Positions 1-64,000 of a DNA stretch of 64,000 nucleotides are shown piece after piece. The stretch lies in the NCBI RefSeq assembly GCF_900046455.1, contig NZ_FCOT01000011.1:310001-374000 (forward strand), written 5' to 3'. The stretch comes from Cellulomonas timonensis (GTDB lineage: Bacteria > Actinomycetota > Actinomycetes > Actinomycetales > Cellulomonadaceae). The stretch's first letter is position 1, and each line of letters starts with the position of its first letter. Under the pieces are notes generated by a model, which had not been told where the DNA came from, searched no databases, and saw only the letters and a program-made list of their open reading frames with translations. The position numbers and the translations under genes were made by a program.

Positions 1-2
1 TC

Positions 3-428
3 GACAAGGTCGTGGGCACCACCTATTGGGACATCCTGCGCGCCACCGTGACCCGCTCGGACCCCAAGGAGTTCCTGTTCTTCAACCGGGACGCCGCCGG
101 CAAGGCGGCCGGCAAGGCGTTCGTGAACCGCCTGAAGGAGCGAACTGCCGATCGTGACCAGCCGATCAGCACCAAGGCGTTCCGCACCCAGCTCAAGGCC
201 ATCCAGCGCTACGGGCGCTCGGAGCCGTCGGACCTGTCGCTGATCACTCAGCCCACGCTGATCGCGAACGGTGACAACGATCGGATGGTCCCCTCGGCCC
301 TGTCCGAGGACCTGCATCGCCGGATCTCGGGATCCGAGCTGATCATCTACCCCGACTCCGGGCACGGCGGCATCTTCCAGTACCACGAGCAGTTCGCCCC
401 TGTGGTCGTGGAGTTCCTCGACCGCTGA
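3..428 (+). CDS. alpha/beta hydrolase, C-terminal part (5' end outside window)
   Basis: The reading frame is open from the first bases of the window, so the true start lies upstream. About 141 residues are visible. The segment LITQPTLIANGDNDRMVP followed by a PDSGHG motif about 35 residues later matches the end of the alpha/beta-hydrolase fold: the beta-strand carrying the acidic catalytic residue (D in GDNDRMV) and the catalytic His in SGHG. The nucleophile elbow is not in the window. The family covers esterases, haloperoxidases and epoxide hydrolases, so the substrate cannot be named. An inverted repeat follows the stop codon. Confidence 0.85.
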   Translation, partial: DKVVGTTYWDILRATVTRSDPKEFLFFNRDAAGKAAGKAFVNRLKERTADRDQPISTKAFRTQLKAIQRYGRSEPSDLSLITQPTLIANGDNDRMVPSALSEDLHRRISGSELIIYPDSGHGGIFQYHEQFAPVVVEFLDR

Positions 429-433
429 TCTCT

Positions 434-457
434 GCCTGGGCGCCCTCGGGTCCAGGC
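434..457 (+). terminator. possible terminator hairpin
   Basis: GCCTGG at 434-439 can pair with CCAGGC at 452-457 around a 12-nt loop, starting 5 nt after the hydrolase stop. No T-run follows, so this would be an atypical, GC-rich actinobacterial terminator at best. Confidence 0.3.
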
Positions 458-682
458 GCACATGGGGGCAGACCTGATCGATTCCAGTCTGAACCCGCGC
501 GCGCAGAGTGGGCGGATGTGGTCAGCCCCAGCGACCTCGATCGGATCGTGCTTGACGACGGCCCGGCTAGGCGAACAGACGACTCTAGCCCAATGCGTGC
601 CTGTGTGATCGTGGTTTGCGAAGTGATATTCGCCATGTTCGCACCCTGTCACAATGCACTTGCGATCATTGACTGGGTGCGT

Positions 683-699
683 TGACGTCGATAACGTCA
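683..699. promoter_or_regulatory. inverted repeat, possible operator
   Basis: TGACGT-cgata-ACGTCA is a perfect 6-bp inverted repeat with a 5-bp spacer in the intergenic region, about 140 bp before the secreted-protein start. The symmetry and location suggest binding of a dimeric regulator. The regulator is unknown. Confidence 0.35.
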
Positions 700-836
700 G
701 CAGCGTCGAAACGGGCATCTCGGACATGTCTGCGACGCTGCAGAGCCTTTCGATCCGTCAATGACGCCGGTTTGGTGCCACGTCGATCTCAGTGTCAACG
801 TTCCGTGCATCCAATTTCAAGAAAGAGGTGCTACAC

Positions 837-1205
837 ATGCGAAGACTCCGCAAGTTCGCTGCCGCGGCTGGTGCTGTGGCTGTCATGACGGTTGGCACCG
901 TCGCAGTCGCCACCCCGGCGTCAGCGGGCGATGGGGCGTGCTCCCTGGGGTACGCCTGCGCCTGGCAGCACTCGAACTACGACGGGTCCCGGGTGACCTT
1001 CCAGAACTTCATCAACAACTTCGGGAGCCTCAGTTTCGACAACCAAGCGAGTTCCCTCCGCAACAACGGCCGCACCTCGAATGCGGCCTTTTATTTGGAC
1101 GCCTACTTCCGTGGGTCCAGTGTCATTCTGAACCGCGGCTACCTGTGGTCCAACCTGCAGGGCACCGGGTTCCAGGACTCGATCTCGTCCGCAAGTTTCA
1201 TCTGA
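837..1205 (+). CDS. secreted I36/crystallin-like small protein
   Basis: This 122-residue precursor has a textbook signal peptide: RR/K n-region, an Ala/Val core and predicted cleavage after ATPASA at about residue 30. The mature part holds C35 and C41 (GACSLGYACAW) and the aromatic beta-rich layout YDGS-V-FQNFINNFGS...NQASSLRNNG, which resembles peptidase-inhibitor family I36/beta-gamma-crystallin-like domains of streptomycetes. The start is chosen for the strong GAAAGAGGTG ribosome site 6 nt before ATG 837; an in-frame start further upstream has none. Only 12 bp separate it from the next lipoprotein gene, so it may be co-transcribed with the export cassette. Family assignment is by pattern; inhibitory activity is not shown. 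Confidence 0.7.
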   Translation: MRRLRKFAAAAGAVAVMTVGTVAVATPASAGDGACSLGYACAWQHSNYDGSRVTFQNFINNFGSLSFDNQASSLRNNGRTSNAAFYLDAYFRGSSVILNRGYLWSNLQGTGFQDSISSASFI

Positions 1206-1217
1206 GATGAGGACCCC

Positions 1218-2102
1218 GTGAGTCTCACGCGGCTCGCGGGCAGTGGGGTCCTCGCCGCCACGTTGTTGCTTTCCGGCTGCGCCGGGCAGCTCGACGATGG
1301 CGGCGATGGCCCCGCCGGCCGCTACCAGGATCCGCTTGGCCTTCCGCTGGAAGGCCGTTCCGTCGATTTCTTCCTCTACGGCGCAGCCGTCGACTCTTTC
1401 ATGGCGGAATGCATGGCGCAGGCCGGCCATGAGTACACGGTCGCGACGTGGGATCTGAGCCTCCCGGCAGTCCCGGCGTACACCTCGCTCGGGTATCCGA
1501 ACTTGGACGCTGAACTCGTCCGGAATTACGGATATCGCGCTCCACGAGACCCCCGGGAGATTATTCCACCGGCTCCGCTCGATTCCGCGATCGGCGTTGG
1601 CGAGGAGGAGGCGTACCTGCGCGCGCAGCAGGAGTGCACCGACGAGTCTCGCGGCGCGGTGCCCGACATCGCTGAGTCGGCGAACATCCTCAGGAGACTC
1701 GACTCTAAGAGTCGTGAGGGTGTTCTGAGCGATGGCGAGGTCGCCTCGAGTGTTGACCGGTGGCGAGCGTGCGTGACGCGCGCTGATCCACCACTTGGTG
1801 ATCCGAGCGGCGGGCCGGACGACTTCCGAGTCTCCGTGCTGACAGCTGTTGACGCGCGGGACCATCCTGGACAGGTCGACACGATGACAGCAAAGGCGCC
1901 CGCAGATGAGATCGAGACTGCCATGATTGACGTCGAGTGCCGGAATGAGTCCGGTTATGACACCGCGTACTTCTCTGCTGTCGGCGAGGAGCAGGAGCGC
2001 CTGGTCTCCGAGTACAGCGACGCGCTTCAGGAAGTGGAGCAATCCATGCGCGGGATCCAGCAGGCGATCAACTTCTACGTGATCGAGGGGCAGGGCCGAT
2101 GA
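1218..2102 (+). CDS. putative lipoprotein of export cassette
   Basis: This 294-residue protein starts at GTG 1218. A short hydrophobic N-terminus ends in a lipobox (LLLSGC), indicating lipid anchoring on the outer face of the membrane. The body is acidic and contains Cys-containing helical segments such as FMAECMAQAGHEY and DRWRACVTRA, a pattern seen in many uncharacterised actinobacterial lipoproteins. It overlaps the next lipoprotein gene by 4 bp, implying translational coupling. No enzymatic motif is visible. A role as a partner of the downstream ABC transporter is inferred from position only. Confidence 0.7.
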   Translation: MSLTRLAGSGVLAATLLLSGCAGQLDDGGDGPAGRYQDPLGLPLEGRSVDFFLYGAAVDSFMAECMAQAGHEYTVATWDLSLPAVPAYTSLGYPNLDAELVRNYGYRAPRDPREIIPPAPLDSAIGVGEEEAYLRAQQECTDESRGAVPDIAESANILRRLDSKSREGVLSDGEVASSVDRWRACVTRADPPLGDPSGGPDDFRVSVLTAVDARDHPGQVDTMTAKAPADEIETAMIDVECRNESGYDTAYFSAVGEEQERLVSEYSDALQEVEQSMRGIQQAINFYVIEGQGR

Positions 2103-2845
2103 CGGCGGGGCGTCGTGGAGCATCCCGAGCGGCCGTCGCCGTCGGAGCGGTCGGGGTGGTGCTGCTGCTGGTCGGTTGCTCGTCGGACGACGGTGGCGTC
2201 GCCTCGCTGAAAGGCGAGGACGGCGGCGGTGAGGTCTCGGGCGGCTACGTCGACGAGAACACCGCGAACTACGCGGCGTGCCTGGAAGGCCTCGGACTGA
2301 GCGTGCACGCCGTCACCGGGTCCGGCCCTGTGAAGGGCTTCGCCGAGATCGAGAACGCCCGTCTCCTCGGCGACTCCGACACGTCCCCCATCGGCATCGA
2401 CGGGGTGGATCGTGATGCGGACGTCAAGGGATGCCGCGCGACGTTCCCCGGAGCCAAGGACACGCTCGACACGTCCATCGTCATCGACGCGCCGCCGGCG
2501 ACCACCGACGACGAGGTCGTCGAAGTGGGGCGGACGTGGGCGCAATGCGCACGCGACGCGGGCTTCGCCATGATCGCGGACCCGATCGTCGACACGGTCG
2601 TGATCCCCCAGGAGTTCACTCTCGACCAGGCAGCAGCACTCGGCACGGCGTGCTCTCAGCCGCTTCCTGCGCCAGATGCCGCCGCGCCGCGGTTCGAGTA
2701 CCAAGCAGCAGTCAAGGACGCCGTCACCGGTGGCATGGACATCGCCCCGTATGCGCAGGCGATCGAAGGCCCGATCTACGCCCAGGCTGTCGGCGGGCCG
2801 TCTGCCAGCGCGGCGCCCTCGGACGGAAGCACCGGCACGCCGTGA
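2099..2845 (+). CDS. putative lipoprotein of export cassette
   Basis: This 248-residue protein has a signal peptide ending in a lipobox (LLLVGC), then an acidic spacer. Segments such as YAACLEGLGL and WAQCARDAGF recall the Cys-x-x-x-Gly helices of the preceding lipoprotein, so the two may be diverged relatives. ATG 2099 overlaps the previous stop (ATGA), and its own stop overlaps the GTG start of the adaptor gene. It is very likely exported and membrane anchored. Biochemical function unknown. Confidence 0.7.
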   Translation: MTAGRRGASRAAVAVGAVGVVLLLVGCSSDDGGVASLKGEDGGGEVSGGYVDENTANYAACLEGLGLSVHAVTGSGPVKGFAEIENARLLGDSDTSPIGIDGVDRDADVKGCRATFPGAKDTLDTSIVIDAPPATTDDEVVEVGRTWAQCARDAGFAMIADPIVDTVVIPQEFTLDQAAALGTACSQPLPAPDAAAPRFEYQAAVKDAVTGGMDIAPYAQAIEGPIYAQAVGGPSASAAPSDGSTGTP

Positions 2846-4320
2846 GCGGTGCGATGAAGGTCGTCGCTGCGATGGGCATGCTCGTGGTGCTCGCTGTGGC
2901 GACGATCGGCGCGGTCCGTTTGACCACGTCGCGCGACGGCGAGACGACGCAGGCGGCAGACATGCGCACGGCGGTGGTCGAGCAGGGCGCGCTCGCAGCG
3001 GGGATGCGCCTGACCGGCACACTGACCCGCGGGCAGGTGACCCCGCTATCCGGCACGGGCGACGGGGTGCTCACCGCGCTCCCGGCGCCAGGAGCGCAGG
3101 TCGCGGCCGGTGAGGTGCTCTACGAGGTCGACGGCAGGCCGGTGTTCTTGCTCTCCGGCACGGCGCCGCTCTGGCGCTCCCTCGGGCTCGGTGACACGGG
3201 CAAGGACGTCCTCGCGCTCAAGGTGGCACTCGCAGCGCTCGGGCACGACGTCGGCGACGTGTCGACCGACGTGTTCGACGCCGCGACGTCGAATGCCGTG
3301 GCGGCCCTCTACGCGTCGGTTGGACAGGCGCCGCCCACGGAGACGACCGACGGCGCCAAGGCGATCACGGAGGCGCAGGCAGCGATCGACGCGGCGCAGA
3401 GGTCGGTCGTGGCCGCCCGGAAGGCGCTCGCAGACGCCGGCGCGGCCCCGGTCGCGCTCGTGGTCGCCCAGGCGGACGCGGCCGTCGCCGAGGCCGCCGC
3501 GGCGCTGGACGAGGCGAACGCCGCCGGGACGGGCGCCGCGCTGGCCCAGGCGCAGCTCGACGCGGCCAAGACGGCGCGCGCGGCGCTCGACGCGGCGCCG
3601 GACGTGACAGCGCAGCGTCAGGCTGTCGACGACGCGGTGAAGCAGCTCGCGGCGACGAAGACCGCCCTCGCCGTCGCCCGCGCTCAGTCAGTCGGACCGG
3701 AGCAGGTGACGATGCTGAACGCGTCGTCGATCCGTGTCGAGTCAGTGGTCGGTCGGCTCGGTGGCCCGGTGGGCGGCGAGATCGTGCGGTGGACGGGCAT
3801 GACCACGTTCGTCGAGGCCCCGCTCACGGCGTCGCAGCACGCGGCACTCGCCATCGGCGCCACTGTCCAGGTCCTGCTCCCGTCCGGCGGCAGCGTCGAG
3901 GGGACGGTCGCGTCCGTCGGCAGCGCAGGAGCCGCCGACGGGCAGCCCGGCACGGACGACGGGCGCGCAGACAGGGCGGGTGCAGACGGGGCCGGTGTGG
4001 ACAGTGCGGGAGCCGCGGAGGGCGGAGCCGCAACGGTGGTGAAGCCGGTGCTGCGCGTCGACATCGCCGACCAGGACGCCGTCGCGCCGCTCGCCGGGTC
4101 GGCCGTCACCATCGAGATGTCGACCGACGTCGTGCAGGACGCGCTCATCGTGCCGGTCACAGCGCTGCTCGCGCTCGCCGAGGGGGGCTACGCCGTCGAG
4201 CGCGTCACCGAAGCCGACGACGTCGAGCTCGTCGGGGTCGAGGTCGGGCTCATCGCCGAGGCACGCGTCCAGGTCACCGGCGCCGGTGTGAAGGCGGGCG
4301 ACCGGGTGCGGATCCCGTGA
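2842..4320 (+). CDS. HlyD/MacA-like periplasmic adaptor with peptidoglycan-binding-like domain
   Basis: This protein has 492 residues from GTG 2842, which overlaps the preceding stop as GTGA; an in-frame ATG lies 12 nt further in. An N-terminal membrane anchor is followed by a beta-barrel/lipoyl-like half-motif, then a peptidoglycan-binding-like module (LGDTGKDVLALKVALAALGHDVG) and an Ala-rich coiled coil (roughly residues 165-280). A second half-motif and a Gly/Ala/Asp linker (GTDDGRADRAGADGAG) precede the C-terminal barrel. This architecture accompanies FtsX/MacB-type ABC transporters in Gram-positive bacteria, where it links the transporter to the wall. It is coupled to the ATPase gene downstream. 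Confidence 0.85.
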   Translation: MSGAMKVVAAMGMLVVLAVATIGAVRLTTSRDGETTQAADMRTAVVEQGALAAGMRLTGTLTRGQVTPLSGTGDGVLTALPAPGAQVAAGEVLYEVDGRPVFLLSGTAPLWRSLGLGDTGKDVLALKVALAALGHDVGDVSTDVFDAATSNAVAALYASVGQAPPTETTDGAKAITEAQAAIDAAQRSVVAARKALADAGAAPVALVVAQADAAVAEAAAALDEANAAGTGAALAQAQLDAAKTARAALDAAPDVTAQRQAVDDAVKQLAATKTALAVARAQSVGPEQVTMLNASSIRVESVVGRLGGPVGGEIVRWTGMTTFVEAPLTASQHAALAIGATVQVLLPSGGSVEGTVASVGSAGAADGQPGTDDGRADRAGADGAGVDSAGAAEGGAATVVKPVLRVDIADQDAVAPLAGSAVTIEMSTDVVQDALIVPVTALLALAEGGYAVERVTEADDVELVGVEVGLIAEARVQVTGAGVKAGDRVRIP

Positions 4321-5021
4321 CCCAAGCGGTCGACGCGCCGGCCCTCGCGGTGCGGAACGTCTCCAAGGACTTCCCGAGCGGGGGTGGGACGCTCCGGGTG
4401 CTGCATGGCATCGACCTGGAGATCGGCCCGTCGGCGCAGGTCGCGATCGTCGGCCCGTCGGGCTCGGGGAAGTCCACGCTCCTGTCGATCATGGGGACCC
4501 TGGAGAACCCGACGACAGGAGACGTCGTCGTCGGCGGGGCCTCGACGGCGACGATGACGGACGGCGACAAGGCGGCGTTGCGGTCGCGCGCCTTCGGGTT
4601 CGTCTTTCAGCAGTTCCACCTCCTGGAGCACATCGACGCGACCCGCAACGTCGAGCTCGGCCTCCTCTACGCGGGGTTCACGCCGAAGGAGCGCCGTGAG
4701 CGGGCCCTGAGCGCCCTCGACAGGGTCGGCCTGGGGCGGCGCGCGGACCACCGCCCAGGGCAGCTCTCGGGGGGTGAGCAGCAGCGTGTCGCCATCGCCC
4801 GGGCCATCGCGCACGATCCGCGGGTGGTGTTCGCGGACGAGCCGACAGGCGCCCTCGACCAGGCGACCGGCGCCTCCGTCATGGACCTGCTTCGTGGGCT
4901 GACGGCGACGGCGCTCGTCGTCATCACCCACGACGCGGCCATCGCCGACTCGCTTCCCCGTCGCGTGAGGATGCGAGACGGGCGGATCGAGCAGGACGTC
5001 GACCAGGAGGCGCGAGCGTGA
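4317..5021 (+). CDS. ABC transporter ATP-binding protein (MacB/LolD type)
   Basis: This 234-residue ATPase starts at GTG 4317, overlapping the adaptor stop. Walker A GPSGSGKST, the Q-loop region FGFVFQQFHLL, the signature LSGGEQQRVAIARAI and Walker B VVFADEPTGALD are all intact, followed by the switch histidine (VVITHD). Sequence and context match the LolD/MacB/FtsE subgroup, which drives mechanotransmission or export of peptides and lipoproteins rather than import. The permease gene follows with a 4-bp overlap. Confidence 0.93.
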   Translation: MTQAVDAPALAVRNVSKDFPSGGGTLRVLHGIDLEIGPSAQVAIVGPSGSGKSTLLSIMGTLENPTTGDVVVGGASTATMTDGDKAALRSRAFGFVFQQFHLLEHIDATRNVELGLLYAGFTPKERRERALSALDRVGLGRRADHRPGQLSGGEQQRVAIARAIAHDPRVVFADEPTGALDQATGASVMDLLRGLTATALVVITHDAAIADSLPRRVRMRDGRIEQDVDQEARA

Positions 5022-6193
5022 GGCTCCGGCTGTCGGTCGCCGACACCCTGGCCACGGCGACTCTCGGCCCGCGGTCACGCCCGACGCGGTCGTTGCTGTC
5101 GATGCTCGGCGTCGCGATCGGGATCGCGACGCTCGTCGCTGTGATCGGGATCGCCGGCACCAACCAGGCGCACACACGGACACAGCTCGAGGCGCTCGGC
5201 GCGAACGTGCTGGAGGTGACGCCCGGCGACGGGCCGGATGGGCCCATCCCTCTGCCCACGTCCGCGGCGGCGATGATCCGCCGGATCGGGCCCGTTGAGG
5301 GCGCAGCGGCGCTGCGGGACCTCCCGGCACACAAGGCGTACCGCACCGACCTCGTCCCGGCGACGATGGGAAGCGGGATCACCGTCGCCGCCGTCGAGCC
5401 CGAGCTCGCGAACGCGATGGACCTCGCGGTCGCCGACGGAAGGTGGTTCGACGACGCGACCAGCGCCGTTCCCGGTGTCGTCCTGGGCTCGCGGGCAGCG
5501 CAGCTCCTCGGGGTCTCGGCCGTCGGCCAGCGGGTCTGGATCGGTGACGAGTGGTACGGGGTGCTCGGCGTCCTGGCGCCGGCGCAGCTCGCGCCGCAGT
5601 TCGACATGAAGGCCCTCATCGGGGACGAGTGGGCCATCGCGCACGTCGGCGACCCACAGATCACCACCATCTACGTCCGTTCGCGCAGCGGCGCGGCGTC
5701 CGAGGTCAGGGCAGTCATCCCGTCCACGGCGAACCCCGCCGCCCCGTTCGCCGTGACGGTCGCCGCGCCGTCCCGCCTGGAACAGGCCCAGACCGCCGTC
5801 GACGAGTCGTACCGCGCGCTGGCGCTCGGGCTGGCCGCGATCGCGCTCCTCGTCGGCGCGATCGGCATCGTCAACACGATGGTCATCGCCGTCCTCGAAC
5901 GTCGCGGCGAGATCGGCCTGCGTCGAGCCGTCGGCGCGCGCGCCGGGCAGGTGCGGTTGCAGTTCGTCGTCGAGGCCGCGCTGATCGGGCTGGCTGGCGG
6001 AGCGGCAGGGGCCGTCCTCGGCGTTCTCGTGACGCTTGGCTACGGCGCGGTCACCACGATGACGCCGAGGGTCGACCCCGTGGCGTGCGCGGCGGGCGTC
6101 GTGCTCGCCGTCCTGGTCGGCGCGCTCGCGGGCGCGTACCCGGCATCCCGCGCGGCCAGGCTCTCCCCGACGCAGGCCCTCCGCGGAGGCTGA
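5018..6193 (+). CDS. ABC transporter permease (FtsX/MacB family)
   Basis: This 391-residue protein shows the MacB layout: a first membrane segment near residues 25-45 (SMLGVAIGIATLVAVIGIAGT), a large extracytoplasmic domain, then three clustered membrane segments near the C-terminus (about 270-385), including the FtsX-like stretch ERRGEIGLRRAVGAR. It ends SRAARLSPTQALRGG, typical of the family. GTG 5018 overlaps the ATPase stop. With the adaptor and two lipoproteins it forms a complete envelope export or remodelling unit. Confidence 0.92.
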   Translation: MRLRLSVADTLATATLGPRSRPTRSLLSMLGVAIGIATLVAVIGIAGTNQAHTRTQLEALGANVLEVTPGDGPDGPIPLPTSAAAMIRRIGPVEGAAALRDLPAHKAYRTDLVPATMGSGITVAAVEPELANAMDLAVADGRWFDDATSAVPGVVLGSRAAQLLGVSAVGQRVWIGDEWYGVLGVLAPAQLAPQFDMKALIGDEWAIAHVGDPQITTIYVRSRSGAASEVRAVIPSTANPAAPFAVTVAAPSRLEQAQTAVDESYRALALGLAAIALLVGAIGIVNTMVIAVLERRGEIGLRRAVGARAGQVRLQFVVEAALIGLAGGAAGAVLGVLVTLGYGAVTTMTPRVDPVACAAGVVLAVLVGALAGAYPASRAARLSPTQALRGG

Positions 6194-6268
6194 CCGCCGC
6201 CGAGCTCGCCACGGCCGCGGGGCGGGTCGACGCACTGGCGCCATGCGGAGGTTCGGGGCCCCACGAGA

Positions 6269-6274
6269 TACCGT
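6269..6274 (+). promoter_or_regulatory. -10 element for leaderless Wadjet-like operon
   Basis: TACCGT (TAnnnT consensus) sits 6 nt before ATG 6281, the spacing expected for a leaderless transcript starting at or next to the A of the start codon. No ribosome site precedes that ATG, which supports this reading. No good -35 is visible. Confidence 0.45.
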
Positions 6275-6280
6275 CCGTGC

Positions 6281-7795
6281 ATGATCGGTGCGGGCCTGGG
6301 ACGAATGTCGGACGACCCGATGACCCGCAGGATGAAGGCCCTGGCGTGCACGGCGCCGCTGCATGACCTGGACACCCGCAAGGGGTTGCTCGAGTGGGTC
6401 GACGCGGACCGCTACCAGATGGCCGAGATCGCGCTGCACCTGATCGACCAGGTGACGATCGCGATGGACTTCGACCGGGGCGCGGACCACGAGCTGGTGG
6501 TGGCCCGGACCCGTCCGTTCGTGGCCGCGCAGGCGCCCGAGCGGGACAGCGCGGAGCATGACCGGGTGGCCCGTTGGGTGCTGGACAACCTGATCAACGT
6601 GGGCTCGCAGGATCGTGGCTTCGAGGTGGTTTACGGGTCGCTGGGCGCCGGGGGCGCGTATGAGCGTCGGACGTGGACGTTCAAGCTGCTGGTCGAGCTC
6701 GCGTCGAGCGACGGCGATGTGTACCTGCGCTCGACGGATGAGGCGATCAACGTGCTGGTCGGCGCGCTGGACACCGATGTGGAATCGGCGCAGGAGGCTG
6801 CCGAGACCAAGTTGGAGGCCCTGATCGCGGGCGGCCGGTTGTCGGACGCGCAGGCCGTCGCGATCGAGGCCCGCCTGCGCACCATCCAGTACGCCGACCG
6901 GCTGCGCCGCCAGCTCGAGGCGACCCGTCGCGACGTGCGGTCGGTGGACTGGGCGCGCGAGGTGCCGGACCTCATCGACGAGGCGCTGACCCACGTGGCG
7001 ACACGGTTCCGGGCCGAGACGTCGATCCTCACGAACATCACCACCGCGCGCGACGAGGCCGACGACCCGGTGCACAAGCGCAAGGCCGCCGAGCTGGTCG
7101 ACATCGTCAAGGAGTGCGTGCGCCGCCACTCCCAGCTGCAGGCCCACCTGCAGCGCGCGGGCGCCACGTTCCGCGCCGAGCAGGACCGCCAGCAGTTCTC
7201 CGGGCCGCCGCGCCGCGAGACCGTCGACCTGTTCGGCCAGTTGCTGATGCCGACCCTGGCGCTGCCGGTGGCGGACGCGGCGAAGGTGACGGGCGCGTTC
7301 TTCCGGGCGGGCACGGGCGTCGCGGTGCATGGCGTGCCGCGCCTGATCGACGTCGTGTACCTGCTGCTGGCGCCGCCGATCGAGCGGGACGACCTGGGGG
7401 AGGAGCTGCCCGACCCCGATCTGGCCGCGGCCGCCGACCCGGACGTGTTCAGCGTGGAGCAGTGGGACGAGGCCGACCGGCTGCTCACCGTCGACGGCAT
7501 GCCGCGCCGGTTGTCGGCGCTGCTGGCCGAGGCCCGGGCCGCCGACCCGGCGTTGCCGCACCTCATCGCGCTGCGCGTGCTGCACGCGGTGGACCCCGGG
7601 GTGAGCGGCGCCGTGCGCCAGGGTGATGAGCGGGTGCTGGTCGCGGTGGACGACGGCACCGAGTTGGACGACCCGGAGTTCGGCGGCTCGGACCTGCTGG
7701 TGGGGCTCGCGGCACTGGCCCCGCCGAGCGCAGCGGGCGGCGACGACGGCAGCAGCACGCACGAGCAGGACGACGAGATCGAGGAAGTCGCATGA
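6281..7795 (+). CDS. Wadjet/MksF-like kleisin-type subunit (JetA-like)
   Basis: This 504-residue cytosolic protein is the first gene of a three-gene SMC operon. The segment YLRSTDEAINVLVGALDTDVESAQ, followed by long charged helices (ARLRTIQYADRLRRQLEATRRDVRSVDW), resembles the kleisin-like JetA/MksF subunits of Wadjet and MukBEF-type condensins that bridge the SMC heads. The C-terminus is acidic (HEQDDEIEEVA). I do not see the DUF3375 or DUF2397 hallmarks of classical type I/II JetA, so it may be type III-like or a separate actinobacterial branch. The start at 6281 is supported by a -10 element at leaderless spacing. It overlaps the next gene by 4 bp. Confidence 0.65.
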   Translation: MIGAGLGRMSDDPMTRRMKALACTAPLHDLDTRKGLLEWVDADRYQMAEIALHLIDQVTIAMDFDRGADHELVVARTRPFVAAQAPERDSAEHDRVARWVLDNLINVGSQDRGFEVVYGSLGAGGAYERRTWTFKLLVELASSDGDVYLRSTDEAINVLVGALDTDVESAQEAAETKLEALIAGGRLSDAQAVAIEARLRTIQYADRLRRQLEATRRDVRSVDWAREVPDLIDEALTHVATRFRAETSILTNITTARDEADDPVHKRKAAELVDIVKECVRRHSQLQAHLQRAGATFRAEQDRQQFSGPPRRETVDLFGQLLMPTLALPVADAAKVTGAFFRAGTGVAVHGVPRLIDVVYLLLAPPIERDDLGEELPDPDLAAAADPDVFSVEQWDEADRLLTVDGMPRRLSALLAEARAADPALPHLIALRVLHAVDPGVSGAVRQGDERVLVAVDDGTELDDPEFGGSDLLVGLAALAPPSAAGGDDGSSTHEQDDEIEEVA

Positions 7796-8583
7796 GCACC
7801 ATCACCGATGACGTCGCCGCCGCCGCGCGCCTGGTCGAGTGGGGCCTGCGCCCCCGCCAGGTCCCCGCGCGCGACCTGGAGTACGCCGACCTGGTGCGCC
7901 GGCACGGCGAGGACGACGCGTTCGCGGACCTGGTCAAGGCCGTCGCCGCCGGCTTCAACCTGCTGATCCTGGACGTCGACCCGCGCTCCGGCATCGTGCT
8001 GGCGCCGCGGGAGGACTCGGTGTTCGCGGTGCGGATCGAGGAGTACGCCAAGCGGACCGCGCTCTCGAGCCGCGGCACCGACAAGGTGGTGCACGGCATC
8101 GCGCACCTGGCCGTCGCCGCACTCGCGTACCCGCGCCCGGACGACCTGGCCAACGACAGCTACGTGGGCTACGTGACAGTGGACCAGGTGGACGGCGTCG
8201 TGCGTGACGCGTGCCGGGTGCTCGACGAGCGCGCCGCGCAGGCCGAGGAGAACAACGACCCGCTCGAGACGGCCCCCGAGCTCGAGCGCGCTTGGCGGGC
8301 CTACGCGCGCCGCCCTGCCGCGGCGGGCACCAAGGACGGCCGTGCGGCGTCCGACACCACGCGCGGCATGGTCGCCAAGGCTGTGCGGTTCCTCGCCGAC
8401 CAGGGCTTCCTGGTGGTGCGCAACGACGAGAACGGCGGGGCGTACCGCACCACGCCCCGGTTCCAGGTCCAGGTCCGCGAGCTCGCGGCGAACGCCGCGT
8501 TCCGCGAGCTGACCGGCCTGGGCGTCGTCACCGTCACCGACGCCGCCGGCTCGCTGCACGCCGTCCACACCGACACCCTCTGA
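7792..8583 (+). CDS. MksE/JetB-like winged-helix subunit
   Basis: This 263-residue protein is translationally coupled to the kleisin-like gene (ATGA overlap). Predicted features are an N-terminal helical region (residues 1-75), a basic winged-helix-like middle (EEYAKRTALSSRGTDKVVHGIAHLAVAALAYP) and a C-terminal wHTH-like segment (MVAKAVRFLADQGFLVVRNDENGGAYRTTPRFQVQVREL). This matches the size, position and general make-up of MksE/JetB proteins, which bind the kleisin in SMC-MukBEF-like complexes. The assignment relies chiefly on gene order next to the SMC ATPase. Confidence 0.6.
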   Translation: MSTITDDVAAAARLVEWGLRPRQVPARDLEYADLVRRHGEDDAFADLVKAVAAGFNLLILDVDPRSGIVLAPREDSVFAVRIEEYAKRTALSSRGTDKVVHGIAHLAVAALAYPRPDDLANDSYVGYVTVDQVDGVVRDACRVLDERAAQAEENNDPLETAPELERAWRAYARRPAAAGTKDGRAASDTTRGMVAKAVRFLADQGFLVVRNDENGGAYRTTPRFQVQVRELAANAAFRELTGLGVVTVTDAAGSLHAVHTDTL

Positions 8584-8595
8584 GGTCAGCACCCC

Positions 8596-11500
8596 ATGTA
8601 CGAGCTCTCCCGGGTGCGCCTGCACTCCGTCGGACCCAAGGCCGCGCGCTACCAGGACGTCACCCTCGACCTGCGGGGAGTGGGCGCGCCGGTGACCGGC
8701 CCCGCCCAGCCGTCGTTCTTCGACGACGGCCGCGCGCCGCTGCGCCCGTCGCCCGCCTCGGTGCTCTTCGCCGAGAACGGCAACGGCAAGTCGGTGCTGA
8801 TCAAGCTGATCTTCTCGGTGATGCTGCCCGGCAAGCGCCAGGTCGTCGGCACCACCAACTCGCGGGCGCTCGAGAACTTCGTGCTCGCGGGCGACGTGTC
8901 GCATGTGGTCCTCGAGTGGCAGCACACCGTGACGGGCGAGGTCGTCGTCACGGGCAAGGTCGCCGCGTGGCGTGGGCACGCCGTCTCCTCCGATCCGACA
9001 CGCCTAGTCGAGACCTGGTACTCGTTCCGGCCCACCGCCACCCTGACCCTGGACACGCTGCCGTTCACGCAGGACGGCCGCCTGGTCGAGCTCGCGGGCT
9101 TCCGCGACCGGCTCAGCGAGGCGCATAAGGACGACGCGCGCCTGCAGCTCGTGTGGGAGCAGGTGCACGGCGTGTGGACCGAGCACCTCAACACCCTGGG
9201 CCTGGACTCCGAGCTGTTCGCCTACCAACGCACCATGAACGCCGGCGAGGGCGAGGCGGCTGACGCGTTCACGTTCAAGAGCGACGAGGCGTTCGTCGAC
9301 TGGCTGCTCACCTCGGTCACCGACGAGGAAGACCCGCGCGGCCTCGCGGACGTGCTTGAGGGGTACGCGGCGACGCTGTCGCAGCGGGACGCGCTCGCGG
9401 CGGAGCGGGACTTCATCTCCGGCGCCCTGGACCGCCTCACGCCGCTGGCCGGCGCCGCCGAGGCCGCCCGCGACGCCGCGACCGCCGACCAGCAGGCCGC
9501 CCGCACCGCCGGGCGGTTCGCCGCGAGCATCCGCGAGCGGCTCACGCAGGAGCGGTCCCGGGTGGGCGCCCTGCAGCAGGGCTTGGACGCGGCGCAGGAG
9601 CGTGAGCGCACCGCGGAGTCCGACCACCGCCGCCTGCGGGAGATCGTCGCGGAACTGCGCCGCCGCGTCGCGGGCATGCGCCTGGCGGATGCCGAGCGCA
9701 GCGCGCAGGCCCTCGACGCGTCACTCGACGAGGCCCGCTCGGTGGTCGAGGCCTGGCGTGTCACCGACGCGCTGCTGGCCCTGGGCGAGGCGCAGCAGAA
9801 GGCGGCGGCGTTGCGCGCCGTCGTCGGCGATCAGGAGAGCAAGGCAGCCCCGACACTCGCCGCCCGCGACCGTGCCGCCACCCGGCTGGTGCAGGGCCTG
9901 CTGGCCCGCGCGGCCGACGCCGACGCCCTCGTGGCGCAGGCCGACGCCCGCGCCCGTGATCTCAAGGCGCAGATCGACGCGGTCAGCGCCGAGGCCGACG
10001 GGCACGGCAAGGCCGCGGGCACGCACGGCGCCCGGGCCGTCGAGCTCGACGAGCGCATCCAGGCTGCCCAGGCCGCTGTCACGGCCGCTGTCGAGGAGGG
10101 CCTGGTCGCCGCCGACCAGGAGCCCGAGGCTGCCGCCCGCCAGGCCGAGCAGGCCGATCGCGCGCTCAGCGACCGCATGCGCCAGGCTGCCGACACGCAG
10201 CGTGAGGCGGCAGCCGACCGCGTGGAGACGGCCCGCGCCGCCCGCACCGCGGACCAGGCGCTCAGCGACGCCCGGCACGCCGCCACCGCCGCCGAGCAGG
10301 CGCACGCCGACGCCCAGGCCCGCACCCAGGCGCTCGCGGGCGAGGAGCGGCTTGCCGCCCTGCTGGGCGCCGACGAGGTCCGTCTGCCCCACGACGCCCC
10401 GGCGCTGCAGGAGCGGCTCGTGGCCGCCGTCGCCGCCGCCGACCAGGAGCGCATGCAGCTCCGCATGGACGACGCGGCCGATCGCAAGGTCCTCGACGCG
10501 CTCGGCACCGGCGGCCTGCTGCCGCCCTCCGCGGACGTCGCCGCCGTCAAGGACGCGCTCGAGCAGGCGGGCATCCCGTCCTACGCGGGCTGGGAGTACC
10601 TGTCCCAGCTCCCCGCGCACCAGCAGCCCCGGGTGCTGGCCACCTACCCGCACCTGGTCGACGGCGTGGTGCTGCACTCCCCGCAGCACCTCGACGAGGC
10701 CCGCCAGGTGCTCACGGACGCCCGCCTGCTGCCCCGCACCGTGGTGGCCGTCGGCACCACCGTCGCGCTCGCCGACCTCGACGCCCCTGCCCCCGCCGGC
10801 CTGGGCCTGATCGTCCCGCCGAACCCCGCGATGTACGACGACGACCTGGCCGAGGCCGAGCGTCAGCACCTCGAGGGCGTGCACGAGGAGCGGATGGGCC
10901 GGCTCGCGACACTGTCGGCGCAGATCGACGCCGACCGCGCCCTCGCTGGGCGGCTCGACCGGTGGCTCACCGCCTTCCCCGGGGAGCACCTCGCCGCGCT
11001 CGCCGACGCGCACGACGCGGCGGCCCGTGCGCTCGCCGACGCCCAGTCCCGGGCCGCCGCCGCCCAGGAGCGGCTCGACCAGGCCGAGGCCCGGACGCGC
11101 GAGCTCGCGGAGGCCCTCGACGCGTTGCGCGCCGAGCAGGACGTGGCCCGGGAGTTGACCGGGCGGCTGTCGATGCTGGCCCGCGACGTCGCGCACGTGA
11201 CCGCCTCGACCCGCACCCCCGCGGCCGCCCACGAGGATGCCGCCCGCGCCGAGGCCGCCGCCACGGACGCCCGCCGACGGGTCGCCGCGCTGCGCGAGCA
11301 GCTCGAGCAGACCCTCGGCGACAGGCACGCGCAGGCCCGCAACGCGGACGACGCCCGCGCCGAGATCTCCGGCGTGACCGGCGGCGGCTCCGCCGTGGAC
11401 GCCGCCGCCGACACCGAGTCCGACACCACGCCCCAGGACGTGCCGACCCTGCGCGCCGCCTACCGCGCGGCCGTCGACGCGTACGCCAAGGTGGAGGTCG

Positions 11501-13035
11501 GCGCCGATCTGCGCGTCGACCTGGAGCGGGCCGAGGCGATCGAGTCCGACGCGCGCGCCGCCGTCGAGCGCCTCCAGCCCTCGGTGCGCGCCGCGGCCTC
11601 GGCGCTGCTCGCGACACCTGATGGCGGTGACGCCCCCGCCCGCGCGGCGGCCGCCCGTCGGGCAGCGGAGCGGGTCCGCGAGCTCGAGCTGCGCACCCGC
11701 GACGCCGCCGAGCAGATCGGCGCCCTGCGCGAGGACCACCGCCGCCACCCGCGGCACGACCGGCCCCTCGAGCCCTACGGCGCCCCCGAGGACGTCGAGC
11801 ACGGCTCCGGCCTGATCGAGCGCGCCACCGCCGACGAGGTCGCCGCCGCCGAGCGTCACGAGGACGCACGCCGTCAGCTCCGGGAGTCCGTCGACCAGGT
11901 CGCCGAGGTGCAGAAGGACGTCGACGTGTACGGCGTGCTCGCCGAGCGGGTCGCCGACCTGCGGCTCGACCCGGCGGATGACGACGTCGAGCCGTTCGCC
12001 GGTGACCAGCACCTGGCCCGGGAGCGTTGCGAGCAGGTGCTCCGCACCGCCGCCGCCTCGCGGACCCGGCTCGCCGAGGCGACCGCCGAGCTGCGGGACG
12101 CGTCCAAGGCGCTGAGCCGCTACGCCGCGAGCCCGCAGTTCGACGCCGTGGAGAGCCTGGTGCAGCGCCAGATCCGCGACGTGGACCTGGACGAGCTGCC
12201 CGGCCACGCCGCCGAGTGGGAGGCCGCCCTGCGCCCCCGGCTGCGCACGCTGCGCGACGACCTGGCGCAGATCGACCGGCACCGCACCCAGCTCACCGCC
12301 CGCCTGCGCGGGCTCGTCGAGGTGGCCCTCACCACGCTGCGCAGCGCCGAGAAGGTCTCCGTGCTGCCCGACACCCTGGGCGACTGGGGCGGCCAGAAGT
12401 TCCTCCGCATCCGCTTCGCGGACCCTGACCCCACGCTGCTCGACGAGCAGCTCGCGCAGGTCATCGACGTGGCTGCCTCCCGGGGTGACAAGCCGCGCAA
12501 GCGCGACGGCATGAGCCTGCTGTTGCAGGGCGTGCACGCGGCGCTGCCGCAGGGCGTCAAGGTGGAGATGCTCAAGCCCGACTCGTCGCTGCGCACCGAG
12601 CGGGTGCGGATCGCCGACGTGGCGCACGTGTACTCGGGCGGCCAGCTGCTGACCTCCGCGATCGTCCTGTACTGCACCATGGCGGCGCTGCGGGCGAACG
12701 ACCGCGGCATCTCCGGGCGCCGCCACGCGGGCGTGCTGTTCCTCGACAACCCCATCGGGCGCGCCTCGGCCGGCTACTTGCTGGACCTGCAGCTCGGGGT
12801 GGCCGCGGCGCTCGGCGTGCAGCTCGTGTACACGACGGGCCTGTTCGACACGAACGCCCTCTCGGTGTTCCCGCTGATCGTGCGCCTGCGCAACGACCGC
12901 GACCTGCGCACGGGCATGCGCTACCTGATCGTGGAGGACGAGATCCGCGCCCAGCTCGACGCCCTCGGCGAGGACGACGGCACTGGCCGGCTCACCAGCA
13001 CCCGCATCTACCGCAAGGCCGTGGCAGCGGGCTGA
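8596..13035 (+). CDS. SMC/MukB-like ATPase of Wadjet-like system (JetC-like)
   Basis: This 1479-residue SMC-type ATPase has its head split between the two ends. Walker A AENGNGKS lies at residues 59-66, the ABC signature YSGGQ at 1346-1350 and the Walker B segment GVLFLDNPIGRAS around 1384. Long Ala/Arg/Glu coiled coils (about 270-560 and 770-1240) flank a globular hinge-like region (about 590-730, including DALGTGGLLPPSADVAAVKDAL). The residue after the Walker B Asp (D1384) is Asn1385, where canonical SMC/ABC proteins have the catalytic Glu. It starts 12 bp after the MksE-like gene with GAGGTC upstream. Family members load on and reel in plasmid DNA; the nuclease partner JetD is not found nearby. 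Confidence 0.85.
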   Translation: MYELSRVRLHSVGPKAARYQDVTLDLRGVGAPVTGPAQPSFFDDGRAPLRPSPASVLFAENGNGKSVLIKLIFSVMLPGKRQVVGTTNSRALENFVLAGDVSHVVLEWQHTVTGEVVVTGKVAAWRGHAVSSDPTRLVETWYSFRPTATLTLDTLPFTQDGRLVELAGFRDRLSEAHKDDARLQLVWEQVHGVWTEHLNTLGLDSELFAYQRTMNAGEGEAADAFTFKSDEAFVDWLLTSVTDEEDPRGLADVLEGYAATLSQRDALAAERDFISGALDRLTPLAGAAEAARDAATADQQAARTAGRFAASIRERLTQERSRVGALQQGLDAAQERERTAESDHRRLREIVAELRRRVAGMRLADAERSAQALDASLDEARSVVEAWRVTDALLALGEAQQKAAALRAVVGDQESKAAPTLAARDRAATRLVQGLLARAADADALVAQADARARDLKAQIDAVSAEADGHGKAAGTHGARAVELDERIQAAQAAVTAAVEEGLVAADQEPEAAARQAEQADRALSDRMRQAADTQREAAADRVETARAARTADQALSDARHAATAAEQAHADAQARTQALAGEERLAALLGADEVRLPHDAPALQERLVAAVAAADQERMQLRMDDAADRKVLDALGTGGLLPPSADVAAVKDALEQAGIPSYAGWEYLSQLPAHQQPRVLATYPHLVDGVVLHSPQHLDEARQVLTDARLLPRTVVAVGTTVALADLDAPAPAGLGLIVPPNPAMYDDDLAEAERQHLEGVHEERMGRLATLSAQIDADRALAGRLDRWLTAFPGEHLAALADAHDAAARALADAQSRAAAAQERLDQAEARTRELAEALDALRAEQDVARELTGRLSMLARDVAHVTASTRTPAAAHEDAARAEAAATDARRRVAALREQLEQTLGDRHAQARNADDARAEISGVTGGGSAVDAAADTESDTTPQDVPTLRAAYRAAVDAYAKVEVGADLRVDLERAEAIESDARAAVERLQPSVRAAASALLATPDGGDAPARAAAARRAAERVRELELRTRDAAEQIGALREDHRRHPRHDRPLEPYGAPEDVEHGSGLIERATADEVAAAERHEDARRQLRESVDQVAEVQKDVDVYGVLAERVADLRLDPADDDVEPFAGDQHLARERCEQVLRTAAASRTRLAEATAELRDASKALSRYAASPQFDAVESLVQRQIRDVDLDELPGHAAEWEAALRPRLRTLRDDLAQIDRHRTQLTARLRGLVEVALTTLRSAEKVSVLPDTLGDWGGQKFLRIRFADPDPTLLDEQLAQVIDVAASRGDKPRKRDGMSLLLQGVHAALPQGVKVEMLKPDSSLRTERVRIADVAHVYSGGQLLTSAIVLYCTMAALRANDRGISGRRHAGVLFLDNPIGRASAGYLLDLQLGVAAALGVQLVYTTGLFDTNALSVFPLIVRLRNDRDLRTGMRYLIVEDEIRAQLDALGEDDGTGRLTSTRIYRKAVAAG

Positions 13036-13107
13036 CCGGGCAGGCGTCTGCTTCGCCGCCCGATCGCGCCATCGAGCGCTGGCTGTGCGTTGGTGATCGC
13101 CTGACTC

Positions 13108-13200
13108 GACTTTTTGAAGCGTGGCGAGGTGACTTTTTGTAGTCTGGAGATCCGACTTTCTGTAGCGTGGCCACGCTGACGTGCGGTAGCGTTCCGCGTT
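13108..13200 (+). repeat. 23-bp tandem repeats in ATPase promoter
   Basis: Three imperfect direct copies lie head to tail with an exact 23-bp period: 13108-13130, 13131-13153 and 13154-13176. All match GACTTtnTGnAGnnTGG. A fourth, decayed copy (GAC...GGTAGCGT) begins at 13178 and runs up to the GTG start at 13201. The TAGCGT at 13187-13192 lies 8 nt before GTG and could be a -10 for a leaderless mRNA. The array therefore looks like iterated operators overlapping the promoter of the DUF4143 ATPase. Confidence 0.7.
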
Positions 13201-14490
13201 GTGACCAGCATGTCGGCGAACACCGTCTACCGGCGCCGAGTCGTCGATGACGAGCTCGACGAGCTCTTCTCCGGCCTCTCGGCGATCAGCGTCGACGGGC
13301 CCAAGGGTGTGGGGAAGACCGCGACCGCCACCCGGCGAGCGCACACGATCCACCGTCTCGACGACCCCGCGACCCTCGAGGTCGTGCGGGCTGACGCGCG
13401 CAGCCTCATTCGCGGCGAGGAGCCGATCCTGATCGACGAGTGGCAGCGGTGGCAGCCGTCGTGGGACCTAGTGCGCCGCGCCGTCGACGACCGCCCGAAC
13501 CCCTGCAGGTTCCTGCTCACCGGGTCAGCGTCCCCACAGACCCCGACGACCCACTCCGGTGCTGGGCGCATCGTCACCGTACGGATGCGGCCCATGACCC
13601 TCGCTGAACGCGGGGTCGACGTCCCGACGGTCTCGCTCGCGCGGCTCCTCGACGGCACCGACCCCGTCCAGGGGGACACCCAGGTCGGGCTGCGGGAGTA
13701 CACCGCCGAGATCGTCCGCGGCGGTTTCCCCGGCATGCAGTCAGCCTCCCCGCGCGTGCAGCGCGGTCAGCTCGCCGGGTACGTCGGCCGGATCGTCGAT
13801 CGGGACTTCGATGAGGCCGGCCAGAAGGTCCGCAACCCGCACGGGCTGCGCCGTTGGATGACCGCCTACGCCGCAGCCACCGGCACCACGACGTCGCTCG
13901 AGAAGATCCGCGACGCCGCCACCGCAGGTGACGGGAATGCGCCGGCGCGGTCCACGGTCCAGGGTTACCGCGAGGTGCTGGAGAGGATCTGGATCGCGGA
14001 CCCGCTCCCGGGGTACGTGCCGACCATGTCACGGCTGAACCGGCTGACCACGTCTCCCAAGTGGTACCTGGCCGATCCTGCCCTCGCTGTCTCCCTGCTC
14101 AATGTGTCCTCCGACAAGCTCCTCGCAGGCGGTGAGGGCGACATCGTCGTTCCTCGCGATGGCACCCTGCTCGGGGCGCTCTTCGAGTCACTCGTCGCAC
14201 TCGACGTCCGCGTGTACGCACAATCAGCTGAGGCAGAGGTTGCGCACCTGCGCACGAAGACCGGTGACCGCGAGGTCGACTTCCTGGTCGAAGGGCGCGA
14301 CGGGCGAACCGTGGCGATCGAGGTCAAGCTCGCGGAGAGCCCTGACTCTCATGACGTGCGGCACCTGTTGTGGCTGAAGGATCGGCTCGGAGACAGCCTG
14401 GTCGACATGGTCGTCCTGACCACCGGCAAGCACGCGTACCGGCGCAAGGATGGCGTCGCTGTCGTCCCCCTCGCGCTCCTCGGGCCGTAG
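13201..14490 (+). CDS. AAA ATPase with DUF4143/PD-(D/E)XK-like C-terminus
   Basis: This protein has 429 residues. The N-terminal P-loop domain carries Walker A GPKGVGKT (33-40) and a Walker B-like LIDEWQRW, and is followed by the DUF4143-type winged-helix region (QGYREVLERIWIADPLPGY). The C-terminus has the nuclease-fold signature D360 (REVDFLVEG) and E374-x-K376 (AIEVKLAES), intact in pattern. GTG 13201 abuts the repeat array; ATG 13210 is the alternative start. Proteins of this class are widespread, poorly understood ATPases often near mobile or defence genes. Here it sits exactly where jetD would be expected, but it has its own promoter and is not a JetD homologue. Confidence 0.85.
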   Translation: MTSMSANTVYRRRVVDDELDELFSGLSAISVDGPKGVGKTATATRRAHTIHRLDDPATLEVVRADARSLIRGEEPILIDEWQRWQPSWDLVRRAVDDRPNPCRFLLTGSASPQTPTTHSGAGRIVTVRMRPMTLAERGVDVPTVSLARLLDGTDPVQGDTQVGLREYTAEIVRGGFPGMQSASPRVQRGQLAGYVGRIVDRDFDEAGQKVRNPHGLRRWMTAYAAATGTTTSLEKIRDAATAGDGNAPARSTVQGYREVLERIWIADPLPGYVPTMSRLNRLTTSPKWYLADPALAVSLLNVSSDKLLAGGEGDIVVPRDGTLLGALFESLVALDVRVYAQSAEAEVAHLRTKTGDREVDFLVEGRDGRTVAIEVKLAESPDSHDVRHLLWLKDRLGDSLVDMVVLTTGKHAYRRKDGVAVVPLALLGP

Positions 14491-14500
14491 GCCACACGCG

Positions 14501-14645
14501 CGAGCAGCTCGCGCAGGTCATCGACGCGGCGGCCTCCCGAGGCGACAAGCCGCGCAAGCGCGACGGCATGAGCCTGCTGCTGAAGGGCGTCAAGGTGGAG
14601 ATGCCCAAGCCCGACTCGTCGCTGTGCACCGAGCGGGTGCGGATC
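14501..14645 (+). pseudogene. truncated duplicate of an internal jetC segment
   Basis: This 145-nt stretch begins 10 nt after the ATPase stop and aligns to jetC 12444-12612 (residues about 1283-1339) with 8 substitutions and a single in-frame 24-nt deletion. The deletion lies between two copies of CAGGGCGT (12526 and 12550 in jetC). The frame is still open (EQLAQVIDAAASRGDKPRKRDG). No start, no Walker A and no C-terminal signature or Walker B remain, so it cannot be functional alone. It marks past recombination of a jetC-like gene around the ATPase gene. Confidence 0.85.
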
Positions 14646-14653
14646 CGGCCGGG

Positions 14654-15253
14654 TCAGGCGGTGTCGGAGGACTGCAGCACGTACACCACGCGATCCTGAT
14701 CCGGGTCGTAGCGGGCTGCGAGCACGCCCGCCTCGTCGGAGACGGACTCGGCGCCCACCACGCTCAGGCGCGTCTCGCGTCCGAGCGAGACCTCGAGCGC
14801 GTCGAGGTCCACGGGCGCCGCGCCCTCGAGGGTGACGTCGGTGTGCAGGCGGTGGATCACTTCGGTGTCCCGGTCCACGACGGCTCGTTCGAGCACCTGC
14901 GTCGCACGCGTCCCCAGGGGGCTGCCGCGACGATCGTGCACGATGCCGGTGGCGGCGGTGGCCGCCCGCGAGACGCGGATGTTGAAGGTGATCTCGCTGA
15001 CGTTGTCGGCCCATCGGGCGTTGGAGGACCCGTACCGGTGCGACCCCCACTGGTCGGGCGGGATCGCCTCGGTGATCCAGGCGTCCACCTCGGGCCGGAT
15101 GAGGTTGTCCCGCGCGGGGAGCTCGGCCCGGAAGGCCGAGACCGCGATGGTCGCGACGACGTCGGTCGGCAGGAAGCGCACGGTCGTCGACTTGTAGTAG
15201 TTGTCGGAGTCGGTGACCCCGGCGAGCCATACGGTCCACAGCACACGCGACAT
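14654..15253 (-). CDS. protein of unknown function
   Basis: This 199-residue cytosolic-looking protein is not recognised. It has no signal peptide and no long membrane segment. It is rich in beta-type patches (SEITFNIRVSRAATAATGIVHD; RLSVVGAESVSDEAGVLAARYDPDQDRVVYVLQ). ATG 15253 is preferred because a G-rich GGGGGG ribosome site precedes it by 5 nt; an in-frame GTG at 15277 would add 8 residues. Its 3' end lies 8 bp from the jetC remnant, so it may mark the border of the rearranged segment. Confidence 0.55.
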   Translation of the reverse strand: MSRVLWTVWLAGVTDSDNYYKSTTVRFLPTDVVATIAVSAFRAELPARDNLIRPEVDAWITEAIPPDQWGSHRYGSSNARWADNVSEITFNIRVSRAATAATGIVHDRRGSPLGTRATQVLERAVVDRDTEVIHRLHTDVTLEGAAPVDLDALEVSLGRETRLSVVGAESVSDEAGVLAARYDPDQDRVVYVLQSSDTA

Positions 15254-15347
15254 CGGTGCCCCCCACGAGCCGATCACGCGACGAGTCGAACGTCAGGCCA
15301 GGTCTAGCAGAGCGCCTGAGGGCCCGCATGCGGAGCATGCCGGCGTC

Positions 15348-15971
15348 TCAAGGGCGGCTGGCGGACTCCAGGTGCAGCAGCGTCCGCTTGGCGTCCGTGC
15401 CACCGGCGTAGTTGCCGAACGTCCCGTCGGAGCGCACCACGCGGTGGCACGGCACGACGATCGGCAGCGGGTTGAGGGCGCACGCGGTGCCGGCCGCCCG
15501 GACGGCTTTGGGGTTGCCCGCGGCGGTCGCCACTTGGGTGTACGACTCGGTGTGCCCGTAGCCGATGCGCGGCAGGTGTTCGACGACGATGCGGCGGAAC
15601 CCGGAGGTCAGCCGCAGGTCGAGCGGGAGGTCGAAGTCGCGGCGGTGGCCGGCTAGGTACTCGTCGATCTCCCGGGCGGCGCGGTCGAGCCGCTGCGGGG
15701 CGCGCAGCACGCGGGGGCTGATCCGCCGGGCCAGGTCGTCGAGCACCAGGTCGTGGTCCTGGACCCCGAACGCGACCCGCACCAGGCCAACGTCCGTCGC
15801 GGCGAGCAACAGGGGTCCGACCGCGGTGTCGAGGGTGCGGTACGCGACGTCGAGCGAGCCCGCGTCCTGTGCGTCGTCGGCCAGCCGCTCACGCAGCCGC
15901 TCGAGCGTGGCGGGGGCGTCCTGGAGCAGACGCGCGGGCAGTGCGCCGGCTCCGTCGAGGGGCGTGTTCAT
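15348..15971 (-). CDS. ogt: methylated-DNA-protein cysteine methyltransferase
   Basis: This 207-residue suicide repair enzyme transfers the O6-alkyl group from guanine to its active-site cysteine. The catalytic PCHRVV motif (Cys175) is present, preceded by the AVRAAGTACALNP helix and followed by GNYAGGTDAKRTLLHLE, the usual end of the domain. Its ATG overlaps the stop of the ECF sigma gene upstream (TGATG-type coupling), an arrangement that places alkylation repair under the same transcript as a sigma factor. Confidence 0.93.
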   Translation of the reverse strand: MNTPLDGAGALPARLLQDAPATLERLRERLADDAQDAGSLDVAYRTLDTAVGPLLLAATDVGLVRVAFGVQDHDLVLDDLARRISPRVLRAPQRLDRAAREIDEYLAGHRRDFDLPLDLRLTSGFRRIVVEHLPRIGYGHTESYTQVATAAGNPKAVRAAGTACALNPLPIVVPCHRVVRSDGTFGNYAGGTDAKRTLLHLESASRP

Positions 15972-16474
15972 CGGTCCGCTCCATCCTGCGTGGGCTGCGG
16001 GGAGGGGGCCCTGAGCTTCTTGATGCCGTCATGCGCGGCGCGTCTCGCCGCATCGGCGCTGCCGCCGATCAGCGCGGCGACCTCCGCGAACGGCAGCCCG
16101 CCGAGGTAGTGGTAGGCGACGCACAGCCGTTGCCGGTCGGGTAGCTCCCGCACGGCCCGCCAGACGTCGGCGTCCGCGGCGGGCGCCGCGCCCCACGTCC
16201 CCTCGGGTGCTGCTCGCTCGGGCGCCGCTGCCACCGGAACCGGCAGGCGGGCCCGTCGCCGCGTGACGTCGATCGCCTTGCGGTGCGCGATCGTCACCAA
16301 CCACGCCTCGACGTTCGCGTCGGCCGGCAGGTCCGGGTACGCCTGCAACGCGGCCAGGAACGTCTCGGACCAGGCGTCCTCGGCGTCCACAGGTCCGAGG
16401 ACGGCACGGCACACGCGCAGGACGCGGGCGCCGTGAGCGGCGACGACGCGTTCGAAGGGCTCGTGGGTGTTCAT
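15968..16474 (-). CDS. ECF-type RNA polymerase sigma factor
   Basis: This protein has 168 residues. Region 2 is visible as EAWSETFLAALQAYPDLPADANVEAWLVTIAHRKAIDVTRRR. Region 4 is ELPDRQRLCVAYHYLGGLPFAEVAALIGGSADAARRAAHDGIKKLR, a helix-turn-helix typical of sigma-70 family ECF factors. The start MNTHEPFERVV (ATG 16474) is chosen because it aligns with the usual N-terminus; a longer frame begins 14 codons earlier. It is coupled to ogt, suggesting the pair forms a small stress or repair unit. No anti-sigma gene is adjacent. Confidence 0.88.
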   Translation of the reverse strand: MNTHEPFERVVAAHGARVLRVCRAVLGPVDAEDAWSETFLAALQAYPDLPADANVEAWLVTIAHRKAIDVTRRRARLPVPVAAAPERAAPEGTWGAAPAADADVWRAVRELPDRQRLCVAYHYLGGLPFAEVAALIGGSADAARRAAHDGIKKLRAPSPQPTQDGADR

Positions 16475-16537
16475 CACCGAGTAGACGCCTGGGGTGGGGA
16501 GGACGTGAGATCCCATCTTCCCCGAGTGCTCACCGGC

Positions 16538-17179
16538 TCAGCGACCGCCGCGCTGCCCGGTGTCCTCCCGGCCGTCGGACGTGTGCCCGCGCCCGCCAGT
16601 CTCGGCGCCCCGAGGGCCTGCCACCTTGTCACCGCCCGCCCGTGCGGCGCGCTGCGCCGGGTGGGGGTCGACCATCTGCCCGCGTGTGGAGTCCTGGCTG
16701 CGGTCGGGGGAGGCGCCGTGCGCGTGTTCCCCACGGTCGTGCACGGCCTCCTTCTGGTGGCCCCTGGGGCCCTTGTCGCCGCGTGGCGCGTCCCGCTCCG
16801 CGCCCCGGTCGTCCGTGGACTCGGCAGCGGGCGCCGGGATCGGCGCCGGTTCCGGGTTTGCTACGGGTGTTGCGACGGGGTCGATGTCGGCGTCCGTCGC
16901 GGCGACCGGGGCGAGGGCCGGGGCGGCTTCGGCCGCAGTGGCGGTGACCGGATCGAGCGGTGGCGCCACGTGGAGTTCGCCGATCGGCGCCCAGGGCGTG
17001 GCAGGGCGCCCTGGGGCGGCGAGCGCGTCGGCGAGGACGAGCCGGCCGGCGATGGTGACCGGCTTGAGGGCGGACCCCGACGCGAAAGGCTTCTCGAGCC
17101 CTCCGGCTTGGGCCATCCCTGTCAGTCCCAGGCTCAGCGACGCGGCGGCGCCCACGAGGATCCAGCCGCGGCTCTTCAT
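16538..17179 (-). CDS. secreted Ala/Pro-rich protein of unknown function
   Basis: This 213-residue protein has an N-terminal signal peptide (KSRGWILVGAAASLSLGLTG, cleavage near AQAGG). The rest is low complexity: an Ala/Pro/Val-rich segment (residues 75-120), then a charged, disordered Arg/Asp/Gly/His-rich tail with no domain. A GGGGAC ribosome site lies 5 nt before ATG 17179. It precedes the sigma-factor gene on the same strand by about 60 bp. The surface location is supported; function is not recognised. Confidence 0.6.
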   Translation of the reverse strand: MKSRGWILVGAAASLSLGLTGMAQAGGLEKPFASGSALKPVTIAGRLVLADALAAPGRPATPWAPIGELHVAPPLDPVTATAAEAAPALAPVAATDADIDPVATPVANPEPAPIPAPAAESTDDRGAERDAPRGDKGPRGHQKEAVHDRGEHAHGASPDRSQDSTRGQMVDPHPAQRAARAGGDKVAGPRGAETGGRGHTSDGREDTGQRGGR

Positions 17180-17832
17180 GCTGTCCCCGTTCGCCAGTTC
17201 GACCTCGTGCAGGATGCGTCATCTGGCGGCGTGTCAGGCGGGCCGCGCGAATTCCATGACCTCTTGAGCATGTCGAATGACGAGGGCAATTGCATTCCTC
17301 GCAGATGAGACTTCTCTCATCACCCTGGCGCGCAAAGGGGCCTCATTCGCGGAGATGATGGCGTCGCCGCGATTCGATCTCCTTGGATTCGAGCCGTTGA
17401 CCTGCTGAAACGTGCCGAGCAGCGGGCGTGACCGCCCGCTGGGGTGGATTTCACGCTGGCTAGTCAATGCGGATAAAGCGCCCACGCGCGCCCTTCGCTC
17501 GTGACGTGACCGATTGTGGGGAAATGCCCCGTGCGCGGCAAATGCCGTCGCCACCAGCCGGTCACGTCATCCGCCAGGACGAGGCCTTTCCCGAGGGGTG
17601 ACGCCGCGTCGTCGTGGGCCTCCGAAGGTGAAAGGGCTGGCTTTGCCCTCGCGCTCGCCTCCGACGCCGGCCTGAGGGCCTGGCGATCGGGTGAGAGAAA
17701 CGCCCATCCGGGTGTCAATCACCCGATACCCCCGCGTCACGCTGTCGGGTATGCGAAGTTCATCCGATCCGGCGCGTGGGCGACCAGTGGGTGCGGGACG
17801 TCCGCGCCACCCCGCGCCGAACGGGGAGCGCG
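17180..17832. other. long non-coding interval with inverted repeats
   Basis: About 650 bp without a supported gene, locally less GC-rich than the surroundings. It contains a perfect hairpin GATGAGA-cttc-TCTCATC at 17304-17321, and, near 17700-17755, GGGTG/CACCC and ATACCC/GGGTAT inverted repeats before the next gene. Open frames on the minus strand (17234-17554, 17464-17718) have no signal, domain or ribosome site. It probably carries two divergent promoters and possibly a small RNA. Confidence 0.4.
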
Positions 17833-18297
17833 ATGCGGGCACGTTCGGTGCTGTTCAGCCTGGTCGCGGTCATCGGCATCGCGGCGATGGCGCCCGCCTC
17901 GGTGCGCTCGGCGCCGGCAGCGCTCCTCGGCCCGGCGTATGACGCGTCGACGGCCGCGAGCGTGCGGAACCTCGTGGTGGCGATGCACTCGGCACTGCTG
18001 TTCGACGACGAGGCGCCGGTGGCGACAGCGGAGGACCTCGCCGAGTGGGGCTGGACGCCGGGGGAGCACCTGGCGGTGGAGATCTGGGTCGCCGGGGACG
18101 ACTTCCGGGTCGAGGCCCAAGATGTGCGGCCCGGCGCCAGTCGCTTCGCGTACTCGTCCACCACGGCCGCGAGCCCTGGCGTGGCGGGCAGCGGAGCGGT
18201 GGCGCGGGTGGACGGCTCCCGCTCCGAGCCGCGCCCCGACGCCCCGGGCGTCATCCTCACCCGGGTCGCGGCACTGCCCCCGACCCCTTCGGTCTGA
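17833..18297 (+). CDS. secreted, pilin-like protein of unknown function
   Basis: This 154-residue protein starts at ATG 17833 behind a GGGGAG ribosome site; a longer frame has no site. The N-terminus is a signal sequence (SVLFSLVAVIGIAAMAPASVRSA). The central part VRNLVVAMHSALLFDDEAPVATAEDLAEWGWTPGEHLAVEIWVAGDDFRVEAQD resembles the C-terminal fold of actinobacterial type IV pilin-like proteins, but there is no prepilin cleavage motif. I therefore call it only secreted and pilin-like. Confidence 0.55.
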   Translation: MRARSVLFSLVAVIGIAAMAPASVRSAPAALLGPAYDASTAASVRNLVVAMHSALLFDDEAPVATAEDLAEWGWTPGEHLAVEIWVAGDDFRVEAQDVRPGASRFAYSSTTAASPGVAGSGAVARVDGSRSEPRPDAPGVILTRVAALPPTPSV

Positions 18298-18348
18298 CCC
18301 GCCACCTCATGCCGGCCGCCGCCATGTGAGCCGCCGCCCGGGCCGATG

Positions 18349-18861
18349 TCAGCGAATGACGCGGTGCAGCTCGACGTCGCGCAGGCCGCCTGACGCGACG
18401 GTCGCGGTCATGTACGTGCAGTGCGGCTGCCGCCGCCGGTCGGTCGGCGAACCCGGGTTGAGCAGGCGCATGCCGCCGGGCGTGACCGTGTCCCATGGGA
18501 TGTGGCTGTGCCCGAACACCAGGCAGTCGACGTCCGGGTGCGCCACGTCGGCGCGCTGCTCCCGGCCGGTGGCGGGGCCCGTCTCGTGGACCACGGCGAG
18601 CCGCAGCCCGTCGAGCTCGACGCGGCCGACCAGGGGCAGCCGCTCCCGCAGCGCCTCGCCGTCGTTGTTGCCGTAGCAGGCGACTAGGCGCCGGGCCCGG
18701 TGCTCCAGCGCGTCAAGCAGGCTGACGTCGACCCAGTCGCCGGCGTGGACCACGACGTCGGCGGCGTCGACTGCCGCCCAGACCTCGTCGGGCAGATCCC
18801 GCGCGCGGGTCGGGACATGGGTGTCGGCGAGCAGCAGGAGCCGGACAGGCGCAGGCGTCAT
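18349..18861 (-). CDS. YfcE/MJ0936-family metallophosphoesterase
   Basis: This 170-residue calcineurin-like phosphoesterase carries a complete set of metal ligands: DTH in LLLLADTHVP, GDW in VVHAGDW, GNND in CYGNNDGE, VVHE, and the GHSH motif (VFGHSHIPW). LLNPGSPTDRR near the end is characteristic of the YfcE/Vps29-like subgroup. It is probably a cytosolic phosphodiesterase or phosphatase; the physiological substrate is unknown. It is convergent with the preceding secreted-protein gene and divergent from the acyltransferase. Confidence 0.9.
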   Translation of the reverse strand: MTPAPVRLLLLADTHVPTRARDLPDEVWAAVDAADVVVHAGDWVDVSLLDALEHRARRLVACYGNNDGEALRERLPLVGRVELDGLRLAVVHETGPATGREQRADVAHPDVDCLVFGHSHIPWDTVTPGGMRLLNPGSPTDRRRQPHCTYMTATVASGGLRDVELHRVIR

Positions 18862-18944
18862 GTCCCTGTCCTACCGCACGTCACCCGGCGCTCGTCCCGC
18901 GAGTCTGGAGGTTCGCTGCTTACCATCCCCTCTGTGATGAGCCG

Positions 18945-19535
18945 ATGAGGATCCAGCGCGCCCTGGCCCGCGCCTTCTGGTCAGTCAGCCGCTGGCGGCT
19001 GCGCAAGGCACAGCTCCCCGACGACGGTGTCGGCATCCTGATCGGAGCCCCGCACACCTCCAACTGGGACTTCATCCTGATGCTGGCGATCGCGTGGGCA
19101 CACGGCCTCAAGGTGCGTTACCTGGGCAAGCACTCGCTGTTCACCCCGCCGTTCGGCTGGCTGATGCGGGCCCTGGGCGGCATCCCCGTGGATCGCCGCA
19201 ACCCGCAGGGCCTCGTGGACGACCTCATCGGCCGGGTGCGCGCGGGGGAGCTCTTCTACCTGGTCATCACGCCCGAGGGGACTCGCAGCAAGGGCGAGTA
19301 CTGGAAGTCGGGCTTCTACCGGGTCGCCTATGAGACCGGGCTGCCCGTCACCCTGGGCTTCGTGGACCGCACCACCATGACGGCGGGCCTGGGCGAGACG
19401 CTGCGCCTCACCGGTGACGTCGCCGCGGACATGGACCGGGTGCGCGCGTTCTACGCGGACAAGGCCGGCTTCGACCCGGCCCGTCGCACTGAGCCCCGCC
19501 TGCGAGACGAGTCCAGCATGCCGACGTCGGACTGA
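18945..19535 (+). CDS. 1-acyl-glycerol-3-phosphate acyltransferase family protein
   Basis: This 196-residue protein has the PlsC-type block I written as APHTSNWDF (H-x4-D with N before W), block III-like region [15 protein letters not shown] and block [22 protein letters not shown]. The short size and the HTSNWD variant match the subgroup typified by small cytosolic or peripheral acyltransferases of actinobacteria. It likely acylates lysophosphatidate or a related lipid at the membrane. The stop is 74 bp before trpB2. Confidence 0.85.
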
Positions 19536-19609
19536 TCTACGCTCCGGCTGGGACCTCCCCGCACCACCGCACGATTCCCCCCCCGCACGACCAGAAGGAC
19601 GGGACAGCA

Positions 19610-20950
19610 ATGGCGCTCACCGACATCCCCGGCACCCCTGCCTCGACGACCGGGGCCTCGACGACGGCCCCGTCGATCGAGGCGCTCGGCACCGTGATCC
19701 CCTCCACCGTGCCGACCCACTGGTACAACCTCAACGCGGACCTGCCCGAGCCGGTGCCTCCGCACCTGCACCCGGGCACGCGCGAGCCGCTCACCCCCGA
19801 CGACCTGGCGCCGCTGTTCCCGATGGCGCTCATCGCGCAGGAGGTCAGCACCGAGCGGTACATCGAGATCCCGCAGGCTGTGCGGGAGATCTACGCGATG
19901 TGGCGCCCGTCGCCGCTGATCCGGGCCTCCCGGCTCGAGCGGGCCATCGGCACGAAGGCCCGGATCTACTACAAGTACGAGGGTGTGAGCCCGGTCGGCT
20001 CGCACAAGCCGAACACGGCTGTCGCGCAGGCGTACTACAACGCCGCCGAGGGCATCACCCGGCTCACCACTGAGACGGGCGCCGGGCAGTGGGGCGCGTC
20101 GCTGTCGATGGCCGCCGCGCTGCTGGGGCTGACCTGCGAGGTGTGGCAGGTGCGCGCGTCGTACGACGCGAAGCCGTACCGCCGCATCCAGATGGAGACG
20201 TACGGCAGCGTGTGCCACCCGTCGCCGTCGGACCTCACGGAGGCCGGGCGGGCGATCCTCGCGGAGATGCCTGACACCACGGGGTCGCTCGGCATGGCGA
20301 TCAGCGAGGCCGTCGAGGCCGCCGTGAAGGACCCGGGCGCCCACTACGCGCTGGGCAGCGTGCTCAACCACGTGATGCTGCACCAGAGCGTCATCGGGCA
20401 GGAGGTGCTGGTCCAGCTCGCCGAGGCGGGCGAGGCACAGGCCGACACGGTGTTCGGCTGCGCGGGCGGCGGCTCGAACCTGGCGGGGCTGACGTTCCCG
20501 CTCATCGGGCAGAACCTGCGCCAGGGGACCACCACGCGTGCGGTGGCCTGCGAGCCGGCGGCCTGCCCGTCGCTCACGCAGGGCGAGTACCGCTACGACT
20601 TCGGCGATGTCGCGGGCCTGACGCCGCTGCTCAAGATGCACACCCTCGGCAAGGACTTCGTGCCGCCGTCGATCCACGCGGGCGGCCTGCGCTACCACGG
20701 CATGGCGCCGATGGTCTCGCACGCCGTGAACCTGGGGCTCATGGAGGCCGTCGCCGTCGAGCAGGACGACGCGTTCGCCGCGGGCATCGAGTTCGCCCGC
20801 GCCGAGGGCATCGTCCCCGCGCCCGAGTCGACGCACGCCGTCGCGGCCGCGCTGGCCCACGCCCGCCAGGTGATCGAGCCCGAGGTGATCGTGATCGGGC
20901 TCTCCGGGAACGGGGTGCTCGACCTGCCCGCGTACTCTTCCTACGTGTGA
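19610..20950 (+). CDS. TrpB2-type tryptophan synthase beta-like PLP enzyme
   Basis: This 446-residue PLP enzyme has the PLP lysine in VGSHKPNTA (Lys133), the glycine-rich phosphate loop [11 protein letters not shown] and the terminal [11 protein letters not shown]. The extended N-terminus ([26 protein letters not shown]) and extra inserts identify the TrpB2 class, which condenses indole or a related nucleophile with serine and often lacks a dedicated TrpA. No trpA or other trp gene is nearby, so its role may be indole salvage. ATG 19610 follows a GACGGGACAG stretch. Confidence 0.93.
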
Positions 20951-21435
20951 GCCCCTCCCCGTCCAGCCCTCCAACCGGATGGCGCCGCTGGTTCTACCGC
21001 GCGCCGCTCGGGCTCTACCGCCGAGGGCTGGGCGGGATGCTCGGCTCGGGATTCGTGCTCCTGACCCATCGCGGGCGGGTCACGGGCGAGCCGCGCCAGG
21101 CCGTCCTGGAGATCGTCGAGCGCGAGCCCACGGGCGCCCTCACGGTGGTCGCCGGGTTCGGCCCCCGCACGAACTGGTACCTCAACGTGCAGGCGCACCC
21201 CGAGGTCACCACGCAGGTCGGCAAGGACGAGCGCCCGGCGCGCGCGACGGTGCTCGGGCCCGACGACGCGGCGGAGCGGATGGTCGCCCTCGCGGCGTCC
21301 AGGCCGCGGACCGCCCGGCGCATCGCCCGCTCCGTGGGCGTGCCCGTGCCGACGGGCGACGGGCCCATGGGCTCCGACCAGGGGTGGCGCGCCGTGGGCG
21401 AGCAGACGCTGTTCGTGCGCTTCGACCCGCGCTGA
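20947..21435 (+). CDS. DDN-like (deazaflavin F420-dependent) nitroreductase family protein
   Basis: This 162-residue protein starts at GTG 20947, overlapping the trpB2 stop. The core [21 protein letters not shown] followed by [26 protein letters not shown] matches the deazaflavin-dependent nitroreductase family, a split beta-barrel that binds F420 or related cofactors. The family is abundant in actinobacteria and acts on quinones or xenobiotics. Coupling to trpB2 implies co-expression; no functional link is known. Confidence 0.85.
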
Positions 21436-21544
21436 AGCGATTCGTCCGGTGGCCCGCCCGGACGGCTCCCGGCACGATCGCGCCAGACGCCGGGTCGCCT
21501 CCGCGTGACCGTGCCGCGTCGCCTCGTCGTCAAGGGAGACGCGC

Positions 21545-22610
21545 ATGTCCGGTCAGCCAGTGGTCCGAAGGCTCGCGGCGTTGATCGTCCTGCTCCTCGC
21601 GGGCGTGGCGGCGATCGGTGTGATCGCCGCGGCGCCCCGCTCGGAGGCGGCCACCCCGGTGCGGGTGATGGCGTTGGGCGACTCGATCACCGGCTCCCCA
21701 GGATGCTGGCGGGCACTGCTGTGGCAGAAGCTGCAGCAGAACGGCCACACGAACGTCGACATGGTCGGCACGCTGCCCGCGCAGGGTTGCGGGGTCGCCT
21801 ATGACGGCGACAACGAGGGCCACGGCGGCTTCCTGGTGACGAACGTCGCCGATCAGAACCAGCTCGTCGGCTGGCTCGCGGCGTCGACACCCGACGTGGT
21901 GATGATGCACTTCGGCACCAACGATGTGTGGAGCAACCGGCCCACCGACCAGATCCTCGCCGCGTACACGAAGCTCGTGGACCAGATGCGGGCCAGCAAC
22001 CCGAACATGAAGATCCTGGTCGCGAAGATCATCCCCGTGGCGCCCTCGACCTGCGCCGAGTGCCCCGCCCGCACCGTCGCGCTGAACAACGCGATCCCCG
22101 GTTGGGCCGCCTCGAAGACCACCAGCGCGTCGCCGATCACCGTGGTCGACCAGTGGACCGGCTGGGTTCCCGCCACCGACACGTACGACGGTGTGCACCC
22201 GTCGGATCCGGCGGGGATCACCAAGATGGCGAACGTCTGGTACCCGGCGCTGACAGCAGTCCTCAACGGCGTCAGCCCCACCACCCCGAACCCCACCGCC
22301 CCCGACGCAGACCCCCGCCGGCGCCTGCTCTGCCGTCCTGACCCCGGGCAGCACCTGGCCCGGCGGGTTCGTCACCGGCATCCGGGTCACGGCCGGCAGC
22401 AGCGGCGTCAACGGGTGGCGGCTCACGCTCACCCTGCCGAACGGTTCCGTCACCAACCTGTGGAGCGGCCGCGCGACGGGCTCCACCGGCACGGTGGTCA
22501 TCGACGCGGCGGCGTGGAACGGCAGGTTGGCGGCGGGCGCCTCCACCGACCTTGGGTTCCAGGGCTCCGGGTCGGTGAGCGGCGCCACCGTCACCTGCGC
22601 GGCTGCCTGA
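21545..22610 (+). CDS. secreted SGNH hydrolase with C-terminal CBM2, interrupted by a +1 frameshift
   Basis: A signal peptide (about residues 1-36) is followed by an SGNH/GDSL catalytic domain: GDS with Ser47 (MALGDSIT), the GTND block (FGTNDVW) and DGVHP carrying the catalytic Asp/His. A Pro/Thr linker begins near residue 240. A C5 run at 22299-22303 then puts the frame off by one. Removing one C restores a cellulose-binding CBM2 domain ending at 22610 (STWPGGFVTGIRV, GWRLTLTLPNGS, WSGRATGSTG, AAWNGRLAAG). Without the shift the frame ends in unrelated sequence at about 22630. This could be a sequencing error, a real mutation or recoding. The enzyme is likely an esterase acting on plant polysaccharides. 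Confidence 0.8.
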
Positions 22611-22704
22611 CCGCCCGGCAGCCGGGCTGAGATTGACGCTTGTGCTGCGGCGGGCCCCGTCGGAGACTGAAAGACGGGGCCCGGCCGTGGGAGGGGTGGT
22701 CGCC

Positions 22705-23247
22705 ATGCCGGAACCGGATTGCGCTCGACGGAACGAGCAGCCCTATGCCGCGTTGCGGGCGAGCGTGACGGTGGACTCGCTGGTCGAGGAGTCGGCACGC
22801 ATGCTCGACGCTGTCCGGCTGTGGTTCGACCTGCACGAGTTCCTGCCCGGCGGGGGCCCGCTGCTGCGCTACCTGGTGGTGGGCACCGGGACGCGCCTTC
22901 AGGTGGATGTCGGCTTTCCCGTGGCCCGTTCCAGCATGCCGCAGCTCCTCGACGCGATCGAGCGGCGTCACGCGTCGGGCGCGGGCGCCGCCGAGGGTGT
23001 GCGCCTGGACCGCCTGCCGGCGGGCAACTATGCGTGGGTGGTGCACGAGGGCGACGCCGCGGACCTCGGACAGGTCCGGGAGATGCTGGTGTGGTGGGTG
23101 GGATCGAAGGGCTTCGAGCTGGACCGATGGTCGACCGATCGAGGCTCGGTGTGGGGCGGGCGGGTCGAGTTCGACCTGACGGAGGGCCCGCCTGACTCGA
23201 CGGATGCCGTGAGCCGTGTCGAGCTCGCTTACCGGCTGGTGGCGTGA
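22705..23247 (+). CDS. GyrI-like/effector-binding domain protein
   Basis: This 180-residue protein has the beta-alpha-beta layout of the bacterial effector-binding (GyrI/SOUL-like) domain: a strand with RASVTVDSL, a helix, GGGPLLRYLVVGTGTRLQVDVGFPVAR, then RLDRLPAGNYAWVVHEGDAADLGQVREMLVWWVGSKG and a final strand VEFDLTEG. There is no HTH domain, so it is a stand-alone small-molecule-binding protein. ATG 22705 is chosen because the domain begins shortly after it; longer in-frame starts lie in poor sequence. Confidence 0.75.
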   Translation: MPEPDCARRNEQPYAALRASVTVDSLVEESARMLDAVRLWFDLHEFLPGGGPLLRYLVVGTGTRLQVDVGFPVARSSMPQLLDAIERRHASGAGAAEGVRLDRLPAGNYAWVVHEGDAADLGQVREMLVWWVGSKGFELDRWSTDRGSVWGGRVEFDLTEGPPDSTDAVSRVELAYRLVA

Positions 23248-23266
23248 GCGCCTGGAGTGGGCGCCG

Positions 23267-23908
23267 TCAGGGGCGGGGGGGCCTGCTCATGCGCACGACG
23301 TCGGGCCCGCCGGGGAAAAGCGGCATCGGGCCAGCGGGAGCCACGAAGCCCAGCGCCTCGTAGTAGGGCACGTTCGACAGGTGGAACGTCTCCAGGCAGC
23401 AGGGGATTCCGTGGGCGTCGGCCTCGTCGAGCATCGGCTGCACGAGCCGGCGGCCGTGGCCCCGCCGCTGGGCGTCGGCACGTACGCCGAGGGCCTGGAG
23501 GTACCAGGCGTCGGTCGGCACCGTCTCCCCGATCTGCGCGGCGAGGCGCAGCAGGGCGGGCGTCCGGCGGCGGGCATGCCACACCACTTTGGTGGCGTCC
23601 GGGGCCGCGCGGAGCCACTGCGCGGCAGTCACGGGCGCTGATCCCGGTGGGCGCCAGAGGGAGGCGCCCGCGAGCCCGGAGCCATCCGCGACCGTCAGCA
23701 CCCGACCGGAGCGGTACGCGTCCCGCGCAGTGAACGCGTAGACGGCCCGCAGGGTCGCGCGGCGGGCGGTCGCGTCGGGCAGCACGTGTGCGAAGCCGGG
23801 GTCGTCCGCCAGCGCGTCGCCCAGCAGCGTCCCGACCGCATGTGCGCGCTGGGCCGGGCGTTTGCCGACATGTGCCTGCTGACCTGCGACTTCCTGCTCG
23901 TCCGCCAT
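23267..23908 (-). CDS. GNAT-family N-acetyltransferase
   Basis: This 213-residue protein starts at ATG 23908. The C-terminal half carries the GNAT acetyl-CoA-binding motif A, LQALGVRADAQRRGHGRRLVQPMLDEADA (Q/R-x-x-G-x-G/A type), and the motif B-like NVPYYEALGFVAPAGP. The N-terminal half (ADDPGFAHVLPDATARRATL) is typical of actinobacterial GNATs of the 200-residue class. The acceptor is unknown. It is convergent with the GyrI-like gene. Confidence 0.88.
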   Translation of the reverse strand: MADEQEVAGQQAHVGKRPAQRAHAVGTLLGDALADDPGFAHVLPDATARRATLRAVYAFTARDAYRSGRVLTVADGSGLAGASLWRPPGSAPVTAAQWLRAAPDATKVVWHARRRTPALLRLAAQIGETVPTDAWYLQALGVRADAQRRGHGRRLVQPMLDEADAHGIPCCLETFHLSNVPYYEALGFVAPAGPMPLFPGGPDVVRMSRPPRP

Positions 23909-24083
23909 CGCCCCACTCTGGCCTAGCGCGGCGATTCTTGCCGGGGAATGGCGTGCGGCGATACTCCCGCCAGGCAGTGGGCCAGGTCCCGTGGCCTCGT
24001 GGCGGCGCACAGCGCGAACGCGGGTACGGTCGGGGGTTGCCGCCCGCAGCCGGAGCGGCGGACGCACCAGGACCGGAGGTGAC

Positions 24084-25007
24084 ATGGGGCACGACCACCA
24101 CCATGTGGGCAGCTCGCCCGCGGGGCAGCATCGTGGACGTCTGGCCGTGGCCTTCGGCATCACCACGGCTGTGCTCGTCGCGCAGGTCATCGGGGCGCTC
24201 CTGAGCGGCAGCCTCTCGCTGCTCGTCGCCCCCGCGCACATGCTCCCCGATGCGGGTGGCCTGCTGAGGGCGCTGGTCGCCGCGTCGCTGGTGACGCGCC
24301 CCGCCACGGACCGCCGGACGTGGGGGCTGCGCCGCGCTGAGGTGCTGGCCGCGACGGCACAGGCGGCGGTGCTGCTGATCGTGGGCGTGTACGTGCTGGT
24401 GGAGGCCGTGCAACGGCTCTTCTCCCCGGCGGAGGTGGGCTCCACCGAGATGCTCGTGTTCGGCATCGTGGGCCTGGCAGGCAACGTGGCCGCGCTGCTG
24501 GTGCTGGCCGGCGGACGCTCGTCGAGCTTCAACATGCGCGCGGCGTTCCTGGAGGTGTTGAACGACGCCCTCGGCTCGGTGGCGGTGATCATCGCGGCGA
24601 TCGTCATCGCGCTGACCGGGTGGACGCGGGCCGATGCGGTGGTGGCCTTGCTCATCGGCGCCCTCATCCTGCCGCGCACGTTGCGCCTGCTGCGCGAGAC
24701 GGTGGACGTGCTGCTGGAGTCGACCCCGCGCGGGCTGGACCTGGAGGCGGTGCGCACGCACCTGCTGGGCGTCCCCCGGGTGATCGAGGTGCACGACCTG
24801 CACGTCACCCAGATCGCCACGGGCCTGCCGGTGCTGACCGCGCACGTGGTGGTCGACGACTCGTGCTTCCACGACGGGCATGCGCCCCAGATGCTCGACG
24901 CGCTGCAGTCCTGCGTCGCGGAGCACTTCCCGATCTCCATCGAGCACTCCACCTTCCAGCTCGAGCCGGAGCGGCATGCCCAACATGAGCGCGGGCATCA
25001 CGACTGA
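24084..25007 (+). CDS. cation diffusion facilitator (CzcD/ZitB-like) metal exporter
   Basis: This 307-residue protein has a His-rich N-terminus (GHDHHH), six membrane segments and a C-terminal cytoplasmic domain with a second His-rich end (RHAQHERGHHD). The first transport site HMLPD is intact. The second half-site, normally H-x3-D, reads EVLND here, with Glu in the His position. Members exchange Zn2+ or related divalent ions for protons. ATG 24084 has GGAGGTGAC just upstream; longer frames are rejected. Confidence 0.9.
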   Translation: MGHDHHHVGSSPAGQHRGRLAVAFGITTAVLVAQVIGALLSGSLSLLVAPAHMLPDAGGLLRALVAASLVTRPATDRRTWGLRRAEVLAATAQAAVLLIVGVYVLVEAVQRLFSPAEVGSTEMLVFGIVGLAGNVAALLVLAGGRSSSFNMRAAFLEVLNDALGSVAVIIAAIVIALTGWTRADAVVALLIGALILPRTLRLLRETVDVLLESTPRGLDLEAVRTHLLGVPRVIEVHDLHVTQIATGLPVLTAHVVVDDSCFHDGHAPQMLDALQSCVAEHFPISIEHSTFQLEPERHAQHERGHHD

Positions 25008-25125
25008 CGCGCTTCGGCCCGATCCGCGCGGCTGGTCGGGCAGGATGGCGGGGGCGCGTCGCGCGGGAGCCCTCTCGCGGGAGTCGCCGGCACGCGGACG
25101 ACGGCAGGACGGCGGGGAGACGCAG

Positions 25126-27036
25126 ATGGGCAGCACGCGGAGCATCACCGATCGGGCGGGCCTGCGGACCCTGCTGGGGTTCGCCCTCGTGGCCGGGGCG
25201 CTGGCCGGCTGCACGTCGGCGCAGCCCGGCCCGGAGAATGCGGCCAAGGCGCTCGCTGGCGCGCTCTCCTCCGGTGATCTCTCGGACTCAGGCCTGTCGG
25301 ACGCCGACGCCGCCACCGCGGCCGCCGTCCGCGAGACGGCGTTCGCGGAGCTCGCGCGCTGGACCCCGGCAGTCTCCGTGCAGGCCGTGGCCGTCGACGA
25401 GTCGGACGAGGACAAGGCCGTCGTGACGCTGGCGCACACCTGGGACGTCGACTCGGGCGACGTCGACTGGACCTACACCACCACCGCGAAGTTCACGCGT
25501 GTGGACGGCGAGTGGCAGCCCGCGTGGTCGCCGTCGATGCTCGCCCCGGACCTCACCGCCGAGGAGGTGCTGAGCGTGTCGCGCGACCGGGCCGAGCGCG
25601 GCGACGTGCTGGGCGCCGGTGGGGCCGTGATCGTCGAGGACCGGCCCGTGGTGCGGCTCGGCGTCGACAAGACGCGTGTGACGGACGCGGTGGGCCAGGA
25701 CGCTGCGGCGCGGGAGCTGGCGGCCGCGCTCGAGATCGACGCGGACGCCTATGCGGCCCGGGTCGCGGCGGCGGGGGAGAAGGCCTTCGTCGAGGCGATC
25801 GTCGTGCGGACGGGGGACCCGGCGTATGACGTGGCCACGTTGAGCGCCCTGCCCGGGGTGAACCCGGTGCCCGACACGCTGCCGCTGGCGCCCACCCGGA
25901 CCTTCGCGAGGCCGCTGCTGGGCGCCGTCGGCCCCGCCCCCGCCGAGATCGTCGAGGGCTCGGAGGGCGCCATCGTCGCGGGTGACCTCACCGGGCTCAG
26001 CGGGCTGCAGAAGCAGTACGACGAGCAGCTCCGCGGCAACCCCGGGCTCACCATCACGGCCACGGCGGGCCCCGCGAACCGCGTGCTGTTCCACGTCGAC
26101 CCGCGCGCGGGCGAGCCGCTGGCGCTCACGCTCGACCCCGCGCTCCAGCAGTCGGCCGAGGAGCTGCTCGCGCCGGTCGCCCCCGCCAGTGCCATCGTCG
26201 CGCTGCGGCCCTCGACGGGTGAGGTGCTCGCCGCGGCGAGCGGCCCCGGCGGCGAGGGGCTGTCGACGGCGACGCTCGGGACGTACGCGCCGGGATCGAC
26301 GTTCAAGGTGGTGTCGGCGCTGGCGCTGCTCCGCAACGGCCTCACGCCGGACAGCCCGCTGAGCTGCCCGTCGACCACCACTGTCGACGGCCGCTCGTTC
26401 GCCAACTACCCCGGCTACCCGGCGAGCGCCCTCGGTGAGATCCCGCTGCGGGCCGCCTTGGCCAACTCGTGCAACACCGCCTTCATCGGCGCCCGGGAGA
26501 CGGCGTCCCAGCAGGCGCTCGCGGACGCCGCGGCGAGCCTCGGGCTGGGCCAAGAGATCGCCGTCGGCTTCCCCGCATACCTCGGCGCGGTGCCGAGCAG
26601 CGCGGAGGGCACCGACCACGCGGCCTCGATGATCGGCCAGGGCAAGGTGCAGGCGTCCCCGCTGGCCATGGCTGTGGTCGCGGCGTCGGTGGCGCGCGGC
26701 GAGCGGGTCGTCCCGCAGCTCGTGACCTCGGCCGACGCGGTGCAGGCGCCCTCGGCGACGCCGTTGGCCCCGGCCGAGGCCGAGGCGTTGCGGAGCATGA
26801 TGCGGTCCTTCGTGACGGACGGCGGCGGGACGTTCCTGCTCGACGTCCCCGGCGAGCCGGTGCTCGCGAAGAGCGGCACGGCCCAGTTCGGCGCCCAGGA
26901 CGCGCTGCGCAACCACACGTGGATGATCGCGGTGCAGGGCGACCTGGCGGTGGCGGTCTTCGTCGAGGAGGGCGACTTCGGGACGACGACGTCGGGCCCG
27001 CTGCTCGAGGCGTTCCTGCGCTCTGCCGCTGGCTGA
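25126..27036 (+). CDS. penicillin-binding lipoprotein with MecA_N domain (class B PBP)
   Basis: This 636-residue protein has a lipobox (LAGALAGC), a MecA N-terminal NTF2-like domain (about 38-150), a PBP dimerisation region (about 155-320) and a transpeptidase domain. The active-site motifs are intact: SxxK as Ser391-TF-Lys394 (PGSTFKVVS), SCN (ANSCNTAF) and KSGTA. It resembles the MecA/PbpA-like low-affinity class B PBPs that crosslink peptidoglycan outside the membrane, and members can contribute to intrinsic beta-lactam tolerance. ATG 25126 follows a GGCGGGGAG site. Confidence 0.92.
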   Translation: MGSTRSITDRAGLRTLLGFALVAGALAGCTSAQPGPENAAKALAGALSSGDLSDSGLSDADAATAAAVRETAFAELARWTPAVSVQAVAVDESDEDKAVVTLAHTWDVDSGDVDWTYTTTAKFTRVDGEWQPAWSPSMLAPDLTAEEVLSVSRDRAERGDVLGAGGAVIVEDRPVVRLGVDKTRVTDAVGQDAAARELAAALEIDADAYAARVAAAGEKAFVEAIVVRTGDPAYDVATLSALPGVNPVPDTLPLAPTRTFARPLLGAVGPAPAEIVEGSEGAIVAGDLTGLSGLQKQYDEQLRGNPGLTITATAGPANRVLFHVDPRAGEPLALTLDPALQQSAEELLAPVAPASAIVALRPSTGEVLAAASGPGGEGLSTATLGTYAPGSTFKVVSALALLRNGLTPDSPLSCPSTTTVDGRSFANYPGYPASALGEIPLRAALANSCNTAFIGARETASQQALADAAASLGLGQEIAVGFPAYLGAVPSSAEGTDHAASMIGQGKVQASPLAMAVVAASVARGERVVPQLVTSADAVQAPSATPLAPAEAEALRSMMRSFVTDGGGTFLLDVPGEPVLAKSGTAQFGAQDALRNHTWMIAVQGDLAVAVFVEEGDFGTTTSGPLLEAFLRSAAG

Positions 27037-27265
27037 CCCGCCGTGTCGGACATGGGGGTTGGCTTCTGACCGGCCATGGGGGGCTCGGTCAGAAGCCCCG
27101 CGCTGTGGCGCCGCCGCGTCTGCCCCCCGCGTACGCGGCCACGCCGCTGGGTCGGACGACCCCCCCTGCGTGCCGCCCACTCCAGGTCCAGCGCGGCGGG
27201 GCTCCCCGTGCGGGAGCTCCCCGTCTATGAGATGTCGGCGGCTCGAAGGCCACCGCTGCAGACGG

Positions 27266-27281
27266 TGTGATCTGCGTCACA
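27266..27281. promoter_or_regulatory. CRP/GlxR-like binding site
   Basis: TGTGATCTGCGTCACA is a perfect TGTGA-N6-TCACA palindrome, the consensus for CRP and the actinobacterial GlxR/Crp proteins. It lies about 150 bp upstream of the riboswitch promoter candidate. The window contains no CRP gene. Confidence 0.65.
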
Positions 27282-27439
27282 ACAGTATGGCCTGAGTGGC
27301 GAATGTGCGCCACCGTGTGCTTATTGCGAGCGGCGCGGTCCCGTCTGTCCGTTTGGTCCGACTGGGTGATTTGGACGGCTGTTCACCACTCGTTCTTCGA
27401 AACGCTTCCATCCGCATCTCATCCTCGTCTAATGTCGCA

Positions 27440-27520
27440 TCTGTCAGCGAACAGGCAAACCCTCCGCAAGGAGGGGACGCAAAGCCACGGGACCCCAGAG
27501 GTCAGCCGGGCTACCGAACG
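27440..27520 (+). promoter_or_regulatory. cyclic-di-GMP-I (GEMM) riboswitch
   Basis: The hallmark conserved blocks occur in order: AGGCAAACC at 27453-27461; a P2 stem CCCTCC/GGAGGG closed by a GCAA (GNRA) tetraloop at 27460-27475; GACGCAAAGCC at 27476-27486; a short P3 stem GACC/GGTC; and GCCGGGCTACCG at 27505-27516. This is the c-di-GMP class I aptamer architecture. A -10-like TAATGT (27430-27435) lies just upstream. No intrinsic terminator is seen between the aptamer and the ORF start at 27535, which favours control of translation. Confidence 0.9.
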
Positions 27521-27534
27521 ACAGGACAGATTCC

Positions 27535-27711
27535 ATGGACCAGCGCGGACCCCTCGGCCCCTACGAGCCGGCCGATGCCGACGTCACCAGCCTCGACCAG
27601 CAGCCCGGCGCCGTCGCCGGACGACTGCAGGCCTGGGCGCGCATCGCCTCAGCCCGCTCCGCCAGCCTCGATTTCGCGCCCTCGCAGCGCAACTACGTCA
27701 GCCTCGCCTGA
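27535..27711 (+). CDS. 58-residue protein under riboswitch control
   Basis: ATG 27535 lies 18 nt after the last conserved riboswitch block, with AGGA about 8 nt upstream as ribosome site. The product is 58 residues, hydrophilic, with an N-terminal Asp/Pro/Gln-rich part (DQRGPLGPYEPADADVTSL) and a short amphipathic helix (VAGRLQAWARIASARSASL). It has no signal or membrane segment. Function not recognised. Its position directly behind a c-di-GMP sensor is the main evidence that it is a real gene. Confidence 0.7.
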   Translation: MDQRGPLGPYEPADADVTSLDQQPGAVAGRLQAWARIASARSASLDFAPSQRNYVSLA

Positions 27712-27808
27712 CCGTCGAAAGGCGCCCGCGCCCGGGCTCCCGTCTCGTACGCTGAGATGACGAGAGAGTCCGGTTCTGCTCGCATCGTCGAGATCCGCGG
27801 GGGCTGCC

Positions 27809-28219
27809 ATGGCGAAGGTTGTCATCACCGTCGCGCTGGGCGCGCTGGCCCTCGCCGCCCAGGCCTGGATCGGCCTCTCCGCCCGATGGATCGTGCCGTA
27901 CGAGCTCGCGGCCCTCGTCCTGGTCATGCTCGGCTTGGGCTGCACAACGGCCTACAAGGCGCGCAAGCGCGGCATGCGCGTGGCGCACACACTGCGGCCC
28001 GACGGGCCTGAGTTCGACGCCCTCCAAGATGACTTCCTGGGACGCGTGCGGACGTCCTCGCCAGCAGGAATGCACCCAGGGCCCGTCGCCACCCGGGTCG
28101 AGAGCCATGACGACCCCGACGGCGACCTGATCGAGCGTCGACTCCAGCGCCCGCCCACCGCGCCCGGATCAGGCCAGGATGACCCGCTTCGAGGGGACGT
28201 GCGCGGTACGCGCGCCTAG
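27809..28219 (+). CDS. small membrane protein of unknown function
   Basis: This 136-residue protein has two predicted membrane segments near the N-terminus (VVITVALGALALAAQAWIGL and VPYELAALVLVMLGLGCTT), followed by a basic cytoplasmic stretch (KARKRGMRVAHTLR) and a disordered polar tail. Starts upstream are less likely; GGGGGC precedes ATG 27809. It lies 97 bp after the riboswitch ORF and could share its transcript, but no coupling is visible. Confidence 0.6.
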   Translation: MAKVVITVALGALALAAQAWIGLSARWIVPYELAALVLVMLGLGCTTAYKARKRGMRVAHTLRPDGPEFDALQDDFLGRVRTSSPAGMHPGPVATRVESHDDPDGDLIERRLQRPPTAPGSGQDDPLRGDVRGTRA

Positions 28220-28302
28220 CATCGATGTGTCAGACCAGGTCCCGGGGGGCGGCCTCGTGACTGCCTCCCACGCCTGGCTCAGTGGCAGCATCGGGGGGCG
28301 TC

Positions 28303-28686
28303 ATGGAGTGGGACAGCGTGTGGGACTTCCTGTGGATCGCGATCTGGGTCTTCTTGTTCGTCGTGTACATCATGATCCTGTTCCAGATCCTGGCGGACCT
28401 CTTCAGAGATCGTGAGCTCAACGGCTGGTGGAAGGCGCTGTGGATCATCGGGCTGGTGATCTTCCCGTTCCTGACTGCGCTGCTGTACATCATCTTCCGC
28501 GGGACGGGCATGGCCCACCGGCAGGCCGAGGCCGCCCAGCAGGCGCGGAAAGAGACCGACCAGTACATCAAGCAGGTGGCCGGCCGATCACCCGCGCAGG
28601 AGGTCCAGCACGCCAAGGAGCTCTATGACGCGGGCGTGATCGACGACGCGGAGTTCGCGCAGCTCAAGGCGAAGGCGCTCGCCTGA
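28303..28686 (+). CDS. PLDc_N/SHOCT-domain membrane protein
   Basis: This protein has 127 residues from ATG 28303. The N-terminal two-helix membrane module (FLWIAIWVFLFVVYIMILFQILADLF and WWKALWIIGLVIFPFLTALLYIIFRG) matches the PLDc_N family. The C-terminal SHOCT motif (LYDAGVIDDAEFAQLKAKAL) is a short domain at the ends of many bacterial membrane or phage-related proteins. A G-rich ribosome site lies 4 nt upstream; an in-frame ATG 21 nt earlier has none. Confidence 0.88.
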   Translation: MEWDSVWDFLWIAIWVFLFVVYIMILFQILADLFRDRELNGWWKALWIIGLVIFPFLTALLYIIFRGTGMAHRQAEAAQQARKETDQYIKQVAGRSPAQEVQHAKELYDAGVIDDAEFAQLKAKALA

Positions 28687-28693
28687 CCGGGGG

Positions 28694-31222
28694 TCAGATC
28701 TCGCCCAGCTTCTGCATGTAGCGCATCGCCACCCAGCCGATCGGGATCCGCAGCCAGTAGGTGAGGGCGCGGAACAGCAGCACCACCGAGGCGGCGACAC
28801 CGGCGCCGACCCCCGCGCCGATGAGCAGCGCGATCATGCTGGCCTCGATCGTCCCGATACCGCCGGGGATCGGGACGATCGCGCCGGCGGTGTTCCCGGC
28901 GAGGTACACGAGCGCGATCTGGATGAGGCTCAGATGCTGCCCGAACGCGGCCAGGCACGCCTGGAACGCGAACACGTACCCGAGGGTCATGCTCACGTTC
29001 CCGGCGAAGGCCAGCGCCAGGCGGCCCGGCTGGCCGAGGACCTCGATGAGGCGCGGCCACGTCTGCTGCAGCGTGGGCATGACCTTGCGCAACACCCACT
29101 GCCGGACCTTCGGCACCAACAGCAGCGCGACCACGATGGCCACGACGATGGCGCCGACGATGAGCATCGTGGGCGGGACCTTGAACCGCTCGGCCTGGTT
29201 GGTGCCGGAGAGCACCGACAGCACCAGCAGCAGCACGATCGTCACGGCGAACTGGGAGACCTGCACGAGGGCGACTGTCGCGGCCGCCAGAGTCGTCGAG
29301 ACGCCGCGCTTGGTCAGCATGCGCAGGTTCAGCGCCGCTGGCCCGATCCCGGCCGGCGCGGCGACTGCCACGAATGCGGCGGCCGTCTGGGTGAGCGTGG
29401 CGCGCCACAGCGACAGCCGCACCGGCGAGAACGCCACGAACACGAGCGCGGCGGCGAAGTGGGTGAACATCCCCAGGGCGAACGCCACCAGGCTCCAGCG
29501 CCAGTCGCTGTCCCGCAGGGCCGCGCTGATCTGCTCCACGTTGACGGTGGTCACGACGATGACCGCGGCCACGGCCGTCACGACGATGGTCAAGACCGTG
29601 CGGGCACCGAACCGGACGAGCTGCGTCGGCTCCACGTCCGCCTCCGGCAGCCGCTTGACGAGCGCGGAGCGGAGCTCGGTCATGACGTCCTTGTGCTGAC
29701 GCATCTCCTCGCGGGTCTGGCGCGGCAGCGTGGGGGTCTGCAGCAGCGGGCCGATGGACGCGATCGTCGCGTCGGGGAGCACCGCGACGGCGGACTGCAC
29801 CGCCCGGGAGGCCCCCACCCGCAGTGCGAGCAGGGCGATGACCTGGGCGACGTCCATCCGACGGGCCAGGTCGGAGGAGGCGACGTCCCCCATCTCCCAG
29901 CCCACCAGCCACACCATCGGCTGGCCGAGCAGGCTGTCCATGAGGATCGTGTCGCTGGTCAGCGCGCGGTGCGCGAGGCCTGCGGCGTGCGCGGCGCTGA
30001 GCTGCGACCAGATGGCCTCGAGCATCTCGTCGGTGATCTCGTCGGCGTCGAGGTCGGCGAGCGGCACGGCGTCGGGGAGGTGCTCCTGGACCAGCAGCAT
30101 GGAGTCCTGCACCTCGGCGATGCGCAGCAGCTGCGGGGTGCGCACGCCTGCCGACCGGGCCGCGTAGGACAGCAGCGCGGAGCGCTCGGCGGCCTGGCGC
30201 ATGGACACCACGGACCTGCCGTCGATGCCCCGCAGCCGCAGCGAGCGCCACAGGCGGGAGAGGCTGCCGACCACCTGCCGGTCGCCGTCGAAGGCCAGCA
30301 CGTCCAGGCGGCGGCCGTCCTGCGTGGTCAGCTCGTACAGGCGGTGCTCGGAGTTGCGGGTGTAGGCGTCGGCGGCGGTGCGCCGGCCGGGGGATCCCGG
30401 GGGCGTCTCCGGGATGCGGATGATCCTGGCGGGGTCGAAGCCGACGCGGCGGATCCCCGTGACCAGGCTGGCGCCGTAGGCCCGCTCGGACTGCACGCCG
30501 CTGAGGTAGCGGATGCCCAAGCCGGCGACCCGCCCGACCAGCAGCGAGATCATGACGCCGGGCAACGACACCTGGCCGGTGATGACGACGATGCCGATGG
30601 CCACCCACAGCAGGTTCCATGCCCAGCCGACGGTCCTGCGCCGGCTGCGGGTCCCGGCGGCGGTGAGCAGCCCGGCGAGCAGGGCCACGTACCCGGGCAC
30701 CGTGAGCGTCCAGTCCCCGTTGATGCGCACGGACAGCCCGTCGACCAGGCCCTGCGTGCCGAAGGTGTTCAGGGCCCATTCGAGGCCTGAGCAGAGCAGC
30801 AGCGCGGCCATGCCCGCGCCCAGGGCTTCGAGCAGCTGCCGGCCGAGCCTGCGCAACGCCAGCTCGGTGAGCACGGCGACGGGGACCACCAGCGTGACGA
30901 TCCCCTCGAGCACCGCGACCGGCAGGATGAGGATCTTTCGCAGCACGGACGCGAAGCCCTGCACGTCCTCGGCCACACCCGTCGTGGTGTTCTGCGCGTA
31001 GGTCGCCAGGACCATCAGGAGTACCACGCCCAGCGCCGAGGCCACCACGCCGACGAGATCGCCGGGGTGGTGCACGCGCACGGTGGGGGAGTCGGAGATC
31101 TCGACGCCGTCGACGACCTCGGTGTGCTGGTCAGCGATGGGATGCGCGTCCGTGTGGGGGTGCTCGCCCTCCTCGCCCGGGGTACGACTGACGCCGAGGG
31201 CACCGCTCGGCGTGTCAGGCAT
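28694..31222 (-). CDS. pseudokinase-like/flippase-like fusion (LPG synthase TM family)
   Basis: This 842-residue multispanning protein has N-terminal membrane segments (about 60-230), then a soluble kinase-like domain (about 290-500) with HAAGLAHRALTSDTILMD in the position of a catalytic loop. The expected HxD/DFG residues are not evident, suggesting a pseudokinase. The last 300 residues form a lysylphosphatidylglycerol-synthase-TM/UPF0104-type flippase domain (VAAPAGIGPAALNLRMLTKRG, VPIPGGIGTIEASM). The start ATG 31222 is preferred because TAGACT lies 7 nt upstream at leaderless spacing; an in-frame GTG at 31315 would add 31 residues. It may move lipids across the membrane. Confidence 0.85.
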   Translation of the reverse strand: MPDTPSGALGVSRTPGEEGEHPHTDAHPIADQHTEVVDGVEISDSPTVRVHHPGDLVGVVASALGVVLLMVLATYAQNTTTGVAEDVQGFASVLRKILILPVAVLEGIVTLVVPVAVLTELALRRLGRQLLEALGAGMAALLLCSGLEWALNTFGTQGLVDGLSVRINGDWTLTVPGYVALLAGLLTAAGTRSRRRTVGWAWNLLWVAIGIVVITGQVSLPGVMISLLVGRVAGLGIRYLSGVQSERAYGASLVTGIRRVGFDPARIIRIPETPPGSPGRRTAADAYTRNSEHRLYELTTQDGRRLDVLAFDGDRQVVGSLSRLWRSLRLRGIDGRSVVSMRQAAERSALLSYAARSAGVRTPQLLRIAEVQDSMLLVQEHLPDAVPLADLDADEITDEMLEAIWSQLSAAHAAGLAHRALTSDTILMDSLLGQPMVWLVGWEMGDVASSDLARRMDVAQVIALLALRVGASRAVQSAVAVLPDATIASIGPLLQTPTLPRQTREEMRQHKDVMTELRSALVKRLPEADVEPTQLVRFGARTVLTIVVTAVAAVIVVTTVNVEQISAALRDSDWRWSLVAFALGMFTHFAAALVFVAFSPVRLSLWRATLTQTAAAFVAVAAPAGIGPAALNLRMLTKRGVSTTLAAATVALVQVSQFAVTIVLLLVLSVLSGTNQAERFKVPPTMLIVGAIVVAIVVALLLVPKVRQWVLRKVMPTLQQTWPRLIEVLGQPGRLALAFAGNVSMTLGYVFAFQACLAAFGQHLSLIQIALVYLAGNTAGAIVPIPGGIGTIEASMIALLIGAGVGAGVAASVVLLFRALTYWLRIPIGWVAMRYMQKLGEI

Positions 31223-31340
31223 AGGGGCGAGTCTAGGGATCGCGGGCTCGGGAGGCCGGGAGAACACCGGTTCTGGGCATTCCTCCACCCACAGCGAATC
31301 GCGAGGATCCGCCACGTATCACCCGGCTTCGGGCGGGCGC

Positions 31341-32135
31341 TCAGCGGATGCCGAGCGCCTCGCGGACCTCTGAGGGCAGCAGCGCGTACCCCACGAACGC
31401 CACGACATCGAGCACTGTGTGCGCGATGACCAGCGGCATCACCCGTCGTCGGCGTCGATACCACTCGGCGAACACGACGCCCATCACCACATTGCCGATG
31501 AACGGCCCGATGCCTTGGTACAGGTGGTACGAGCCGCGCAGCAGGGCGCTCGCCGCGACGATCGCGACGGGCCGCCACCGCAGGTCGCGCAATCGCTCGG
31601 AGAGGTAGCCGACGGCGATGACCTCCTCGAGCAGCGCGTTCTGCAGGGCCGAGAGGATGAGCACCGGCACCGTCCACCAGGTCGCACCCAGCGCGGAGGC
31701 CTGCACCTCCACGGTGATGCCCACCGCGCGCCCGAGGATGTACAGCCCCAGGCCGGGCAGGCCGATCAGCGCCGCGAGGCCGAAGCCGGTGGCCAGGTCG
31801 CGCCCGGGGCGGGCGAAATCCAGGCCGATGCGTCGGACCGCGCTGCGCCCGTTGGAGGACAGCAGGTAGAGCGCCAGCGCCACGGGCATCAGGGCGAACC
31901 CGATGTTGAGGAGCTGGTACGTCAGGTCCAGGTACGGGCGTGCGGAGCGGCTCGGGTTGAGGGTGGTGGACTGGCTGGCCAGCGGGGTGGCGGCGGTGAG
32001 CCGGGCCGCGATGCTGACCAGCGAGTACACCGCGGATTGGCCGAGGGAGAGCCCCAGGACGATCCACACCTCGACGGTGAGGCGTCGGCGTACTGCCGAC
32101 AAGCCGGGGGCTGGTGCTGTCCCGGGGCTGGTCAC
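31341..32135 (-). CDS. CPBP-family intramembrane metalloprotease
   Basis: This protein has about 264 residues and 6-8 membrane segments. The CPBP/Abi motifs appear as EEVIAVGYLSERLR (Glu-Glu motif, with Val in place of the usual Arg), RGSYHLYQG (His motif) and NVVMGVVFAEW/IAHTVLD. GTG 32135 is chosen because TACGCT lies 7 nt upstream at leaderless spacing. An in-frame ATG at 32210 lies inside the operator palindrome and has no usable ribosome site. Roles range from prenyl-protein processing to bacteriocin self-immunity; the substrate is unknown here. Confidence 0.85.
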   Translation of the reverse strand: MTSPGTAPAPGLSAVRRRLTVEVWIVLGLSLGQSAVYSLVSIAARLTAATPLASQSTTLNPSRSARPYLDLTYQLLNIGFALMPVALALYLLSSNGRSAVRRIGLDFARPGRDLATGFGLAALIGLPGLGLYILGRAVGITVEVQASALGATWWTVPVLILSALQNALLEEVIAVGYLSERLRDLRWRPVAIVAASALLRGSYHLYQGIGPFIGNVVMGVVFAEWYRRRRRVMPLVIAHTVLDVVAFVGYALLPSEVREALGIR

Positions 32136-32165
32136 GCTTCTGAGCGTAGACGGGCTTGCGGGGGC

Positions 32166-32206
32166 TTGTGCGCCGAAGCCTCGCAGAGTACTTTGCGTTG
32201 CAAAGT
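32166..32206 (+). promoter_or_regulatory. promoter with overlapping operator for wHTH-ABC operon
   Basis: A -35 TTGTGC (32166-32171), 17-bp spacer and -10 TACTTT (32189-32194) form a good promoter. A perfect 7-3-7 palindrome, ACTTTGCGTTGCAAAGT (32190-32206), overlaps the -10 and the expected start site. It is flanked by AGCCTCG/CGAGGCT arms. The wHTH regulator encoded in the operon (32929-33231) is the natural candidate repressor. Confidence 0.7.
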
Positions 32207-32260
32207 TCATCTCCGAGGCTCATGGCGCGACCGCGTCAGGCCACACGACGGGAGCCACCC

Positions 32261-32932
32261 ATGCAGCACCCAGGGCACGACCTCGACGACGCGCCGCCGG
32301 AGCCCGCCGCCGGCCTGGCGATCATCGCCTCGCAGCAGGAGCGGGTCCGCACGGGGGCCACCGTCGACGGCAGGCTGCTCTTCCTCGCCTGGGGAGCCGC
32401 CTGGCTGATCGGCTACGGCGGGCTGTGGCTCGCGACCCAGGGCCTCGATGTCTACCGGCCGCCGATCGGCGCGTTCGTGCTGTTCGGGGTGTGCATCTCC
32501 GGGGCTGTCGTGTTCACCATCGTCCACGCGCTACGCCGCAGCGCCGGGGTGCGCGGCCCGAGCACCACCGCGGGCGCCATGTCCGGCTGGGCCTGGTGCC
32601 TGGGCTTCGTGGTCCAGGCGGCTGTGATCGGGGGACTGGTCAAGGCCGGCGCGTCCCACGAGGTCGTCGGGATCGCCGCCAACGGGATGGCCTGCCTCAT
32701 CGTCGGCCTCATGTACATGGCCGCCGGGGCGTTCGACCACCAGCCCTGGCTGTTCTGGCTCGGCGTGTGGGTCCTCGTCGTCGCCGGAGCGGCCAGCACC
32801 GTCGGCATACCGCTGACGTATCTGGTGATGGCAGTCGCCGGCGGCGGGGGGTTCCTCGTCGGCGCGGGCATCGAGCACCTGCGGCTGCGGGCGAGCAAGG
32901 CACAGGTGGGCGGGACGGCAGTGCCGGCATGA
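32261..32932 (+). CDS. membrane protein of unknown function, first gene of ABC operon
   Basis: This 223-residue protein has a soluble N-terminus of about 40 residues and five to six predicted membrane helices (for example LLFLAWGAAWLIGYGGLWLA, GAFVLFGVCISGAVVFTIV, LFWLGVWVLVVAGAASTVG). ATG 32261 follows GGGAGCC. Its stop overlaps the ATG of the wHTH regulator. The gene order membrane protein, regulator, ABC ATPase, ABC-2 permease is common in actinobacteria, and this protein is probably an accessory subunit or signal receiver. No enzymatic motif is seen. Confidence 0.7.
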   Translation: MQHPGHDLDDAPPEPAAGLAIIASQQERVRTGATVDGRLLFLAWGAAWLIGYGGLWLATQGLDVYRPPIGAFVLFGVCISGAVVFTIVHALRRSAGVRGPSTTAGAMSGWAWCLGFVVQAAVIGGLVKAGASHEVVGIAANGMACLIVGLMYMAAGAFDHQPWLFWLGVWVLVVAGAASTVGIPLTYLVMAVAGGGGFLVGAGIEHLRLRASKAQVGGTAVPA

Positions 32933-33231
32933 GCGACGTCGAGCTCGACCCCGTCATCCACGCCCAAGCCCGACTCCGCGTGGTCGCCACCCTGGCCGCG
33001 CTCGCCCCGGGCGACCGCATCGCCTTCACCCGATTGCAGGAACTCCTCGAGATGACCCCCGGCAACCTCTCGACGCACGTGCGCAAACTCGAGGACGCTG
33101 AGTACGTGGCCGTCACCAAGACGCACAAAGGCCGCACGCCGGTGACCTACCTCGCGCTGACCACCACAGGCCGACTGGCCTTCGAACGCTATAGGCGCTC
33201 CCTGGCGGAGCTGCTGGGAGGGACCTCATGA
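32929..33231 (+). CDS. winged-helix transcriptional regulator (MarR/HTH_34-like)
   Basis: This 100-residue protein is a compact wHTH: IHAQARLRVVATLAALAPGDRIAFTRLQELLEMTPGNLSTHVRKLEDAEYVAVTKTHKGRTPVTYLALTTTGR, with the recognition helix at NLSTHVRKLEDA and the wing at KGRTPVTY. It is a dimeric repressor type without a separate ligand domain. It overlaps both neighbours by 4 bp. The palindrome in the operon promoter is a plausible autoregulatory site. Confidence 0.9.
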   Translation: MSDVELDPVIHAQARLRVVATLAALAPGDRIAFTRLQELLEMTPGNLSTHVRKLEDAEYVAVTKTHKGRTPVTYLALTTTGRLAFERYRRSLAELLGGTS

Positions 33232-34289
33232 GCGGCGCCACCGTGATCCAGGTCGACGGGGTGACGCGCCGGTTCGGCGATGTCCTCGCGCTCGACGACG
33301 TGACCCTCGAGGTGGGCGCCGGGGAGCTGGTGGGCCTCCTCGGGCCCAACGGCGCCGGGAAGACCACCCTGCTCAGCCTGGTCAGCGGACTGCGGCGCCC
33401 CGACGCCGGGACGGTGCGCCTCTGCGGCCTCGACCCCCGTGACCCGCTCGCCCGGATTGGCCTCGGCACCACCCCGCAGGAGACCGGGCTGCCCGCCTCG
33501 CTCAAGGTGCGCGAGGTCGTCGACTTCGTGGGCGGCCACTACCCGGACCCCATGTCGCGCGGGGAGGTGCTCGAGCGGTTCGGGCTCGAGGACTTGGCCG
33601 CACGCCAGACCGGTGGCCTGTCCGGCGGGCAGAAGCGCCGGCTGGCGGTGGCGCTCGCACTCGTCGGCCGACCCCGCGTGGTGCTGCTCGACGAGCCCAC
33701 CACCGGGCTCGACGTCGAGGCCCGGCACATCCTGTGGCAGGCGCTACTCGACTACCACGCCGACGGCGCGACAGTCGTGCTCACCAGCCACTACCTCGAG
33801 GAGATCGAGGCCCTCGCCGAGCGGGTCGTCGTGATCGGCGCGGGCCGGGTGCTGGCCGATGACTCCCTCGCCGCAGTGCTGGACCTGGTGGCGGTGCGCC
33901 GCGTGGTGCTGTCCGCGCCGCAGACCGAGGCCGCCGCGCTCGCGGCGCTGCCCGGCGTCGTGGGCGTCCGGCGCGACGGCGACCGTTGGACGCTGTTGGC
34001 CGCCGATGCGGACCAGGTGGTGCGCGAGCTCGTGCGCGCCGACACCCCGTTCAGCGGGCTCGAGGTCCGCGGAGCCTCCCTCGAAGAGGCGTTCCTGGCG
34101 CTCACCGGCGCCGAGACCGCCGTCGCCGAGCCCGTCGTCGACGACGGCATGCCCCTGTTCGCCGAGCGGTCCGCCGCCGAGCGCCGATCCGCCGAGCGCC
34201 GCAGCAGCACCGCCGAGCGGACCCCCGACCGCCGCACCGCCGAGCGCCGCGGCGCCGCGCGCCGATCCAGCGAGGAGACCCCGCGATGA
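33228..34289 (+). CDS. ABC transporter ATP-binding protein with Arg/Glu-rich C-terminal tail
   Basis: This protein has 353 residues. The ABC-2-type ATPase is complete: Walker A GPNGAGKTT, signature LSGGQKRRLA, Walker B VVLLDEPTTGLD and switch His (TSHYLEE). After a usual accessory region, the last 45 residues form a repetitive charged tail of AERR/AERS units (positions about 305-350), which is unusual for this family. The gene is coupled to the regulator upstream and the permease downstream. Confidence 0.92.
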   Translation: MSGATVIQVDGVTRRFGDVLALDDVTLEVGAGELVGLLGPNGAGKTTLLSLVSGLRRPDAGTVRLCGLDPRDPLARIGLGTTPQETGLPASLKVREVVDFVGGHYPDPMSRGEVLERFGLEDLAARQTGGLSGGQKRRLAVALALVGRPRVVLLDEPTTGLDVEARHILWQALLDYHADGATVVLTSHYLEEIEALAERVVVIGAGRVLADDSLAAVLDLVAVRRVVLSAPQTEAAALAALPGVVGVRRDGDRWTLLAADADQVVRELVRADTPFSGLEVRGASLEEAFLALTGAETAVAEPVVDDGMPLFAERSAAERRSAERRSSTAERTPDRRTAERRGAARRSSEETPR

Positions 34290-35110
34290 CCGCCCACGCG
34301 CAGCCCGCACAGCCCGCGCCCACCGCCCAGCCGTCGCCCGCGCGGGACGGCGCCCTGCGCTCCTGGGCCAGCCTGGCCCTGCTGCACGGCCGCTACCAGT
34401 TCCTCGAGACCGTCCGGGTGCCCATCGCCGTCATCGGCAACCTCATGTTCCCGGCGCTGGCGATGTTCTTCTTCGTGGTGCCGCAGCAGGCCATCGCCCA
34501 GGACCCGGTGGCGGCGACTGCCGCCGTGGCGCAGCTCGGCACGTTCGCCGTCATCTCCGCGTGCATGTTCAGCTTCGGCGCGGGCGTCGCCGAGGATCGC
34601 GCCCTGCCCTTCGCCCCCTCCCTGCGGACCCTCCCCGCCGGGGTCGGCCCCCGCATGGCCGGGCGGGTGATCAACGGGATCGTGTGGTGCTTCCTCGCCC
34701 TCGTCCCGCTGGTGCTCATCGCCGCGCTGTTCACGCAGGCGTCCCTGAGCCTCGGCGAACTGCTCGGCGGACTCGGCATGGTGCCGATCGTGGCGTTCGT
34801 GTTCCTGCTGCTGGGGCTCGCCATCGGCTACTCGCTCAGCGCCAAGTCCGCCATCGCGGTGGTGCAGGCCGTCCTCTTCCCGCTGGCGTTCGCGGGCGGC
34901 CTGTTCATGCCGCCGCAGATCTTCCCGGACTGGCTCGAGGTCGCCTCCCGCGCGCTGCCGACGCGCGCCGCCCGCGACCTGGTGGTCGAGGTGACCAGCG
35001 GGGTGCCCGCCTACAGCTTCGCCGTGCTGGTCCTGGCCGGTTGGGCGGCGATCTTCGCGTCGCTGGCCGTCATCGCCTACCGACGCGACGAGGGGCGCCG
35101 GTTCCACTGA
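34286..35110 (+). CDS. ABC-2-type transporter permease
   Basis: This 274-residue protein starts with ATG overlapping the ATPase stop. After a Pro/Ala/Gln-rich soluble N-terminus of about 25 residues, there are six predicted membrane segments in ABC-2 order, including FPALAMFFFVVPQQAIA, SLSLGELLGGLGMVPIVAFVFLLLG and the typical AFAGGLFMPPQIFPDWLE loop before the last helices. With the ATPase it forms an exporter of unknown substrate. Confidence 0.9.
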   Translation: MTAHAQPAQPAPTAQPSPARDGALRSWASLALLHGRYQFLETVRVPIAVIGNLMFPALAMFFFVVPQQAIAQDPVAATAAVAQLGTFAVISACMFSFGAGVAEDRALPFAPSLRTLPAGVGPRMAGRVINGIVWCFLALVPLVLIAALFTQASLSLGELLGGLGMVPIVAFVFLLLGLAIGYSLSAKSAIAVVQAVLFPLAFAGGLFMPPQIFPDWLEVASRALPTRAARDLVVEVTSGVPAYSFAVLVLAGWAAIFASLAVIAYRRDEGRRFH

Positions 35111-35120
35111 GGGGGGGCTG

Positions 35121-35133
35121 ACCGCCGAGCGGT
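35121..35133. terminator. small hairpin between convergent genes
   Basis: ACCGC-cga-GCGGT forms a 5-bp stem with a 3-nt loop 10 bp after the permease stop and just before the end of a convergent gene. It is preceded by a G-run and not followed by T residues. It is a possible bidirectional terminator, weak. Confidence 0.3.
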
Positions 35134-35135
35134 GG

Positions 35136-35420
35136 CTACCAGCGGGTCGGTGGCGGCTGCTGCTCGGACAGTGCGTGGTGCCGCTGGGGCTCCTCGTCGA
35201 GGGCGGGAAGGCGCAGGACTCGCGCTCTGCTCTCCGCGACCCACGTCCACGCATGCCAGGAGCAGGCGCCGAGGATGAGCGTGAAGACGCCAGTGAAGAA
35301 CCAGGGATAGGCGAGGTCGGGTGAGCCGCCGCTGAGCGCGGCTTTGACCATCGTGGCGAGTTGGAGCAGCGTCCAGACGGTGAACCCCATCGCGACGAGG
35401 ATCCGCATCGGGCGAGGCAT
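35136..35420 (-). CDS. small membrane protein of unknown function
   Basis: This 94-residue protein has two predicted membrane segments (ILVAMGFTVWTLLQLATMVKA and LAYPWFFTGVFTLILGACSWHAW), followed by a polar His/Gln/Pro-rich tail. ATG 35420 has AGGGG 11 nt upstream; a GTG at 35432 would add 4 residues. No family is recognised. Confidence 0.55.
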   Translation of the reverse strand: MPRPMRILVAMGFTVWTLLQLATMVKAALSGGSPDLAYPWFFTGVFTLILGACSWHAWTWVAESRARVLRLPALDEEPQRHHALSEQQPPPTRW

Positions 35421-35565
35421 GGCGTCGATCACCCCTCATCGCTGCGGCTGCGCTGGTCTCAACGACCTCATCGACGGATGTCGAAGCCGACTTGAGGTGG
35501 AAGCGGCGCCGCTGGCCAGTCCCGACGCCGTGGCGGAGTCAGGCTCCCGCTCGCTCCGGCATGGC

Positions 35566-35934
35566 TCATCGGGGCGGCAGCTGCTGGACGGCCCACTGGT
35601 TGCCGTCCGGGTCGCTGAACCCGGTGAACCGCCCCCAGGGGAGGTCCTGCACGGGCGGGGCGTCGACGTCGTGGGCGATCAGGAACTCGCGTGCGGCGTC
35701 GGCGTCGTCGACCACCACCTGCAGGCCCCTGACCGACCCGGGCGCGGCATCCGAGAGCCCGACGCCGATCGAGATCGAGCACGCCGACCCGGGTGGTGTG
35801 AGCTGCACGAAGCGCAGGTCATCGGAGACCTGGTGGTCGTGGTCGACCACGAAGCCGACCTTGTCGGCGTAGAACGCCTTGGCCCGGTCCACGTCGCTGA
35901 CCGGGACGAACACGAGCTCGAGCCTGAAGTCCAT
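35566..35934 (-). CDS. VOC/glyoxalase-superfamily protein
   Basis: This 122-residue single-repeat VOC domain reads VFVPVSDVDRAKAFYADKVGFVVDHDHQV...RFVQLTPPGSACSISIGVGLSD...GLQVVVDDADAAREFL...GRFTGFSDPDGNQWAVQQ. It has the two beta-alpha-beta-beta-beta modules typical of glyoxalase I-like and bleomycin-resistance-like proteins. The metal ligands cannot be assigned with confidence. ATG 35934 is chosen because the domain begins there; the frame extends upstream without conserved sequence. Confidence 0.88.
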   Translation of the reverse strand: MDFRLELVFVPVSDVDRAKAFYADKVGFVVDHDHQVSDDLRFVQLTPPGSACSISIGVGLSDAAPGSVRGLQVVVDDADAAREFLIAHDVDAPPVQDLPWGRFTGFSDPDGNQWAVQQLPPR

Positions 35935-36108
35935 CTCATCGACCCCCACCGACGGGCCGCCGACCTGACGCCGGCGGCGCTCCTCATCCTCTCGCCTGCC
36001 ATGGACCCCCCGCTCGTCGGCGCTAGCCCTGCACCGCGCGCCCTGCACCGCACGCCCGCGTCGGTCTAGCCTGCCGAGGGAGCGGATCGGGCCATCTGGC
36101 GAGGGGGC

Positions 36109-36363
36109 ATGGTGGTGAGAGTCGAGGGGCTCGTGCGGGACGCGGGGAGGGGCGACATCGCGGCGATCTGCCAGTTCGGCGAGGCGCACATCCGCTCGCA
36201 CTACGCGCCGCTGATCGGCGCGCCGGCCGCTGACGCGCAGGTGCGCCGGTGGTGGAACGAGGTGGCGATCGATGCGGGCTTCGCCGTGGAGCGGGTGGAG
36301 CCGAGTGCCTCCGGGAGCCCGGCGCTCGACGTGGTGTGGCGCGCGCGACCGCTGGGCGCATGA
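36109..36363 (+). pseudogene. internally deleted GNAT acetyltransferase remnant
   Basis: This frame has 84 residues. The first half (VRDAGRGDIAAICQFGEAHIRSHYAPLIG) is the N-terminus of actinobacterial GNAT proteins, and the end (AIDAGFAVERVEPS...LDVVWRARPL) resembles their last strands. The acetyl-CoA-binding core, normally about 80 residues between these parts, is missing. The deletion is in frame, so a short product could be made, but it cannot be an acetyltransferase. ATG has a GAGGGGG site. Confidence 0.65.
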
Positions 36364-36432
36364 CTGACCCCCGCCGCTCCGGGTGGAGTGACGGGGGTCA
36401 GCGCCTCGCAGCGGTGGTGCCTAGTCGAGTGC

Positions 36433-38895
36433 CTAGTGGAACGTGCGCAGCCGCAGCGAGTTGGTCACCACGAGCACCGAGGAGAACGCCATCGCCGCGC
36501 CCGCGATCATCGGGTTGAGCAGCCCCAGCGCGGCGAGCGGGATCGCCGCGACGTTGTAGGCGAACGCCCAGAACAGGTTCTGCTTGATGATCCGCAGGGT
36601 GCGCCGGGACAGCCGGATCGCCTCGGGCACCGAGCGCAGGTCGCCGCGCACCAGAGTCAGGTCGGCCGCCTCGATGGCGACGTCGGTTCCGGTGCCCATC
36701 GCCAGGCCCAGGTCGGCGGTGGCGAGGGCCGCGGCGTCGTTCACGCCGTCGCCGACCATCGCCACACGGGCGCCCAGGGCCTGCAGGCGCTCGACGGTCT
36801 GCACCTTCTGCTCGGGCAGCACCTCGGCGATGACGTCCGCGTCCGGGATGCCGACCGCACGGGCGGCGACGAGCGCGGCCCCGCGGTTGTCGCCGGTGAG
36901 CAGCACGGGCCGCAGGCCCAGGGCGCGCAGCTCGGCGACCGCCTGCCGCGAGGTGGCCTTCACGGGGTCGCGGAGCACGAGCACCCCGCGCGCCTTGCCA
37001 TCCCATGCCGCCATCACGGCGGTGGCGCCGTCGGCCTCAGCCGCCTGGAAGGGCGCGTCGAGGCCGTCGGTGGCCACACCCTGCTGGGCGAGCCAGCGCG
37101 GGCGGCCCACCAGGACGCGGCGGGCGAGGCCCACCCCGTCATGCGCGACGCGGACGACGCCCGTGACGCCGTGGCCGGCCTCGTTGCGGAAGTCGTGCAC
37201 CTGGTCGGAGCCGATGACGACACCGTCCTCGCCGACCTCGGCCGGCACGCGTGACCGGCGGGCGGCGGCGAGCTCGGCTGCCGCGTCGGCGATGGCCCGG
37301 GCGATGGGGTGCTCGGAGAGCGCCTCCACGGCGCCCGCGAGGCGCAGCACCTCGTCGGACTCCTCGTCGGCGGAGCCCTCGGGGACCAGCACGTCGACGA
37401 GCGTCATGCGGCCCTCGGTGACGGTGCCGGTCTTGTCCAGCACCACCGTGTCGACGGCACGGGTCTGCTCGAGCACCTGCGGGCCCTTGATGAGGATGCC
37501 GAGCTGGGCGCCACGCCCGGTGCCGACCAGCAGCGCCGTGGGCGTCGCGAGGCCGAGCGCGCAGGGGCACGCGATGATCAGCACGGCCACGGCGGCGGTG
37601 AACGCGGCCTGCGCGCTGCCGCCGGTGACGAGCCAGGTCACGAGCGTGATGACCGCCAGCACCAGCACGATGGGCACGAAGACCGCGGAGATCCGGTCGG
37701 CGAGGCGCTGCACGGGCGCCTTGCCGGTCTGCGCGGCGGCGACCAGTCGGCCGATCTGCGCGAGCTGGGTCTCCTCGCCGACGCGGGTGGCCCGCACGAC
37801 GAGGCTTCCGGAGGTGTTCATCGTCGCGCCGGTCACGTCATCGCCGGGGCCCACATCCACGGGCACCGGCTCGCCGGTCAGCAGCGAGGCGTCGATGGCG
37901 CTCGTGCCGGTGACGACCACCCCGTCGGTGGCGACCTTCTCCCCGGGGCGCACCACGAACTCATCGCCCACACTCAGCCGGTCGATGGGCATGCGCTGCT
38001 CGACGCGGACGCCGTCGGGGCCGGTGACCAGCACCGCGACGTCCTTCGCGCCGAGGTCCAGCAGCGCCCGCAGCGCGTCCCCGGCCCGGCGGCGGGAGCG
38101 GTGCTCCGCGTAGCGCCCAGCCAGCAGGAACGTGGTGACGACGGCGGCGACCTCGAAGTACAGCTCGGGGACGGCCATCTCCATGCCGTCGGCCGCGGCA
38201 GCGGGCCACAGCGTGGGCGACATGGTGACGCCGAGCTTCCCGGCGCCGCCGAGCAGCAGGGCCCACAACGACCAGCCGGTGGCGGCGATGATGCCGATCG
38301 ACACGAGGGTGTCCATCGTCGAGGCGCGGTGCCGTGCGGCGCGCGCGGCGGCGCGGTGGAACGGCCACGCGGCCCAGGTCGCGACGGGCAGCGAGAGCGC
38401 GGCGACGACCCACTGCCAGCCGGTGAACTGCAGCGCGGGGATCATCGAGAGCAGCAGCACGGGCAGGGACAGCACGGCGGCGACCTGCAGCCGGGTGCGC
38501 AGCACGGAGCCGCGGTCGGGGGTGGGGGCGGACGTGTCCTCGCCGGGCTGCATGTCGTGGCCGGGGGCCATCGAGTGCCCGGACAGCGCGTGCTCCACGG
38601 GGTCCATGTCGTCGTGGCCTGCCGCGTCGTGGCGCCCGGTGACGCGGGCGTCGTATCCGGCCTTGCGGACGGCGGCGAGCAGCGTGTCCTCGTCGGTGGG
38701 CTCGGTGAGCTCGACGTGCGCGGTCTCCAACGCGAGGTTCACCGTCGCGTTGACGCCGGGCACCTGGTTGAGCCGCTTCTCCACGCGGCCCACGCAGGAG
38801 GCGCAGGTCATGCCGGTGACGGCGAGGTCGATCGTGCCGATGGGCGCCTGGGGGGCGGTGATATGGGTGTCGTTCTGGCTTGGTGCTGAGCTCAC
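36433..38895 (-). CDS. copA: copper-exporting P1B-type ATPase
   Basis: This 820-residue protein has an N-terminal heavy-metal domain with MTCASC (Cys31, Cys34), then a His/Met/Asp-rich linker (about 90-130). Eight membrane segments carry the CPC ion site (IACPCALGLATP, Cys443-Cys445). The phosphorylation motif DKTGT (Asp487) and GDGVNDAAAL hinge are intact. The signature places it in the Cu+ P1B-1 class. Its ATG overlaps the stop of copZ. Metal-linked induction by CsoR is inferred from the operator upstream of the operon. Confidence 0.96.
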   Translation of the reverse strand: MSSAPSQNDTHITAPQAPIGTIDLAVTGMTCASCVGRVEKRLNQVPGVNATVNLALETAHVELTEPTDEDTLLAAVRKAGYDARVTGRHDAAGHDDMDPVEHALSGHSMAPGHDMQPGEDTSAPTPDRGSVLRTRLQVAAVLSLPVLLLSMIPALQFTGWQWVVAALSLPVATWAAWPFHRAAARAARHRASTMDTLVSIGIIAATGWSLWALLLGGAGKLGVTMSPTLWPAAAADGMEMAVPELYFEVAAVVTTFLLAGRYAEHRSRRRAGDALRALLDLGAKDVAVLVTGPDGVRVEQRMPIDRLSVGDEFVVRPGEKVATDGVVVTGTSAIDASLLTGEPVPVDVGPGDDVTGATMNTSGSLVVRATRVGEETQLAQIGRLVAAAQTGKAPVQRLADRISAVFVPIVLVLAVITLVTWLVTGGSAQAAFTAAVAVLIIACPCALGLATPTALLVGTGRGAQLGILIKGPQVLEQTRAVDTVVLDKTGTVTEGRMTLVDVLVPEGSADEESDEVLRLAGAVEALSEHPIARAIADAAAELAAARRSRVPAEVGEDGVVIGSDQVHDFRNEAGHGVTGVVRVAHDGVGLARRVLVGRPRWLAQQGVATDGLDAPFQAAEADGATAVMAAWDGKARGVLVLRDPVKATSRQAVAELRALGLRPVLLTGDNRGAALVAARAVGIPDADVIAEVLPEQKVQTVERLQALGARVAMVGDGVNDAAALATADLGLAMGTGTDVAIEAADLTLVRGDLRSVPEAIRLSRRTLRIIKQNLFWAFAYNVAAIPLAALGLLNPMIAGAAMAFSSVLVVTNSLRLRTFH

Positions 38896-39131
38896 AGCAG
38901 CGACCCCTTGGGGGCCAGCACGTAGCCGGCCTCGTCGACGGCCTCGCGGATCGCGTCGTCGGAGAGCGGCGCGTCGGAGACGACGGTGACCTGCGACGTG
39001 CCGCCCGTGACGAGCTCGACGGCGACATCCTTGACGCCGGGCAGCGCGGTCAGCTCAGTCGTGACGTGCTTGACGCAGTTGCCGCACGTCATGCCGTCGA
39101 CGCCGAACGTGGTGGTGAGGGTCTGGCTCAT
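38892..39131 (-). CDS. copZ: copper chaperone with heavy-metal-associated domain
   Basis: This 79-residue HMA domain carries the metal-binding motif GMTCGNC near the N-terminus and the usual beta-alpha-beta pattern (ALPGVKDVAVELVTGGTSQVTVVS...EAVDEAGYVL). It is the soluble Cu+ chaperone that hands copper to CopA. Start ATG 39131 follows GGAAGG; the stop overlaps the copA start (ATGA). Confidence 0.94.
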   Translation of the reverse strand: MSQTLTTTFGVDGMTCGNCVKHVTTELTALPGVKDVAVELVTGGTSQVTVVSDAPLSDDAIREAVDEAGYVLAPKGSLL

Positions 39132-39171
39132 GGGGGTGTTCCTTCCGGTGGGGTGGCTGGGGTGGGGGCGG

Positions 39172-39453
39172 TCAGCTGCGCACGAGGCGCGCGATGGCCT
39201 CGCTGGCCTCGCGGACCTTCGCGGCGCCGGCCTCGGGGGACTCACGCGCGGCGTTCACCACGCAGTGCCCGAGGTGGTCCTCGACGAGGCCGATGCTGAC
39301 GGCCTGCAATGCCTTGGTCACGGCGGCGATCTGCGTGAGGACGTCGATGCAGTAGGTCTCGTCCTCGACCATGCGGGCGATGCCGCGGACCTGGCCCTCG
39401 ATGCGGCGCAGCCGCTTGAGGTAGTCGTCCTTGTCCTGGATGTAGCCGTGCAA
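39172..39453 (-). CDS. csoR: CsoR-family copper-sensing repressor
   Basis: This 93-residue protein has TTG 39453 as start. GGAGG lies 6 nt upstream, and the protein then begins MHGYIQDKDDYLKRLRRIEGQ, the typical actinobacterial CsoR N-terminus; the frame further upstream has no good start. The Cu(I) ligands of the family are present as Cys35, His60 and Cys64 (YCIDVLTQ...EDHLGHC). It releases the operator when copper binds. It is the first gene of csoR-copZ-copA. Confidence 0.94.
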   Translation of the reverse strand: MHGYIQDKDDYLKRLRRIEGQVRGIARMVEDETYCIDVLTQIAAVTKALQAVSIGLVEDHLGHCVVNAARESPEAGAAKVREASEAIARLVRS

Positions 39454-39513
39454 CGGGTCCTCCGTGGGGTGCGTCGGGCGTGGCGGCTCAGCCGCTCGAT
39501 CACCCCAACAGGG

Positions 39514-39528
39514 TACCCCTAGGGGGTA
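39514..39528 (-). promoter_or_regulatory. CsoR operator
   Basis: TACCCCTAGGGGGTA is a near-perfect palindrome matching the CsoR box (G/C-tract palindrome of the ATACCCCC-TAGGGGTAT type). It lies about 60 bp upstream of the csoR start and would cover the promoter of csoR-copZ-copA. Confidence 0.85.
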
Positions 39529-39594
39529 TTCCCACACGGGACGTCGGTCCCGGGTCCACGTCGCCTGACGCGCCTCAGTGGGCGCGTGCCCCCG

Positions 39595-40509
39595 TCACGC
39601 TGTGGCCGACGCCCAGCCGTCCGGCACCAGCCGCGCGGGGGTCACATCGTGCAGCGCGCTCATCACGACGTTCGCCTCGTAGGCCGCCGCGTCGACCTTC
39701 TCCAGTCCGAGCGACTCCGCCAGGTTCGCGTCGTGGCCGGTGCTCGAGACGCGCGCCACCTGCGCGCCATCCTCATCGGCCCACTGGTCGACCACCCGAA
39801 CCGGCAGCGGCCCCCACATCGCCGTCACGACCAGCTCGAAGAGCTCGGCGACCTCCGCGCGGGGGACCACGCGCCGCCACCGGCCGGCGGTGGTCCGCGT
39901 GAACCCGTCGAGCCCCGGCTCCACCTCCGAGGCGAGCACCACGTCGCCGTCGGGCAGCGTGTCGGCCGCGAAGTGCGCGTCCCGCCACCGGGCCATCAGC
40001 CCCACGACGCGCGACAGCGCCGGGCCAGAAGGCTCGGCGCCGTCCTCTGCCTGCCAGCCATGCCCCACATCCACGAACCGGGCGAGCGTCGCGGACGTGC
40101 CGTCGGCCCGCACCCGCACCAGCTCCGACCCGGCGGGAACGCGCGTGTGCATCACCCAGAACTGCGGCACGTCCCTGCCGCGCACCGACTGGAACCCCAG
40201 GCCCGTGAACGGCGGGCGGTCCACGAACGGCCCGCCGGTGCGCAGGCGGGACGCCTCGTCCGTGCCGCCGACGGCGTCCTCGAAGCGGAGCTGCCCCGAC
40301 GACGGGAACCGCAGCACGTCGACCCAGGGCGCGTCCGCGCGGAACGGCGACCCGGGGAAGCCCAGGCCGTGCGCCTCATGCAGCACCTCGGCGGTCGTCG
40401 CGAACGACACATCCGCAGCGCGGAGCACGAGCCCCGAGACCCGGTCGTAGCCGTCCTCCAGGATCGCCGCGGAGATGGCGGGCGTGACGGCCTTCTGCAT
40501 GAGCGGCAC
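39595..40509 (-). CDS. uncharacterised protein, paralogue of the gene at 48978
   Basis: This 304-residue soluble protein has no known domain that I can recognise. GTG 40509 is chosen: GAGGAGA lies 6 nt upstream, and the protein then begins MPLMQKAVTPAI, matching the start of its paralogue. Shared blocks with the protein encoded at 48978-49829 include VSFATT, HGLGxPGxPF, DVLRFxSS, RVVDQW and AGRWxRxV. It lies 93 bp downstream of hemL on the same strand. An extra segment (about residues 80-105) is absent in the paralogue. Function unknown. Confidence 0.65.
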   Translation of the reverse strand: MPLMQKAVTPAISAAILEDGYDRVSGLVLRAADVSFATTAEVLHEAHGLGFPGSPFRADAPWVDVLRFPSSGQLRFEDAVGGTDEASRLRTGGPFVDRPPFTGLGFQSVRGRDVPQFWVMHTRVPAGSELVRVRADGTSATLARFVDVGHGWQAEDGAEPSGPALSRVVGLMARWRDAHFAADTLPDGDVVLASEVEPGLDGFTRTTAGRWRRVVPRAEVAELFELVVTAMWGPLPVRVVDQWADEDGAQVARVSSTGHDANLAESLGLEKVDAAAYEANVVMSALHDVTPARLVPDGWASATA

Positions 40510-40602
40510 TGAGAGTCTCCTCGCGTCCGGTACGCGGGGTTCCTCCGCGTCTGGGCCATCATGCCCGATCGCGGCTCAGCAGCCGGGGCCTCCGGCGTGC
40601 GG

Positions 40603-41937
40603 CTACGCGGTCGGGGCCTCGGCGGACGCGGCGGCACGCGCGGCGGCGGGCAGCGCGTCGAGCACGCGCGAGACGGCCTCGTCGTCATGCGCCGCCGAGA
40701 CGAACCACGCCTCGAAGGCCGACGGCGGCGCGTACACGCCCTGCTCCAGCAGCGAGTGGAAGAACGGCGCGTACCGCCACGAGTCCGTGGCCAGCACCGA
40801 CGCGTAGTCACGGGCGCCCCGCGCGGCAGCCGAGCTGCCGAACATCGTGCTGAACAGGCTGCCCGCCCACTGCACGGCATGCGGCACCTGCGCCTCGGCC
40901 AGCGCGCCTGAGACGGCCGCCCGCAGCGCGGCGGAGACGGTGTCGATGCGGCCGTAGACCGCCGTGTCGGCGGCCCGCAGCGTGGCCAGTCCCGCAGCCG
41001 TGGCCACCGGGTTCCCCGACAGCGTGCCCGCCTGGTACACGGGGCCCAGGGGCGCCAACGCGTCGAGCACATCGGCCCGGCCGGCGACGGCCGCCACCGG
41101 CAGCCCGCCGCCGATGACCTTGCCGAACGTGAACAGGTCCGGGTCCCAGCCCTCGACGGAGCCCTCCAGGCCCCACCATCCGGCCGGTCCCACGCGGAAC
41201 CCGGTGAGCACCTCGTCCTGGATGAGCAGCGCGCCATGCTCATGCGCGATGCGCAGCAGCGCCGCGTTGAAGCCCGGCAGCGGCGGCACGGCGCCCATGT
41301 TCGCGGGCGCAGCCTCCGTGATGATGGCCGCGATGCTGGCGCCGTGCTCGGCGAACGCCGCCTCGACGGCCTCGAGGTCGTTGTAGGGCAGCACGATGGT
41401 CTCGGCGGCCACAGCACTCGTCACACCGGCCGAGCCGGGCAGGCCCAGGGTCGCGACGCCGGAGCCGGACTCGGCGAGGAGGGAGTCGACATGGCCGTGG
41501 TAGCAGCCGGCGAACTTCACGATCCGCTCGCGGCCCGTCACGCCACGTGCGAGCCGGACGGCCGTCATCGTGGCCTCGGTGCCGGTGGAGACGAGCCGGA
41601 CCCGCTCGGCCGCGGGCACCCGCGCCCGGATCTCATCCGCGAGCTCGAGCTCGGTGAGCGTCGGGGCGCCGAAGGACAGGCCGCGGGACGCCGCCTGCTG
41701 CACGGCCTCGACGACCACGGGGTGCGCATGGCCCAGCAGTGCCGGGCCCCAGGAGCCGACGAGGTCGACGTACTCGTTGCCGTCCGCGTCCGTCACGTAC
41801 GCGCCGCGCGCCGACGTGAGGAACCGGGGGGTACCGCCCACCGAGCCGAAGGCCCGGACCGGGGAGTTCACCCCGCCCGGGGTCACCGCTCGCGCCCGCT
41901 CGAAGTACGACGCGGACGTCTCGCTCCCTGCACCCAT
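40603..41937 (-). CDS. hemL: glutamate-1-semialdehyde 2,1-aminomutase
   Basis: This 444-residue PLP enzyme converts glutamate-1-semialdehyde to 5-aminolevulinate, the second step of the C5 haem pathway. Diagnostic stretches are [36 protein letters not shown] and the PLP lysine in [10 protein letters not shown] (Lys273). ATG 41937 overlaps the hemB stop (TGATG) and has GGAGGAGA just upstream, so translation is coupled. Confidence 0.97.
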
Positions 41938-42947
41938 CAGCTCTCCTCCTGCAGCCATCCGGCCAGTTCGACCGCCCAGTACGTCAGGACTTGATCGGCG
42001 CCTGCGCGCCGGATGCTGAGCACTGACTCCATCACAGCTCGGCGACGATCGATCCAGCCGTTCGCTGCGGCGGCCTCGATCATCGCGTACTCACCGGACA
42101 CCTGGTACGCCGCCACGGGCACCGTGGACGTCGCGGCGACGTCGGCGAGCACGTCAAGGTAGGCCATCGCGGGCTTCACCATGACGATGTCGGCGCCCTC
42201 GGCGATGTCGAGCGCGACCTCCAGGGCGGCCTCCCGGCGGTTCGCCGGGTCCATCTGGTACGTGCGCCGGTCCCCGTCGAGCTGCGAGTCGACGGCCTCC
42301 CGGAACGGCCCGTAGAACGCCGAGGCGTACTTCGCGGCGTAGGCGAGCACCGCCACGTCGTCGTGGCCGTCGTCGTCGAGCACGTCGCGCACCACAGCCG
42401 TCTGGCCGTCCATCATGCCGCTGAGCCCCACCACATGGGCGCCCGCCTCCGCCTGCGCGAGGGCCATCGCGGCGTACCGCACCAGCGTCGCGTCGTTGTC
42501 CACCCGGCCGTCGGGGGTCAGCACCCCGCAGTGCCCGTGGTCGGTGAACTCGTCGAGGCACAGGTCCGCCTGCACCACCAGCGCGTCGCCGGCCTCGCGG
42601 GCGGCGTCGGTGATGGCCACGTTGAGCACGCCATGCGGGTCGGTGGCCTGGCTGCCGGTCGCGTCACGGTGCTCGGGCACCCCGAACAGCATCACGCCGC
42701 CGATGCCCGCCTCAGCGGCCTGCGCCACGGCCCGGCGCAGCGAGTCGCGCGAGTGCTGGACCACGCCCGGCATGGAGCGGATCGGGGCGGGCTCGCGCAG
42801 GCCCTCCTTGATGAACAGGGGCAGCACCAGGCTGGCCGGGTGCACCCGCGTCTGCGCGTTCAGGCGGCGCATCGCAGGCGTGGCGCGCAGGCGGCGGGGA
42901 CGCACCCGCCCCACGGGCGCGATGAGGTGCGGCTCGAATCCGGTCAC
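41937..42947 (-). CDS. hemB: porphobilinogen synthase (5-aminolevulinate dehydratase)
   Basis: This protein has 336 residues from GTG 42947. It condenses two 5-aminolevulinates to porphobilinogen. Catalytic lysines lie in [13 protein letters not shown] and [10 protein letters not shown]. The metal segment reads [14 protein letters not shown]: two cysteines are kept, but the middle ligand position is Asp, a variant between Zn-type (C-x-C...C) and Mg-type enzymes. It starts 4 bp after hemD ends and overlaps hemL. Confidence 0.96.
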
Positions 42948-42951
42948 GGGT

Positions 42952-43779
42952 TCACCTCGGTGCTCTTCTCGGGTGGAGGTCGTGGTGCGGGCGACGTGCG
43001 TGGGCCGCGGCGAGGGCGCCGACGAGGCCCGCCGGCGTCTGCGCGTCGGCGATCGCCGCGACGTGGAGGCCGAGGCGACGTGCCTCCGCCTCGGTGCTGG
43101 GCCCGATGCAGCACACCAGCACGCCCGGAGGCGGCGGCCCGAGCAGCTCGACCAGGTGCCGGGCCGTGCTGCCGGATGTGAGCAGTGCCGCGTCGATGTC
43201 GCCGCCCGTCCACGCGGCGAGGACCTCGGGCTCGGGCGGCGCCCCGCGCAGCGTGCGGTACGCCACCACGTCGTCGACCTGCCAGCCCTGCGCGCGCAGC
43301 CCGTCGACGAGCCGCGGCGAGGCCAGGTCGGCATGCGGAGCCAGCACGCGGCCCTCGCCGGACAACGCCGGCCACTGCTCCAGCAGGCTGGCCGCCGACG
43401 ACGTGCCGCGCGGCACCAGGTCCACGTGGACACCCTCAGCGCGTAGCGCTCGCGCGGTCGCGGGGCCGACGGCAGCCACCCGCGTGTCCGTGACAAGCTC
43501 CGCGAGCGTCGAGTCGATCTCCTCGGCGCGGCTGGTGAGCACGGGCAGCGTCGCCGCGCTCGTCACCACGAGCCACGTGTAGTACCCGGAGCCGAGCGCG
43601 AGCAGGAGGTCGTCGAGCTCGGTGGGGTCCTCCGGCGGGACCGTGGTGATGAGCTCGACGGTGACGGGCTCGGCGCCCGCCGCTGTGAGCGCGATGGCCA
43701 CCGGGTCAGGCCCGGTCGCGGCGCGGGGCACCAGCACGCGGAGCCCGCTGAGCGGACCCTGGTCGAGAGCTGCGGTCAT
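42952..43779 (-). CDS. hemD: uroporphyrinogen-III synthase
   Basis: This 275-residue HemD-like fold has two Rossmann-like halves ([50 protein letters not shown]...[33 protein letters not shown]). It cyclises hydroxymethylbilane with inversion of ring D. ATG 43779 lies 13 bp after the hemC stop; the frame is open further upstream, but that part overlaps hemC. It is a stand-alone protein, not fused to a methyltransferase. Confidence 0.93.
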
Positions 43780-43792
43780 CGGTGGACGGCCG

Positions 43793-44860
43793 TCATCGCT
43801 GGTCACCGGCCACGGAGGCGCTGGGCGTGGCAGCGGGGCCGACCTGGGCGATCTTCGCCGCGCCTGAGGCGAGCAGGTCGTCGGCGACGGCGTGGCCGAG
43901 GGCGAGCGCGAGGTCGTCATAGGGCGACGTGCCGTACAGGACGGGGCTGAGCACGGTGGGCAGCAGTCCGTGGTCCGGGTTCATCGACGGCACGTGCAGC
44001 CGGACCGAGCCGGACCGCCGGAGCTCGGTGGAGCCGTCCAGGCTGATCACCACGGCATCGAGCATCAGGCGCGGGTCGTCGGGCGCCGACTCGTCGATCC
44101 ACGCGTGCGCGCCCACAGGAGCCGCGCATCCGGCCTCGAGGTGGAAGAGCAGCGTGCGCTCGGCGAACACCGCGAGCCGCGTGCGAGGGTCGTCGAGCCC
44201 GGCCAGCGCCTCGGCGAGGTCCTCGCCCAGCGACTCCACGGTCCCCGGGCTGCGGACCTCCACCCCGAGGGCGCCCTGTCCGGGCGCCGGCGTCATGACG
44301 GCGGGGTCGATCACCTCCGTGATGGCGTCGAGCCTGCCGAGCCGGGCCAGTCCCGCGCGGGCCAGGATGACGGCGTCGAGGTCCCCGGGCGCGACCCGGC
44401 CGAGCCGGGTGTCGACGTTGCCGCGGATGTCGACCACGTCGAGGTCGGAGCGGGCCGCCAGGAGCTGGGCCTTGCGGCGCGGCGATCCGGTGCCCACGCG
44501 GGCGCCAGCCGGCAGGGTCGCGATCGTCCAGCCCTCGCGGGCGCACAGCGCGTCGCGGGGGTCCTCGCGTGGCGGCACGGCGCCGAGCGCGATGCCCTCC
44601 ATCGGCGCCGTGGGCAGGTCCTTGAGGGAGTGGACCGCGACGTCGACCTCACCGGCGAGCAGCGCGTCGCGCAGCGCGGTGACGAAGACCCCGGCGCCGC
44701 CCAGCGTGGACAGGGGGCCGGTCAGCCGGTCGCCGTCAGTCCGCACGTGCACGATCTCGACGTCGAGCGTTCCCGCGCTGGCGAGCGCTGTGGCGACGTG
44801 TCCGGTCTGGGTGAGGGCCAGGGCGCTGGCGCGGGTGCCGATACGGACTCTCGTGGGCAT
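43793..44860 (-). CDS. hemC: hydroxymethylbilane synthase (porphobilinogen deaminase)
   Basis: This 355-residue enzyme shows IGTRASALALTQTGHV at the N-terminus, the substrate-binding SLKDLPT, VGTGSPRRKAQL and the dipyrromethane-cofactor cysteine in EAGCAAPVGA. It assembles four porphobilinogens. ATG 44860 is the family start; the frame runs on 20 codons upstream without support. It heads the hemC-hemD-hemB-hemL run. Confidence 0.97.
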   Translation of the reverse strand: MPTRVRIGTRASALALTQTGHVATALASAGTLDVEIVHVRTDGDRLTGPLSTLGGAGVFVTALRDALLAGEVDVAVHSLKDLPTAPMEGIALGAVPPREDPRDALCAREGWTIATLPAGARVGTGSPRRKAQLLAARSDLDVVDIRGNVDTRLGRVAPGDLDAVILARAGLARLGRLDAITEVIDPAVMTPAPGQGALGVEVRSPGTVESLGEDLAEALAGLDDPRTRLAVFAERTLLFHLEAGCAAPVGAHAWIDESAPDDPRLMLDAVVISLDGSTELRRSGSVRLHVPSMNPDHGLLPTVLSPVLYGTSPYDDLALALGHAVADDLLASGAAKIAQVGPAATPSASVAGDQR

Positions 44861-44906
44861 GGGGTCCAGTGTCGTCCTCGCTCGGGCTGATGTCGAAAGG
44901 CGTATG

Positions 44907-44933
44907 CCGGGAGTGCTCACACGGCGCTCCCGG
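44907..44933. other. hairpin between hemY and hemC
   Basis: CCGGGAG (44907-44913) pairs with CTCCCGG (44927-44933) around a 13-nt loop in the 180-bp gap between hemY and hemC. It lacks a T-tract on either strand. It could be an mRNA processing or attenuation element, or chance in GC-rich DNA. Confidence 0.3.
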
Positions 44934-45040
44934 AAAGGGATGTGACGCGACGTCAGAATGTCATTTCCTGGTCGATCGTGAGGTGTTCCTGACTCGCTGT
45001 CAGAACGGCAATTGTCAAGGGCTTCAGGCGCATTCTCGGC

Positions 45041-46507
45041 CTATTGCCGGCCCAGGAGGTCACGAGTCGCGGCGCGCGCGTCCGGGACCACCGACGCGAG
45101 CCCGTTGCCCGCCACCCAGGCGCCGCACACCGCGAGCCCGGGCGTCGGCGCGACAGCGGCACGCACCCGGGCGACAGCCTCCCGATGGGAGGCGCTCGGC
45201 CGGGGCAGCGACTGCGACCACACCACCCGGGCCGACGCCACCAGCTGGTCGGCGCCGAGGCGAGTGCCCAGCAGGGTCGACGCGTCGCGCAAGGCCAACG
45301 CCGTCAGCTCGTCGTCAGGCAGCGCGCGCGGCCCGGGGTCATCGCCCGCGACCCCGTAGGACAGGCGCACCACGTGCCGGCCCTGCCCGGCGGCCGCCGC
45401 GAGCCACGCCCACTTCGCCGTCCCATGAGTCAACGCCTTGGCCCGCACGCCGCGTGCCTGGCTCTGCACGGCCGGCGAGGTGAGCACCCCCGTGCCGCGC
45501 GGGGCCGCGTCCAGCGCCGGCGCGTCGAGGACCAGCGCCACGAGCACCACCTCGGCCCCCGGGTCCAGCACCACCCCCGCCATCTGCGGCGCCACGCCCG
45601 CCAGCAGGCCCACCGCAGCCGGGGTCGCCACCACGAGCCGATCCGCCCGCAGCAGCCCAGCGGCGCCCTCGGCGTCCTCCGTCACCACCTCGAACGACGG
45701 CGGCTCCGCGGCAAGCGCCAGCTGGCGCACCGCGACCACGCGGACGCCCGTGCGGATCTGCCCGGCCCGCCCGGCGAGGTCCGCGGCCAGCGCGTCGACC
45801 AGCACGTGCAGCCCGCCGTCGAACCCCGCGACCGCCGAACCCGCCGGCGCCGCCGCGCGCAGCGACCGCACGGCGCCCGCCAGGCTGCCCTGCTGGGCGA
45901 GCGCCGCCCGCAGGCCCGGCGCCACGGCGTCCACGGCCAGGTCATCCGGGTCGGCGGCATGCACGCCGGCCACCACGGGCCGGACCAGGCGCTCCAGCAC
46001 GCGCGGCCCCATCCGGCGCCGCACCAGCGACCCCAGGCTGACCTCGTCCCCGCCGCGGGCGCCCCACCACGCGGGCAGCATGCGGTCCACGCTCGCGCGC
46101 ACAGCGCCGAGGGTCCCCACCGTCTGCCGCACGTCAGCCGCCCACGGGTCCGTCGGGATGCCCAGCACCCCGGCGCGCGGCAGCGGCCCAGCGCCGTGCG
46201 CGAGCTGCACCCAGGCGCCTCGGGGCTCAGGCCGCACGACGCGCTCGCCCACGCCCAGTTCGAGCGCGAGCTCGGCCACGGCGCCGCCTCGCGTCGCGAA
46301 GGACTCGGCCCCCGAGTCCAGCGTCAGGCCGGCCACGACGTGCCGCCCCACCGCGCCGCCGACGACCTCGCGCGCCTCCACCACGAGGGTCCGCAGGCCG
46401 CTGGCCGCGAGGTCCCGCGCGGCGACCAGCCCGGCGACGCCACCCCCGACGACCACTGCGTCCCAGTGCTCGGCAGGTCCGGGCTGGCCGGGGTCGGGGG
46501 CGGCCAT
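45041..46507 (-). CDS. hemY: coproporphyrinogen/protoporphyrinogen oxidase (HemY/CgoX type)
   Basis: This 488-residue FAD-dependent oxidase has an N-terminal dinucleotide-binding motif (VVVGGGVAGLVAARDLAASGLRTLVVEAREVVGG) and a C-terminal FAD segment (LAVCGAWVAGNGLASVV). In Gram-positive bacteria HemY oxidises coproporphyrinogen III to coproporphyrin III. HemQ and HemH partners of that route are not in this window. It starts 4 bp after hemE ends. Confidence 0.93.
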   Translation of the reverse strand: MAAPDPGQPGPAEHWDAVVVGGGVAGLVAARDLAASGLRTLVVEAREVVGGAVGRHVVAGLTLDSGAESFATRGGAVAELALELGVGERVVRPEPRGAWVQLAHGAGPLPRAGVLGIPTDPWAADVRQTVGTLGAVRASVDRMLPAWWGARGGDEVSLGSLVRRRMGPRVLERLVRPVVAGVHAADPDDLAVDAVAPGLRAALAQQGSLAGAVRSLRAAAPAGSAVAGFDGGLHVLVDALAADLAGRAGQIRTGVRVVAVRQLALAAEPPSFEVVTEDAEGAAGLLRADRLVVATPAAVGLLAGVAPQMAGVVLDPGAEVVLVALVLDAPALDAAPRGTGVLTSPAVQSQARGVRAKALTHGTAKWAWLAAAAGQGRHVVRLSYGVAGDDPGPRALPDDELTALALRDASTLLGTRLGADQLVASARVVWSQSLPRPSASHREAVARVRAAVAPTPGLAVCGAWVAGNGLASVVPDARAATRDLLGRQ

Positions 46508-46511
46508 CGGG

Positions 46512-47576
46512 CTACGCCTCGTGCACGAGCTGGACGACGCGGGTGAGGACCTCCGGGTCGGTGTCTGGCGGCACCCCGTGCCCGAGGTTCACCACGTGGC
46601 CTGGCGCCTGGGCGCCGCGTGCGATGACATCCCGCACATGGGCCTCGAGCACGGGCCATGGGGCCTTCAGCAGCGCCGGGTCGATGTTGCCCTGCAACGG
46701 GGTGCGCCCGCCGAGCCGCCGGTTCGCCTCGTCCAGGGGCAGCCGGTAGTCGACGCCGATGACATCGGCCCCGACGTCGCGCATCGCGGCCAGCAGCTCG
46801 CTGGTGCCGGTGCCGAAGTGGACAGTGCGCACCCCGAGGCCGGCCACGCTCGCGAGTGCCCGGCCCGACGACGGCGCCGCATGCGCCACGTAGTCGGCCA
46901 GCGACAGCGAGCCCGCCCACGAGTCGAAGAGCTGGGCGGCGCTGGCCCCCGCGAGCACCTGGGCGCGCAGGAACGCGCCCGTCACGTCGGCGGCCCACTC
47001 GGTCAGCGCCCGCCAGGTGTCGGGGTCGGCGTGCATCATCGTCCGCGCGGCCAGGTGGTCCCGCGACGGGCGGCCCTCCACCAGGTACGCGGCCAGGGTG
47101 AACGGGGCGCCCGCGAAGCCGATCAGCGGCGTCGACCCGAGTGCGGCGACCGTCAGCGCCACGGCGTCGGACACCGGCTCGAGGGCCTCAGCGGTGAGCG
47201 GGCCGGCGTCGCGCAGCCGCGCCACATCCTCCGCCGTGCGCACCGCGGAGCCCATGACCGGGCCCACGCCGGGGACGATGTCGACGTCCACGCCGGCCAG
47301 CAGCAGCGGCACCACGATGTCGGAGAAGAAGATCGCGGCGTCCACGTCGTGCCGGCGGACGGGCTGCAACGTGATCTCGCTGGCGAGCTCCGGGCGCAGG
47401 CAGGACTCGAGCATCCCGACCCCCTCGCGCAGGGCCCGGTACTCCGGCAGCGAGCGACCCGCCTGCCGCATGAACCACACCGGACGGCGGCTGGGAGCCT
47501 CGCCGGAATAGGCGGCCACCAGTGCCGAATTAGTCGTGCGGCCGTCGACGAGCGGATGTGTCACAGGAAGGCTCAC
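46512..47576 (-). CDS. hemE: uroporphyrinogen decarboxylase
   Basis: This 354-residue protein carries the family signature PVWFMRQAGRSLPEYRALRE and the second conserved block GFAGAPFTLAAYLVEG. It removes the four acetate carboxyls of uroporphyrinogen III to give coproporphyrinogen III. GTG 47576 has no ribosome site but is preceded by CACAAT 6 nt upstream, suggesting a leaderless transcript. Only 45 bp separate it from divergent hemA, so their promoters must overlap. Confidence 0.96.
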   Translation of the reverse strand: MSLPVTHPLVDGRTTNSALVAAYSGEAPSRRPVWFMRQAGRSLPEYRALREGVGMLESCLRPELASEITLQPVRRHDVDAAIFFSDIVVPLLLAGVDVDIVPGVGPVMGSAVRTAEDVARLRDAGPLTAEALEPVSDAVALTVAALGSTPLIGFAGAPFTLAAYLVEGRPSRDHLAARTMMHADPDTWRALTEWAADVTGAFLRAQVLAGASAAQLFDSWAGSLSLADYVAHAAPSSGRALASVAGLGVRTVHFGTGTSELLAAMRDVGADVIGVDYRLPLDEANRRLGGRTPLQGNIDPALLKAPWPVLEAHVRDVIARGAQAPGHVVNLGHGVPPDTDPEVLTRVVQLVHEA

Positions 47577-47621
47577 CGCTCGATTGTGCCGGATATTCCT
47601 CGGGATGATTCAATCTTCATC

Positions 47622-48929
47622 GTGGTGCTGATGTCATTGGTCGCCAGTCACCACGACCTCGACCTCGCGGTGCTGGAGCGGCTCTCCGTCGCGACGCATG
47701 CGGTCGGACGCGAGATCGTGTCCGAGTGCCCGCCTGTCGCCGGGTCCGTGGTGCTCGCGACCTGCAACCGGTTCGAGCTGTACCTGGACGTCGTCGCCTC
47801 CGAGCACGCCTCGGACGTGCGGGCCGCGGCCGCCGCCGTCGTGTCCGCGCACACCGGCTACCCCGCCGAGAAGGTCGCCGCCGAGGTGCATGCGCGCCTC
47901 GGCATCGACGTCGCCGAGCACCTGTTCGCCGTCGCGTCCGGGCTCGAGTCGATGGTGGTCGGGGAGCGCGAGATCGCCGGCCAGGTGCGTCGCGCGCTGA
48001 CGGCGGCACGCCGGGACGGCACCACCACCTCCGAGCTGGAGGGGCTCTTCCAGACGGCCTCCCGGACCTCCCGCGCCGTGGAGGCCGACACGGGCCTCGG
48101 CGGCGCCGGGCGGTCGATGGTGTCGGTGGCCCTGGACCTCGTCGAGGACGGCCTGCCGGCCTGGCCGGACGTCCGCTGCGTCCTGGTCGGCACGGGCTCC
48201 TACGCGGGGGCCAGCCTGGCGGCCCTGAAGTCGCGCGGCTGCCGCGACATCCACGTCTTCTCGCCGAGCGGCCGCGCCCTGGCGTTCGCGGAGGCGCGGG
48301 GCGTCCACGCGCTGACCACTCGGGACCTCGCGAGCGCGCTGCCGGACGTCGACCTGGTCGTGGCGTGCAGCGGGGCGGCCGGCGCCGTCCTCCAGGCGGA
48401 TGCGCTCGCCGCCGTCCGGGGTGACGCGGCGCGGCCCCTGGCGATCGTCGACCTCGCCCTGCGGCACGACGTGGACCCCGAGGTGCGATCGCTGCCTGGA
48501 GTGCGGCTCGGGAGCCTGACCACGGTGAGCGAGCACGCGCCGGATGAGCAGCCCCCGCCGATCGAGGTGGCGCGGGCGATCGTGCACCGCACCGCCGCCG
48601 ATTTCGCGGCGGGGCAGCGGGGGCGCGCGTGGAACCCCGCGGTGATCGAGCAGCGGGTCCGGGTGCTGGGCCCGATCGAGCGGGCGTCCCGCGCGTCCGA
48701 GCAGGGCGGCGAGGGCGCCGTGAGGCTTCGGGCGGAGCGGCGGCGCGCCCGGGCGGCCCTGCACGGGCCGACGGTGCGGGCGCGTGAGGCGGCTCGGGTT
48801 GGTGACGCCGAGGCGTTCAGCGCTGCGCTGGCCGAGCTGGCCGCAGTGCCGGCGCCTGAGTTGCCCGGGCTGACGGCGCCGCCGCGTGACGAGGGACTCA
48901 CCAAGCGGACAAGCGCACGCCGGGCCTGA
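47622..48929 (+). CDS. hemA: glutamyl-tRNA reductase
   Basis: This 435-residue protein, first enzyme of the C5 pathway, reduces glutamyl-tRNA to glutamate-1-semialdehyde. The nucleophile Cys48 is in LATCNRFELY. GLESMVVGEREIAGQVRRAL and the NADPH-binding VLVGTGSYAGASLAALKSRG follow. GTG 47622 gives the common N-terminus MVLMSLVASHHDLD; GTG 47625 and ATG 47631 are alternatives. It is transcribed divergently from the rest of the haem genes. Confidence 0.96.
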   Translation: MVLMSLVASHHDLDLAVLERLSVATHAVGREIVSECPPVAGSVVLATCNRFELYLDVVASEHASDVRAAAAAVVSAHTGYPAEKVAAEVHARLGIDVAEHLFAVASGLESMVVGEREIAGQVRRALTAARRDGTTTSELEGLFQTASRTSRAVEADTGLGGAGRSMVSVALDLVEDGLPAWPDVRCVLVGTGSYAGASLAALKSRGCRDIHVFSPSGRALAFAEARGVHALTTRDLASALPDVDLVVACSGAAGAVLQADALAAVRGDAARPLAIVDLALRHDVDPEVRSLPGVRLGSLTTVSEHAPDEQPPPIEVARAIVHRTAADFAAGQRGRAWNPAVIEQRVRVLGPIERASRASEQGGEGAVRLRAERRRARAALHGPTVRAREAARVGDAEAFSAALAELAAVPAPELPGLTAPPRDEGLTKRTSARRA

Positions 48930-48977
48930 GCGGGGGGGAGCCAGGCCCGGCGTGCGGTCCGGGGGAGCGTGGGACTG

Positions 48978-49829
48978 TCAGGCCCACGCCTTCTGTGCTG
49001 GTCCGGGTGCCCAGGTGTGCGGCACGACTTGGTTGGTCTGGATGTCCGTGAGCTCGGCGGCGTAGACGATCGCCTCGTAGACGCCCGCCTCGACCCGGTC
49101 CAGGCGGAGCTGCTCGGCGCGGTCCACGTCGTCACCGAGGTGGGAGATGCGCGCCACGACGTAACGCTGCGCGTCCTGCCACTGGTCGACGACGCGGACG
49201 TTGAGGCCGTTCCAGCGGGCGGTGAGGTCCAGCTCGAACAGCTCGCTGACCTCCTCGCGGGCGACGCGGCGGTACCAGCGGCCGGCGGGGGACTGTTGGA
49301 AGTCCGTCTCGAACAGCGGCGGGTTGGCGAGCGCCAGCACCACCGTGTTCCCCTCGTCGACCACGTCGGCCTCGAGGTAGGCGCCGTGCCACTTGGCCAC
49401 GGGGCCCACACAGCGGGAGAGCGACGCCAGGGCGGGGCGCTGCGCCCCGAGTTGTGTCACGGTCCACCCAGTGCCGACATCGCCGTAGTGGCCCAGGAGG
49501 ATCTGGGTCCCGTCGGCGAAGATGCGCACGAGCTCCGCGCCCGGGGGGATGCGGGAGTGGCGCAGCCACCACAGCGGCACGATGTAGCCAGGCACATCCT
49601 TGTACTGGAGCTGCGGGGAGGACTCGAAGCGCAGCACGTCGATGGACGGCGCGTACGGGCTGAACGGGGTTCCGGGGTAACCGAGTCCGTGCACCTCGAA
49701 GAGCTGTGCGGGCGTCGTGGCGAAGGACACGTCCTCCGCGCGGACCACGTATCCCGCCACGCGATCGTGACCGACGCTCAGGTGAGCGCGAGTCAGAGCG
49801 GGCGTGATCGCCTTCTGCATCAGAGTCAC
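48978..49829 (-). CDS. uncharacterised protein, paralogue of the gene at 39595
   Basis: This 283-residue protein has no recognised domain. GTG 49829 is chosen because GAGGGTG precedes it and the N-terminus VTLMQKAITPAL matches the paralogue MPLMQKAVTPAI. Alignment is clear along the whole length (for example DVSFATTPAQLFEVHGLGYPGTPF and SPAGRWYRRVAREEVSELFELDLTARW). It converges on hemA. A short GC palindrome, CCGGA-cgt-TCCGG, lies about 30 bp upstream of the start. Soluble, cytosolic by prediction; function unknown. Confidence 0.65.
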   Translation of the reverse strand: MTLMQKAITPALTRAHLSVGHDRVAGYVVRAEDVSFATTPAQLFEVHGLGYPGTPFSPYAPSIDVLRFESSPQLQYKDVPGYIVPLWWLRHSRIPPGAELVRIFADGTQILLGHYGDVGTGWTVTQLGAQRPALASLSRCVGPVAKWHGAYLEADVVDEGNTVVLALANPPLFETDFQQSPAGRWYRRVAREEVSELFELDLTARWNGLNVRVVDQWQDAQRYVVARISHLGDDVDRAEQLRLDRVEAGVYEAIVYAAELTDIQTNQVVPHTWAPGPAQKAWA

Positions 49830-50094
49830 GATGGCACCCTCGCCAAATCGGAAGTACCGGACGTTCCGGAATCGAGTCCCGATTGTGCAACGAATCCGGG
49901 CATGTGTCCAGAACTCACCCAGACGGCCCACAGGTTCTGGACCACTTCCGGGTGGCCTCCCCGGAGACCGCGTTCCGATCAGGCGCCTCACCCGCCCACC
50001 CAAGACGCGCTGACCTGCGCATCGCTAGGTGGAGAGCGATATCTGAGAGGTTGGTGAGGATCTGGTTGGACCCGCTCCCATCGGACCGGACTAC

Positions 50095-51534
50095 TCAGCC
50101 TTCGAGGTAGCCGACCAGCTGCTCCGCGAGGCCCGTGTACGAGCCCGGCTCCAGCGCCGCCAACCGGGCCGCGACATCCTCCGGAAGGCCCAGCCCGGCG
50201 ATGAACTCACGCATGTCGTCGGCGGTGAGCCGGCGCCCGCGCGTGAGCTCCTTGAGCCGCTCGTACGGGTTCTGCATGCCCGTGACGCCCGCCACCGCGG
50301 CCGCGCGCATCGCCGACTGCACCGGCTCGCCCAGGACCTCCCAGTTCTGGTCCAGCTCGCGGGCCAGCAGGCCGGCGTCCACGGACAGCGCCCGCAGGCC
50401 GCGCCGCACGTTGTCGATCGCGAGCAGCGAGTGGCCGAACGCCGGGCCGATGTTGCGCTGCGTCGTCGAGTCCGTCAGGTCGCGCTGCAGGCGGCTGGTG
50501 ACGAGGGTCGCGGCCAGCGTGTCGAGCAGCGCGCAGGACAGCTCGAGGTTCGCCTCGGCGTTCTCGAAGCGGATCGGGTTGACCTTGTGCGGCATCGTCG
50601 ACGATCCCGTCGCGCCCGCCACGGGGGTCTGGATGAACACCCCGCGCGAGATGTACGACCACACGTCGGTGGCCAGGTTGTGCAGCACCCGGTTGAACCG
50701 CGCGATGTCCGCGTACAGCTCGGCCTGCCAGTCGTGCGACTCGATCTGCGTGGTCAGCGGGTTCCAGGTGAGCCCCAGGTGCTCGACGAACGTGCGCGAC
50801 ACCTCCGGCCAGTCGGCGCCCGGCACCGCGACCACATGCGCGCCGTACGTGCCGGTGGCGCCGTTGAGCTTGCCGAGGTACTCGTCGGCCTCGATCCGGC
50901 GGAGCTGGCGGCGCAAGCGATGCGCTAGCACGGCCAGCTCCTTGCCGAGCGTGGTCGGCGTGGCGGGCTGCCCATGCGTGAGCGCCAGCATCGGGACCGC
51001 TGCGAGATCGCGGGCCATCGCCGCGACGTCGTCGACCAGGGCGACCGCGGCCGGCAGCCAGACCTCGCGGACGGCGCCGCGCACCATCAGCGCATAGGAG
51101 AGGTTGTTGATGTCCTCGCTGGTGCACGCGAAGTGCACGAGCTCGCTGACCGCTGGCAGCACGGTGTCGGGGCCCAGCGTGGCGGGCGCCTCGGCCAGGC
51201 GGCGCTTGAGGAAGTACTCGACGGCCTTCACGTCGTGCACCGTCGTGCGCTCGATCTCGGCGAGCTCGGCGACCTCGTCCGGGCCGAACGTCGCCACGAC
51301 GTCGCGCAGGTACTGCCGCTCCGCGGCCGACAGCTCCGGAGCCCCCGGCACCACCTGCTGCGACGTGAGGTGGATCAGCCACTCGACCTCGACGTGCACC
51401 CGCTCGCGGTTGAGCGCCGCCTCGGAGAGGTGGTCGACCAGCGGCGCCACCGCCGAGCGGTAGCGGCCGTCGAGCGGCCCCAGGGCGATGGGGGGAGTCA
51501 CGTCGGCCAGGCTCACGCGCGCGGGGGAGGTCAT
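50095..51534 (-). CDS. purB: adenylosuccinate lyase
   Basis: This 479-residue enzyme of the fumarase/aspartase superfamily acts in purine synthesis and the purine nucleotide cycle. The superfamily signature is in GSSTMPHKVNPI, TSEDINNLSYAL carries the catalytic region and THGQPATPTT the conserved His. The E. coli-like length and N-terminal SLADVTPPIALGPLDGRYRS show the long PurB subclass. ATG 51534 is taken as start; in-frame ATGs at 51543 and 51546 are also possible. Confidence 0.96.
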   Translation of the reverse strand: MTSPARVSLADVTPPIALGPLDGRYRSAVAPLVDHLSEAALNRERVHVEVEWLIHLTSQQVVPGAPELSAAERQYLRDVVATFGPDEVAELAEIERTTVHDVKAVEYFLKRRLAEAPATLGPDTVLPAVSELVHFACTSEDINNLSYALMVRGAVREVWLPAAVALVDDVAAMARDLAAVPMLALTHGQPATPTTLGKELAVLAHRLRRQLRRIEADEYLGKLNGATGTYGAHVVAVPGADWPEVSRTFVEHLGLTWNPLTTQIESHDWQAELYADIARFNRVLHNLATDVWSYISRGVFIQTPVAGATGSSTMPHKVNPIRFENAEANLELSCALLDTLAATLVTSRLQRDLTDSTTQRNIGPAFGHSLLAIDNVRRGLRALSVDAGLLARELDQNWEVLGEPVQSAMRAAAVAGVTGMQNPYERLKELTRGRRLTADDMREFIAGLGLPEDVAARLAALEPGSYTGLAEQLVGYLEG

Positions 51535-51635
51535 GGCCGTCATCATCCCAGAGGGCGCCGGGTGTCCCACGGGCTGTCCGCCGCGACGTGGCTACAGTGT
51601 GCCGATCCGAGACCACAGCGACGGGACGGCGAGGC

Positions 51636-52379
51636 GTGCGACCTGAGACCGCCAGGGGCCTGCTGCCCACCGCGCTCGTGGCCATGCTCGTGGTCGCGTC
51701 GGTGATCGCCGCGGCCGTCGCTGGCCCGTGGACGATCGGACGACGCGACGTCGGCGCCCCCGATTTCGTCTTCACCCCGCCTCAGCAGACCCCGTCCGCG
51801 CTGCCCGAGTCGCTGCCCGACGGGCTGGCGGCGGCCGAGGCGCTGCCCGCCTGGCTCGGCTGGGTCGGCGCCGTGTTCGCCGCGCTGTGCGTGGCGGTGC
51901 TGCTGTGGCTGCTGGTCCTGGCTGTGCGGGCACTGCTGCGCACCTGGGCGGCACGCGACCAGACAGCCCGCGACGAGGCGCCTGACGACTTGGTCATCGA
52001 CGCCGACGACGAGGCCGCAGCGCCCGTCCTGCGCGCAGGCGTCGCACGTGCCGCGCAGGCGCTCGCGGGTGAGGCGGAGCCCGCCGACGCCGTGGTGGCC
52101 GCCTGGGTCGCGCTGGAGGAGGCCGCGGAGCGCAGCGGTGTCGAGCGGGACCCCGCCCAGACGGCGAGCGAGCTCACCGTCGACGTGCTCGACGGGACGC
52201 GCGCGGACCCGGACGCCACACGCGCCCTGCTGGGCCTCTACCTGACGGCGCGGTTCAGCGACCGCCCCGTCACCGACCAGGACGTCCGGCGCGCGCAGGA
52301 GTGCCTCGCGGTGCTCGCCGACGGCCTCGGCGACCGGCGCGACACCGACGCGGAACCGGCGCTCGAGGGTCGCCCATGA
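51636..52379 (+). CDS. DUF4129-domain membrane protein
   Basis: This protein has 247 residues from GTG 51636. An N-terminal membrane helix (LLPTALVAMLVVASVIAAAVAG) is followed by an extracytoplasmic linker rich in Pro, a second helix (WLGWVGAVFAALCVAVLLWLLVLAVRAL) and a C-terminal cytoplasmic DUF4129 domain (VVAAWVALEEAAERSGVERDPAQTASELTVDVL...YLTARFSDRPVTDQDVRRAQECLAVL). It is the first gene of a DUF4129/MoxR/DUF58 operon. A peptidoglycan or protease link is inferred from related operons only. Confidence 0.88.
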   Translation: MRPETARGLLPTALVAMLVVASVIAAAVAGPWTIGRRDVGAPDFVFTPPQQTPSALPESLPDGLAAAEALPAWLGWVGAVFAALCVAVLLWLLVLAVRALLRTWAARDQTARDEAPDDLVIDADDEAAAPVLRAGVARAAQALAGEAEPADAVVAAWVALEEAAERSGVERDPAQTASELTVDVLDGTRADPDATRALLGLYLTARFSDRPVTDQDVRRAQECLAVLADGLGDRRDTDAEPALEGRP

Positions 52380-52924
52380 GGCGGCTGGCGCGTCTGGCCG
52401 GGCGCCCCCTCATCCTCGGCGGCGGCGGCGCGTTGATCGTCTGGGCCGTGGGCCTCGCCCTGACGTCGGCGCTGCTCGTCGGGCTCGCGCTGGCTGTCGC
52501 CGTGGTGCTGCTCGAACGGGTCGAGCCCGACGCGGACGCCTGGCGTGTGCATGAGCATGAGCCGCGCCGGCATGGGGCGCGCGGCGAGGTGCAGGACCTC
52601 GCCTGGGCGATGGTGGCGCGCGACGGCCGCGTCGGGGAGCGCGCCCACCGGGTGCTGCGGGCCACCGCCGCCGTCCGGCTCGCCCGCCACGGCGTGCGGC
52701 TCGAGGAGCCCGACGACGACGCCGCACTGCGCGAGCTCGTCGGCGCCCGGGCGCACCGCACGCTGACCACCACCGGCCTCCCGCTGCCGCGGCTCGCCGA
52801 CGTCCGCCATGCGGTCGGCGTGCTGGAGGAGCTCGGGACACCCCGGGCGACCCCGGTGGCCGACGCACCGCTCCACCTCGACCGCACGCCCGCCCCCAGA
52901 GCCTCCGGGAGAACCGTCCGATGA
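52376..52924 (+). CDS. membrane protein of MoxR operon, unknown function
   Basis: This 182-residue protein has two close membrane helices (LILGGGGALIVWAVGLALTSALLVGLALAVAVVLL), then a long hydrophilic cytoplasmic region with repeated Arg/Ala/Glu helices and a Pro-rich end. It is coupled by 4-bp overlaps to the DUF4129 gene before and the MoxR gene after. No known domain is recognised. Confidence 0.75.
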   Translation: MRRLARLAGRPLILGGGGALIVWAVGLALTSALLVGLALAVAVVLLERVEPDADAWRVHEHEPRRHGARGEVQDLAWAMVARDGRVGERAHRVLRATAAVRLARHGVRLEEPDDDAALRELVGARAHRTLTTTGLPLPRLADVRHAVGVLEELGTPRATPVADAPLHLDRTPAPRASGRTVR

Positions 52925-53946
52925 CCAGCACCGCTCTCTCCGTCCCCGAGGTCGCCGCCCGCGGCCGTGCCGTGCTCGACGAGGTCGGGACGGTGGTGGT
53001 GGGCATGCGCGAGCCGCTGCGGGTTGCGCTTGCGGCGATCCTCGCCGGAGGCCATGTGCTGTTCGAGGACGTGCCTGGCCTCGGCAAGACGCTCGCCGCC
53101 CGCAGCCTGGCCACGGCGCTCGGCCTCGACTTCCGCCGCGTGCAGTGCACCCCCGACCTGCTGCCGTCGGACCTCACCGGATCGAGCGTGTTCGACCCCG
53201 CCACCGCGACGTTCGCGTTCCGACCCGGCCCGGTGTTCACCGGCCTGCTCCTCGCCGACGAGATCAACCGCACCGCCCCCAAGACGCAGTCCGCGCTGCT
53301 GGAGGCCATGGCGGAGCGACAGGTCACCGTGGACGGGACGACGTACCGGCTGGCCGAGCCGTTCCACGTCGTCGCCACCTCGAACCCGGTGGAGTACGAG
53401 GGCACCTACCCGCTGCCCGAGGCGCAGCTCGACCGCTTCATGGTGCGGCTCGCCGTCGGCTACCCCGACCGCGACGCCGAGATGGACGTGCTGGGCCGCC
53501 GGCTCGCCCGCCGCCGTGAGCACGCCGACGTGCGGCAGGTGGTCGACGCCGCCGCCCTCACGCAGATGCAGGCCGGCGTTGAGGCCGTGGCCGTCGACCC
53601 GGACGTGCTCGGCTATTGCGTGGACCTGGCCGCCGCGACCCGGGCGCACGCCGCCGTCGAGGTGGGCGCCTCGCCGCGCGGCTCGCAGGCGCTGGTGCTC
53701 GTGGCGCGCGCGCTCGCGGTGCTCGACGGGCGCGACTTCGTGGCGCCGGAGGACGTCAAGGCCGTGGGCGTCGCGACGCTCGCGCACCGGATCTCGCTGA
53801 GCCCGCAGGCGTGGGCCACGGGCCTGGCGCCGCAGCGCGTGGTCACCGAGGTGCTGGGCCGGACGCCGGTGCCGCCGACGGTCCGGCGCGGCGAGCCCGT
53901 CGCGGTGGGCGGCACGGCGGGGCGCCGGGCTCCGGGCGTCGAATGA
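52921..53946 (+). CDS. MoxR-family AAA+ ATPase
   Basis: This 341-residue protein has Walker A EDVPGLGKTLAARSLA, Walker B LLADEINRTAPKTQSALLEAMAERQVT, sensor 1 ATSNPVEYEGTYPLPEAQLDRFM and the C-terminal lid region GASPRGSQALVLVARA typical of MoxR. These ATPases act as chaperones, usually for a DUF58/VWA-type partner encoded next door, as here. The start and stop overlap both neighbours. Confidence 0.95.
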   Translation: MTSTALSVPEVAARGRAVLDEVGTVVVGMREPLRVALAAILAGGHVLFEDVPGLGKTLAARSLATALGLDFRRVQCTPDLLPSDLTGSSVFDPATATFAFRPGPVFTGLLLADEINRTAPKTQSALLEAMAERQVTVDGTTYRLAEPFHVVATSNPVEYEGTYPLPEAQLDRFMVRLAVGYPDRDAEMDVLGRRLARRREHADVRQVVDAAALTQMQAGVEAVAVDPDVLGYCVDLAAATRAHAAVEVGASPRGSQALVLVARALAVLDGRDFVAPEDVKAVGVATLAHRISLSPQAWATGLAPQRVVTEVLGRTPVPPTVRRGEPVAVGGTAGRRAPGVE

Positions 53947-55352
53947 GCGACCGGGCGCCGGGCGTCGGCGGGCGGTGGACGCGGAGCCGCGCGGCTGGGG
54001 CCGGCGCCGTGGCGAGTGCCGCGCTCCTCGTGGCGGGCGGCCTGCTGGGCCGGCCCGACGTCGCTGTGCTGGGCGCGGCGCCACTGGTGGCGGCGGCCTG
54101 GGACCTGTGGCGCCGGCCGTCGGGGGAGCTCACGGTGCGCCTGACGGGATGGTCCGACGGTGCCGCCGCCGACGCCGATCCGGAGGGAGCCGGCTCCGTC
54201 CCCGACGCGGCGCGCGGTAGCGCCGACACGGCGACTGGGCGTGCCGACGCGGCGACGGCGCGGCCCGGCGCGGTCCGGGCCCGAGTGCTGCTGGACGCCC
54301 CGCCCGGGATGACGGCCGCGCTGGTCGGCGTGCGGCGGGCCGGCCGGGACGCCGCCGAGCTGCTGGTCCGCGTCGATCGGACGCGGACCCTGCCGGTGGT
54401 GGTGCGCACGGTGCGGACCGGCCCACAGGAGGTCGCCACCGTCGACGCGCAGGGCATCGGATCGGGCGCCGCGAGCATCGGGGAGCCCACGGACCCGGTG
54501 GGCCGCACCGCGCTGGTGCTGCCCAGCCCGTCGGCGCTGCGGGACCTGCCGCTCCCGCCGAGGCTGCGCGGGCTGACCGGCGCGCACACGTCACGTCGGC
54601 CGGGCGAGGGCGGCGACCTGCGCGATGTGCACATGTTCGCGCCGGGGGACCGGCTGCGCCGGATCGACTGGCGGGTCACGGCTCGGCGCGCCCCTGACCT
54701 GCGCGAGCTGTACGTGCGCCGGGAGCACGCGCTCGCCGAGGCCGTCGTGCTGCTCGTCGTCGACTCCCGGGACGACGTCGGACCCGACCCCCGCACGTGG
54801 CGTGGCGCCGAGGGCCCGCGCGCGCAGGACCCCACCTCGCTCGACCTGGGCCGGCATGCGGCGGCCTCGCTCGCGCAGCGCTACCTCGCGGCCGGCGACC
54901 GGGTGGGGCTCGACGACCTCGGCGCGCGCCGCCGCCCGCTGCCGCCGGGGGGTGGGCGTCGTCAGCTCGACCGCACCCGGCCCGCCCGGGCGGTGACGCC
55001 CCCCGGGGGCGAGCCGCCGAAGCGGCTGCGCCCGCCGCAGATCCCCTCCGGCGCGCTCGTCGTGGTGTTCTCCACTTTCCTGGACGACGAGGCGTCCCGC
55101 GTCGCTGGGCGGTGGCGCCGGGCCGGGCATCGGGTGATCGCCGTCGACGTGCTGCCCGACGTGCGCGATCGGCATCTGGACGACCGGGAGCGGCTCGCGC
55201 CGCGCATCGTGCGGCTGGGCCGGGAGGACCGGCTCGCCGAGTTGGCCGACCTCGCCGTCGGGGTGGTCTCGTGGCGTGACGACCCCGCCGTCACCCTGGC
55301 CGGCCTGGCCCGGCGCGGCCGTCGGCGGCCGGGCGCGGGGGGGCCGGCATGA
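53943..55352 (+). CDS. DUF58-domain protein
   Basis: This 469-residue protein has two N-terminal membrane helices, an Ala-rich extracytoplasmic segment and a C-terminal DUF58 core with GEGGDLRDVHMFAPGDRLRRIDWRVTARRAPDLRELYVRREHALAEAVVLLVVDSRDDVG, the hallmark of the family. DUF58 proteins are MoxR clients related to von Willebrand factor A folds. A long Pro/Arg loop (about 340-370) separates the two halves of the VWA-like part. Confidence 0.93.
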   Translation: MSDRAPGVGGRWTRSRAAGAGAVASAALLVAGGLLGRPDVAVLGAAPLVAAAWDLWRRPSGELTVRLTGWSDGAAADADPEGAGSVPDAARGSADTATGRADAATARPGAVRARVLLDAPPGMTAALVGVRRAGRDAAELLVRVDRTRTLPVVVRTVRTGPQEVATVDAQGIGSGAASIGEPTDPVGRTALVLPSPSALRDLPLPPRLRGLTGAHTSRRPGEGGDLRDVHMFAPGDRLRRIDWRVTARRAPDLRELYVRREHALAEAVVLLVVDSRDDVGPDPRTWRGAEGPRAQDPTSLDLGRHAAASLAQRYLAAGDRVGLDDLGARRRPLPPGGGRRQLDRTRPARAVTPPGGEPPKRLRPPQIPSGALVVVFSTFLDDEASRVAGRWRRAGHRVIAVDVLPDVRDRHLDDRERLAPRIVRLGREDRLAELADLAVGVVSWRDDPAVTLAGLARRGRRRPGAGGPA

Positions 55353-55930
55353 GGCGCCTGCGGGGCTGGGCCCTCACGGTGGCGTCGCGGCGGGACGATG
55401 TCGAGGTCGACATCGGGCCCTGGGCGCCGGCCTGGGCGCTGCGGCTGGTGCTCGCTGCCGTCGCCGCGCTGGCCCTGGCGGTCGCGTGGTCGGGGCCGGG
55501 TCCGCAGCCGCCCACGTCGGTGGTGGTGGCGCTCGGCCTGCTCGTCGCGGTGCTGGCCTGGGCGCCCGGGCTCGGGCTGTCCGGGATGGTGGTGCTGGTG
55601 GTCGGCGCCCGAGTGCTGTTCGGCGGTGTGCCGCCCCTGGGGTCGACGATGGCGCTGGTGCTGCTGGTCCACCTGCTGCTGTGGCTGGGCGCCGTGGCCG
55701 CGCGGACCACGCGGCGGACGCGCGTCGAGCTGGCGGTGCTGGCCTCGGGCGCACGGGAGACGGCAGTGCTGCAGGTCGGCGCGCAGGCGTTGACAGTCGT
55801 CGCCGCCGTGGTGGCCGAGGGCGGGCTGCCGCCGGGAGACGGCTGGCGGGTCGCGGCGCTCCTGCTGGCGGGCGTCGTCGTCGTGCTGGCGCTGCCGCGG
55901 CCTAAGGAGTTGTGGTGGAGGCGGGGCTGA
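55349..55930 (+). CDS. membrane protein of MoxR operon
   Basis: This 193-residue protein has four to five predicted membrane segments (for example WALRLVLAAVAALALAVAWSG, SVVVALGLLVAVLAWAPGLGL and LVHLLLWLGAVAARTT). The first 25 residues are charged and cytoplasmic. It overlaps the DUF58 stop by 4 bp and the 3' end of the convergent EamA gene by 29 bp, so the two 3' ends are antisense to each other. No domain recognised. Confidence 0.8.
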   Translation: MRRLRGWALTVASRRDDVEVDIGPWAPAWALRLVLAAVAALALAVAWSGPGPQPPTSVVVALGLLVAVLAWAPGLGLSGMVVLVVGARVLFGGVPPLGSTMALVLLVHLLLWLGAVAARTTRRTRVELAVLASGARETAVLQVGAQALTVVAAVVAEGGLPPGDGWRVAALLLAGVVVVLALPRPKELWWRRG

Positions 55931-56876
55931 CCTGAGCGACGTCGACGGCCTCGACGGCACCTCGCCGGGACGTCTCCGCCAGCCCGATGCCCGCGAGCAC
56001 CACCACCGCGCCGACGAGCTGCACCGCCGTCATCGCCTCGCCCAGCACCACCCAGGCGACGGCTGAGGCCGCCACGGGCTCCGACATGCCGAGCAGGCCC
56101 GCACGCGCCGCGCCGAGCCGGCGGATGCCCACCAGGAACAGCAGGTACGGCACGGCGGTGCCGAGCACCACGATGCCGAGCACGAGGAGCCACATCGGCG
56201 CCCGCACGTCGGCCAGTGGCCCGGCGAGCGGAGTGTCCTGGGTGAGCACACCGCGCGGGAAGGTCCACAGCGGTTGCAGCACCACCCACAGCAGCGCCGC
56301 GAACGTCATCGACCAGGCATGCGTGGTGAGCGGCTCGCGGCGGGTCATCAGCCGCTCGCCCAGCAGGTAGTAGGCGGCCAGCGCGACGGCGGCGCCCAGC
56401 CCGGCGGCGATTCCCAGGCCGTCGAGCACGATGCCGTCGCCCACCTGCGCGACGAGCGCCAGGCCGGCCAGGCAGGCGGCCAGCGCCCACCACACCCGCG
56501 CGCGGACCTGCTCGCGCAGCACGAACCTGGCCCACAGCGCGACGAGCAGCGGGGCGGTGTACTCGAGCAGCAGCGCGAGCCCGACGGGCAGCCGGGAGAT
56601 GGCCACGAGGTAGCACCACTGCACCAGGGCGACCCCCACGACACCGAGCAGCGCCAGCACGGCGAGCTCCTTGCCGCGGGCGCGCAACGCGCGGGGATTG
56701 ACGATGAGGGCCACTCCGACGAGCAGCACCGCGGAGCCCAGGCAGCGGAGCTCGACGAGCCGCTCCGGGCTGAGGCCGGACTGCATCGCGAGTTTGGCGA
56801 CTGTGCCGTTGACGGCGAACAGGACCGATCCGGTGAGGATCGCGAGGGCGCCCCAGGGCGCGGAGCGGCGGCGCAC
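55902..56876 (-). CDS. EamA-family (DMT) transporter
   Basis: This 324-residue protein has ten predicted membrane segments in two EamA repeats (WGALAILTGSVLFAVNGTVAKLA...LLEYTAPLLVALWARFVLREQV; GLGAAVALAAYYLLGERL...GMSEPVAASAVAWVVLGEAMTAVQLVGAVVVLAGI). It is a DMT-superfamily metabolite exporter; the amino-acid or drug specificity cannot be told. The RhtA-like layout is typical of actinobacteria. Confidence 0.92.
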   Translation of the reverse strand: MRRRSAPWGALAILTGSVLFAVNGTVAKLAMQSGLSPERLVELRCLGSAVLLVGVALIVNPRALRARGKELAVLALLGVVGVALVQWCYLVAISRLPVGLALLLEYTAPLLVALWARFVLREQVRARVWWALAACLAGLALVAQVGDGIVLDGLGIAAGLGAAVALAAYYLLGERLMTRREPLTTHAWSMTFAALLWVVLQPLWTFPRGVLTQDTPLAGPLADVRAPMWLLVLGIVVLGTAVPYLLFLVGIRRLGAARAGLLGMSEPVAASAVAWVVLGEAMTAVQLVGAVVVLAGIGLAETSRRGAVEAVDVAQVSPASTTTP

Positions 56877-56986
56877 CTGCCGAGGCTAGTGCCGGCGCAC
56901 CCCCAGGCCGAGGAGTTTCCGTGGCCGTCCCCTGGGGGTTGCCGTGCAGGAGTTGCCGGGGTGTGCGCCTGCCTAACGTCCGGCGC

Positions 56987-57298
56987 ATGAGGATGGCGAT
57001 GGCACCGACCGGGCAGGCGGCGATCTCACCCGTCGTGGCAGCCGCCGCCGGACACGTCGACGAGGCCGCCCGGGCCCTCGCCGCGGCAGCACAGGTCGAC
57101 TGGGTGTCGGATGCGGCCGACCGGTACCGCGCCGCCCTCGATGAGGCGCAGCAGGCCGTCGCCCGCACCGCGCGCGACGTCGACACGGCCTATGACGCGC
57201 TCCGGCAGCACGATCGCGCCACCGCGCTGGCCTGCGTCGCGATGCGCGCCGATGCCGCCTATGGGCTGCTCGGCCAGCCCGCTGGCAGGCAGTGGTGA
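56987..57298 (+). CDS. small helical WXG100-like protein
   Basis: This 103-residue all-helical protein (VVAAAAGHVDEAARALAAAAQVDWVSDAADRYRAALDEAQQAVARTARDVDTAYDALRQHDRATALACVAM) has W-V-S near the middle in place of WxG. It precedes and overlaps a lipase gene that itself begins with a similar helical segment. The pair looks like a WXG-type secretion partner and its effector, but no type VII machinery is encoded in this window. Confidence 0.55.
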   Translation: MRMAMAPTGQAAISPVVAAAAGHVDEAARALAAAAQVDWVSDAADRYRAALDEAQQAVARTARDVDTAYDALRQHDRATALACVAMRADAAYGLLGQPAGRQW

Positions 57299-58797
57299 CC
57301 GACCTCGGCGGCGGGATCGAGGTGTCCGGCGGGCGCGGCGGCACCGTGGCGCGGCTCGCGGACCTGAACCAGGCCGCCCAGTCGCTCGAGACGGCCGCCG
57401 ACCGGCTCGACGACGCCGCGGCGGCACTGGCCGCCGCATCCCAGGCCACCTGGGAGGGAGACGAGGCTCTCGGCTCGGGACGGGTCGCACGGACGGCCCT
57501 CGCCCCACTGCTCAACGGCCTCGGCTCACCCGGTGAGACCGCCGAGTCGCTCCGCGCGCTCACCCGGTCGCTGCGGGCCGCCGCCGAGGGGTACGAGCAG
57601 GCGGAAGGCGCCGTCGAACGACTGGTGCGCGGGCTCGTCGGGGCGCAGGCGTCGTGGGTCGGCGAAGGGCCGCTCGGCTGGCCGATGTCCTGGGTGGCGG
57701 GCGTCCACCTGACGACGGGGGCAGGGCTCGTCGCGCTCTGGAGCAAGGGCCGCACCGGCCGATGGCCCGACCCGACGTCGATGGTGCGCGGCGGAGGCGT
57801 GGAGCTGCTGCTGCACGGCGTGACCAGCCACCTGCAGGCGCTGCGCCCGGGCGCGCAGCTCGGGCCGCCACACCCCGTGGGCAGCGCGGCGCAGCCGTGG
57901 GCGGCGATCCTGGGCCATCGCCAGGTGAGCGTCGCGGTGCTCGGCAGCACTCGCGCCCTGGACGGCGACGCCCGTCCACGCGACGACGCCGGACTGCTCA
58001 GGCTGATCGACGACTCCTACCCCGGCGGCGCCCACGGAGGGCTCGGGGTGGTGAGCGTGCTGCGCTTCGACCAACCCGACGGCTCACGCAGCTGGGCAGT
58101 GGCCATCCCGGGCACGCAGCAGTCAGGCCCGGAGGGCGACAACCCGATGCGCGCCATGACCAACATCTCCCTGATGGCGGGCATGCCCGATGGCGCGAGC
58201 GACCTCGTCCTTCAGGCGCTCGACCAGGCCGGCGCCGAGCCCGGGGAGCCCGTGCTGCTCGCGGGGCACAGCCAAGGCGGGATGGCGGCCATGGCCGTGG
58301 CCTCCGCCGCGGCAGTCACTGGCCGCCACGCGGTCACGCATGTGCTGACCGCCGGATCCCCGGTGGCCGGGATGGCCGCGCCACGAGGCGTCGCCACCAA
58401 GCACCTGGAGCATTCCACCGACATCGTGCCCACGCTCGACGCGCTGCCGTCGCCGGACACCCCGCAACGCCTCACGGTGTCCGTCGACCTCAGGGCGTCC
58501 ACCGATCCGGCCGACCGCCTGGCCTCCCGCGACCTCCTCGACTCGCATGACCTCACCACCTATGCCCGCAGTGCGGAGCGGGTCGAGGCCGCAGGGGAGC
58601 AAGACCCGTCGCTGCGCGCGTGGCGGGACTCGGTGCAGCGCGACATCTACGGCCCGGACGGCACCACCGTCACGCTCACCCAGTACCAGGGCTCCCAGCC
58701 GGTCACCCCGGACGTCGTCGGCCGGCCCGGCACAGTGGCGGGCCTGCCGCAGCCGCCCAGCCTGGGGCCCCTGGTCCACCCCGCGGTGACCCGATGA
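57292..58797 (+). CDS. alpha/beta-hydrolase (lipase-like) with N-terminal helical WXG-like region
   Basis: This 501-residue protein starts at GTG 57292, overlapping the small helical gene. The first 120 residues are Ala-rich helices (LADLNQAAQSLETAADRLDDAAAALAAASQATWEG), like WXG/LXG modules. The hydrolase core follows, with the nucleophile GHSQGG (LLAGHSQGGMAAMAVA), HSTDIVPTLDAL with the acidic residue and SHDLTTYARS with the probable catalytic His. There is no classical signal peptide. Export through a WXG-type system is inferred, not shown. Confidence 0.75.
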   Translation: MVTDLGGGIEVSGGRGGTVARLADLNQAAQSLETAADRLDDAAAALAAASQATWEGDEALGSGRVARTALAPLLNGLGSPGETAESLRALTRSLRAAAEGYEQAEGAVERLVRGLVGAQASWVGEGPLGWPMSWVAGVHLTTGAGLVALWSKGRTGRWPDPTSMVRGGGVELLLHGVTSHLQALRPGAQLGPPHPVGSAAQPWAAILGHRQVSVAVLGSTRALDGDARPRDDAGLLRLIDDSYPGGAHGGLGVVSVLRFDQPDGSRSWAVAIPGTQQSGPEGDNPMRAMTNISLMAGMPDGASDLVLQALDQAGAEPGEPVLLAGHSQGGMAAMAVASAAAVTGRHAVTHVLTAGSPVAGMAAPRGVATKHLEHSTDIVPTLDALPSPDTPQRLTVSVDLRASTDPADRLASRDLLDSHDLTTYARSAERVEAAGEQDPSLRAWRDSVQRDIYGPDGTTVTLTQYQGSQPVTPDVVGRPGTVAGLPQPPSLGPLVHPAVTR

Positions 58798-58819
58798 GGC
58801 GCCTGGCCGGCGCCGTGGC

Positions 58820-59200
58820 TCAGCGGCGGCGTCCCGGGGCCAGCACGCTGAGCACGAAGCTGACGATCGAGATCACCAGCGCGCCCAGCACCGCGGTGCC
58901 GAAGTTGTCGACACGGAGCCCCCAGGTGGCCTGGTTCGTGATCCAGGCCGTGAGCAACAGCATCAGGGCGTTCACCACCAGGGTGAACAGCCCCAGCGTG
59001 AGGATGTACAGCGGCAGCGAGATGAGTTTGACGATCGGCTTGACGATCGCGTTGACGAGGCCGAACACGAGGCCGATCAGCAGGATCACGCCGATGGCCT
59101 GCCACGTCGAGTCGGTGCCGACGATCACCAGGCCGGGCAGGATCAGTGTCGCGAACCAGATGGCGATGCCGTTGATGATCACGCGCAGCACGAAGCTCAT
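58820..59200 (-). CDS. phage-holin-like (PF04020-type) membrane protein
   Basis: This 126-residue protein has four membrane segments (IINGIAIWFATLILPGLVIV, AIGVILLIGLVFGLVNAIVKPIV, LPLYILTLGLFTLVVNALMLLLTAWI, FGTAVLGALVISIVSFVLSVL). The conserved NAIVKPIVKLISLPLYILTLGLF stretch identifies the widespread four-helix family annotated as Phage_holin_4_2/DUF membrane protein. The true role in bacteria is unknown; there is no phage context. Confidence 0.9.
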   Translation of the reverse strand: MSFVLRVIINGIAIWFATLILPGLVIVGTDSTWQAIGVILLIGLVFGLVNAIVKPIVKLISLPLYILTLGLFTLVVNALMLLLTAWITNQATWGLRVDNFGTAVLGALVISIVSFVLSVLAPGRRR

Positions 59201-59264
59201 GACTCGATCCTGCCATCCGGGCCGTCGCCGCAGCGCGCGAACGCGGCGGTGGCATGCTGTGGCA

Positions 59265-60329
59265 GTGCCCCAGGTTCCGCTCCGCCCCGCTGTCGCCGCA
59301 CTGCCGCCCTACGTCCCGGGCGCCCGCGCACTCGTCGGAGCGGCGGCGTTCAAGCTGTCCTCCAATGAGAACCCGTTCCCGCCACTGGGATCGGTGGTGG
59401 CCGCCATCGCCGACGGCGCGATGGACGTCAACCGGTACCCGGACATGTACGCGACTGAGCTCACCGAGGCGATCGCGGCCCACCTGGGCGTGAACCCCGC
59501 CGGGGTGGTCACGGGCAACGGCTCCGTGGCGGTGCTCAGCCACGTGCTCGCCGCGGTGTGCGACGCGGGTGACGAGGTGGTGTTCCCCTGGAGGTCGTTC
59601 GAGGCGTACCCGATCGCCGTGGGCATCGCCGGAGCGCGGGCAGTGCAGGTGCCGCTCACCGCCGACGGCCGCCTGGACCTGCCCGCGATGGCGGCGGCCG
59701 TGACGGACCGGACCCGCGTGATCCTGTTGTGCACCCCCAACAACCCCACGGGCCCGGCGGTACGGGCCGACGAGCTCGCGGAGCTGCTCGACGCGGTGCC
59801 GCGCGACGTGCTCGTGGTGCTCGACGAGGCGTACGTGGAGTTCGTGCGGGACCCGCTGGCGGCGGATGGCCTGGCGGTGTTCGCGGCGCGACCGAACGTG
59901 GTGCTGCTGCGCACCTTCTCGAAGGCGTATGGCCTGGCGGGGCTGCGGGTCGGCTTCGCGGTGGCCCGGCCACGGCTGGCGGCGGGGATCCGGGCGGTGT
60001 CGACGCCGTTCGGGGTCTCGCACCTCGCGCAGCTCGCGGCCGTGGCCTCGCTGCGCGCCGCGGACGAGCTGATGGTCCGGGTGGAGGCCGTGGTGGACGA
60101 GCGGTCGCGGATGCTCGCCGGGCTGCGCGCGCAGGGCTGGGAGGTCCCGGACAGCGAGGCCAACTTCGTGTGGCTGCCGCTCGGGGATCGGGCGCTCGCG
60201 TTCGCGGGGGAGTCGGCCCGGTCCGGTGTCCTGGTGCGGCCGTTCGCCGGTGACGGGGTGCGGGTGAGCGTCGGCGAGGCCGAGGCCACTGACCTGCTGC
60301 TGGAGGTCGCGGAGGGCTTCGCGCGCTGA
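59265..60329 (+). CDS. hisC: histidinol-phosphate aminotransferase
   Basis: This 354-residue class I/II PLP aminotransferase has SSNENPFPPLGSVVAAIADG at the N-terminus, CTPNNPTGP, DEAYVEF and the PLP lysine in FSKAYGLAGLRVGF (Lys220). It transaminates imidazole-acetol phosphate in histidine synthesis; related enzymes act on phenylalanine/tyrosine precursors. No other his gene is adjacent. GTG 59265 is chosen; GTG 59259 is equally possible and both would be leaderless behind CATGCT. Confidence 0.92.
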   Translation: MPQVPLRPAVAALPPYVPGARALVGAAAFKLSSNENPFPPLGSVVAAIADGAMDVNRYPDMYATELTEAIAAHLGVNPAGVVTGNGSVAVLSHVLAAVCDAGDEVVFPWRSFEAYPIAVGIAGARAVQVPLTADGRLDLPAMAAAVTDRTRVILLCTPNNPTGPAVRADELAELLDAVPRDVLVVLDEAYVEFVRDPLAADGLAVFAARPNVVLLRTFSKAYGLAGLRVGFAVARPRLAAGIRAVSTPFGVSHLAQLAAVASLRAADELMVRVEAVVDERSRMLAGLRAQGWEVPDSEANFVWLPLGDRALAFAGESARSGVLVRPFAGDGVRVSVGEAEATDLLLEVAEGFAR

Positions 60330-60453
60330 CGTCCCGCGACACGCGCTGACGCCGTCGTGAGGGCGGTGCTGAGGTGGAGATCCGCATGGTCGTCGGGGTC
60401 ATGTGGGATGTCGACAAAGCGGTGTGGCAAGGGTTGTCCGCGACGCCCGGGAC

Positions 60454-60488
60454 AACCTACGGTTGCGTAGCCTACGCTCACGTAGGTT
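60454..60488 (+). promoter_or_regulatory. double palindromic operator upstream of pdh genes
   Basis: Two copies of CTACG-N4-CGTAG (60457-60470 and 60472-60485) with a 15-bp period form one 35-bp near-perfect palindrome centred at 60471, with outer arms AACC/GGTT. It lies 50 bp before the pdhA start. The geometry fits cooperative binding of a TetR-like dimer pair. The regulator is not in the window. Confidence 0.65.
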
Positions 60489-60538
60489 CGTTCTGACCGT
60501 TTTTCGCCCTTGCTGCCGGCATGCGAAGGAGACCGCGC

Positions 60539-61690
60539 GTGAGCACGTCTGGCCCACTCACCGACGATGGGCTCGTTCAGCTGCTGACCCCTGCGGGGCA
60601 GCGGGTCGAGCATCCCGACTACTCCGGCCGCATCGCGCACCTCGACGCCGAGGCGCTGCGCGGCCTCTACCGCGACATGGTGATCGTGCGCCGGTTCGAC
60701 GCCGAGGCCACCGCGCTCCAGCGCCAGGGCGAGCTCGGCCTGTGGGCCCAGTGCCTCGGCCAGGAGGCAGCGCAGATCGGCTCGGGTCGTGCGCTGCGCG
60801 CGCAGGACTACGTCTTCCCGTCCTACCGCGAGCACGGCGTGGCCCACACCCGCGGGCTGGACCTGGCCGACCTGCTGCGCCTGTTCCGCGGCATCGACCA
60901 CGGCGGCTGGGACACCGAGGCGCACAACTTCCACCTGTACACGCTGGTCATCGGCTCGCACACCCTGCACGCCACCGGCTACGCGATGGGCGTGCAGCGC
61001 GACGGCGCCGTCGGCACCGGCGACCCGGACCGCGACACCGCAGTGGTCACCTACTTCGGCGACGGCGCCACCTCCCAGGGCGACGTCAGCGAGGCGCTCG
61101 TCTTCGCCGCCGTGAACAACGCGCCGATGGTGTTCTTCTGCCAGAACAACCAGTGGGCGATCTCCGAGCCCACCACCCGCCAGTCCCGCGTGCCGATCGC
61201 CGACCGGGCACCCGGCTTCGGCATACCCAGCGTGCGCGTCGACGGCAACGACGTGCTCGCCTGCTACGCCGTGACCGCCGAGGCGCTCGAACGGGCGCGC
61301 AGCGGGGGAGGCCCGACGTTCATCGAGGCGTTCACCTACCGGATGGGCGCGCACACCACGTCGGACGACCCCACCCGCTACCGGTCCGCCGCCGAGGAGG
61401 ACTACTGGGCCCGCCGCGACCCGATCGACCGCCTGCGGCTGCACCTGGAGGCGATCGGCGAGCTCCCCGCCGAGTTCACCGCCGACCTCGACGCCGAGGC
61501 CGCACGGCTCGGCGAGCGGCTCCGCACCACGGTGCGCGGCTGGGAGGCCCCCGACAGCGCCTCGATGTTCGAGCACGTCTACGCCACGCCGAACGCGATG
61601 GTCGAGACGGAGCGGGCCTGGTTCGAGGCCTACGAGGGCTCATTCCTGCCCGCGACGGGCGCCGCTGACACGACGGGAGCCGCCCGATGA
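60539..61690 (+). CDS. pdhA: 2-oxo acid (pyruvate/branched-chain) dehydrogenase E1 alpha subunit
   Basis: This protein has 383 residues. The thiamine-diphosphate motif GDGATSQGDVSEALVFAAVNNAPMVFFCQNN is intact, as is YRMGAHTTSDDPTRYR near the phosphorylation-loop region. GTG 60539 is chosen because AAGGAG lies 8 nt upstream; an in-frame ATG at 60521 lies ahead of that site. Sequence alone does not separate pyruvate from branched-chain substrates. It overlaps the E1 beta gene by 4 bp. Confidence 0.92.
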   Translation: MSTSGPLTDDGLVQLLTPAGQRVEHPDYSGRIAHLDAEALRGLYRDMVIVRRFDAEATALQRQGELGLWAQCLGQEAAQIGSGRALRAQDYVFPSYREHGVAHTRGLDLADLLRLFRGIDHGGWDTEAHNFHLYTLVIGSHTLHATGYAMGVQRDGAVGTGDPDRDTAVVTYFGDGATSQGDVSEALVFAAVNNAPMVFFCQNNQWAISEPTTRQSRVPIADRAPGFGIPSVRVDGNDVLACYAVTAEALERARSGGGPTFIEAFTYRMGAHTTSDDPTRYRSAAEEDYWARRDPIDRLRLHLEAIGELPAEFTADLDAEAARLGERLRTTVRGWEAPDSASMFEHVYATPNAMVETERAWFEAYEGSFLPATGAADTTGAAR

Positions 61691-62700
61691 GCGACATGAG
61701 CGGCGTCCAGCGCCTGACTCTCGGCAAGGCGATCAACCTGGGGCTGCGCCGCTCGCTGGAGCAGGACCCGAAGGTGCTCCTCATGGGCGAGGACATCGGC
61801 GCCCTGGGCGGGGTGTTCCGCGTCACCGACGGCCTGCACAAGGACTTCGGCGGGGAGCGCGTCGTCGACACGCCGCTCGCCGAGTCGGGCATCCTCGGCA
61901 CGGCCATCGGCCTGGCCCTGCGCGGCTACCGCCCGGTGTGCGAGATCCAGTTCGACGGCTTCATCTTTCCGGCGTTCGACCAGATCACGACGCAGCTCGC
62001 GAAGATGCACTACCGCTCGCGCGGCCGGCTGACGCTGCCCGTCGTCATCCGCGTGCCCTACGGCGGCGGCATCGGCGCCATCGAGCACCACAGCGAGTCG
62101 CCCGAGGCGCTGTTCGCGCACACCCCGGGCCTGCGGGTGGTGAGCCCGTCGAACCCCGCCGACGCCTACGCGATGATCCAGCAGGCCATCGCGTCACCCG
62201 ACCCGGTGCTGTTCTTCGAGCCGAAGGGCCGGTACTGGGACAAGGGCGACGTGGACCTGGGCCCCGTCGCCGCGCCGCACGCCGAGGCCGCCACCGGCCT
62301 CGACCGCGCCCAGGTGCTGCGGTCCGGCACGGACGTGACCGTCGTGGCGTACGGCCCCACCGTCGCCACCGCGCTCAAGGCGGCCGACGCGGCAGCGGCA
62401 GAGGGCACGAGCATCGAGGTCGTGGACCTGCGGACGCTCTCCCCGCTGGACGTCGAGACGGTGGTCGCCTCGGTGCGCCGCACGGGCCGCTGCGTCGTGG
62501 TCCACGAGGCGCCGACGGTCTACGGGACGGGCGCCGAGGTCGCCGCGCGGGTCACCGAGGAGTGCTTCTACCAGCTCGAGGCCCCGGTGCTGCGGGTCGG
62601 CGGCTTCCACACCCCGTACCCCGTCTCGAAGATCGAAGAGGACTACCTGCCCGGCCTGGACCGTGTGCTCGACGCCGTCGACCGCACCCTGACGTTCTGA
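61687..62700 (+). CDS. pdhB: 2-oxo acid dehydrogenase E1 beta subunit
   Basis: This 337-residue protein pairs with E1 alpha. Family features include LLMGEDIGALGGVFRVTDGL, VDTPLAESGILGTAIGLALRGYRPVCEIQF, GGGIGAIEHHSESPEALF and the C-terminal VVHEAPTVYGTGAEVAA. The HHSESPEA block is seen in branched-chain-type enzymes as well. The E2 gene starts 24 bp after its stop. Confidence 0.94.
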   Translation: MSDMSGVQRLTLGKAINLGLRRSLEQDPKVLLMGEDIGALGGVFRVTDGLHKDFGGERVVDTPLAESGILGTAIGLALRGYRPVCEIQFDGFIFPAFDQITTQLAKMHYRSRGRLTLPVVIRVPYGGGIGAIEHHSESPEALFAHTPGLRVVSPSNPADAYAMIQQAIASPDPVLFFEPKGRYWDKGDVDLGPVAAPHAEAATGLDRAQVLRSGTDVTVVAYGPTVATALKAADAAAAEGTSIEVVDLRTLSPLDVETVVASVRRTGRCVVVHEAPTVYGTGAEVAARVTEECFYQLEAPVLRVGGFHTPYPVSKIEEDYLPGLDRVLDAVDRTLTF

Positions 62701-62724
62701 TCCCTGGCGTGTGAGGAGACCACG

Positions 62725-64000
62725 GTGCCGATCTACCAGCAGTTCAACCTGCCCGACGCGGGCGAGGGCCTGACCGAGGCCGAGATCGTCGCGTGGCACG
62801 TCGCCGTCGGCGACACCGTCGAGGTCAACCAGACCATCGTCGAGATCGAGACGGCGAAGTCGCTGGTCGACCTGCCGAGCCCGTTCACCGGCGTCGTCAC
62901 CCGGATCATGGTCGAGCCCGGCACGACGGTGGACGTCGGCACCCCGATCATCGAGGTGGACACCGACCCGCACGGCGCCGCGCTGGCTCCCGCCCCGGCG
63001 CCGGCAGCCGTCGAGGCGAGCGGCGTCGACGGCGAGGCCCGTGAGGCCGTCCTCGTCGGCTATGGCGTCACCGGCCAGGGCTCGGCGCGACGTGCCCGGG
63101 TCGCCCGCCCCGCCGCGGGGTCCGCCCCGTCCGCACCCGCACCCGCACCCGCACCCGTCGCGCAGCCCGCGGCCCCGGCCCCGGCGGGCCCCCCCCCCCG
63201 GCGCCGCCAGCCGCGGAGGCGGGCGGCGCCGCCGGGGAGGCCGGGGAGGCCGCCCTCGTCGCCTGTGGCGGCCCCGGCCGGGGCGCGGCGCGCCGGCCCC
63301 GGGCCGCCCGCCCCGCCGCGGGGTCCGCCCCGTCCGCACCCGCACCCGCACCCGCACCCGTCGCGCAGCCCGCGCCGGTTGCCCAGGCGCCAGCGCCCGC
63401 TCAGCCCGCCCCCGCTCAGCCGGCGCCCGCCCGCCCGCAGGTGCTGGCCAAGCCGCCGGTGCGCAAGCTGGCCCGTGACCTCGACGTCGACCTGGGCTCC
63501 GTGACGCCCACCGGCCCCGGCGGCATCGTCACGCGTGAGGATGTCGTCGCCCGCGCAGGCGAGGCGTCGGCCCGGGCGCTCGCCACGTACCCCGGCGATG
63601 ACGCGCCGTGGCTGGCGCAGGGGACCGTGAGCGGCGGCGGCCGCCAGACCCGCGTGCCGGTGAAGTCGGTGCGCAAGCGCACTGCCGAGGCGATGGTCGC
63701 GAGCGCGTTCACCGCGCCGCATGTCACGGTGTTCCACACGCTCGACATCACGAAGACGATGAAGCTCGTGGCCCGCCTGCGTGAGGACCGCGAGTTCGCG
63801 GACGTGCGTGTCACCCCGCTGCTGATCGCCGCGAAGGCGGTGCTCACGGCGGTGCGCCGCCACCCGGAGATCAACGCGAGCTGGGATGACGCCGCTCAGG
63901 AGATCGTCTACAAGCACTACGTGAACCTGGGCATCGCGGCGGCGACCCCGCGCGGGCTCGTGGTGCCGAACATCAAGGACGCCCACACCCTCGGCCTCAA
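62725..64000 (+). CDS. pdhC: 2-oxo acid dehydrogenase E2 (dihydrolipoamide acyltransferase), frameshifted, 3' end outside window
   Basis: GTG 62725 follows GAGGAG. The N-terminal lipoyl domain carries lipoylated Lys45 ([11 protein letters not shown]). A Pro/Ala-rich linker contains [13 protein letters not shown] and is partly duplicated. A C11 run at 63189-63199 throws the frame off. Adding one C there restores a continuous frame through a second, decayed linker copy ([13 protein letters not shown]), the peripheral subunit-binding domain ([30 protein letters not shown]) and the acyltransferase core ([31 protein letters not shown]), which continues past 64000. Sequencing error and real slippage are both possible. 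Confidence 0.88.
63103..63171 (+). repeat. linker duplication in E2, copy 1
   Basis: This 69-nt block encoding [23 protein letters not shown] recurs identically at 63306-63374, an offset of 203 nt. Copy 1 reads in the lipoyl-domain frame. Confidence 0.85.
63306..63374 (+). repeat. linker duplication in E2, copy 2
   Basis: This block is identical to 63103-63171 but sits in the +2 frame relative to copy 1, consistent with the frameshift in the C11 tract between the copies. It joins directly to the subunit-binding domain frame. Confidence 0.85.

Follow-up and report, generated by a model that had tools for sequence, protein, structure and literature searches.

The window analyzed here, a stretch of 64,000 nucleotides from Cellulomonas timonensis, was found to contain what is likely a single-gene unit, in which a c-di-GMP riboswitch would gate the translation of a small motif protein and probably turn it OFF. 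The proposed mechanism begins at a promoter whose -10 region would end about 10 bp before the aptamer, so that the RNA would begin at the aptamer itself. The aptamer is predicted from its sequence to bind c-di-GMP, and its putative closing helix P1 adjoins (and in the window overlaps) the ribosome-binding site, an arrangement in which the ligand would most likely shut translation down. The 58-residue product would most likely bind a partner protein within the c-di-GMP programme. In the genus, a Crp/GlxR-type site further 5′ probably contributes cAMP-linked transcriptional control.

c-di-GMP riboswitches are commonly viewed as controlling surface structures, motility or turnover enzymes. Here, such a riboswitch is tied to an orphan protein with an invariant P-x-Q in 105 genomes, and also to bldC. 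As the microprotein gene is small and easily deleted, it offers a handle on actinobacterial c-di-GMP physiology. No description of it was found in the open-licence literature on c-di-GMP-I-GGC and on Cellulomonas with c-di-GMP riboswitches, which is weak evidence of novelty; in the accessible parts of two papers c-di-GMP-I-GGC figures in lists of models (PMC12452182, PMC9943018).

The c-di-GMP-I-GGC aptamer and its targets

The aptamer lies at positions 27446-27519 of the forward strand and belongs to c-di-GMP-I-GGC (RF03167, clan CL00126), the sole Rfam 15 family to exceed its gathering score when the entire window was searched with cmscan. The match spans model positions 1-80, that is, the full model, and scores 60.8 bits (E 6.8e-12) against a gathering cut-off of 59, a thin margin of 1.8 bits. 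An earlier note on this DNA had described a clear GEMM-I aptamer and proposed an Infernal scan with the covariance model, a poor score counting against it. The kind was correct, with the element assigned within Rfam to the GGC variant, and the score cleared the cut-off. The aptamer sits in the 5′ leader of a 58-aa ORF on the same strand, with the ATG 15 nt further on.

A second RF03167 copy (64.2 bits) was found in the same genome (4.06 Mb), and all seven genus genomes carry at least one. In the family, RF03167 is present in 116 of 221 genomes and in 7 of 25 genera; it was found in none of 14 control genomes. A class-wide sample of 394 genomes contained 49 with a match at E<=0.001, and in 12 the match exceeded the cut-off.

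To describe the targets, 162 riboswitch loci were taken mainly from the best-scoring among the matches listed. All but two of these (L067 and L139), 160 in total, were classified by their first ORF with the help of word patterns and a simple rule for calling ORFs. This ORF was bldC in 61 loci, a short ORF in 71 and a longer protein in 28, the last including, by eye, secreted, EAL-like and response-regulator-like products. Of the short-ORF loci, 65 belong, by our reading, to the microprotein family described below, and six (L012, L054, L106, L111, L120, L149) were excluded by eye. In other families of the class, 14 of 27 RF03167 loci were readable by the search pattern (the remaining 13 were not), and where an ORF was found its product is pilin-like or secreted. 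Genes resembling those of type IV pilins (GFTLIELLVVIIIIGILAAIAIP) were seen about 75-90 nt 3′ of the riboswitch at L255, L256, L265-L267, L270 and L275. The window element has the aptamer sequence and structure of the c-di-GMP-I-GGC class and stands directly 5′ of a start codon, but its target is an orphan protein, whereas the readable targets elsewhere are pilin-like or secreted.

A microprotein family behind the aptamer

The gene behind the aptamer (27535-27711, forward strand) encodes 58 amino acids and ends in a C-terminal P-x-Q motif, here A-P-S-Q-R. The micro-ORF that the earlier note had placed there was thus confirmed at 58 codons. The 65 short-ORF loci of the family correspond to 59 distinct proteins, and profile A1 was built from 53 of the 59 then known; it matches the window ORF with E 4.4e-16, the window sequence itself belonging to A1. 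Conservation of the ORF, which the earlier note had also suggested examining, extends well beyond the genus. At E<=1.4e-4, a limit of our own choice, A1 gave 107 matches in 105 of the 221 family genomes (one genome per species), confined to five genera, each with the riboswitch, and all 105 genomes are also on the RF03167 genome list.

An aptamer was found directly 5′ of all 107 matches, in 64 cases by the classifier, in 40 by motif and in 3 by coordinates. The first 64 were already in the riboswitch-selected set and 43 lay outside it. Among the latter, an aptamer core stood just 5′ at 40 of 40 loci retrieved by protein position (a motif match with no covariance score), and the remaining three matches (in G147, G068 and G014) adjoin listed aptamers. 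The next matches beyond the limit (1.7e-4) are in G124 and G105, and a weaker one, L162 (0.0022), has an aptamer. At E<=0.1 the profile reached 162 of 221 genomes, mostly by chance. The best microprotein match in the genus member G002 is only 0.094. The microprotein gene occurs twice in G025 (L018, L028) and twice in G114 (L166, L191), every copy having a riboswitch of its own. In a search for relatives beyond the family, 10 of 394 class genomes had a match at E<=0.001, namely the genome of the window and nine weak cases, the best of which (9.9e-5) has an internal stop. No relative was found when the window protein was used as query against named genomes.

The family members are 38-66 residues long. 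P and Q of the P-x-Q are invariant in 91 of 91 distinct microproteins, [VIL]-P-x-Q is present in 89, a W in 85, and an A four residues after the W position in 87; the end motif is in frame in every microprotein ORF. The codon for the invariant P, compared among 101 distinct ORFs, is CCC (52), CCG (45), CCT (3) or CCA (1). Its third base varies, so that the amino acid rather than the DNA is conserved. For 41 disjoint pairs that differ by 3-35%, dN/dS was 0.36 as a whole, with values of 0.29 for the core, 0.21 for the helix and 0.11 for VPxQR. A less stringent selection of 50 pairs yielded 0.80, and within-genus pairs ranged from 0.12 to 1.42; the linker of the microprotein evolves fast, and substitutions are hard to count in GC-rich codons. 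The ratios of the 41 pairs indicate that the microprotein is under purifying selection. An ORF arising as noise was rejected because of the coupling to the aptamer, the conserved motif and purifying selection, and the 58 codons are very probably a real, previously undescribed small-protein gene under a c-di-GMP riboswitch, as judged from sequence comparison.

Searches of Pfam, NCBIfam and PDB with the microprotein returned nothing above chance, the best E values being 0.014 (SH3_16, 2 of 53 members), 0.051 (1 member) and 1, respectively. No MerR or HTH_17 match was found among the 53 members at E<=1, where matches are at chance level only, such as one to Myb_DNA-bind_5 (E 0.22, 1 of 53). The LPFR motif small proteins (NCBIfam NF040918) are likewise small proteins named after a short motif, but only 1 of 53 microproteins matched that family, at chance level (E 0.069). 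An AlphaFold model made with nine sequences was of low confidence (mean pLDDT 63, pTM 0.29), the best part being a helix at residues 24-44, and no obvious membrane stretch was seen by eye. The protein would thus comprise an N-terminus that is probably flexible, a helix bearing R-x-x-x-W-A-x-[LI]-A, and the P-x-Q peptide at the C-terminus.

Putative promoter, leader and direction of the switch

Upstream of the aptamer, a putative -10 region TCTAATGT (27428-27435, forward strand) was identified from the conservation of TANNGT in relatives, and a putative -35 region CTTCCA (27405-27410, forward strand), 17 bp from TCTAAT, was recognized by eye here and in relatives. Motifs were counted in 98 distinct upstream sequences representing 105 microprotein loci, from which aptamers missed by the search pattern are absent; TAATGT is present in 44 and TANNGT in 77. 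In 73 of these 77, TANNGT lies 17 or 18 nt 5′ of the P1 core. From this position the RNA should begin at the aptamer, and we infer a start near 27440.

The predicted RNA then opens with a possible outer extension of P1. Its 5′ strand CUGUC (27441-27445, forward strand) can pair with GACAG (27520-27524), and this 3′ strand overlaps the Shine-Dalgarno sequence AGGA (27523-27526), the two together occupying 27520-27526 of the same strand. The outer P1 of the window is a 6-pair helix, one G-U included. When 27438-27560 was folded, the 5′ end paired with the next GACAGAU, in a neighboring register, and the fold of the window leader hardly beat shuffled sequences (z -0.98, with 35 of 200 equally good).

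Because the P1 strand GACAG overlaps AGGA in the window, an OFF translational switch is preferred, and binding of c-di-GMP would, with somewhat better than even probability, turn translation of the microprotein OFF. The same single-gene unit could instead be switched ON, with c-di-GMP raising microprotein synthesis, a possibility that we rate as lower though still appreciable. The c-di-GMP-I riboswitches include ON switches, and other targets of this riboswitch are pilin-like and secreted proteins, for which a need would be expected when c-di-GMP is high. Moreover, outer P1 reaches at least 5 pairs in only 59 of 157 distinct flank pairs and stays below 5 in the other 98, leaving occlusion unproven; many microprotein loci with GAAGGA have an outer P1 of about 3 pairs. 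The ON direction is opposed by the window P1, which can cover the A, G and G of AGGA, and by the lack of any alternative anti-Shine-Dalgarno pairing seen by eye. The mean flank helix also argues against it, being 4.32 pairs compared with 4.04 in shuffled pairings and not reached in any of 300 shuffles, a small excess that relatedness may explain. The pattern used for the flank pairs missed 13 true aptamers (L006, L054, L065, L066, L078, L081, L095, L109, L142, L143, L146, L155, L205). That P1 occludes the ribosome site was rejected as a general rule, as only 59 of the 157 flank pairs reach 5 pairs; the OFF direction is put forward from the overlap in the window.

A further conserved element lies between the Crp-type box described below and the promoter. 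This is TCCGACTGGGTGATTTGG (27357-27374, forward strand), whose common form in the family is CCGAGCGGGTGAAA, as defined by motif counts and consensus. In the 98 microprotein upstream sequences GGGTGA was found in 95 and GGGTGAA in 87, compared with shuffle means of 7.8 and 1.8, and the window carries the variant GGGTGAT. Of the 87 GGGTGAA, 71 fall in the 5-bp bin at -85 relative to the aptamer. The reverse-oriented TTCACCC is present in 28 of 56 upstream sequences of bldC riboswitches (shuffle mean 0.7). A BldD site was considered for GGGTGAA and rejected: the BldD consensus is TNAC(N)5GTNA (PMC4151990), and by eye the GTGA half fits this form while the other half is mostly TCCG or CCG rather than TNAC.

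Genes downstream of the microprotein

The riboswitch might serve a downstream membrane gene (the SHOCT gene at 28303 or the gene at 27809), the short ORF being a leader peptide or noise, and the earlier note had named read-through into the membrane-protein genes at 27809 as the outcome that would speak against its reading. This was not borne out. Neighbors were recorded for 103 loci (L204 and L209 were excluded from this ORF set), and the counts are lower bounds, the downstream DNA being short in many of them. The protein at 27809 was found downstream in at least 2 of the 103, the window counted, and a Rieske protein in at least 3. A SHOCT gene follows in at least 34, always co-directional and 116-952 nt from the microprotein stop, and could there be co-transcribed; the SHOCT gene is followed by an LPG synthase gene in all five named Cellulomonas loci that were examined (one with an extra gene between). 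An LPG synthase gene is present downstream in at least 49 loci, always on the opposite strand. In 38 of the 103 loci, this convergent gene is the next one recognized, at 8-303 nt and with no SHOCT match, and therefore a downstream gene is not the general target. In 11 of the 38 the gap is at most 31 nt, so that no other sense target is possible there.

Purifying selection on the peptide itself also argues against a downstream target, as do hairpins 3′ of the stop codon, which have a median of -33.1 kcal/mol in the 103 loci compared with -23.4 kcal/mol in shuffles (the shuffles preserved base but not dinucleotide content, and a slightly looser shape filter was used when folding). A threshold of -15 kcal/mol does not separate real (102/103) from shuffled (101/103) sequences. 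In the window, an imperfect hairpin at 27732-27773 (forward strand, -21.1 kcal/mol, no U run) marks a possible transcript end and is weaker than both medians. A downstream membrane gene was accordingly rejected as the general target in view of the variety of neighbors and the convergent LPG synthase, and we consider it very improbable that the riboswitch serves such a gene. The gene at 27809-28219 (forward strand) encodes a 136-aa putative membrane protein with no Pfam match.

BldC, the second main target

The 61 bldC genes among the 160 classified loci lie behind the same c-di-GMP riboswitch, and one of these loci is in the genome of the window (L001, G000:C13:296055-296129). The product of this second riboswitch gene of the genome has 76 aa and finds its best PDB match in 6ama (E 4.2e-27). 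The closest PDB chains, 6ama and 6amk, carry the label putative DNA-binding protein, and we take them to be BldC. The pairing of riboswitch and bldC suggests that c-di-GMP may act on a BldC-type regulator by way of RNA, in addition to the protein BldD, which is known from Streptomyces. No paper on BldC with riboswitch and c-di-GMP was found in the open-licence literature.

BldC and the microprotein share the riboswitch in front and the [VIL]PxQ tail, which was found in 89 of 91 microproteins, 48 of 48 BldC proteins and none of the 51 window ORFs that served as background. They differ in that the microprotein has no match to a winged HTH or MerR-type HTH. The common tail raised the question of homology, which was rejected: a comparison of the two profiles with hhalign gave a probability of 4.4%, leaving a shared short motif only.

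Both genes have the riboswitch and, further 5′, a CGGGTGAAA element that is in reverse orientation at bldC, and both products have the VPxQ tail, which led us to consider that the microprotein might be a partner of BldC, or its antagonist, gated by c-di-GMP. We regard this as quite improbable, and any functional link between the two is speculation. BldC forms head-to-tail filaments whose interface includes Trp31 (PMC5859096), and bldC is among the BldD targets (PMC4151990). If a partnership did exist, the W-A helix and the tail of the microprotein might dock on the surface by which BldC assembles head to tail into filaments, and the pair of riboswitches would set the microprotein/BldC ratio that governs the BldC regulon.

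A Crp/GlxR-type box in the genus

The box TGTGATCTGCGTCACA (27266-27281, forward strand) is the sole perfect TGTGA-N6-TCACA in the window, as the earlier note had observed; the shuffle mean for the window is 0.04, and at least one such box arose in 4 of 100 dinucleotide shuffles. Perfect boxes number 4-8 in each of the seven genus genomes, compared with 0-1 for the pattern read backwards. We assign this class of box, presumptively, to the actinobacterial Crp/GlxR regulon. The genome of the window encodes a CRP-like protein of 225 aa (L278, 1168-1845, reverse strand), whose PDB matches 3mzh (E 3.7e-81) and 4byy (E 3.9e-78) are both labelled CRP/FNR family; we take these to be M. tuberculosis CRP and C. 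glutamicum GlxR, respectively.

All six genus loci with the ORF have a perfect box, with four different N6 spacers among them. In G002, none of the four perfect boxes lies on a riboswitch-bearing contig. Perfect boxes were found in 7 of the 98 microprotein upstream sequences, namely the six genus loci and L138 from another genus; outside the genus, three further microprotein loci have the box with one mismatch. It is also perfect upstream of 2 of 56 bldC and 2 of 30 other riboswitch loci. In the seven perfect microprotein cases the box lies between -150 and -191 relative to the P1 core (between -168 and -191 within the genus), and in the window its center is about 166 bp 5′ of the predicted start, which is not a standard activating or promoter-overlapping position. 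The predicted site resembles the Crp/GlxR regulon in its perfect conservation within the genus and in the presence of a CRP-like protein in the genome, but differs in its distance from the predicted start and in being rarely perfect in other genera.

It is doubtful in our judgment that the box is merely vestigial or has another role, with c-di-GMP alone mattering. Its place near -166 and a spacing to the P1 core that does not keep helical phase from one species to another (-168 to -191 in the genus) would fit such a reading, but the box is perfect at six of six genus loci although the middle six bases differ, and only 4-8 perfect sites exist per whole genome. In the genus, a Crp/GlxR-type site probably adds cAMP-linked transcriptional control to the predicted riboswitch. 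The earlier note had suggested that cAMP and c-di-GMP may converge on the small protein. The conserved genus box, the CRP-like protein and the GGDEF matches (10 in the genome of the window, 9-38 in each of the seven genus genomes) speak for this, while the position some 166 bp upstream and the absence of the box from most loci of other genera do not; convergence of the two second messengers is plausible yet shown only in part.

A possible flagellar connection

All seven genus genomes also have a perfect Crp-type box at a distance of about 1.2 kb from a gene for flagellin, and it may be asked whether the microprotein belongs to the flagellar programme only, the box being common to the fliA/flgN region. 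The co-occurrence of the two genes is in keeping with this: among the 221 genomes 82 have both microprotein and flagellin, 37 flagellin only and 79 neither. This co-occurrence is, however, confounded by descent, 23 genomes keep the microprotein with no flagellin match, and outside the genus the box is perfect at one microprotein locus (L138) and one mismatch off at three. A flagellum-only role, which is weakened by the 23 genomes, is in our view unlikely. In the genome of the window, a perfect box (L230, 2128-2143; G000:C12:402427-402442) lies between fliA-like and flgN-, flgK- and flgL-like genes, these names being our own reading. A box of one particular sequence, TGTGAACGTCTTCACA (G000:C9:88512-88527), recurs in five of the seven genus genomes (G000, G002, G003, G005 and G006).
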